This document shows positions 1 to 24,209 of a stretch of DNA of 24,209 nt, piece by piece. Within the stretch, counting starts at the first letter, position 1. Every line of letters begins with the position of its first letter. A program made the position numbers and the translations under genes. The DNA is from a virus. The stretch is from positions 1 to 24,209 of IMG/VR virus record IMGVR_UViG_3300047553_000193; one strand, given 5' to 3'. The notes beneath the pieces are model-generated. The model did no database searches and was not told the DNA's origin. It saw only the letters and a program-made list of their open reading frames with translations.

Positions 1-1332
1 CGCGCCGCCGTTAGTGGCGTAAATTAAGTTAACGTTTAAAGTAACACACTTTCCAACTCTTGTCCACCTGTAAGAATGATTTGTCGTTCCACTCGGCGCA
101 GTTGTTCCAGTCCACGCGATCGAACCCGTATAAGTTCCTGACGTGTCTTTAAAATATGTAGCCGTTCCGTTAGCTGCTGCGCTAGTTCCGTTAGCCTGAA
201 ACGAATAAGCTGCGAGCTGTTTCGGTTGAAGCGTTGACGTGTCCGAAATTGTTAGCTTGCTATTGATTCGGCTTGAAAGCGAGGCTGTGTCTGTTTCACG
301 TAGATAAGGCGCAAGCATTGCAGTCGTGTCAACTTTGCGTAAGTAAGGCGTAAGCATTGAAGCTGTGTCCGAATATTTTACACGCTGATCAATACGCGCA
401 CTTAGTTTTGAAGTGTCAACGATTGTATAGATGTTTCTGTTTTTCCAAAGGCTTTGAGTATCAGAATAAGCTAGCACCTCGTTATTTATTGGACTTGTAA
501 TTTTAACCGTATGAAGTTCGTCCAATTCAAATCCGTTCATAGGCTTAACATAGATTTGACCGTTTCCGTTATTTGCTCGTTCCACTATACCAACGAAAAC
601 TTGGTGATATGGTTGTATAGGCTTAACCGAAGTTAACTGCCCAGCTATAGAATCCAAATAAAGAATGTCGCCTGAATTATAAGCTCCTGTATTTAATTTA
701 TCAGCCACGCCCTGAGTGATTACGATTCCAGTACCACCTGCTGCAATATCATTTTTAACGATGCCCAAAGTTTTCGAGCTAAATGTGTCGCTTGTATTTT
801 TTGCAAGTTTTACGGACGCTAGATCTCCAGTCGCACCATAAAGAAAAACAGCTTGTCCTTTTAGTATTGTAAATGATTCGGCGTTTCTTACCGTAGCCTT
901 AACTACGGACGCTGTATCATTCCCTGTTGAATCTTTAAACTGATATACCTCAGTTCCATTTCTGTAAGAAAATACAGAATCAGATCTACGCTTAACGGAA
1001 TCCAATTTTAAATTGATTCTGTTTGAAAGCGAAGTCGTGTCAGTTGAACCACCGCCACCGCTTACCTGTGACCAGCTTAACGTCTTAGGGTTGTAAGTAT
1101 AGAAACGATTATTGCAGGAATCAAAAGCTATTGCTCCCGATCTGCTCGCAAACTGAACGCTTTTTAAAGTAGGCACGCCGCAAACCGTCGGGATCTGCAA
1201 CGTAGAGTCAAACTTCATGCGCGGAGCTTGATATCCGTACTGAGGCATGAGCTGGTAAACTTGTCCGTAACTGACTTGACAAAAAATGACAAGTCCTAAA
1301 ATGGTCAAAAACTTTATGTAGGGAAGTCGCAT
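1..1332 (-). CDS. Tail fibre / receptor-binding-like protein with N-terminal signal peptide (3' end outside window)
   Basis: The frame is open from an ATG at 1332 to the left edge (444 codons, no stop). The start MRLPYIK is followed by a hydrophobic core FLTILGLVIF and then CQVSYG before Gln24, which looks like a Sec signal peptide with a Bacteroidota-style G/Q cleavage site. Residues about 155-275 form a beta-rich segment (ILKGQAVFLYGA, SSKTLGIV, GDILYLD, FVGIVERA) that I recall from phage fibre or decoration proteins. It is followed by ELHTVKITSP and VLAYSDTQSLWKN. Residues 319-357 hold three 13-residue repeats. The last visible part (SYRWTRVGKCVTLNVNL) resembles C-terminal fibre domains of Bacteroidota phages. 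The gene overlaps the upstream one by 19 nt, and AGGAAAATTTGGAAA precedes the ATG. Host binding is inferred from these repeats and from the position after the connector genes. The secretion signal is unusual for a virion protein. Confidence 0.75.
   Translation of the reverse strand, partial: MRLPYIKFLTILGLVIFCQVSYGQVYQLMPQYGYQAPRMKFDSTLQIPTVCGVPTLKSVQFASRSGAIAFDSCNNRFYTYNPKTLSWSQVSGGGGSTDTTSLSNRINLKLDSVKRRSDSVFSYRNGTEVYQFKDSTGNDTASVVKATVRNAESFTILKGQAVFLYGATGDLASVKLAKNTSDTFSSKTLGIVKNDIAAGGTGIVITQGVADKLNTGAYNSGDILYLDSIAGQLTSVKPIQPYHQVFVGIVERANNGNGQIYVKPMNGFELDELHTVKITSPINNEVLAYSDTQSLWKNRNIYTIVDTSKLSARIDQRVKYSDTASMLTPYLRKVDTTAMLAPYLRETDTASLSSRINSKLTISDTSTLQPKQLAAYSFQANGTSAAANGTATYFKDTSGTYTGSIAWTGTTAPSGTTNHSYRWTRVGKCVTLNVNLIYATNGGA
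262..378 (-). repeat. Three tandem 39-nt repeats (13 residues each) in the fibre gene
   Basis: Three consecutive 39-nt units (340-378, 301-339, 262-300) encode KYSDTASMLTPYL, RKVDTTAMLAPYL and RETDTASLSSRIN. The first two are close copies and the third keeps only the DTAS-L core. A related segment (DTTSLSNRIN) occurs near residue 98 of the same protein. Such SDTASML-type repeats are, from memory, common in long surface or fibre-like proteins of Bacteroidota and their phages, and probably form a repetitive shaft. Confidence 0.7.
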
Positions 1333-1742
1333 TTTCCAAATTTTCCTGTTAAGTAAATATTTAAAGTCATTGAAACGCCTGAGAGATAGTCCTCGAATTT
1401 CTCGCTGATCCCTTCCCAACTTACCGAAGCATCAAGCGAAATTGTTTGATCATTTCTCAAAGCCGAAATAATATCGTTGGCGATCATTAACTGATCATTG
1501 ATAACCTGTTGCTCAAACTCGCCCTCTACTCCTGACTTATCCAAAAACCAAAAGGTAATTGAATAAACAATTTCACGCCCTGCGTTAAGCTGTCCGTTAT
1601 TCACAACGAATGAAGCTACAGGCATGACGGGCATTTCAACCCAACCGAGCCACTCCGTTGGACTTGCAAACCTTGTCGTTTTTATTATCGGGTTGCTTTC
1701 CAGTAGGTCGGTTATCTTTTGTACTATCTGATTGTAGGTCAT
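1314..1742 (-). CDS. Tail-terminator / tail-completion-like protein
   Basis: This 142-residue protein begins MTYNQIVQKITDLLES and alternates helical ends with a strand-rich middle (VASFVVNNGQLN, IVYSITFWFLDK) followed by a helix (NDQLMIANDIISALRN). That size and pattern, and its position between the connector-like gene and the fibre gene, match tail-terminator or head-tail completion proteins of Bacteroidota phages. An in-frame TAA lies just upstream of the ATG at 1742, so the start is fixed. Its end overlaps the start of the fibre gene. The functional call is inference from layout and secondary-structure pattern; I see no catalytic motif. Confidence 0.55.
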   Translation of the reverse strand: MTYNQIVQKITDLLESNPIIKTTRFASPTEWLGWVEMPVMPVASFVVNNGQLNAGREIVYSITFWFLDKSGVEGEFEQQVINDQLMIANDIISALRNDQTISLDASVSWEGISEKFEDYLSGVSMTLNIYLTGKFGKCDFPT

Positions 1743-1794
1743 AAAATTTAGCTCTTACTTTGTCGATGTATTCTTTTTTGTAGCCTTTACTCAT
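1636..1794 (-). CDS. Possible small basic protein (52 aa)
   Basis: An ATG at 1794 lies two bases after the stop of the connector gene and opens a 52-codon frame that ends inside the next gene in another frame. The protein starts MSKGYKKEYIDKVRAKFYDL, a lysine-rich, helix-like stretch, and then becomes polar (DSTKDNRPTGKQPDNKNDK). It is the only frame that fills the 54-nt gap between 1742 and 1797, in a genome that otherwise leaves almost no gaps. The second half is out-of-frame overlap with the next gene, so only about the first 18 residues are coded outside another gene. It could also be a leader that couples translation. I do not recognise a family. Confidence 0.35.
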   Translation of the reverse strand: MSKGYKKEYIDKVRAKFYDLQSDSTKDNRPTGKQPDNKNDKVCKSNGVARLG

Positions 1795-1796
1795 AT

Positions 1797-2588
1797 TTAT
1801 CTATATTGGAAAATAAATTTCTCGTTAGCTATTGTAACGTCCCCAGTTGGTAGCGTTATTACTCCGTTCACGATTTGCAGATATTCGGTGTCAGCCGTTG
1901 GCGAACTGGTTATGTTTTTGACAAGTCCTGAACGAACAGCCAAAAGGATAGTACGCCCGATAAGCGTTGAAATTGTGAAGGTCGTTAACCCTGCGTCCGC
2001 TGTATAGGTTGTGTAGTTCGGAGCAGCGTAACCGCTCGTACTGTTCGCATAACGTGGATATCTTAAAGAATCCGTATCTCCTAAATATATCGGCGAAGCG
2101 TAGCCTTTTTCCTCAGGGAAAATAACGTCGAAGCCTGATCCTGTATTTAAATACTCATAGTAAAGCGTATAGTTTTCCTGAAGGTATTTAATCATGCGCG
2201 TTTTATAAAATTCAGCCATGCCTAAATACTTTGATTCGAGCAACTCCAAATCAGCGCGTGAGGGTGTATTGCTTTCCTCGCTTGTCTTTTGCAAAAATCC
2301 CTTACTGAATAACTGAAAACCCATAGTCATTGGGAGCATTGCCATTGTGTACCACACAAGCGCGTCCGTCAAATAATCATTGATTAACGTTTCCTCATCA
2401 GGTGTTAAGTTATCTCCTTCAACGCCTAGCTGTAAACGCTTGTAAAGCTGTGAACCTAAAGCAGGCTGTATGTGAATATCCCCAGCGACTTTAATCATTG
2501 GAAATAATTGCTTTGCGTCGATCTGATTCGAAGCTCCAGTCCTTTCTTTGAAGGTCTGCTCAGTTATAAAGATTATGTTCTTACTCAT
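1797..2588 (-). CDS. Head-tail connector (adaptor)-like protein
   Basis: The 263-residue protein starts FITEQTFKERTGASNQIDAK and continues with mostly helical sequence (ALGSQLYKRLQL, TPDEETLINDYLTDALVWY) to about residue 150. This resembles the DUF6712-type connector or ring proteins of Bacteroidota phages (family recall, not a search). The C-terminal about 70 residues are strand-rich and end in KFIFQYR, like a small added beta domain. Its ATG overlaps the portal stop by 4 nt (ATGA), so the two are probably translationally coupled. This fits an adaptor that binds the portal ring and forms the neck. The placement beside the portal is the strongest support. Confidence 0.65.
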   Translation of the reverse strand: MSKNIIFITEQTFKERTGASNQIDAKQLFPMIKVAGDIHIQPALGSQLYKRLQLGVEGDNLTPDEETLINDYLTDALVWYTMAMLPMTMGFQLFSKGFLQKTSEESNTPSRADLELLESKYLGMAEFYKTRMIKYLQENYTLYYEYLNTGSGFDVIFPEEKGYASPIYLGDTDSLRYPRYANSTSGYAAPNYTTYTADAGLTTFTISTLIGRTILLAVRSGLVKNITSSPTADTEYLQIVNGVITLPTGDVTIANEKFIFQYR

Positions 2589-4672
2589 TTTCTTTTGTAT
2601 AGTTTAGATACCCAACGATGACGACAATACTCACGCGGTTCGTCAGTACGGGGATTTGTGTACCAACCGCCGCGACGCTCCCAAACTGAATAACCAACAC
2701 GCGCTGATATTGATTCGATGTCTGAACGTGACCACGTTTTAGCTCCGCTCATTCTCATTAACTCCTTACAAAATGGTCTGCTAGTGGATGAATCTTTGTC
2801 GCTAAAGCCTGGCATCCATTCATAAGTATAACGGATAAAAAGCTCAGTTACTTTTGATTGCTTACCTCCGAGTTCGCTCAATGGTTTAAGCACCTCGAAA
2901 ACAGGCGTTTCATTTATTGCGCTTGCAGTAGTTTTAAGGATTCCACCTTCGATAAAATCGTCAATGATATTCTGCACGAGTTCCTGATCTAGCTTCAACG
3001 ATCTAGCAATAACAGGAACGGTTATATTTTTATCTTTTTGAATCAAGTCTAAAACGTTCGCCTGAGCTTGATTAAGTTCGTCCGCAAACATTCCGCGCTG
3101 ATATTTAACCTCCTCGAAGTCGCTAGCTCCGCATTCGCTAAATTCATGAATCAATCGAGCGTCCTCGTCCATGCTGAACTTTTGTATTTCGTCCTCAGTC
3201 AAAGGATCGTCGTCAATCCCTAGAAACGTGTTTACGTCCGCGTCAGTAAAGCCAAAGCCATTTTTCAACATAAGCGAAGCCTGCGCCTTAGATAGTTTGC
3301 CGTTGCCGAACTGCCTAACTATTCGCATGACGTTTTGATATTGACGCCCTGTTAAGTTACGAATAGCCTCATTCGATTCCATTGGAACGGATTGAGGAGC
3401 TGATGTAACCCCCGAAGGCTGCGCAGGAATAAGCCCAGCGAGCGATCTGATTTCGTCGGGTGTCATTGATTCGAGAACCTTATTTGCAACCAGCGGAGAC
3501 AAGCTATTGATGTTGTCAGAAATAACCTGAGCCTGTGTCTTGATTGCGTTCTCTAGAGGTTCGCGTCCCATTAATTGACGGATCTCATCCTTGCTCAAAT
3601 TTTGAGACATGATGTTTTCAGTAAACTCAAACTTCAAAGGTTCAACAGGTTGGATTGTAAACTCTCCAGCCTCGCCTTTTAAATTTCTTAACTGAGTGAA
3701 CATTTCGTTAAACTCAGCCTGACGTTCCTGCACGTATGTGTTGTTGAAGATCTCGTAACTGTCGCGGATCTCGCTGCGACTTCCTAGCTGCCCCTCAGTT
3801 TTGATTCCCATAAGCGCAGGACTAACGATCTGATGCGAGGCAAAAATTTCCTGTTGAATCAGATTGTTTATGTTTGTGAAATCCTCCTTAGTCAGCATTG
3901 TCGTTCCTAAGTTCTGAATGTCCGCGCTGTTCTCACGCGAAGGGTTGAACATAATAACGACACGCTTTCCGTCGTGTCCTGTAAATTTCCTCAACAAACT
4001 TTTTTCAACTTCGCCCTGCTTTTCCTCGTGAGGCATTCCGTTGTTGAGATTGATCAAAGTCGAACCAACAAAACCCTGCTTTGCGTTCCCTAAAATATGG
4101 CGGCTGACTTCGATATCCGATTCGATGTAATTCAAGCCTTGAAAATATGAAGGAAGCGGATAAACTTCGGACGTACTATTGTATTCTTTTACATAAAGGA
4201 TTTGACTTCCAAATTTTTCATTGGTGTTGAATGCTGGATATTCGCGAGGCTTTTCTTTATAATCAAGCCAGTCATTTTTTACGTAATAGGTAGATAGATC
4301 TTTACTTACCCGAACCTTTGCGAAGTCGATGTGATAAACCTCCGCGATCTGTCCGATACGATTCCAAATAACCTGTAAAAAATAACCACGAAAAAGCTCA
4401 TCGTCTTTGATGCACTTTTTCATTACAGCGTTCCACGATTCGCCGCGCGAGTTCGCTAAGCCTGCATCCTCAAAACCTTTGCCATAAATGTAAGTAACCT
4501 TACTTTTTACAATAGCTCCGTGCTTAGGTGACTCATTGTAAAGATCAATCAAATATTTTGGGTAGTTGTTCAGTTCGCCAAATTCAACCCAACCCTTGCC
4601 CTTCTTTTCCTCAAAGCGAGGCTGAACAGCTCGGTCAAATTTTAGAACTATGTGCTTATAGTTATTGTCCAT
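2585..4672 (-). CDS. Portal protein with C-terminal winged-helix-like and Cys-containing extension
   Basis: Residues 1-350 look like a phage portal core: FGELNNYPKYLIDLYNESPK, HGAIVKSKVTYIYGKGF near residue 51, and the helix-rich LIQQEIFASHQIVSPALMGI followed by SEIRDSYEIFNNTYVQ (about 271-315), typical of the portal stem and wing region. The portal forms the dodecameric DNA channel at one capsid vertex. The protein is long (695 aa) because of additions. Residues about 535-585 (NVLDLIQKDKNITVPVIARS, IIDDFIEGGILK) read like a winged-helix domain. Residues 605-695 carry FCKELM and EYCRHRW and resemble a small MuF-like minor head domain. The gene overlaps the preceding gene by 11 nt and the following connector by 4 nt. 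The portal call is firm; the nature of the extension is inference. Confidence 0.85.
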   Translation of the reverse strand: MDNNYKHIVLKFDRAVQPRFEEKKGKGWVEFGELNNYPKYLIDLYNESPKHGAIVKSKVTYIYGKGFEDAGLANSRGESWNAVMKKCIKDDELFRGYFLQVIWNRIGQIAEVYHIDFAKVRVSKDLSTYYVKNDWLDYKEKPREYPAFNTNEKFGSQILYVKEYNSTSEVYPLPSYFQGLNYIESDIEVSRHILGNAKQGFVGSTLINLNNGMPHEEKQGEVEKSLLRKFTGHDGKRVVIMFNPSRENSADIQNLGTTMLTKEDFTNINNLIQQEIFASHQIVSPALMGIKTEGQLGSRSEIRDSYEIFNNTYVQERQAEFNEMFTQLRNLKGEAGEFTIQPVEPLKFEFTENIMSQNLSKDEIRQLMGREPLENAIKTQAQVISDNINSLSPLVANKVLESMTPDEIRSLAGLIPAQPSGVTSAPQSVPMESNEAIRNLTGRQYQNVMRIVRQFGNGKLSKAQASLMLKNGFGFTDADVNTFLGIDDDPLTEDEIQKFSMDEDARLIHEFSECGASDFEEVKYQRGMFADELNQAQANVLDLIQKDKNITVPVIARSLKLDQELVQNIIDDFIEGGILKTTASAINETPVFEVLKPLSELGGKQSKVTELFIRYTYEWMPGFSDKDSSTSRPFCKELMRMSGAKTWSRSDIESISARVGYSVWERRGGWYTNPRTDEPREYCRHRWVSKLYKRK

Positions 4673-5030
4673 TGTAAACCTTAAAGGTATTGTTTTGTTC
4701 GTCGTATTTAGTAGGCGCGTATTCTGTCTGAGGGTAAAGATACATCAATCCGCTTTCTAACATTGGCTCAGTAGGTAATTCGTCAACGGTTGCAGGATAA
4801 ATTTCATAAGTCCAGAATCCCTCAGGATAGTCAGCGAATAAGTTAAGGGTATCAATCAAGCAAAGTTCATAACGATCTGTCGCTGTTCCCTCAGGCTCTA
4901 TCCAACAGTCCACTTCGTCCAAAGTAGTGCGATTCGTGAACTTAAAATAATAAAAGTTATTCCCTCCTAAGTTTATCTTAGAGGTAAATCTTATTGACTC
5001 GTCTTGATATCCTTTTGTTAATACTATCAT
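4662..5030 (-). CDS. Small beta-rich virion-associated protein, function unknown
   Basis: This 122-residue protein alternates short strands (NNFYYFKFTNRT, EGFWTYEIYPA) with acidic turns, and has no signal peptide, membrane segment or catalytic motif. The pattern suggests an Ig-like or jelly-roll fold. Small proteins of this kind recur in structural modules of Bacteroidota phages. It is the first gene after the terminator at 5035-5066, with its ATG about 4 nt beyond the U-tract, and its end overlaps the portal start by 11 nt. It is therefore probably made at portal-like, low levels. A neck, decoration or tail role is possible; none is shown by the sequence. Confidence 0.6.
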   Translation of the reverse strand: MIVLTKGYQDESIRFTSKINLGGNNFYYFKFTNRTTLDEVDCWIEPEGTATDRYELCLIDTLNLFADYPEGFWTYEIYPATVDELPTEPMLESGLMYLYPQTEYAPTKYDEQNNTFKVYNGQ

Positions 5031-5034
5031 GACT

Positions 5035-5066
5035 TAAAAAACCCCGACTTGTGATCGGTCGGGGTT
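5035..5066 (-). terminator. Intrinsic terminator after the major-tail-like gene
   Basis: Reading the minus strand, a perfect 9-bp stem (AACCCCGAC pairing with GTCGGGGTT, arms at 5058-5066 and 5040-5048) encloses a 9-nt loop and runs straight into a T-tract (TTTTT) just before the ATG at 5030. On the plus strand the stem is followed by CTCAAA, not Ts, so it works in the direction of the genes. Read-through is needed for the downstream portal operon unless there is an unseen promoter. Confidence 0.85.
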
Positions 5067-5088
5067 CTCAAATTTAGGTTATTATTTA

Positions 5089-5628
5089 CTAAGTACCTGG
5101 TGTTTCCAAAGTAGCTGCAACGCTTGACGATACCATTAAGAAGTCGTCACGTTCAACTGAGCTGAATGTCAGAACTGATCCGTTGCGATCTCCTGCTGCT
5201 GTTCCCGATCCACTTTCAGAGGTATCTAAAAACATACCAAACTCTTTGCCAAAGAGTCTGAAGCTTCCGTCCAATTCCTTGGTACAGATCGTTACGCGAT
5301 TTTTAGCGAGTGTCTGAATGATATTCCGAACACTTGCAGAACGTGCGTTAATTGGGAAGCTAACTTGATGAGTGTAAAAGATAGTTCCGTTTTCCTGCGA
5401 TCCTGTCAAAGCGTTTGAGCTTGATGCAGTAGCGCGAGGAACTTCAAACTTCCAAAAACGTTTTCCGCTTGCTTTAGTCATTGCAGTAACTGTTCCGCTA
5501 ACGTCAGTTACGCGGCTGTTTCCTGATGCGTCGTAAAGCGCGGAGTTCTCGATAATATAAACGGCTTCAATACCGCCGACTGCTTCGCGGCAGTCAATTG
5601 TGTATCCTGATGTTATTGCGCAAGGCAT
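5089..5628 (-). CDS. Major-tail-like structural protein
   Basis: The 179-residue protein starts MPCAITSGYTIDCREAVGGI, and contains FWKFEVPRATASSSNAL, ENGTIFYTHQVSFPINA, and near the C terminus GTAAGDRNGSVLTFSSVERD. This signature is one I recognise from abundant tail or virion structural proteins of Bacteroidota phages and prophages. No enzyme motif is present. The gene stands alone between two intrinsic terminators and directly follows the capsid gene, as expected for a high-copy subunit such as the tail tube. Whether it is the tail tube or another major virion protein cannot be settled from sequence. Confidence 0.65.
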   Translation of the reverse strand: MPCAITSGYTIDCREAVGGIEAVYIIENSALYDASGNSRVTDVSGTVTAMTKASGKRFWKFEVPRATASSSNALTGSQENGTIFYTHQVSFPINARSASVRNIIQTLAKNRVTICTKELDGSFRLFGKEFGMFLDTSESGSGTAAGDRNGSVLTFSSVERDDFLMVSSSVAATLETPGT

Positions 5629-5641
5629 ATGATTAGAATTT

Positions 5642-5678
5642 AAAAAAAAAGGCGGTGTTTATTGCACCACCCTTTTTT
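5642..5678 (-). terminator. Intrinsic terminator after the capsid gene
   Basis: On the minus strand GGGTGGTG, a short loop (CAATAAA) and CACCGCC are followed by a run of nine Ts. The stem pairs fully in minus-strand RNA when one U-G wobble is allowed; on the plus strand the same position is a C-A mismatch, which supports minus-strand function. It lies 16 nt past the capsid stop. Flanking A and T runs extend the stem. Confidence 0.85.
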
Positions 5679-5693
5679 AGTTTATGAATTTAA

Positions 5694-6653
5694 TTAGATA
5701 GCAGCTTTAAACTTAACACATTCGTTTGTGAATGCTACGTTTACGCCTACTTTGAAAGATACCTTTGTTCTGATCTCGTCGTTATCCATTGAGTACCAAA
5801 CGCGGTAGTTTGATTCCTCGTCTTCCAAATCAACCGCCAAAGCTACGTTGCCCATGCTGAAAGCGTAAGCGTCGCCTGTTCCGTTCAAACCATGAACAGC
5901 GATTATTTCGATATTAGTGCCTGGCAGGATGAAACTGTTAGCGTTCTCGTCCTGTGGATTGTAAGCGAACAAGTTCAAAGCGCGGTAAGCCATAATCAGC
6001 AAGCGATACCAGTCGTAACCTACGAAGATCTTAACGTCTCCTTTTCCGATTACTGCGGCAGGGATTGCTTTGTAAATACCCTCAGTTGCAGCGATTACGT
6101 TAGATTGAGTAATGGTTGTGATTGTAGCTACTCCTGTGAATCCTGAAACGTTTGCGTCAACTGGAGAACCTGCGTCGATCAATTTACTCAATCCGTCAAA
6201 CTTATTCAAGTTACCTGTTGCTCCTGTAGCGTCACCCTGCCAAATTGCAGTTTCCAACTGAGCAGCAATACGAGCGTTTTTCTTAGCTAAGTAAGCGTCC
6301 AAAAATTCAGTATTACCGAAGTCGGTGTAATTTGATCCTGCCTTCAAAGCCTCCTGAGTAAAGTAAGTTTCGAAGTTCTTAGGGCAAATGGTTTCAGATA
6401 CCTGAATCTTACCAACAGTCACAGTACGCTGAGTGAAGGTAGTAGTTCCTGAGGGATTGTAACCGCAGCCGTCAGTCTGAAAAGCGGCGTCGGTGTCCAT
6501 TAAAGGAATCGCTGCTGAAGATTTTACTCCAGTCAAAACGATACCGTTATCCATGATTAATTGTTGAGTCTTCGCGCCGATAACCGCTGAGGTCAAAAGC
6601 GGACGTACTCTTTGTGATGTATAAGCCGTTAAGCCTGTTAAGTCGAGTGCCAT
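5694..6653 (-). CDS. Major capsid protein (HK97-fold type)
   Basis: At 319 residues the protein has the length and texture of an HK97-fold capsid subunit. It has an extended N terminus (MALDLTGLTAYTSQRVRPLL), a polar beta segment (TTTFTQRTVTVGKIQVSETI) leading into a long helix (NTEFLDAYLAKKNARIAAQL) like the E-loop and spine helix, and a C-terminal strand segment (NYRVWYSMDNDEIRTKVSFK) typical of the P-domain. It lies right after the scaffold-like and protease genes, the standard head-maturation order, and is followed by a strong terminator. No obvious N-terminal delta domain is visible, which fits a separate scaffold gene. I assign it from layout and overall pattern; no single motif is diagnostic. 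Confidence 0.85.
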   Translation of the reverse strand: MALDLTGLTAYTSQRVRPLLTSAVIGAKTQQLIMDNGIVLTGVKSSAAIPLMDTDAAFQTDGCGYNPSGTTTFTQRTVTVGKIQVSETICPKNFETYFTQEALKAGSNYTDFGNTEFLDAYLAKKNARIAAQLETAIWQGDATGATGNLNKFDGLSKLIDAGSPVDANVSGFTGVATITTITQSNVIAATEGIYKAIPAAVIGKGDVKIFVGYDWYRLLIMAYRALNLFAYNPQDENANSFILPGTNIEIIAVHGLNGTGDAYAFSMGNVALAVDLEDEESNYRVWYSMDNDEIRTKVSFKVGVNVAFTNECVKFKAAI

Positions 6654-6674
6654 TGTGTTTGTGTTTGTATTTAA

Positions 6675-7217
6675 TTAAGAAAATAAAATGTCGTAAGATT
6701 TTTGTTTTTGTTCGTTGAAGCTAGATGCACCTTTTACAACTGGATCAGCTGCGCCTGTAGGAGCTTCTGCCAAAGTTTTTGTAAGGTTCAATAAACCTTC
6801 AATAACTTGGTTAGCCTTATTCAACTTGCTTTCATAGTCAGCAAAGCGTGACTCATAAGCTGCGAACTTTGACTCGTAAGCTGAAAACTTTTCGTTAGTT
6901 GCAGATTCGAACGCGCTGAATTTAGCAGTCATGTCGACAGGAACTTCGATCTCGATTTCCTCTGTTTCTGCTTTTGGCTTAATCTCCATGATCGCGCCGT
7001 TCTCGCCTAAAACGATAACAGTTCCGTCCTCGAGTGTGTGTTCGCCTACTGGAGCAGGTACGCCGTCAATGGTAACGATACCACCAACAGCAAGCTCGGT
7101 AACTTGTACCTTAGTTCCGTCTTGTAATGTTGCTTCAATCATTTGTACTGGTTGTGCAGGGGTATTCATAGAATTAAATACTTCCCTTAGTTTTTCGATT
7201 ACTTCGATTGCTTTCAT
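6675..7217 (-). CDS. Scaffold-like protein with heptad coiled coil
   Basis: The 180-residue protein lies between the protease and capsid genes, where scaffolding proteins usually sit. Residues 30-82 form a small beta domain (VTIDGVPAPVGEHTLEDGTV, GENGAIMEI). Residues 98-135 contain a near-perfect coiled coil with tandem heptads (FSAYESK, FAAYESR, FADYESK) and a further copy FSAFESA just upstream. The acidic linker (KAETEEIEIEVPVD) and the short basic or hydrophobic tail (NEQKQKSYDILFS) fit a capsid-contacting C terminus. It is probably cleaved by the neighbouring protease during head maturation. The scaffold role is inferred from position and coiled coil. Confidence 0.6.
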   Translation of the reverse strand: MKAIEVIEKLREVFNSMNTPAQPVQMIEATLQDGTKVQVTELAVGGIVTIDGVPAPVGEHTLEDGTVIVLGENGAIMEIKPKAETEEIEIEVPVDMTAKFSAFESATNEKFSAYESKFAAYESRFADYESKLNKANQVIEGLLNLTKTLAEAPTGAADPVVKGASSFNEQKQKSYDILFS

Positions 7218-7231
7218 AAACTATTATATTT

Positions 7232-8254
7232 TTAGTTATCAATTTTGACACTTAAAAGCTCAGCGATCTTTTTTAACGCATTTTCCTCGGCTGTCATTGG
7301 CTGATCGTACTCAAACATTCCCTCCACAGAAAAGCCTTTGTATTCTCCACGCTTTACAGCGTTCCATACGTCGTTGTTCTCTACATAGAATGAAGCGAAC
7401 CAGCTGCCGTCTGCAACACCTTCAAAGCCTTTCATTGGCATAATGCCGCGCTCCTTATCTACTAGCCAGCTCTCAAACATGGTAACCCCTTTAACCTTTT
7501 GGTTTGGATCGTGCATCAAGTTAACGCGGTTGTTGTATTTTCTTTTCGCGAACTTTATAGCAATAGCCTTAATCGTATCGGCTGAAAACTTAACGTAATG
7601 CTCGCCCATTTTTTCGTTGTTCCTGTAAATAAGTTCGTCCGCTAGCATCATCGGTCCTGATATGATCCGCTTTTCCTCGTTCATAATTTTGAACGACATT
7701 TTATCCTTGTCGATCTGAGCGAGTTTACGCGTTGCCCACTCCACGCCTGCATCTCCACCCCACGCCAGCCACATTAAGCGACCACATCCGTCGCCTAGTT
7801 CTTTCTGTGAATTTTGTCTGTGTCGCTCAAACGCTGCCATTCGTGCGATTGTGTCGCGGCTTATTGGTTCTCCGTTTGCGAGTTGGTTCGCCCTAGCTTT
7901 TCCAACAGGCGTTCCGCATTCGCCCCAGCCGTTCTGTTCAGCATATCTCAAAGCGATCTTTGCGTTTTCGCTTGCTTCTTTTGGGTAGTCTGTGTAAGAA
8001 CCCTCCGCGAAATGCTGCTCCCAAATTGAGTAACAAATGGCAGCCGCTTGCTCCTGATCTTTGCCCTCAGAAACGACGTAGGAAATACAGCGCGGGATAA
8101 AGTCCGTTTCGTGTTCGCCCTTTGAAGGCTCGATAAAATTAAAGGCTAGAAAATCCTTTTGGATAGCAGGCGCGTCAACGAGTGCAATGTAGTCCACCTC
8201 CGCATCGTCGCCCATGTTTTCGCTGATCTTCAGCTCGTAAATTGGTAGTGTCAT
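7232..8254 (-). CDS. XkdF-like prohead protease with inserted domains
   Basis: The protein (340 aa) starts LPIYELKI and VDYIALVDAPAIQKDFLAFN, as XkdF-type (peptidase S78_2) prohead proteases do. That domain resumes at about residue 195 (KRIISGPMMLADELIYR) and contains the expected histidine in NLMHDP (His248) and serine in KGFSVEGMF (Ser309). Two extra segments sit between: residues 47-82 (RCISYVVSEGKDQEQAAAIC and SIWEQHF) and residues 94-178, which include CGTPVGKARANQLANGEPIS and LMWLAWGGDAG. Both are domains I recall as mobile modules in phage head proteins. The enzyme would cleave the scaffold and capsid inside the prohead. It ends 14 nt before the scaffold gene. The protease call is firm; the catalytic assignment is by motif. 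Confidence 0.8.
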   Translation of the reverse strand: MTLPIYELKISENMGDDAEVDYIALVDAPAIQKDFLAFNFIEPSKGEHETDFIPRCISYVVSEGKDQEQAAAICYSIWEQHFAEGSYTDYPKEASENAKIALRYAEQNGWGECGTPVGKARANQLANGEPISRDTIARMAAFERHRQNSQKELGDGCGRLMWLAWGGDAGVEWATRKLAQIDKDKMSFKIMNEEKRIISGPMMLADELIYRNNEKMGEHYVKFSADTIKAIAIKFAKRKYNNRVNLMHDPNQKVKGVTMFESWLVDKERGIMPMKGFEGVADGSWFASFYVENNDVWNAVKRGEYKGFSVEGMFEYDQPMTAEENALKKIAELLSVKIDN

Positions 8255-8266
8255 ATTGTTTTGTTT

Positions 8267-10351
8267 TTATCCGATTCTAGCAGCGCGGTTAAGCCTTTGT
8301 ATTCGTTCCTGACCGCTTGAAACGTCAGATTCAACTACATAAGCGCGAGCCGCTGCATTACCGATTTGATTTACTTGTGATTGATTTAAAAGTGTTGATT
8401 CTGTTTGTGGCTGTAAAGGTGGGGCAGCTGTTCCACCGCCTGCGCTTGCACCGCCTACGTTTCCACCTTGTGGACTTCCACCGCCTGAACCGCCGATACC
8501 TTTCAAGCCTTTGACGGTTGCCGCTACTGAGGTCGCGATACCGATCGCGGCTCTTACTTTGTTAAGTCCGATTTCAGTAGCAGACAAAGCCTGACCGCCT
8601 GGAATTAAAGCATATTTTGCAACAGCAGCCGCGTTCGCTTTTTGAGTATCTAGAATGATCCTCGCGATTGTGATCGCATTTTCAGCAATTAAGGCAGCGC
8701 GTTGAAGTCCTTTATTTTTTTCGCCTAATTGCTTCGCTAGATTTACGATCCCTGACGCTACGTCAAAGGCAGCGTTTTGAATGTCCTCTTTTGCTTTCGC
8801 TTCCGCTTCGGCTATTTTAGTACGTTCCTCAGCAGCCTTTTTTTCGTCCGCTGTTTTTTTGTCTTGTAACTCCTTAGCAGCAGCGGCTTCTTTGTCTGCG
8901 CGCTCCTTGTATAGTGCCTCTGTTTTAACTCGCTCCTCTGCATCAATAACAGCTTTTCGCGCATTGAATTCCTGCTCAGTTATTAATCTGTCCTGAAGTA
9001 GCTTAAGCTGTGCCTCCGTTTGCTTTTCGTTTTGGTAGCTAATTTCTAACAGCTTACGGTCGAAGTCGCTTTTTGCCCTCGCTAAACTTTCGCGGTATCT
9101 AAATTCGTCTGATTCCTTTTCCTGCTGTGCTAATTTCTCGGCGTGTTCCTTTTGCTTTTTAAGTTCCTCTTGCCTTTTCTCCTCAGCTGTCTTTGCTTTT
9201 TCGTCTGCTAATTTCTTAGCATCCTCAGCGGCTTTTTTGTCGATCTCCTTAACCTGTAATTCTAAGCCTGCCTTTTCGTTTTGAAGTTTTAACAAAGTAT
9301 CCTTTGCTTCCTTTACTACCTTGTCTCCTTCGGCTTTTGTTTCCGCTGGATCAAATAAAAATTTTGCAACCCCTTCGGCTGCTGCCTGATTGAGCTTTGT
9401 GATTTGATCGTTAATATTTTCCGTCGTGATCTTACCGAATCCCAACGTTTCGCTTACCTTATTTGCTGCACCTATAAGCGCATCAATCGGAGCGGCTAAA
9501 ACACGCAAACCGATTGCAGCGATTTCTAAACCTGTGCGAGCTAATTGTTTTGTAAAGTTGAAATTTCTTTCTGCTGCCGCTTGCCTTTGCTTCGCGATTG
9601 CTTCCTCACTTTTTACAGTCGCCTCCGCTGCCTTTATAGTTGTGTCGTATTGTTTGAGCTTAATTTGCAGGATATCCTTTTCAGATTTACCCTGAAGTTT
9701 AAGGATATTATCCTGTGCGCCGATCGTGTCTAATTTCTTTTTCTGAGCGTCTAAATTATCCTTTGTCTTTTTATTTAGCTTTTCCTGTTCGTCGCTTACT
9801 CCATTTACCGCCGCTTTAATGTCATCCCAATACGCGTAAATCGTACCCAATGCAACAACGAGCAAACCGATACCAGTCGAACCAATACCTTTTTGAATTG
9901 CCTTAAAAGCGTCAGCCGCCTGTTTGCCTAAAACTTTAAAAGCGTCTCCTGCTTCTCCAATAGCGTTTAGTCCCTGAGTCAATGCAAGTGCGCCCTGTAC
10001 TTTGACAAGCGTTTTCTCTAAGTCTTTAGATTCTGAACCGAATAAAGCCTGCGCTCCCTGTAAGGCAGCGAAGCCTCCAGCGACGCCCTGAATAGCTGCG
10101 CCAAATGCTTTAAATTTAGCGTCAGGATTATAAGCGTCAGTCAATGCCTTAGCGTCTCCGATCTCGTCCTTTAAACCTGCGACACGCTTCGCCGCCGCGA
10201 CCGCTTCCGCTGAGGTTTCCCCGAACTTTTCGCGCATTGCGATCAAGTCCTGAGTTGCCTCACGAAGTTGCTTTTTTATGCTTCCAACGGAACTTTGCGC
10301 CTGTGATCCGTCAACCGTTATTTTTACGCCTACTTCCGTATTAGTTGCCAT
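8267..10351 (-). CDS. Tail tape measure protein
   Basis: The 694-residue protein is dominated by Lys/Glu/Ala-rich coiled coil (about 340-560). It has a hydrophobic segment near residues 157-173 (IGLLVVALGTIYAYW), a second hydrophobic stretch near residues 270-295, a Gly-rich linker (GGSGGGSPQGGNVGGAS), and a C terminus ending AARAYVVESDVSSGQERIQR. That terminal motif is the one I associate with tape measures of Bacteroidota phages. Tape measures set tail length and probably help DNA cross the envelope. The start overlaps the preceding gene by 11 nt. It follows the tail-associated genes and precedes the protease gene, an unusual tail-to-head order. Confidence 0.85.
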   Translation of the reverse strand: MATNTEVGVKITVDGSQAQSSVGSIKKQLREATQDLIAMREKFGETSAEAVAAAKRVAGLKDEIGDAKALTDAYNPDAKFKAFGAAIQGVAGGFAALQGAQALFGSESKDLEKTLVKVQGALALTQGLNAIGEAGDAFKVLGKQAADAFKAIQKGIGSTGIGLLVVALGTIYAYWDDIKAAVNGVSDEQEKLNKKTKDNLDAQKKKLDTIGAQDNILKLQGKSEKDILQIKLKQYDTTIKAAEATVKSEEAIAKQRQAAAERNFNFTKQLARTGLEIAAIGLRVLAAPIDALIGAANKVSETLGFGKITTENINDQITKLNQAAAEGVAKFLFDPAETKAEGDKVVKEAKDTLLKLQNEKAGLELQVKEIDKKAAEDAKKLADEKAKTAEEKRQEELKKQKEHAEKLAQQEKESDEFRYRESLARAKSDFDRKLLEISYQNEKQTEAQLKLLQDRLITEQEFNARKAVIDAEERVKTEALYKERADKEAAAAKELQDKKTADEKKAAEERTKIAEAEAKAKEDIQNAAFDVASGIVNLAKQLGEKNKGLQRAALIAENAITIARIILDTQKANAAAVAKYALIPGGQALSATEIGLNKVRAAIGIATSVAATVKGLKGIGGSGGGSPQGGNVGGASAGGGTAAPPLQPQTESTLLNQSQVNQIGNAAARAYVVESDVSSGQERIQRLNRAARIG

Positions 10352-10778
10352 ATACTCTTAATTCAAAAGGTGTGTTTAATAAAATGTCGTCCGTTAATGA
10401 TCCGCTTTTGTATGTAAATACTCGAAGGTTTGAAACATCGACGATATAGGATTGTATGCTAATTGGATCAGAATTAATTGCGGAATGACTAGCAAAGCTG
10501 CACCAAAAGCCCTGACTAGGATCAAAGATATCGTCCGCGCTTTCGATATTGTACTCGCCAGTTCCTACATAGGTTAAAGTCAACCCTGCCAAATATCCGC
10601 TGTCTTTATAAGCGTCAATCGTTGGCGCACTCGTTCCTGTTTGCGTTATCGTTCCAATAAGCACCCGATACTCAGGCGTTGAAGTCCAACCGCTTCCGTC
10701 GTATTCTAAGGTCGAACCAGTCGCGCCGCTGATATCTATCCACGTACCTTCAAACTCGTCAAAGTATTTTATGATCAT
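10341..10778 (-). CDS. Tail-associated protein, unknown function
   Basis: This 145-residue protein is strand-rich and Thr/Gly/Ser-rich (TLEYDGSGWTSTPEYRVLIG, LTLTYVGTGEYNIESADDIF) and ends DDILLNTPFELRVYGN, a tail-end phrase I recall in beta-fold structural proteins of Bacteroidota phages. It shares one base with the upstream stop (TAATG) and overlaps the tape measure by 11 nt, so it is tightly tied to tail gene expression. There is no enzyme motif, signal peptide or membrane segment. A baseplate or tail-tip accessory role is plausible but unproven. Confidence 0.65.
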   Translation of the reverse strand: MIIKYFDEFEGTWIDISGATGSTLEYDGSGWTSTPEYRVLIGTITQTGTSAPTIDAYKDSGYLAGLTLTYVGTGEYNIESADDIFDPSQGFWCSFASHSAINSDPISIQSYIVDVSNLRVFTYKSGSLTDDILLNTPFELRVYGN

Positions 10779-12916
10779 TAATATAGTGTGTTTATAACCC
10801 TTAACAGTTCAACCTGACAAACATCGTCCTCAGTAAAGTCCGAGATTTTAATCAGCCTGTAAAGTGTTCCGTCTATGTATATAAATTTCCCAAAATTTAG
10901 ATTGAAAATATCCTGCTCATTTAATTTCATTTTGCAGGTTATCAATCGCGAATCCTTGTCGGTTATCTCCGCGAAGTAAGGCGAATAGTAAACATTAAAA
11001 AGATTATTCGACAAAGTACCCTGATCAAAAGTGGTATAAATTTCTTTAGGCGCGCCAAAGTTAAGGTCAGCCTGAGGGTTATCAGGGTTATCCATGTGAC
11101 CAGCGTAACCGTACGAAGTCAACGCGCTGCTGAGGTTTGTCCTAGTCGCGCTCTTAATATACCATGTAGGAACGCCTGTTATTTTTTTAGCCTGCAAAAT
11201 TCGGATGTTGTGTTCTGTGCTTTCCTCAGCGTTGTTATTTCGCTTGTAAATTACAGGAAGCACTTTACTTTGATTCGCATATTTAACCACAGGCGTAGGA
11301 CTGAAAATTACCTCCAACTTTTGCGTGTCCTTTGTGAACTCTAGCTGATTGTCAAAAACCCTGTCTCCGTAACCTTCGTTATATTTTTTCTTATATTGGT
11401 CGTTATAATAGTCTGAATCTGATCTATATCCTAGCTGATAATAACGCGAATTTATCTCAGACATTGGCTTGATCTTAATAGGCTTTGAATGATCTATCTT
11501 ATCAGACCAGTCTAAGTAAGAACTCGTATCAGTATCGTAAAAATCTACGTAAGGCTCAATGATCAGCTTCTTTTCTGTGTACTTATCCTCAACTGCGATA
11601 AGGTTAAACATTTTCATAACGGAGCTAAAAAAATCCTTTTGCAAAATGTTTGCAGGTAGCGTTCCGTTTACGATCAGATAATCTCCATAAGCCGCAGGAA
11701 TGAATGACTGATTTTCGTTAAATATCCGAATGCTGGAATTCGTTTGATTTATTGAGAAGTCAATAACCGCGTCAGCTGGTCCTGTACTTCCTGCAATATT
11801 TAACTGAATTTCTAGGGTATCGTTTTGAGCTAGTTCGACGTTTAAAGATTCGCCTCTCATTCCTATATTGTAAAACATAGGGAAAGGCGTAGTTGCACCC
11901 CACGCTGAAACTGGTCCACCGATCTTATCGCTATCCCACAAAATCTCACTTCCATTTTTTACTAGCGATAAATAAACGTAAGCCTCGCCGTATGTAGGAA
12001 AAGAATCTGTCGGGGCTGATACCGCAAAAGTTCCATTGAAGCTAAGGACTATCCCTGCCGTTATTGTTGTCGCAGGCGTATAAGTGAAAACGCGATCGTC
12101 AGGCGTTGTAAATGTTGTAGTTTGTATATTTTTAAGCTCAATCGTTTCAAGTCCGCTAACAGCTCCGAATGATCTCGTCGGATTTGCCGCTAACTGAATG
12201 ACACTTTTATATTGTAGCCTGTTTTGATTATTCGGTACAATTAATCGCTTGAAAAAAGCGGTATCCATGAAAGTTGACTCCAAAGTGTAGCCAGCTTGCT
12301 CAGCGATTTTCATCATGTACTGACGGACATAAAAGGCAGGTCTAAACGCTGTGAAGTAGTAACTATTTTTTGCGAAGTCAGGATCAGATAACGGACTCAC
12401 GTTTCCATAATCAATCAAAGGATAATAGTAACCAGTTCCACCACTTACGCCGTTCCAGCTGTTTGTTATGTTAGTCACGTTCCACGTATGGTCATATTCG
12501 CTAAAATCTAAGTCCGTTAATTTACGCGACCCCATAGCGTTATAAAAACCCCCTAGCTCGCCAAATAAAGCGACTTCGTATTCTATGTAGTCGCCGTCAA
12601 TAATGATCTCCAATAAGCGCATGACGCCCTTCATAACCTGCAAGCCGTTTATTTCCATTCGAGCCTTTGCAGATTTCGAAGCGTTAAAATTGTAGTTAAC
12701 ATTCGGAGCAATATCGGCTGTGAAATTTGAATTACTAAACTCAAAAATATTCCCTAGCAATCTGTTATTGTTAGCCGTTCCTGGCAGTACAATCGTTTTA
12801 GTAAACGACGTCGATTTGCTGTCCACGTTGTTAAGATCGTCAACAGCATAGGTAGTTTGTTGGCTAAAATCTTTAGTAAGATCAAGCTCCTGATTTTCGA
12901 TAAATATTCGTGTCAT
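10778..12916 (-). CDS. Large tail/baseplate-like structural protein
   Basis: The 712-residue protein starts MTRIFIENQELDLTKDFSQQ and contains SKSTSFTKTIVLPGTANNNR near residue 33. That is an N-terminal signature I recall from tail-associated proteins of Bacteroidota phages, in which a beta domain is followed by a central domain (LQKDFFSSVMKMFNLIAVED near residue 430). The rest is mainly beta strand with many aromatic residues. No lysozyme, peptidase or glycosidase motif is evident. It lies between two other tail-like genes, with 4-nt and 1-nt overlaps. It may be the baseplate hub or distal tail protein; the size fits, the evidence is contextual. Confidence 0.65.
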   Translation of the reverse strand: MTRIFIENQELDLTKDFSQQTTYAVDDLNNVDSKSTSFTKTIVLPGTANNNRLLGNIFEFSNSNFTADIAPNVNYNFNASKSAKARMEINGLQVMKGVMRLLEIIIDGDYIEYEVALFGELGGFYNAMGSRKLTDLDFSEYDHTWNVTNITNSWNGVSGGTGYYYPLIDYGNVSPLSDPDFAKNSYYFTAFRPAFYVRQYMMKIAEQAGYTLESTFMDTAFFKRLIVPNNQNRLQYKSVIQLAANPTRSFGAVSGLETIELKNIQTTTFTTPDDRVFTYTPATTITAGIVLSFNGTFAVSAPTDSFPTYGEAYVYLSLVKNGSEILWDSDKIGGPVSAWGATTPFPMFYNIGMRGESLNVELAQNDTLEIQLNIAGSTGPADAVIDFSINQTNSSIRIFNENQSFIPAAYGDYLIVNGTLPANILQKDFFSSVMKMFNLIAVEDKYTEKKLIIEPYVDFYDTDTSSYLDWSDKIDHSKPIKIKPMSEINSRYYQLGYRSDSDYYNDQYKKKYNEGYGDRVFDNQLEFTKDTQKLEVIFSPTPVVKYANQSKVLPVIYKRNNNAEESTEHNIRILQAKKITGVPTWYIKSATRTNLSSALTSYGYAGHMDNPDNPQADLNFGAPKEIYTTFDQGTLSNNLFNVYYSPYFAEITDKDSRLITCKMKLNEQDIFNLNFGKFIYIDGTLYRLIKISDFTEDDVCQVELLRVINTLY

Positions 12917-14091
12917 CTTCTGAAGCCGTAGCGTTTTTGATTTACGTCGATATTGACCTCTAAAACTTTGAGCTTATTATTTTGGTAGGTACTGTATTCG
13001 AAGTTAGTATCCTTAATTGTTACAGGATAAAAATCGCCTTCGATCTCAGCGTAAACCTGAGGCGACATAAACAACTCAGCGAGCCATTGATACTCCGCGT
13101 CCGTAGGATAGTCCATTGTTAAGCGGTAATTCCATTCGGCTTTTGATCCGTAATTGATTACGCTTTCATTGTACACGTTTTTGGAATCGTAATAAGTTAC
13201 CTCAGTTGTTCCGAAAGTAAAGTCCCTTTTTTCAAAGGTCTTTTTTTCAATAGCCATATTTAAACGCGAAGCCAAAGCGAAACGCGCTGTATCAAACATC
13301 CCGTATTGATTGATAAAATACAGATTGATAGTTGTGTATCTCGGATCGCAGTCAACGTAAACGCGGAACGTCTCAGTATTTACACTTGATTTTTGTAAGT
13401 AAAAGTCATAGTATTTGACAGTGCTGTCAATAGCGGTCGAACCGATTGCGGTATTAAGCGTGGTCGATCCAATATCGAGCTGAAGGTAACCCGTTGTTAT
13501 GTTGATCGTGTTCGCCGTTTCATAAGTGTTTATTAAGTTGTTCCCTTCGTTGTATGTCTTTACGAACATTCGATGCGATCCTGTACCCTTAAATGGCAGG
13601 AGCAGCTTTTCGCCTAGTTTTACTTTTGCGTATCTAGGTCTGTTTGTTAAATACTTTTGAGCGAAGGTTGAAGTTGTTGCCTGTCTGCGATTGAAAACAT
13701 TAGGAGTCCAATTGTAAGCTGTTGTATTTCCTGAAGCTAAATTTGTCGTAGTCGTTCCTGTTAACTCCTCGCCTACTCTTATTTGATAAGTGATTGCGAC
13801 CTGTCCTGAAACGTTAGGCTGTACTAAGCAATTTACTGGAGCTGTTGCCGTTGTAGGCGTGAACCAATTAAATTGGATTTCATTCCTTACAACCTTTGAA
13901 GCGTTGAAATATCCGCGCCCATTCGTAGGCTCAGGATAAACTTTTGCCCTGATTAATTGCGTCGCTCCGTTGTAAACGTCAAATACATATTTGAAGTCCG
14001 TATTCCCTGAAAGTGTGCTGTGTGCTATGTGCCAAAGATCGTCCTGTACTGACGTCTCTCCGCTTGGGTTTATTAGTGTGCTTATGCTCAT
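12913..14091 (-). CDS. Tail-associated structural protein
   Basis: The 392-residue protein has the N-terminal phrase FKYVFDVYNGATQLIRAKVY followed by GRGYFNASKVVRNEIQ, a signature I know from structural proteins beside the tail genes of Bacteroidota phages. Later parts are beta-rich (FRVYVDCDPRYTTINLYFIN; VTYYDSKNVYNESVINYG). It shares one base with the gp10-like gene's stop (TAATG) and overlaps the next gene by 4 nt, so the three appear co-translated. There is no catalytic motif or membrane segment. The exact role in the tail is unknown. Confidence 0.65.
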   Translation of the reverse strand: MSISTLINPSGETSVQDDLWHIAHSTLSGNTDFKYVFDVYNGATQLIRAKVYPEPTNGRGYFNASKVVRNEIQFNWFTPTTATAPVNCLVQPNVSGQVAITYQIRVGEELTGTTTTNLASGNTTAYNWTPNVFNRRQATTSTFAQKYLTNRPRYAKVKLGEKLLLPFKGTGSHRMFVKTYNEGNNLINTYETANTINITTGYLQLDIGSTTLNTAIGSTAIDSTVKYYDFYLQKSSVNTETFRVYVDCDPRYTTINLYFINQYGMFDTARFALASRLNMAIEKKTFEKRDFTFGTTEVTYYDSKNVYNESVINYGSKAEWNYRLTMDYPTDAEYQWLAELFMSPQVYAEIEGDFYPVTIKDTNFEYSTYQNNKLKVLEVNIDVNQKRYGFRR

Positions 14092-14723
14092 TATTCGAAA
14101 ATGTTTATTACTACTGTTTTGCCTATTGTGTCAGCGAGTTCCTGCTCAAATCCGTTCAACATTTTTTTAACGACTGGATTTATAAAATCTCGCTTTTTGA
14201 TACCATACTTTTTGATATTATAGATCAAAGTATTTAAACGCTGATCAGCCTCGCTTATTTTTTTAAATTTAGATTCTGTTCGAACTGCTCCGTATTTCTG
14301 CACGTCCTTTGATCTTACCTTAGCCTTGCCGCTTGTTAAGTATTTTCTTAAACTCCTACGCCCCTCCTCACTCATTCCGTAATTCTTAAACTGATAAGGC
14401 GAATCAGGCGCGTTTTTATCGCTGTCCTTACCTTTTACCCCTCGATCTACATAAGTCGCATATTTTACATATTCGATATTCAGCTCAATAACATTCGGCT
14501 TATCGACTAAATAAAATTTAAGGTTTGTCTCAATGTCTCCGCTTGCAATTATCTTTTTCTTATTAACGATATCTATCCACGCGTCCTTAAATATTTCTGC
14601 ACGCTCCAAAAGCAAAGCACCGATTTCCTCAGCCTGAACCTGAATAAAGTTCTCAGATCCCGTACTTCTTAAGAATCCGTTATCAATTACCGTCTGTTGA
14701 AGTTGCCTTTGTGTCTTAGCCAT
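14091..14723 (-). CDS. HK97 gp10-like tail-completion protein
   Basis: The 210-residue basic protein contains YVKYATYVDRGVKGKDSDKN near residue 85 and ends in a helix after KKRDFINPVVKKMLNGF. A strand, a 'Y...V..G' turn, and a C-terminal '(R/K)xFINP' phrase are the usual marks of HK97 gp10-type head-tail joining or tail-completion proteins. N-terminal helices (AEEIGALLLERAEIFKDAWI) fit that fold. It overlaps the end of the frameshifted chaperone frame by 8 nt. The family call is by pattern, and the longer basic middle (residues 120-160) may be lineage-specific. Confidence 0.6.
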   Translation of the reverse strand: MAKTQRQLQQTVIDNGFLRSTGSENFIQVQAEEIGALLLERAEIFKDAWIDIVNKKKIIASGDIETNLKFYLVDKPNVIELNIEYVKYATYVDRGVKGKDSDKNAPDSPYQFKNYGMSEEGRRSLRKYLTSGKAKVRSKDVQKYGAVRTESKFKKISEADQRLNTLIYNIKKYGIKKRDFINPVVKKMLNGFEQELADTIGKTVVINIFE

Positions 14724-14982
14724 TTCTTTTTAATAACTTTTTTTCCTGCTCTACTTCCATTTCGCGTTTAAGTTTTATGTAAGTTAGATCGTTAAGGAAC
14801 TGACGCGGCTTCAAATTCCATACCTGCTCTAAACTTACAGCTTCGAACTCAGATACCAGTTTGGCGTTATAAAGCCATCCAAACGTTGCAAAAAATCCTT
14901 GCGTTGCTGATCCACCTGCTCCTGTTCCTGACTGCTCAAAAAGGGTTGTAAACTCATCATTAAGCTGTCGAAAAGTTTGCAA
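14716..14982 (-). CDS. -1 frame extension of the tail assembly chaperone (GT-like)
   Basis: This frame has no ATG; its only nearby start is a TTG inside the T9 run. It is most simply read as the continuation of the 203-residue protein after a -1 shift: 155 residues, then 88 here, giving a 243-residue fusion. The extension includes FGWLYNAKLVSEFEAVSLEQ and LKPRQFLNDLTYIKLKRE, the 'W-W...deV...LN.L.Y.K' pattern I recall in the second half of such pairs. For 148 nt it is coded in two frames. The stop overlaps the gp10-like gene by 8 nt. G/GT frameshifting in tail chaperones is established in lambda-like phages; here it is inferred. Confidence 0.65.
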   Translation of the reverse strand: MQTFRQLNDEFTTLFEQSGTGAGGSATQGFFATFGWLYNAKLVSEFEAVSLEQVWNLKPRQFLNDLTYIKLKREMEVEQEKKLLKRNG

Positions 14983-15446
14983 AAAAAAACAGCGGATTGA
15001 TAAGCTACGTCAAAGTCAAGTTTCAACATGTCTAACGCAATAAACTCGTGATCTCGCTCGGTCTTAATTACTCCCTTCCAGCCTAGTTTTATCGGCGTTG
15101 CCATTGTTGCCATGATCTTATGAAGGTTCATAATTATGTCAGCTCCAAAGGTTGCAGCCTCGACATACTTACCAGCGTTCATTTTTGTAACGTCATAGGT
15201 TAAATGATACAGCCTTCCGTTTGCCCTCACGAACTGCTTAGGCTTAGACTTGATCATTTTAACCGACAAACTTTCAAAGGATTTTGCGACCTTACTACAC
15301 ACTTTTTCAAACGATTTCATAGACATAGCGTCAACCTTTTCGGCTGAGTATCCTGTCATGATCTGAACGTACAGGCTAGATTTTTCTAGATCAGTCGCCT
15401 CCATTAATGATACTGAGTAAAGCTGTTGAAATTTTTCGATTGTCAT
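14835..15446 (-). CDS. Tail assembly chaperone-like protein (unshifted G form)
   Basis: The 203-residue protein directly follows the terminase, about 27 nt after its stop. Central sequence (KPKQFVRANGRLYHLTYDVT, NAGKYVEAATFGADII, NLHKIMATMATPIKLGW) matches the pattern of a strand-rich N terminus, a 'G(K/Q)Y.E' phrase and an 'N-H-I-A' helix that I recall in chaperone-like genes upstream of tail genes in Bacteroidota phages. A T9 run at codons 153-156 allows a -1 shift to a longer product. The last 48 residues (CKLFDS onward) exist only in the unshifted form. Chaperone function is inferred from the frameshift pair; no homology search was possible. Confidence 0.65.
   Translation of the reverse strand: MTIEKFQQLYSVSLMEATDLEKSSLYVQIMTGYSAEKVDAMSMKSFEKVCSKVAKSFESLSVKMIKSKPKQFVRANGRLYHLTYDVTKMNAGKYVEAATFGADIIMNLHKIMATMATPIKLGWKGVIKTERDHEFIALDMLKLDFDVAYQSAVFFCKLFDSLMMSLQPFLSSQEQEQVDQQRKDFLQRLDGFITPNWYLSSKL
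14980..14989 (-). promoter_or_regulatory. Slippery T9 run, probable programmed -1 frameshift site
   Basis: On the minus strand G is followed by nine Ts and then GC. The 0 frame reads GTT TTT TTT TGC, so T TTT TTT forms a perfect heptameric slippery site. Slipping one base back continues as TTG CAA ACT into the open frame 14716-14982. No clear downstream pseudoknot was worked out. Transcriptional slippage on the T run is an alternative that would give the same product. Confidence 0.6.
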
Positions 15447-15473
15447 CGTGTAGTATATAAATTTTGAAAGTTA

Positions 15474-16628
15474 TTAGACAAACCGATACACGCCCTGGAA
15501 CTTATGGTCATTTTTGCACCTTACCGCTAAGGCTAAAGCGTTCACACAGTCGTCATGGAATCCGCTCGGAGCGTTATATCTTACCCCTGTTGAAGTGAAC
15601 ACGTACTCAAAAACATTAAGCTCGTCAGTTATTTTGCCCTCAGGGAAACCAATCTCCTGCTTATGTATAGCGGACGCGAGTAGCTCCATGATTTGCTGTT
15701 TTGATGTTGACGTGTACTTAAAGCCGTGCATCGCGCTGAATGATCTTTGCAAGTCCTCAGTAATGGCATCCCCTACGCCTGTGCTGTCAATCATTACAGG
15801 ACGTGAACGGTCAAGCGTAAGGATATGCTCACGCGTTGACTTCCAATCTTTTTGGAATCGGTCAAACTTGCACACGTGACCATGCATATCTAAGCCGATA
15901 ATGACTGTCCAGTCATGCGACTTCGCGAGGTCAATTCCGTAATAAAGTGGGGGTAAGCTTGACAAAGGTTTTACACAGGTTCGGATATGTTCACTCCCAA
16001 AAGGGTTTGAAGCGTTCTCCATAGCGTTCGCCATGTACTCCTGTTCAAATACCGCTGAGGGTAATTGATTCCGCGCCTCGTCGATTTCCGACTTATCTAT
16101 GTAGGGGTTATCGTAGGTCGTAAATTTAAAAGCTGACCATTCAGGCTCACCACCTTTTTGGAATAGCGAATAGAAATAATTTTTCCCCTTAGGCGTTGAA
16201 AGGAATAATGCGCGACCTTTATAGTCCGTCAGCGTTGGACGGATCGAGTTCAACCAGCCGTCCTCTAGGTTCGGAATGAATGAAGCCTCATCCACAACTA
16301 CTAAGTGAAATTTGCGACCGCGTAAGGAATCAAGCCGTTCCCCTGTAAAAAACATTACTGAGCCTTCGTTTGGGAAGGTAATAGTTAAGTCGCTTTTGTT
16401 ATGCTCAAACGGAATGACCTTTGTTAGCTGTTTAAAGAAGGTTTTAGCGAGTTGGTAGGTTGGGGTAATGTAAGCGACTGCGCTCCCTTTTATCGCCTCG
16501 AAAATGATCTCTAATTGCGCTAGTTCCGATTTTCCGAAACGCCGTCCACACATAACGACACGAAAGCGCGACTGATCGTCAAAGATAGCTTGTTGGTTTT
16601 CGTGAAGTTCGGGGATGTGTATCTGCAT
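15474..16628 (-). CDS. terL: Large terminase subunit
   Basis: This ATP-driven motor packages DNA into the prohead and cuts it. The ATPase domain shows Walker A (GRRFGKSE, residues 28-35), Walker B with the catalytic glutamate (HLVVVDEAS, 108-116), and the coupling motif (STPKGKN, 144-150). The RNase H-like nuclease domain has acidic metal ligands at YYGIDLAKSHD (Asp233), VMIDSTGVGD (Asp281) and FHDDCVNALA (Asp359/360). At 384 residues it is at the short end for TerL but has every motif. The ATG lies one base after the stop of a 25-residue peptide and is preceded by the small terminase gene. Confidence 0.95.
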   Translation of the reverse strand: MQIHIPELHENQQAIFDDQSRFRVVMCGRRFGKSELAQLEIIFEAIKGSAVAYITPTYQLAKTFFKQLTKVIPFEHNKSDLTITFPNEGSVMFFTGERLDSLRGRKFHLVVVDEASFIPNLEDGWLNSIRPTLTDYKGRALFLSTPKGKNYFYSLFQKGGEPEWSAFKFTTYDNPYIDKSEIDEARNQLPSAVFEQEYMANAMENASNPFGSEHIRTCVKPLSSLPPLYYGIDLAKSHDWTVIIGLDMHGHVCKFDRFQKDWKSTREHILTLDRSRPVMIDSTGVGDAITEDLQRSFSAMHGFKYTSTSKQQIMELLASAIHKQEIGFPEGKITDELNVFEYVFTSTGVRYNAPSGFHDDCVNALALAVRCKNDHKFQGVYRFV

Positions 16629-16629
16629 A

Positions 16630-16707
16630 TCAATCTTTCCAAAATTTATCTACCCAGCGCATAAGGGTAAATAGTACCCCTATCGTTATGAACGCGAGTA
16701 AAAACAT
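16630..16707 (-). CDS. Tiny membrane peptide (25 aa) between TerS and TerL
   Basis: The TerS stop overlaps an ATG (TAATG) that opens a 25-codon frame. Its stop is followed by one base and then the TerL ATG, so the frame exactly fills the gap. The peptide is MFLLAFITIGVLF, then TLMRWVDKFWKD: an uninterrupted 15-residue hydrophobic segment with a positively charged, aromatic C-terminal end, as in single-pass membrane peptides. The stop-start overlap at both ends is how other genes in this window are linked. It could be translated by coupling or be chance. No family is recognised. Confidence 0.5.
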   Translation of the reverse strand: MFLLAFITIGVLFTLMRWVDKFWKD

Positions 16708-17111
16708 TATAAGATCGTTTTGCCCTTAGTGATAACAAACTCTATTTTACCTGTGTTCTCTACGGTGCTGGTCTCTTTCGGTTTTCCGTAAACACGAGTT
16801 AACAAAGTGTCGAGTGAATAAAGCGAACCTTTTTCAAGGCTTTTCCTCATAGCTCCTGCGATTGTTTTCTCTAAGATCGTCGCCTTAGGGTTATCCCAAA
16901 CCGATTTTAATTCCTCTAAGTCCATAGCCATTAAAGCCTGAATCGTGTCATTAACCTCGCTAGCTTTGTATCCCTGCTCCTTTAATAAGCTGATATACTT
17001 ACGAGGTCGTCCGTTTTTGTTTATCCTTTCAGGGTGGCTATCGAATCCGTCCCCTTTTTTTAAGTTATCTAACTTGTTTGCCATCGGTTGTAAATCGGTT
17101 GTTTTTTGCAT
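16707..17111 (-). CDS. terS: Small terminase subunit-like protein
   Basis: The protein (134 aa from the ATG at 17111) lies just before TerL, and contains FDSHPERINKNGRPRKYISL, the Asn-Gly-Arg-Pro/basic phrase seen near the N terminus of many small terminases of this host group, then helices that would recognise DNA and oligomerise. A second ATG at 17084 (MANKLDNLKK) is equally good and gives 125 aa and a 20-nt instead of a 47-nt overlap with the HNH gene; I slightly favour it biologically. TerS selects the packaging site and regulates TerL. The C terminus (KIEFVITKGKTIL) is strand-like, a possible TerL-binding end. Position is the main evidence. Confidence 0.75.
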   Translation of the reverse strand: MQKTTDLQPMANKLDNLKKGDGFDSHPERINKNGRPRKYISLLKEQGYKASEVNDTIQALMAMDLEELKSVWDNPKATILEKTIAGAMRKSLEKGSLYSLDTLLTRVYGKPKETSTVENTGKIEFVITKGKTIL

Positions 17112-17364
17112 TACGCGAATTAATCTTTTCGTTGTGTATTTCCATCAGGAAATCTTTGTACTTTGTCCTGTCGCCGTATCTGTCATGACATAGCCTACAG
17201 ACTGCCATAAGGTTACTGATGTAGTCCTGTGTTTTAGAACCTCCCATGCCTCGCCGCTGAATGTGATGAATATCGACGGCTTTTGATCCGCAGACTTCAC
17301 ACGGTATAAAAGATTCAGTATCGTATCCGAAAAAATCAAAGTAGAGCGCTGTGTGTTTTTTCAT
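17065..17364 (-). CDS. HNH endonuclease next to the terminase
   Basis: The protein has the zinc-stabilised HNH core: CEVC (Cys22, Cys25), VDIHHIQRRG (His33/34), Asn51 in YISNLMAVC, and CRLCH (Cys56, Cys59, His60). The two Cys pairs bind a structural zinc and the His/Asn/His residues the catalytic metal. HNH proteins beside terminase genes are known to assist DNA packaging in several tailed phages. Alternatively it could be a homing nuclease. The gene overlaps both neighbours (TerS and the unknown protein upstream), so it is integrated in the operon, which favours the packaging role. Confidence 0.85.
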   Translation of the reverse strand: MKKHTALYFDFFGYDTESFIPCEVCGSKAVDIHHIQRRGMGGSKTQDYISNLMAVCRLCHDRYGDRTKYKDFLMEIHNEKINSRNAKNNRFTTDGKQVR

Positions 17365-17656
17365 TCTCGAAGTTTTTGTAAACCGTTCCCGATACGTTTA
17401 TCTTATTAGCCACAGGATAACCTTCAAAAATTATGCCGTCCTTATCTCCGACAAGTTTAACCTGCTTTGAGTTCGCCTCACGTACTGCAACAGGGAAAGG
17501 GAAAAGGCTGTTTTCAATCCTTACTTTGTCAATCATTCGAACCCATAAGCGCGAGCGTTCACGTGATCTACTGCCGTAAAGGTAAACGGAAGCCATTTGA
17601 ATCTCCTTAAATACAGCCATAAGCTGTTTCTTTTCTGTGTTGTAAAGTGCGATCAT
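17336..17656 (-). CDS. Small protein of unknown function
   Basis: The protein (106 aa) has a basic helical N-terminal half ([40 protein letters not shown]) and a beta-like C-terminal half ([20 protein letters not shown]). The first part is faintly reminiscent of NUMOD-type DNA-binding segments, which is weak and may be chance. It overlaps the methyltransferase stop by 4 nt (ATGA) and the HNH start by 29 nt. A DNA-binding role would fit its neighbours but is not shown. I do not recognise a family. Confidence 0.6.
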
Positions 17657-18765
17657 ATTTCTACTCCGTTCTTTTTTATTTTTAAATCAGGATCAAGTGC
17701 TTTCATTCTGTCGATAATTACCTGACAGTATTTAGGATCGAGTTCCATACCGTAGCACTTGCGTTTAAGTTGATGTGACGCTACCATTGTGACTCCGCTT
17801 CCTAAAAAATAATCAGAAATAAGTTTTGATTTTTCTCCAAACTTTTGAAAGCACCAAGATACAAGTTCTACTGGCTTCTGCGTTGGATGCACCCTATTTA
17901 CTTTTTCAGATGCTTTTGTAAATTGACGAACTACGCTCCTTGCATTGCACCATGCAAGTTCGCAGTCCGTTTGGTCACTACCTCCATTGTTCTTATCCCA
18001 AACTATCCAGCATTCAGAATCAGGTAAACAAGAAGAATAGTAATTTGCTCCCCACCATATTTGAACTGCGTCTGGGAACAAAGAAAATATCAGGTTAAAT
18101 GAATCTTTAGCTGCATTGGTATCAGAATCCCCTAAAATATCCTTGCCATATTTTTCTTTCAATACTCCACTTTTTGTAACAGCATTCATACCATAAGGAG
18201 GGTCTGTAAAAACCATGTCAGCCTTTTCTCCATTCATTAATTTCGCTACTGCGTCGCTGTCTGTTGAATCCCCACAAAGCAAACGATGCTCCCCTATTTC
18301 GAATAGGTCGCCGAGTACAATATCCGTCTTAATTTCGTCAGGCACTTCGAAGTTATCCTCCTCCGCCTCTAGTGTTTCAGGTTCAAAGTTCGGAATATCC
18401 AACCCCCACTCCGTCAACTGCTCAGCGTCCCAATTATTTGCTAGATCGTCCCAATCCCACTCACCATATCCTACGTTATCTTTTATAATAAATTCGCGCT
18501 TTTGTTCTTCAGTCCAATCGTCTGCCATCGTAACCCAAGTCTCAGGGATTTCTGAGTAGCTTAATTCCTTTAAAGCCTTTAATCTCATGTTGCCTCCGAG
18601 CGGATAAATTTTCCCGTCTGTGTCAGTTACGCAAACAATCGGACGCTTGTCTAACATATCGGGAAACGCCTCGATTGATTTGACGAGCTTTTTAAATTTA
18701 TCGTCCTTAATTAACCGAGGGTTATTCGGGTTCGCTTTGATTTTTGAAAGTTTTATTTTTCCCAT
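17653..18765 (-). CDS. ParB-like domain fused to a DNA methyltransferase
   Basis: Residues 1-100 are a ParB/Srx-type domain ([20 protein letters not shown]; box II-like [11 protein letters not shown], residues 55-65). Residues 150-370 are an amino-DNA methyltransferase with [13 protein letters not shown] (DPPY 188-191, motif IV), HPTQKP (293-298) and [11 protein letters not shown] (motif I-like AdoMet site) followed by CYGMELDP. Motif IV precedes motif I, a beta-class order for adenine or N4-cytosine enzymes. Phages with this fusion probably methylate their DNA to evade restriction or mark packaging sites. No partner nuclease of a restriction system is nearby. The overlap with the MazG-like gene is 13 nt. 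Target site unknown. Confidence 0.9.
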
Positions 18766-18977
18766 AGATCGTTTGTTGTTTCATGATACCTACCGAATTT
18801 AATCGGCTGCTGGCTTTTTAATTTCTCAATGTACAAAACCGCGTCCATAAGTTCCTCCTGCAAATGGTTTAAATAGTCGTCCTTATCGTTTTCGTATAAG
18901 GTCGTTCCGTATTTCTTTATTCCTATTTCTGAACGCTGGTTAAATTTATCAATTACCTGTTGAACTATTTTATCCAT
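18753..18977 (-). CDS. MazG-like NTP pyrophosphohydrolase-like small protein
   Basis: The 74-residue protein is nearly all helical and contains [20 protein letters not shown], then [20 protein letters not shown]. The EExxD-type metal-binding helix and the 'GIKKYGTTL' loop are typical of phage MazG-like proteins, which hydrolyse nucleotide triphosphates. It has only one complete acidic helix, so it may be a reduced member or bind only. It overlaps the methyltransferase by 13 nt and the upstream glycosyltransferase by 8 nt. A role in nucleotide pools or stress signalling (ppGpp) would be inference. Confidence 0.6.
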
Positions 18978-19602
18978 TTTTTTTATTTACGTAGTAATTG
19001 CCTGTCCTGTCGTACTCAGAAATAATATCGTTGTAAATTGAATGCACGCGGATCAGGCTTTCATCTTTCATTTTTCTGTATTCCGTTCCATTGCCTACGT
19101 CATGACCGATATGCTCAGCTTCTAAAATTGGAATATAGTAATTTATAAAACCAGCCTTTTCTGCTCGATAACAAAAATCTGAGTCCTGCATTCCGTATGG
19201 ATCATGATCCTCGTTATAGTATCCTATTGTGTCAATTAGCTTTCTCGACATGATACAATTTCCAAAGGTTGCAGGCGTTTGATGTATAGGCATTCCATTT
19301 AAAAATGAAATAGGAGGCAAATCTAAAACAGTATGAAAACCAACTACGCCGCTGTTTTCAATTTTCTTTAAATAGCTAACCATAACAGCGAGCCAGTCCT
19401 CAGGCATTCGTATGTCGTTGGCGCAGGTAACAACTGCATCGTATTGTTTAGTTTTCTCTAGCCCTTCATTTAAAGCCGCTGCAACGCCAAAGCGATCTAT
19501 TGTGAATAAGTCAAAAGGATAGCCAGCCTTACCTACTGATTCAAGTGCTTTTTTTGTGTGTTCGTGCCTTGAATAGTCTAAAAAAATTATTGCTACTTTC
19601 AT
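18970..19602 (-). CDS. Glycosyltransferase family 2-like (GT-A)
   Basis: The N terminus MKVAIIFLDYSRHEHTKKAL is the beginning of a GT-A nucleotide-binding fold, followed by GVAAALNEGLEKTKQYDAVV. The expected DxD motif is replaced by TCANDIRMP, with Asn-Asp. A downstream YGMQDSDFCYRAEKAG phrase supplies the acidic catalytic base seen in family 2 enzymes. It would transfer a sugar from a nucleotide donor. The 210-residue length is short but complete for GT2 enzymes of phages. It starts 4 nt inside the LpxA-like gene (ATGA), so the cassette is co-translated. The acceptor could be host surface glycan, phage DNA or a virion protein. Confidence 0.8.
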   Translation of the reverse strand: MKVAIIFLDYSRHEHTKKALESVGKAGYPFDLFTIDRFGVAAALNEGLEKTKQYDAVVTCANDIRMPEDWLAVMVSYLKKIENSGVVGFHTVLDLPPISFLNGMPIHQTPATFGNCIMSRKLIDTIGYYNEDHDPYGMQDSDFCYRAEKAGFINYYIPILEAEHIGHDVGNGTEYRKMKDESLIRVHSIYNDIISEYDRTGNYYVNKKNG

Positions 19603-20075
19603 TTATTTTTACTTAGGTATCGGGCAGGATTCCCAACGTATTTAGAGTTCTCTTTTGTTTCAAGTCCCTTTGTAACTACTGCGCCCATTCCAATCATGCA
19701 GCCTTGCGCGATTTGTTGCCTTTGATGTATAACAGCGTTCAAACCGATATTAGTTCCGTTCCCAATAATTGCATGACCTCCGATTTTAGCACCGCAGGAA
19801 ATAGTAACGTCGTCCTGAATTACACAATCATGACCGACATGGCTGTGCTTCATTAAATAACAATTTTTACCGATTTCAGTTTTCCTAACTGCTCCGCTGT
19901 CAACGGTAACATGACCAGTCAGGCGGCTGCCTGATTTGATCAAAACTCCCTTATCGATTCCTTCCATGCCTTTCCACTCAGCAGGAAAACCGATAATGCA
20001 AAAAGGACCGATGTAAACGTCGTCCTCAATTGTAACGTGTTTTCCAATCTGTGCTGTTGGGTGTATGTATTGCAT
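19599..20075 (-). CDS. LpxA-like left-handed beta-helix acyltransferase
   Basis: Hexapeptide repeats run the whole length (HPTAQIGKHVTIEDDVYIGP; EIGKNC; VIQDDVTISCGAKIGGHAII). KHSHVGHDC at residues 76-84 carries the pair of histidines (His78, His82) that align with the catalytic histidine region of LpxA, and IGFPAEWKG matches the LpxA loop before the active site. At 158 residues it lacks the C-terminal helical domain of full LpxA (about 260 aa), and ends GNPARYL like sugar O- or N-acyltransferases. It would acylate a sugar-containing acceptor. It lies between two glycosyltransferases, so it probably decorates the same glycan. Confidence 0.8.
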   Translation of the reverse strand: MQYIHPTAQIGKHVTIEDDVYIGPFCIIGFPAEWKGMEGIDKGVLIKSGSRLTGHVTVDSGAVRKTEIGKNCYLMKHSHVGHDCVIQDDVTISCGAKIGGHAIIGNGTNIGLNAVIHQRQQIAQGCMIGMGAVVTKGLETKENSKYVGNPARYLSKNK

Positions 20076-20166
20076 TGTTTAAAAGTTTACGGAGTTCACG
20101 CCCTAAATCCTGGTCGTTAGGATATTTCTTAATCAGTTCAATAATTTTATCAAATAATAGATTCAT
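20026..20166 (-). CDS. Small helical protein (46 aa) in the glycan cassette
   Basis: An ATG at 20166 opens 46 codons, 17 nt before the end of the 92-residue CxxC gene, and the frame runs 50 nt into the LpxA-like gene. The product MNLLFDKIIELIKKYPNDQD then LGRELRKLLN is amphipathic and helical, a pattern I recall from small Bacteroidota phage proteins near glycosyltransferases. It fills the 74-nt gap between 20076 and 20150. Function is unknown, and its 3' part overlaps another gene in a different frame. Confidence 0.45.
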   Translation of the reverse strand: MNLLFDKIIELIKKYPNDQDLGRELRKLLNNAIHTPNSTDWKTRYN

Positions 20167-20428
20167 AGTGTCGGTAAGCCATTGATAAAAATTCAGCTAC
20201 ACAGGCAGGGCAGCGTTTATTGTACGTGTGGTGTGGAAAGTCGATTTGATACACACTCAAAAGCTCGTCCTGTGCTTCGTGTGTAAAGTTAATGACTTCG
20301 CCTGATATAACGAAAAGCTCGTAAATATGTTTATGCCTTAAGTAAATCGGCAAACGCTTGTCTTCGGTTTTTGTTAATGTCTCGGAGGCTGTACTTTTTG
20401 ACCGCCCACTCGTGGAGTTTTTCGCCAT
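20150..20428 (-). CDS. Small CxxC protein in the glycan cassette
   Basis: The frame gives 92 residues from the ATG at 20428, but its first about 30 residues lie inside the upstream glycosyltransferase in another frame and look like a shadow. A TTG at 20353 would give 67 residues starting at LPIYLRHKHIYELF, which includes the plausible core. The core contains HHTYNKRCPACVAEFLSMAY, with a CxxC pair and nearby histidines that could bind zinc. It is followed by the 46-residue protein. The function is unknown. A helper or adaptor for the glycosyltransferases is possible only by position. Confidence 0.5.
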   Translation of the reverse strand: MAKNSTSGRSKSTASETLTKTEDKRLPIYLRHKHIYELFVISGEVINFTHEAQDELLSVYQIDFPHHTYNKRCPACVAEFLSMAYRHYESII

Positions 20429-21356
20429 GATCTAAAATTGCGTTTTTATTGTTTATGTAAAAATTCATGTGCCGATACCAATCGTCCTGAGTTTTAACCC
20501 AAAGTACAGGCGCGTCCGCGTCGTCTGAATAGGGAGGCACTCCCTGACAAATTACAGGAACTTTTTTTGAAGCTGCCTCTAAAATTTTTAGGTTTGATTT
20601 GTACGCGCTCCAATCATTTGCTACCAAAGGAATGAGCATAACGTCCGCGCTGTCGTACATTTTCAGGTACTCAGTAACTGGAAGGGTTCTAAGTATTTCG
20701 TGCTTAAGTGATCTGTTCGCCGTCATGAAGTCCGTCATAGTATCCCAAATATGTTTTGAAATACTATTGCTTTCGTCATAACCTCCGATAACCATTTGAA
20801 CGTCGTAAAAGTGACCTTTGAGCCTGCGAACAGGATTTTTTAATATCCTTAAATCCTCAACGTGAGTACATCCACCTGCCCAAAAAAAGCGCACCCTGTC
20901 CAATTCTGTTTTGTTTACCTGAAATTGATCTTCTCCAAAGGGCAAAGCGTTAGGGAAAATATGAACGTTGTTATTGAACTTCCTGACCTTATTCGCAAGC
21001 CGTTCGTGAGTAACGGTAACCATGTCAGCGTCGTAAAGGTTTTTCTCAATTATCGGAGCGTGATGTTTATAGTCCCAATAGTTAATATGGTTTGTAGGTA
21101 GATTCCAGTCGTCGTCGATATCCATTACTATTTTGCAACCGAATCCCTGCCTAATTAATCCGATCTCATTCGAATAAGGGTTAACCCTATTATAAAGGAA
21201 AATGTCAAAGCTATCTCCGATTTGCTCACGCATTAAGGCATTGCTTACCATACCTTCCACGTTATCCATAAAACCCAAAGGAAGCGCGATCCTGTGATAA
21301 GTTACGCCTGAGTCCTTTTGACCAAAGCCGAAAATTTTTATTTTCTTGTCATCCAT
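20331..21356 (-). CDS. Glycosyltransferase, GT-B fold (GT1/GT4-like)
   Basis: The 341-residue protein has a Rossmann-like N-terminal half (MDDKKIKIFGFGQKDSGVTY, KIVMDIDDDWNLP, DADMVTVTHERLANKVRKFN) and a C-terminal donor-binding half (VRFFWAGGCTHVEDL, SADVMLIPLVANDWSAYKSN). The latter includes LKILEAASKKVPVI, the Glu-containing donor motif of GT4-type enzymes. It would move a sugar from a nucleotide donor. It opens the cassette, and its start overlaps the 82-residue membrane gene by 19 nt. Cytoplasmic action is expected because there is no signal or membrane segment. The acceptor is unknown. Confidence 0.85.
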   Translation of the reverse strand: MDDKKIKIFGFGQKDSGVTYHRIALPLGFMDNVEGMVSNALMREQIGDSFDIFLYNRVNPYSNEIGLIRQGFGCKIVMDIDDDWNLPTNHINYWDYKHHAPIIEKNLYDADMVTVTHERLANKVRKFNNNVHIFPNALPFGEDQFQVNKTELDRVRFFWAGGCTHVEDLRILKNPVRRLKGHFYDVQMVIGGYDESNSISKHIWDTMTDFMTANRSLKHEILRTLPVTEYLKMYDSADVMLIPLVANDWSAYKSNLKILEAASKKVPVICQGVPPYSDDADAPVLWVKTQDDWYRHMNFYINNKNAILDHGEKLHEWAVKKYSLRDINKNRRQAFADLLKA

Positions 21357-21586
21357 GCGATTACGTTTGAAGTGATCCCTGCGCCAAAAGTTACAGCAAC
21401 AAAGTGAGCGACCTCAGGGAAAAAATATAAAGCCGCTGCAACCCAAACCGACAAGCAGATAAAACAATCTAAAGGCTTAAGGCGTTTCCCTTTAGGAAAT
21501 TTTAGCTTTGCTTTTATCCAGTTCGGGATTCCTGCGATCTCAATGAAGTAAAACGAAAAAAATACCGCTGCAATTAGAATAAGCAT
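21338..21586 (-). CDS. Small two-pass membrane protein with CxxC
   Basis: The 82-residue protein has two strongly hydrophobic segments (LILIAAVFFSFYFI, residues 2-17, and LSVWVAAALYFF plus AHFVAVTFGAGI, about 45-72) separated by a basic loop (KAKLKFPKGKRLKPLDC). DCFICLSVW (Cys41, Cys44) at the loop-membrane junction is a motif I recall in small membrane proteins of Bacteroidota phages. It overlaps the glycosyltransferase start by 19 nt. The role is unknown. A holin is possible by topology alone but the basic CxxC loop and location in the glycan cassette make a membrane anchor for sugar transfer equally likely. Confidence 0.65.
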   Translation of the reverse strand: MLILIAAVFFSFYFIEIAGIPNWIKAKLKFPKGKRLKPLDCFICLSVWVAAALYFFPEVAHFVAVTFGAGITSNVIAWMTRK

Positions 21587-21693
21587 GATACTAATTTTAT
21601 AAGGGTAAAAATTGAAAATAAAAGAATCGAGGCTGTTATGAAATAGTCCACGAGCATCGATCCAATACTACCGATTAGTTTTATTGATTTCAT
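21574..21693 (-). CDS. Tiny membrane protein (39 aa)
   Basis: An ATG at 21693 (26 nt inside the end of the sigma-like gene) gives 39 residues: MKSIKLIGSIGSMLVDYFIT then ASILLFSIFTLIKLVSCLF. It has a charged N terminus and a long hydrophobic helix, and its stop overlaps the next gene's start by 13 nt. A longer version from 21792 is open, but its first 33 residues only shadow the upstream gene. Because it fills the gap between 21587 and 21667 it is probably real. Unknown function; it could pair with the following two-pass protein. Confidence 0.5.
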   Translation of the reverse strand: MKSIKLIGSIGSMLVDYFITASILLFSIFTLIKLVSCLF

Positions 21694-22186
21694 TTTTGAG
21701 CTGTTTTTTAGTTTCTTTGACCACGTTAAAAACGTGCTTTTGAGGTATGCCAAAAAATTCCGCAACCTTAACACAGTTTCGAAGTTCGACATATTTTTGG
21801 AAAATTATTGATTCATGTGCATCCTTTGCGCTGGATAGCAGTTTTTTATCAAGTACCCTCTGAGCTGTGTCCGCGCTCCCTAGATCGTTTTTTATCATTG
21901 TCAGCCTCAGATATTCGCGAGCCTTATCGATTGCGCTTTTTTTATACTTGTAATAAAAAGGCGAAGTTGAGGAGTAGGCTAAGTTGTAAATAATACGAAG
22001 GGCAAAGCCTGTAAAGTTTTCGCGTGTCTTGATCCTGATTAAGTCCTCGCAGTTATATTCTAAAAGAATCAAAGCAAACTCCTGTTTAAGATCAGCTTGC
22101 AGGTCAGTAGGGTTGATCTTACTAATGACCTCGTTTATTTTCGGATCATTGTAAGCGTGTTCCACTATTTCCCTACATTCATTCAC
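21668..22186 (-). CDS. Sigma-factor-like / helix-turn-helix phage protein
   Basis: The 172-residue helical protein has an N-terminal part (DLQADLKQEFALILLE, residues 28-43, and NFTGFALRIIYNLAYS, residues 57-72) that resembles the region 2 fold of sigma-70 family factors. The C-terminal helix-turn-helix (VKVAEFFGIPQKHVFNVVKE, residues 139-158) resembles region 4. Phage proteins with this arrangement act as small transcription regulators or sigma-like factors. There is no clear region 1 or 3, so the name is tentative. The ATG is 8 nt inside the nuclease gene. It could control late gene expression downstream. Confidence 0.55.
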   Translation of the reverse strand: MNECREIVEHAYNDPKINEVISKINPTDLQADLKQEFALILLEYNCEDLIRIKTRENFTGFALRIIYNLAYSSTSPFYYKYKKSAIDKAREYLRLTMIKNDLGSADTAQRVLDKKLLSSAKDAHESIIFQKYVELRNCVKVAEFFGIPQKHVFNVVKETKKQLKNEINKTNR

Positions 22187-22466
22187 TTATTCCAATTTTT
22201 TTGAGTATATCATTTAAAGACAAAACTACATCAATTTGACCAGTCCACGAATCAAAAAACTTTATTTCGTCAGGCGTTAGCTTTCTTTGACTAGGCGGAC
22301 GTTCGCCGTCTTTAATTTCAAAAAGATAGTTTTTCCCTTTGTAGCCTACCGCAATATCAGGGAACCCTTTGCCGATTGTGTGAGTTGAGAAAACACTTAC
22401 CCCTGCTATTTTGCGAAGCCTTGTCATAATTTCGCGCTGGTTTGTGTCAACTTTTTTTATCTGCAT
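22179..22466 (-). CDS. VRR-NUC-type nuclease
   Basis: This 95-residue protein shows the PD-(D/E)xK nuclease core in order: GKGFPDIAV (Pro-Asp 36-37), YLFEIKDGE (Glu50, Lys52), and a downstream helical part (QRKLTPDEIKFFDSW) with a conserved glutamine region. This is the pattern of the small VRR-NUC (virus-type replication-repair nuclease) proteins, which cut branched DNA. The length is typical of the stand-alone phage form. It likely helps resolve replication or packaging intermediates. Its start overlaps the AT-rich gene by 20 nt. Confidence 0.8.
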   Translation of the reverse strand: MQIKKVDTNQREIMTRLRKIAGVSVFSTHTIGKGFPDIAVGYKGKNYLFEIKDGERPPSQRKLTPDEIKFFDSWTGQIDVVLSLNDILKKIGISE

Positions 22467-22875
22467 TTTTTAATTTTTCACGATACCATTTAACACCTGC
22501 TATAAAACCTACATACATTTCAAGTGTTGTTGTATGGTCATCTGCATAATTCTCTATTTCTTCATCTGATATTTCTTCTTGAGAAAGTTGTACCATTTCG
22601 TTGGTGTCAACAATATGATAATCTTTTAATGTATCACTTCCATTACTTACAAATGTTTCTTGATAGTATTGTTCTGCATCTCCATCTGTATAAATTTCTC
22701 CAGTAGTAATATAAACAGAACTTTCTCCTTCTATCCAAGCATCAACTATCTCTTGCTTGTGCATTTCTTTAGCTTTTTCAAGTAAACCATAAAATTGTTG
22801 TGCTGAATTTATATCTTGATATGGGACAAGATTATCTATTTCTTCCCATAACCACTCGATTGATGTTTGTTTCAT
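22447..22875 (-). CDS. AT-rich phage protein of unknown function
   Basis: The acidic, 142-residue protein begins MKQTSIEWLWEEIDNLVPYQ, then QQFYGLLEKAKEMHKQEIVD; this N-terminal signature I recall in many Bacteroidota phage proteins annotated only as hypothetical. The middle has QYYQETFVSNG, the end is helical (LEMYVGFIAGVKWYREKLKN). A hand count of 22501-22680 gives 54 G/C of 180 (30%), versus 57 of 120 (about 48%) in 22921-23040 next to it, so its base composition and codon use differ from its neighbours. It may have arrived recently. Function unknown. Confidence 0.7.
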   Translation of the reverse strand: MKQTSIEWLWEEIDNLVPYQDINSAQQFYGLLEKAKEMHKQEIVDAWIEGESSVYITTGEIYTDGDAEQYYQETFVSNGSDTLKDYHIVDTNEMVQLSQEEISDEEIENYADDHTTTLEMYVGFIAGVKWYREKLKNADKKS

Positions 22876-22885
22876 TGTTTAAGTT

Positions 22886-23137
22886 TTAAATTAATCTAGC
22901 AAAGTTTTTTCCTTCAAACAAAGGCACTCCCAGAAATTCCTCAGGGTGCGAAAACTCGTCAACGACTTCATACTGCACGCTGTGAATCTCGTCGCTAGGA
23001 TCAGCAGTTAAATTGAGATAGCTTTGCTGTGCAGGTACAAGCTCATGACATACGGAGTAAACTTCGTCCTCCCAATAAGTGCAAGCCATGACTTTCCATT
23101 TGCCGCCAGCGTTGAATAGTGTTCCTTTATTTGCCAT
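22886..23137 (-). CDS. Small phage protein of unknown function
   Basis: The 83-residue protein is compact and strand-like (GKWKVMACTYWEDEVYSVCH, SVQYEVVDEFSHPEEFLG) with two cysteines and many aromatic residues. There is no membrane segment, signal or catalytic motif. It begins 2 nt after the stop of the PAPS-reductase-like gene and ends 10 nt before the AT-rich gene's start, so it is clearly part of the same transcript. I do not recognise a family and can suggest no function. Confidence 0.6.
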   Translation of the reverse strand: MANKGTLFNAGGKWKVMACTYWEDEVYSVCHELVPAQQSYLNLTADPSDEIHSVQYEVVDEFSHPEEFLGVPLFEGKNFARLI

Positions 23138-23139
23138 AG

Positions 23140-23862
23140 TTAATTAGTACAAGCGCAGTCAAACGCAGGTTTAATTTCGTTTAGATCGTAATTTTTAAAT
23201 AGATTATTTTGAGCATAGTCGCGCATTTGCTTAATTGATATATCCGCAAAGTACTGGTATTTTTTTATCTGTTCCTCATCTTTGATCCACTCGTCAGCTA
23301 ATTCAGGATATGAAGCTAAGATATTCATTATTGCATTTTTCCCCTTCATAAAACATAAAGTACAATTTCCTAAGATCGAAGGAATTTCTAGCGTGTAACT
23401 TTTATTTTTCCAGTATTCGTTAACTATTTGTTTATCTATTTTTTTGTCATATAAAGGGAACGAGTCAACAACATTTTTCCACATTTGTTTTCTACGCTTA
23501 ACCCTTAAAGGTTCATCGTATCTAAAGCCTACCAAATTCTCGTATTTTGAAATACCTAAACTCCTAAGGTATCTCCTGCAAGTTTTTATTTTTAGCTCAA
23601 TGGTACAAAATCTTTTGAAGTTGTTAGGAATTGCATGTTTCTTTTTTAGCAGTTCTCTAAAGCCTCCTTCATATTGCAAGCGAATGACTGGGATATTTTC
23701 GTTAGCTTCAAAATCATTTATAAACTTATATGTTTTCGGGTGTTCACGTCCTGTATCGCAAAAAATTACAAGATCTCCCTGCCTATATTCAAGAATAGTC
23801 ATGTATGCAGAAGTTTTTCCTCCGCTAAAATTTATTATCCTTTGCATAAAATTTTTTAACAA
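23140..23862 (-). CDS. PAPS-reductase-like PP-loop protein with Cys motifs
   Basis: The 240-residue protein starts with a PP-loop (NFSGGKTSAYM, residues 11-21) followed by VIFCDTGREHPKTYKF, the pattern of the phosphoadenosine phosphosulfate reductase/adenine nucleotide alpha hydrolase family. It also has FKRFCTIELKIK, CTLC (Cys167, Cys170) and CAC near the C terminus (Cys236, Cys238), a set of cysteines that could hold a metal or Fe-S cluster. Family members reduce sulfur or handle thiolation chemistry; phage versions are usually of unknown role. ATG choices at 23862 and at 23847 (MQRIINFSGG) are both possible; the second fits the family better. No DNA phosphorothioation partner (Dnd-type) is visible. 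Confidence 0.75.
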   Translation of the reverse strand: MLKNFMQRIINFSGGKTSAYMTILEYRQGDLVIFCDTGREHPKTYKFINDFEANENIPVIRLQYEGGFRELLKKKHAIPNNFKRFCTIELKIKTCRRYLRSLGISKYENLVGFRYDEPLRVKRRKQMWKNVVDSFPLYDKKIDKQIVNEYWKNKSYTLEIPSILGNCTLCFMKGKNAIMNILASYPELADEWIKDEEQIKKYQYFADISIKQMRDYAQNNLFKNYDLNEIKPAFDCACTN

Positions 23863-24209
23863 TTAAGCGTCTGTAAATAAATTCGATTGATGCTGTGTCT
23901 GAGGGTTGAATATCCTTAAAATGATCAGCTTTTAACTTCATAAACCTTTTGTATTCTCTAAAATCTCCGCGCTCCATTGCCTCGTCATAAAGTTCACTTT
24001 GCCGAATCTTAGTCGCTTTGCCGTACATCTTACTCTTTTCGTCGTCGCTTAATTCGACAAGGTTAAACTCCATGATCCAGTCATAAAGATAAGGAGGAAG
24101 TAGCGAAGTGCGAAGGGTTGAATTTCGATAAGATTCTATCTCCTGCAATTTTTCATCCTTGCTGATCGTGTAAGGAAGTTGAACAGGTATCGGATCTGGT
24201 TCGTCCTCA
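23825..24209 (-). CDS. Partial phage protein of unknown function (5' end outside window)
   Basis: The frame is open through the right edge of the window (from 24208), so the true start lies outside. The visible 127 residues begin EDEPDPIPVQLPYTISKDEK and continue with ESYRNSTLRTSLLPPYLYDW, then mainly charged helical sequence (DDEKSKMYGKATKIRQSELY, ERGDFREYKRFMKLKADHF). It ends 23 nt after the favoured start of the PAPS-reductase-like gene, so they overlap. No motif or membrane segment is seen and no function can be given. A TTG within the frame at 24148 could start a 107-residue form but has no support. Confidence 0.65.
   Translation of the reverse strand, partial: EDEPDPIPVQLPYTISKDEKLQEIESYRNSTLRTSLLPPYLYDWIMEFNLVELSDDEKSKMYGKATKIRQSELYDEAMERGDFREYKRFMKLKADHFKDIQPSDTASIEFIYRRLIVKKFYAKDNKF

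Follow-up and report, generated by a model that had tools for sequence, protein, structure and literature searches.

Q-rule proteins and fibres of described phages

Tailed virions assemble in the cytoplasm, as phage fibres usually do. We know of no fibre that joins the virion across a membrane only at lysis, and the literature that we searched contained no precedent for such late joining, nor for signal peptides on the tail fibres of tailed phages.

The nearest described proteins are those of the Porphyromonas gingivalis phages (proposed Nixviridae), in which proteins of unknown function obey the Q-rule (PMC10367356). Among Bacteroidetes species the Q-value is 71% on average, whereas related phyla have low values (PMC5837995), and pyroglutamate stabilises extracytoplasmic proteins (PMC10653852). 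The gene studied here resembles those of the P. gingivalis phages in that it codes for a Sec signal that would be cleaved before Gln, adapted to export in Bacteroidota. It differs from them in being the fibre-slot gene of a structural operon, with a signal that three or more phage backbones have in common. We found no description, in the literature searched, of a fibre-slot protein that keeps its Sec signal universally in several backbones.

Fibres that share parts or position with this protein have been annotated in other phages. The tail fibres of Pseudomonas phage Rollin, Roseobacter phage CRP-6, and Synechococcus phage S-CRES1 contain a homologous PF09956-like middle module (31-40% identity), but the Rollin and CRP-6 fibres, whose starts were read, have no signal peptide and their N-termini are unrelated to that of our protein. 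In the Flavobacteriia phage P12024S of Nonlabens, gp10 ("similar to putative tail fiber protein") likewise follows a portal and a DUF6712 gene, with the unrelated gp09 between; it has no signal peptide, and its sequence is unrelated to the fibre described here. Flavobacterium phage FCL-2 gp71 does have a signal with Gln directly after it (STYS↓QVGIATTTP) and matches tail-fibre PHROGs weakly; it differs in its small size (147 aa) and its location near the genome end, outside the structural block. This hypothetical protein (L128:45363-45806) has matches of at least 99% identity in 78 Flavobacterium phage records. A scan of seven named Bacteroidota phages for a signal on a fibre gene of the structural block found none.

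The fibre-slot gene and its signal peptide

The window, that is, the whole 24.2-kb stretch analyzed, is an IMG/VR fragment of a tailed phage. The large terminase (15474-16628) and the tape measure protein (8267-10351) were recognized through Pfam or PHROGs, the major capsid protein (5694-6653) through a weak PHROG match and its position, and the portal protein (2585..4672, minus strand) through PHROG 11226 (E 1.9e-38). On the minus strand from 15474 to 1, the tail-type genes (tape measure) come before those for protease, capsid, and portal, the opposite of the usual arrangement, in which the head genes come first. After the portal come, also on the minus strand, a DUF6712 protein (PF20459; 1797..2588), in the same order as in phage P12024S, a 142-aa protein that is tail-completion-like by position (tc142; 1314..1742), and the fibre-like gene (1..1332). 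This gene starts with an ATG at 1332, overlaps tc142 by 19 bases, and is open to the contig edge, with 444 codons present and the 3' end beyond the contig. Its full-length relatives mostly have about 490-870 aa; the one in locus L002 has 543 aa and is 86% identical to the window protein over the common part.

The tc142 neighbour is kept in every relative that reaches that far, and the gene order in the loci is constant: portal, DUF6712, tc142, fibre, p92, holins, lipoprotein spanin, and lysozyme. The fibre-like gene sits in the tail/fibre slot of the structural operon. Comparison of p92 and tc142 with P12024S gp11 and gp09 revealed no homology. The product of the gene before the lysozyme (L008:8510-8962 and its equivalents) has the features of unimolecular spanins, a lipobox (LIAS↓C) and a membrane helix at its C-terminus. 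Besides the fibre, it alone among the proteins of these loci regularly has a signal peptide.

Residues 1-23 of the fibre-like protein (1264..1332, minus strand) form a predicted signal peptide with n-region MRLPYIK, h-region FLTILGLVIF, and c-region CQVSYG; all relatives keep this type of signal, though not its letters. The small-X-small site SYG directly precedes Gln24 (1261..1263, minus strand), the predicted new N-terminus after cleavage by signal peptidase I, where the Q-rule applies and pyroglutamate is expected. The sequence-only reading had recognized a classical Sec signal in these elements; all of them are present in the window. We assigned the signal to signal peptidase I and not to signal peptidase II because the window protein has no lipobox. 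A lipoprotein signal was rejected: the residue at -1 of Cys18 is Phe (VIFC), and Cys18 is not conserved in the relatives. By its sequence, the protein belongs to the Q-rule substrates of signal peptidase I, and its export and cleavage are well supported.

To find how common such signals are, we applied a rule (charged n-region, 10-residue hydrophobic core, and small-X-small site or lipobox) to 34 loci, in which 364 ORFs on the same strand were 80 aa or longer. There were 58 matches, consisting of 33 fibres, 20 lipobox (spanin-type) proteins, and five others (holins or doubtful ORFs). With 58 matches among 364 ORFs, such a signal does not arise often by chance.

A signal followed by Gln was present in 33 of 33 genes of a first IMG/VR set, found from the protein itself and partly chosen by the peptide MPQYGYQA, which lies just after the cleavage site. 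Because of this choice, the test was repeated with 80 IMG/VR loci that had been chosen solely through their portal gene, some of whose contigs were also in the first set. The gene after tc142 was readable in 61 of the 80 loci, and all 61 encoded a signal and then Gln; 58 passed the rule, L093 and L094 read GFT↓Q, and L068 was frameshifted later. The frameshift in the L068 fibre gene (near 11450) lies about 210 bases after the start and is either a sequencing error or the mark of a broken gene.

Gln occupies position +1 in all 64 distinct relatives, and position -1 is Ala, Gly, or Ser in 63 of them (Thr in L093). The signals have 18-24 residues and a charge of +1 to +3. Mean pairwise identity is 33% in the signal versus 81% over the first 34 mature residues; despite this drift, the charge and the strong hydrophobic core are maintained. 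In such alignments, a drifting signal before a stable mature start is the behaviour of a real signal peptide. It is very improbable that the hydrophobic N-terminus arose by chance or that the start codon is misassigned, considering that the signal occurs independently in several backbones, before about ten different mature N-termini, and that stops lie just upstream of the ATG. In most relatives, an in-frame stop lies 1-8 codons ahead of the ATG and leaves no room for an upstream start that would lack the hydrophobic segment, a possibility raised in the sequence-only reading. An internal start giving a signal-less form was also rejected: there is no conserved internal Met, Met29 being Leu in L091 and position 39 varying.

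The constancy of Gln at +1 (64/64) indicates that the signal is read by a host enzyme and that the host of the window phage is very probably a member of the Bacteroidota. Phages of Nonlabens, Cellulophaga, and Bacteroides are among the nearest named portal relatives. Two scans of bacterial genome contigs, with the fibre and portal alignments, found no relative, so the host assignment rests on the Q-rule and on these portal relatives.

Mature domain, distal modules, and phage backbones

The mature N-terminal domain (residues 24-95; 1048..1263, minus strand) is the most conserved part of the gene in the alignment of relatives, with a median identity of 82%; the major capsid protein has 79% and the portal 68%. 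It contains Cys51 (1180..1182, minus strand) and Cys73 (1114..1116, minus strand), the proposed halves of a disulfide. Leaving out the truncated L104, both cysteines were present in 56 sequences and both absent in seven, and no sequence had a single one. The seven have Asn and Thr in place of Cys51 and Cys73; they look like one clade, and the loss may be a single event. The same pair occurs in the YTPMTAAGY type of N-domain. This paired occurrence fits a disulfide formed outside the cytoplasm; a disulfide is the simple reading of the pattern and would need export. An AlphaFold model of the N-domain alone had a pLDDT of 69 and no credible PDB match.

These observations bear on a possible dual fate or leaky export, in which some chains would fold in the cytoplasm and be built into virions with their signal on while others are exported, or in which an uncleaved signal would serve as a membrane anchor during assembly. 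Such a fate would agree with the general knowledge that phage fibres usually assemble in the cytoplasm, but no sequence has lost the signal peptidase I site or Gln at +1, although the remainder of the signal drifts, there is no conserved internal start, and the paired cysteines point to an oxidising compartment. We consider it improbable.

C-terminal of the N-domain, the protein is a mosaic of DTTSLSNRI-type linkers, a PF09956 decoration-like module, and exchanged heads. The capsid-decoration (cement)-like module of the window protein (residues 176-262; 547..807, minus strand) matched PF09956 with 25.5 bits (E 1.8e-5; Pfam gathering cut-off 24) and PHROG 122, head decoration. L002 (27.5 bits) and L004 (28.4 bits) scored similarly, L007 was under the cut-off, and PF09956 was absent from fibres with other middle modules. 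The start of the C-terminal head (about residues 384-444; 1..183, minus strand) is equivalent to L002 residues 400-543, the rest being off the contig.

Full-length L002 was modelled with AlphaFold (mean pLDDT 62, about 75-90 in the two folded modules). Residues 170-294 of the model resembled capsid decoration proteins (HFTV1 8qsy, Pam3 8hdt), with VIA Z up to 11.5. Residues 400-543 resembled reovirus sigmaC/sigma1, adenovirus knobs, and phage receptor-binding heads with Z 6-9, although Z below 8 may reflect a common arrangement and fold likeness is not proof of function. The predicted fold of residues 170-294 is also like that of the phi29 head fibre gp8.5 base and the HFTV1, Pam3, and T1 decoration proteins; these are cytoplasmically assembled capsid parts without a signal, and a common fold implies no common site. 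A sequence search of solved structures returned only Noumeavirus NMV_189 (E 0.025). The fibre-like body seen in the sequence-only reading is supported by the gene slot, the modules common with annotated tail fibres, and the predicted folds. With its conserved N-domain, swapped distal modules, and head-type C-terminal fold, the protein is predicted from sequence and models to be a tailed-phage fibre or receptor-binding protein.

When two fibres were used for scans, their distal modules led to loci of other backbones. We found SP↓Q fibres (signal peptide followed by Gln) in at least two further phage backbones, at least three in all: one with PHROG baseplate-hub genes upstream and another with a major tail protein. 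These fibres have differing mature N-termini, of about ten types: QWTIINGKQRF, QVNWTNVFGKQRF, QQYTPMTAAGYQ, QYTPMTAAGYQ, QPSQYTPMTAAGYQ, QLTPMTAFQYGF, QDTTKYYTSKDYGW, QPQYPINQTIG, QTKVTDLPTLTGD, and QEPTYNQMRNN. Fibres L146-L150, which have the same middle module and start with MPLEAYSPGTVTVELGS and similar sequences, have no signal, and their N-termini are unrelated to that of the window protein.

The middle module is common to all three backbones, but each type of N-domain follows a single one. In the loci whose backbone genes could be read, many of them duplicates of one contig under different ids, the MPQYGY type occurred with portal/DUF6712 genes in 90 of 90, the YTPMTAAGY/LTPMTAF/EPTYNQM types with tail-protein genes in 24 of 24, and the GKQRF type with baseplate-hub genes in 11 of 11. 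This tracking is expected of a docking domain and supports one without being proof; it can alternatively come from physical linkage, as the N-terminus adjoins the upstream gene. The suggestion that the signal is an envelope-targeting trick of the lineage is well supported, and its reach goes beyond one lineage, to several backbones with SP↓Q fibres.

Destination of the exported protein

We propose that the gene codes for a receptor-binding fibre that leaves the cytoplasm through Sec, is processed in the periplasm, and joins virions when the cell lyses, and we hold the chances of this proposal to be even. The fibre would be made as a Sec preprotein, which the host would export and cleave before Gln24. 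Glutaminyl cyclase would turn Gln24 to pyroglutamate, giving a pyro-Glu-VYQLMPQYGYQAPR N-terminus, and the Cys51-Cys73 disulfide would be formed in the periplasm; support for these steps is good. With moderate support, the fibre would then trimerise in the periplasm, and the outer membrane would hold it inside until holin, lysozyme, and spanin open the cell. The conserved N-domain would dock on virions after their release from the cytoplasm, leaving the variable C-terminal head to face the receptor; this too has moderate support.

Incorporation into the virion, which we infer from sequence comparisons, is favoured because the gene slot is found in different backbones and the N-domain is docking-like, and also because there is no known route through the outer membrane before lysis and, among the structural genes of the window, no other whose heads are exchanged. 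Two facts speak against it: tailed virions are assembled in the cytoplasm, and P12024S has a tail-fibre-like gene without a signal at a comparable position, so the slot itself does not demand export.

The main rival is a secreted, non-virion protein, a fibre-like trimeric adhesin or lectin that Sec would export and that would act in the periplasm or beyond it, in superinfection exclusion, receptor masking, decoy release at lysis, or attachment of infected cells. We regard it as a real, if rather doubtful, possibility. The genuine and universal signal of the fibre-slot genes agrees with it, the Q-rule phage proteins of P. gingivalis have been read as outer-surface modifiers (PMC10367356), and Flavobacterium columnare phages have a small Q-rule fibre-like protein outside the structural block. 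However, the gene occupies the fibre slot of structurally different phages, among the window's structural genes we saw no second one with exchanged receptor-type heads, and the protein has neither a lipobox nor a T9SS domain match that would provide a known outer-membrane route before lysis. A search of ten relatives against NCBIfam found no C-terminal T9SS domain; the 3' end, missing in the window, is complete in most of the ten. Surface display or exclusion, offered in the sequence-only reading as a role for the protein, found no support here: there is no lipobox, no recognised T9SS C-terminal domain, and no other recognised outer-membrane route. We consider incorporation into the virion at least as likely as display or exclusion.

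If the protein is on the virion, the assembly of tailed phages would gain a late step in another cell compartment, infectivity would be tied to the glutaminyl cyclase and periplasmic disulfide chemistry of the host, and the ways of expressing, engineering, and searching for Bacteroidota phage fibres would change. If it is not, a secreted fibre-like protein lies in the slot expected for receptor binding, and host-range predictions made from this gene would be wrong. More broadly, and more tentatively, many tailed phages of Bacteroidota, contractile and non-contractile, might have receptor-binding fibres that pass through Sec, lose their signal, receive a pyroglutamate cap and periplasmic disulfides, and reach the finished particle only at lysis; we put this somewhat short of an even chance.

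Outside the structural genes, the window has three other features. A possible cassette for surface glycans lies upstream of the terminase (18970-21356, minus strand), where genes for a family-2 glycosyltransferase, a hexapeptide-repeat transferase, and a group-1-like glycosyltransferase occur together. The gene at 17653-18765 joins a ParB-like N-terminus to an N6/N4 DNA methylase domain (methylase by Pfam), and the one at 23140-23862 contains a PAPS-reductase domain (PF01507).

Follow-up and report, generated by a model that had tools for sequence, protein, structure and literature searches.

Layout of the locus

The window (the whole stretch of DNA analyzed here, 24,209 nucleotides of IMG/VR record IMGVR_UViG_3300047553_000193) contains a minus-strand array of overlapping genes for a GT-B glycosyltransferase, a CxxC protein, a left-handed beta-helix (LbH) acyltransferase, and a GT-A glycosyltransferase (GT, glycosyltransferase). 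Ahead of these glycan genes are those for a sigma-like protein and a small membrane protein with two helices; a ParB-methyltransferase gene and then the terminase follow. All named genes are open frames on the minus strand, and neighbors overlap:

21668..22186 (-): sigma-like protein, 172 aa, first of the conserved block; weak NCBIfam sigma matches (SigBFG, E 3e-4, below the cut-off)
21574..21792 (-): 72-aa frame with one hydrophobic helix (hydrophobicity), doubtful gene
21338..21586 (-): DUF1360-like two-helix membrane protein with a CxxC...W motif; PF07098 (DUF1360) at 19.8 bits against a cut-off of 21, short of family membership
20331..21356 (-): GT-B glycosyltransferase, GT4-like fold, core enzyme; phrog_7162, E 5e-62
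20150..20428 (-): small helical CxxC protein, GT-B core partner or regulator; conserved Cys, model
20026..20166 (-): 46-aa open reading frame (ORF), doubtful; separate frame in near-identical strains only
19599..20075 (-): LbH acyltransferase, FdtC/QdtC-like, outer module; Hexapep, E 2e-20
18970..19602 (-): GT-A glycosyltransferase, GT2-type, outer module; Pfam Glycos_transf_2, E 2.4e-6
18753..18977 (-): 74-aa phage-family protein, outside the conserved block; phrog_32278, present in few relatives
17653..18765 (-): ParB-N plus N6/N4 DNA methyltransferase, outside the glycan cassette; N6_N4_Mtase, E 1e-17
16707..17111 (-): terminase small subunit-like gene, downstream of the block; conserved position before TerL
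15474..16628 (-): terminase large subunit; phrog_2, E 1e-44

The open frames and the domain and phrog matches bear out the overlapping GT-B, CxxC, LbH, and GT-A genes of an earlier note on this DNA, which had described positions 18970 to 21693 as a phage glycan-remodeling cassette. The unit exceeds that interval, reaching the sigma-like gene on one side and the methyltransferase and terminase genes on the other. Of the two membrane proteins said to precede the glycan genes, the one at 21338 to 21586 stands; the 72-aa frame was seen in near-identical strains only (an internal Met gives 21693). The membrane proteins of the block are all small (72 to 82 aa).

A search for the gene set in other phages, proposed as a check in the earlier note, recovered the gene order in >100 independent contigs, so the array is more than chance. 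In >100 contigs, TerS/TerL follow immediately downstream of the block. A late operon of mixed functions might also account for this closeness to the terminase, a point against the virion reading developed below. The phage host is probably a member of Bacteroidota; the one taxonomic hint is Chitinophagaceae, from a single MAG-binned contig. By tblastn of GT-B, LbH, and GT-A, the cassette was not found in isolated phages; GT-B had matches in 141 phage records, all <60% identical, with the top ones at ~32%. Literature searches, which covered open-access papers, returned no paper on this locus.

A constant core and an exchangeable outer module

Relatives were surveyed without bias by anchoring on the terminase large subunit (n = 35 loci). 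GT-B and the CxxC protein were found upstream of the terminase in all 35 loci and the DUF1360-like membrane protein in 33; in nearly all relatives a sigma-like gene precedes the DUF1360-like one. LbH and GT-A were present in about half; the other loci carried formyl- or methyltransferase modules, or unclassified genes, in their place. The survey rules out one indivisible cassette. The single cassette of the earlier note holds in that the gene set recurs in many phages, but the cluster is two modules: an almost constant core (sigma-like, DUF1360-like, CxxC, and GT-B) and an optional, exchangeable decoration module. This division, like the enzyme classes and the gene linkage, comes directly from the tool results. 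The proposal that the locus builds and acylates a sugar is supported. LbH adjoined GT-A in 72/79 GT-A-anchored contigs. Among 56 LbH-anchored contigs, the same GT-A was adjacent in 48, other GT-like genes were found in 6, and the contig ended at LbH in 2.

The predicted structure of GT-B (AlphaFold pLDDT 94) has GT4-type enzymes as its top Foldseek matches (TM about 0.6 to 0.7), consistent with a GT4-type GT-B fold. The EX7E motif of GT4 retaining glycosyltransferases is incomplete: position 252 is never Glu in 27 aligned rows, and the second Glu, E260, is invariant in the same rows. This motif is not universal in GT4.

Two Cys are conserved across 35 aligned CxxC proteins, and a fold search with the CxxC model gave a best Z of 3.1, too low to be informative. 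The CxxC gene overlaps the GT-B gene, and the divergence of the two is correlated (Spearman 0.87). In one third of unique CxxC proteins the C terminus is an AT-hook-like RGRPKK tail; these tails hint at a role in binding nucleic acids instead of one in glycan building, an observation that counts against the virion reading. Three loci (L006, L097, and L099) keep the CxxC protein without GT-B. It is quite possible, if somewhat short of an even chance, that the block is a mixed late operon, in which GT-B and the outer module form a sugar system and the sigma-like, DUF1360-like, and CxxC proteins have gene-regulation or lysis functions merely alongside. The weak sigma matches, the AT-hook-like tails, and the retention of CxxC where GT-B is absent fit such an operon, but the overlap and codivergence of CxxC with GT-B argue against it.

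The acyltransferase

LpxA-like active-site residues without a C-terminal helix domain had been described for the LbH protein, and this description stands. Across 24 diverse LbH proteins, H82-D83 and H117 never vary and H79 and H101 rarely do; the protein stops at residue 158, directly after the helix repeats. Together with the Hexapep match, the invariant His residues correspond to a left-handed beta-helix with conserved catalytic His, as in FdtC/QdtC-like enzymes. The closest cellular homologues that we found are in Bacteroidia O-antigen loci, beside fdtA and an aminotransferase: FdtA adjoins the homologue in 3/4 loci examined (the available stretch of one, L264, ends at FdtA), and DegT is present in two (L261 and L263). 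The phage relatives lack DegT. In one phage relative (L012), a sugar N-formyltransferase takes the place of LbH. Because of the fdtA/aminotransferase neighborhood and this replacement, LbH appears better explained as an FdtC/QdtC-like amino-deoxy sugar nucleotide N-acyltransferase than by LpxA-like sugar O-acylation. LpxA-type lipid acylation was rejected given the missing C-terminal domain, the fdt-type context of the cellular homologues, and LpxA model scores far below cut-off (90 bits versus 231). The frame of the 46-residue helix protein reported earlier is open, but a separate gene is doubtful: in four relatives other than the near-identical strains, the LbH frame itself opens with similar sequence.

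Phage DNA as a target

The host surface, virions, and phage DNA had all been suggested as sites of the glycan. Phage DNA is an unlikely target because 31 long relatives lack thymidylate-synthase-type enzymes (PF00303, 0/31) and because modification genes rotate in a separate slot. This swappable slot adjoins the glycan genes and holds the ParB-N plus N6/N4 methyltransferase gene in the window and TET, TAGT, Mom, or C5 methyltransferase genes in some relatives, while the glycan genes stay. A survey of the slot found 60/108 loci without any searched modification gene, with glycan genes present nonetheless. TET occurred in only 8 loci, mostly with partner GT or FkbM genes, and was absent from the closest relatives of the window; a source of hydroxymethylated bases for DNA hypermodification (thymidylate-synthase family or TET) was not found to go with the glycan genes. 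One relative (L075) has an extra GT in its TET slot that matches T4-type DNA glucosyltransferases. We consider it very improbable that GT-B and GT-A glycosylate modified phage DNA bases, with LbH decorating the sugar, as protection against restriction. The adjoining slot and the AT-hook-like tails in part of the CxxC family would suit such a role, but the lack of thymidylate-synthase-type enzymes, the scarcity of TET, the slots without searched modification genes, and the T4-type match of the extra GT in L075 all speak against it.

Host surface or virion

The host surface and the virion remain as targets, and the virion is favored. In host-surface remodeling, an acylated amino sugar would go onto a lipid-linked precursor of lipopolysaccharide or capsule in the cytoplasm; the receptor would change, and superinfection, or re-adsorption to debris as cells lyse, would be blocked. 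We regard this as rather unlikely, although the nearest cellular homologues recovered for LbH come from O-antigen loci, the core includes a small membrane protein, and swappable decorations suit changing host surfaces. The block showed no Gtr-type flippase, polyprenyl-linked GT, or membrane acyltransferase; hydrophobic segments and membrane helices were lacking from the GTs and LbH of the two relatives tested; and the position is fixed beside packaging genes. The 31 long relatives had no match to tyrosine integrases, the one recombinase type searched for; lysogeny, and with it a lysogenic benefit, is therefore not evident, and a temperate serotype converter was rejected on the same result.

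The best explanation, to which we give close to an even chance, is cytosolic glycosylation of the phage's own structural proteins with host-made sugar nucleotides. GT-B is tied to packaging genes in all 35 terminase-anchored loci, and in a Bacteroidia genome (G110) the sigma-like and GT-B genes lie ~3 kb from head-protease, capsid-like, and tail-tube-like genes. No DegT or epimerase match was found in the 31 long relatives; a phage-made sugar nucleotide was thus rejected, and the host should supply these compounds. For acceptor, sugar, activities, and expression timing, we infer the following. A short decorated glycan would be made in the host cytoplasm and put on phage structural proteins, with the sigma-like protein timing the block with the late genes. 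GT-B, constantly accompanied by the CxxC protein, would start the glycan by transferring a sugar to an acceptor protein. From its genomic context, LbH may N-acylate an amino-deoxy-hexose nucleotide of host origin (e.g., dTDP-3-amino-3,6-dideoxyhexose) at its amino group, and GT-A may then add the N-acylated amino-deoxy sugar. Relatives would alter the outer sugar by replacing LbH with a formyltransferase or methyltransferases or by exchanging the whole outer module. Mycobacteriophage-like Ser/Thr-rich tails were not seen at the capsid and tail-tube C termini of eight relatives, which counts against this reading, although other sites could be glycosylated.

If virions are glycosylated, one of the structural proteins should carry an amino-deoxy sugar that is N-acylated or N-formylated. 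Phage particle glycosylation, described in mycobacteriophages, would then also hold for a large environmental lineage, with an exchangeable sugar decoration that perhaps serves receptor choice or recognition avoidance. A wider proposal, possible rather than probable, is that a widespread uncultured lineage, probably infecting Bacteroidota, keeps a constant GT-B and CxxC glycan-initiating unit by its packaging genes and varies its virion sugar coat by exchanging outer modules (of acyl, formyl, methyl, or alternative genes) beside a separately rotating DNA-modification slot. These would be two parallel cassette-exchange systems, perhaps for particles and genomes, and through the adjacent slot one lineage lends itself to a comparison of how genomes are protected and how particles are modified.

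Comparison with known systems

O-antigen serotype conversion by temperate phages uses membrane-embedded GtrA/GtrB/Oac. The locus shares with it phage-encoded GTs and acyl transfer to sugars, but here the GTs and LbH appear soluble, and relatives gave no tyrosine integrase. DNA glycosylation with TET or a hydroxymethylase (T4-type, TAGT) likewise uses phage GTs, and TET/TAGT lie next door in some relatives, but in a separate swappable slot and in a lineage whose long members lack the thymidylate-synthase-type enzyme. Escherichia phage phAPEC8 and its relatives carry a related GT-B (phrog_7162, ~32% identity) among four tandem GT genes; those genes are near primase/helicase genes, and we found no tested function for them.

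Flagellin glycosylation islands with fdtB/fdtC resemble the locus in pairing an N-acyltransferase with GTs, in having a formyltransferase at the acyltransferase position (in Geobacillus at the fdtC position, according to its authors; PMC5109656), and in extra methyltransferases. The Geobacillus island is bacterial and has its own sugar-nucleotide genes, whereas the searched genes of this type were absent from the phage relatives. Closest to the role proposed here is virion glycosylation in mycobacteriophages, for which glycans on capsid and tail-tube proteins, at C termini, are described by Freeman et al. 2023 as cited in PMC12619734 and PMC12691614. On those accounts glycans were observed there; here no such C-terminal tails were seen in relatives, and an acyl/formyl/methyl decoration module is added. 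The undescribed modification system suggested earlier is new as a variant of phage-encoded glycosylation rather than as a new kind of system.

Gene content and host of the glycan block

Every assigned gene in the window, a 24,209-base virus record, lies on the minus strand. Structural genes are present, among them those for terminase, portal, and head protease. The glycosyltransferase and acyltransferase cluster described in the earlier note is there, with most neighboring genes overlapping; two further genes of the window, for an HNH-like and a PAPS-reductase-family protein, close the list:

21668-22186, minus: sigma-like protein, first in transcription order
21338-21586, minus: small two-helix membrane protein, DUF1360 match just below cut-off
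20331-21356, minus: GT-B, a GT4-like glycosyltransferase (phrog_7162, E = 5e-62)
20150-20428, minus: CxxC protein, no family match
20026-20166, minus: 46-aa ORF, doubtful
19599-20075, minus: LbH, a left-handed beta-helix acyltransferase (Hexapep, E = 2e-20)
18970-19602, minus: GT-A, a GT2-type glycosyltransferase (Glycos_transf_2, E = 2.4e-6)
18753-18977, minus: 74-aa protein after GT-A
17653-18765, minus: ParB-methyltransferase, then terminase genes
17065-17364, minus: HNH-like gene adjoining the terminase small subunit
23140-23862, minus: PAPS-reductase-family protein

The structural model of GT-B (pLDDT 94) has a predicted GT4-like fold, nearest to GlgM, PglA, and BshA. A gene similar to the HNH-like gene occurs in ~40 relatives at several block positions, like a mobile passenger. 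Contigs L084 (2624-3328) and L085 (1290-1994) each encode a relative of the PAPS-reductase-family protein within the cassette itself, after CxxC and before LbH.

A close relative, IMGVR 3300042865_000344 (32.6 kb), has glycosyltransferases 98% and LbH 97% identical to those of the window and looks close to a full genome, since both ends fall in one and the same gene block. Shine-Dalgarno-like motifs precede only 2 of 30 start codons across the whole window; start codons in Bacteroidota mostly lack such motifs. This scarcity, together with the binning of one relative in a Chitinophagaceae MAG, points to a Bacteroidota host, short of proof.

A near-constant core and an optional outer module

A total of 127 unique contigs were gathered by GT-A-anchored and LbH-anchored searches, and one profile was built per gene. 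LbH adjoined GT-A in 72 of 79 GT-A-anchored contigs, and the same GT-A was adjacent in 48 of 56 LbH-anchored contigs; two others (L107 and L144) end at LbH, and in the remaining six, up to ~100 kb, other glycosyltransferase-like genes, read from sequence, flank it. LbH also lies among such genes in a 161-kb contig (L108). These neighbors indicate that LbH travels with glycosyltransferases between phage lineages. The same family with other glycosyltransferase-like neighbors was seen in L100, L101, L108, L130, L138, L142, and L145, often larger phage contigs.

Because both searches are biased to loci with the pair, we added a terminase-anchored survey, limited to the 35 loci whose upstream sequence was long enough. 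All 35 carried GT-B and CxxC, and 33 carried the DUF1360-like and sigma-like genes, compared with 17 for GT-A and 16 for LbH; the cluster thus divides into a core that is almost always present and an outer module that is optional. The cassette recurs in many contigs, but not as one unit, with LbH and GT-A in only about half of the terminase-anchored loci. Sequence identities of GT-B and CxxC rise and fall together (Spearman 0.87), more closely than either follows the terminase large subunit (~0.5), in part because the two genes overlap and so share recombination history. CxxC is small and mainly helical, with two conserved cysteines in an otherwise variable sequence; it could act together with GT-B or be a regulator unconnected to it. 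In this family (a relative lies in L007 at 4588-4890), an AT-hook-like RGRPKK tail ends 41 of 120 unique members; the window's copy has a basic N-terminal stretch instead.

Outer-module replacements varied. L012 has a sugar-type N-formyltransferase at the LbH position (Formyl_trans_N, E = 1e-17), with dTDP-4-amino-4,6-dideoxyglucose formyltransferase as top PDB match. In L020 and L041, a CmcI/rhamnosyl-type and an FkbM methyltransferase follow GT-A and LbH is absent; related enzymes occur in L045 and L047. An additional methyltransferase lies between LbH and GT-A in L051, L121, L136, and L137. Other loci have a quite different gene set with a weak methyltransferase match, and further ones a methyltransferase alone or no replacement (L187 and L216). 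Each swap that could be classified resembles an alteration of an outer sugar.

Proposed substrate of LbH

The LpxA-like active-site histidines and missing C-terminal helix domain reported earlier were both confirmed: H82-D83 and H117 of the LpxA catalytic set are invariant and H79 and H101 nearly so, and LbH ends where LpxA adds its helical domain. With LpxA models also far below cut-off, we rejected LpxA itself as its identity. LbH matches PDB 8e62 over its full length (E = 3e-44), a 189-residue chain named UDP-N-acetylglucosamine acyltransferase by its depositors. A search at E = 1e-20 of 295 genomes sampled from the same class as the Chitinophagaceae MAG gave homologues 41 to 44% identical to LbH in four, plus the MAG itself, which holds the phage contig. 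Three of the four cellular homologues lie next to FdtA, in loci of O-antigen type that also hold Wzx-like genes; DegT is present in two, while the third stretch ends at FdtA. FdtA, FdtB, and FdtC make dTDP-Fuc3NAc (PMC5109656; see also PMC2905691). From this genomic context and the formyltransferase swap in L012, we infer that LbH would N-acylate an amino-deoxy sugar nucleotide. DegT and epimerase had no match in the long phage relatives, so the host should supply the sugar precursor.

Where the sugar goes

Virion proteins are the best-fitting acceptor, at slightly less than even odds, because every terminase-anchored locus has the block immediately before the terminase and because GT-B lies near head genes in G110, a Bacteroidia genome. 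There, sigma-like and GT-B genes are ~3 kb from head protease, capsid-like, and tail-tube-like genes, and a 38-kb stretch gave no match to terminase, which suggests either a prophage in decay or a head cassette that was domesticated and retained its glycosyltransferase. The head protease in that group (contig 5, 146776-153990; L265 to L267) is XkdF-like. No protein that receives the sugar was found, and in eight relatives the C-termini of capsid and tail-tube proteins lack Ser/Thr-rich tails.

Remodeling of the host surface by the glycan enzymes would fit the O-antigen loci of the cellular LbH homologues. We consider it less likely than virion modification: the glycosyltransferases and LbH of two relatives tested, one near-identical to the window, have no hydrophobic helix, flippase and Gtr/Oac-type genes were not seen in the block, and a search for tyrosine integrase gave no sign of lysogeny.

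DNA hypermodification, also offered by the earlier note, is disfavored and appears very improbable; some weight is left unassigned among targets. The thymidylate-synthase family was unmatched in 31 long relatives, and glycan genes stay while genes in the slot between GT-A and terminase rotate. Across 108 loci, the slot held an N6/N4 methyltransferase in 20, Mom in 12, TET in 7 (mostly with partner genes), a C5 methyltransferase in 2, and TAGT in 2, and a few held sugar-type methyltransferases or GP88; 60 loci had none of the searched families, with glycan genes still present. In L075, the TET slot holds a further glycosyltransferase matching T4-type DNA glucosyltransferases. A ParB-N-type protein precedes or fuses to effectors in the window (17653-18765) and in L005, L033, L054, L055, L064, L075, and L091; the exchangeable effectors are N6/N4 and C5 methyltransferases, Mom, TET with further glycosyltransferase or FkbM genes, and TAGT. 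The slot may combine a constant targeting domain (ParB-N) with swappable catalytic partners. A mixed operon, which concerns which genes belong together, is compatible with a virion, host-surface, or DNA target.

Relation to known systems

Phage-encoded glycosylation is already known, so the earlier suggestion of an undescribed modification system holds for the combination only: the literature searched described no phage module for N-acyl, N-formyl, or methyl decoration paired with a constant GT-B/CxxC core beside packaging genes, and the phage collection yielded no isolate that carries the cassette. In the Geobacillus flagellin island, a formyltransferase occupies the fdtC place (PMC5109656), and the exchange of LbH for a formyltransferase in L012 follows the same pattern.
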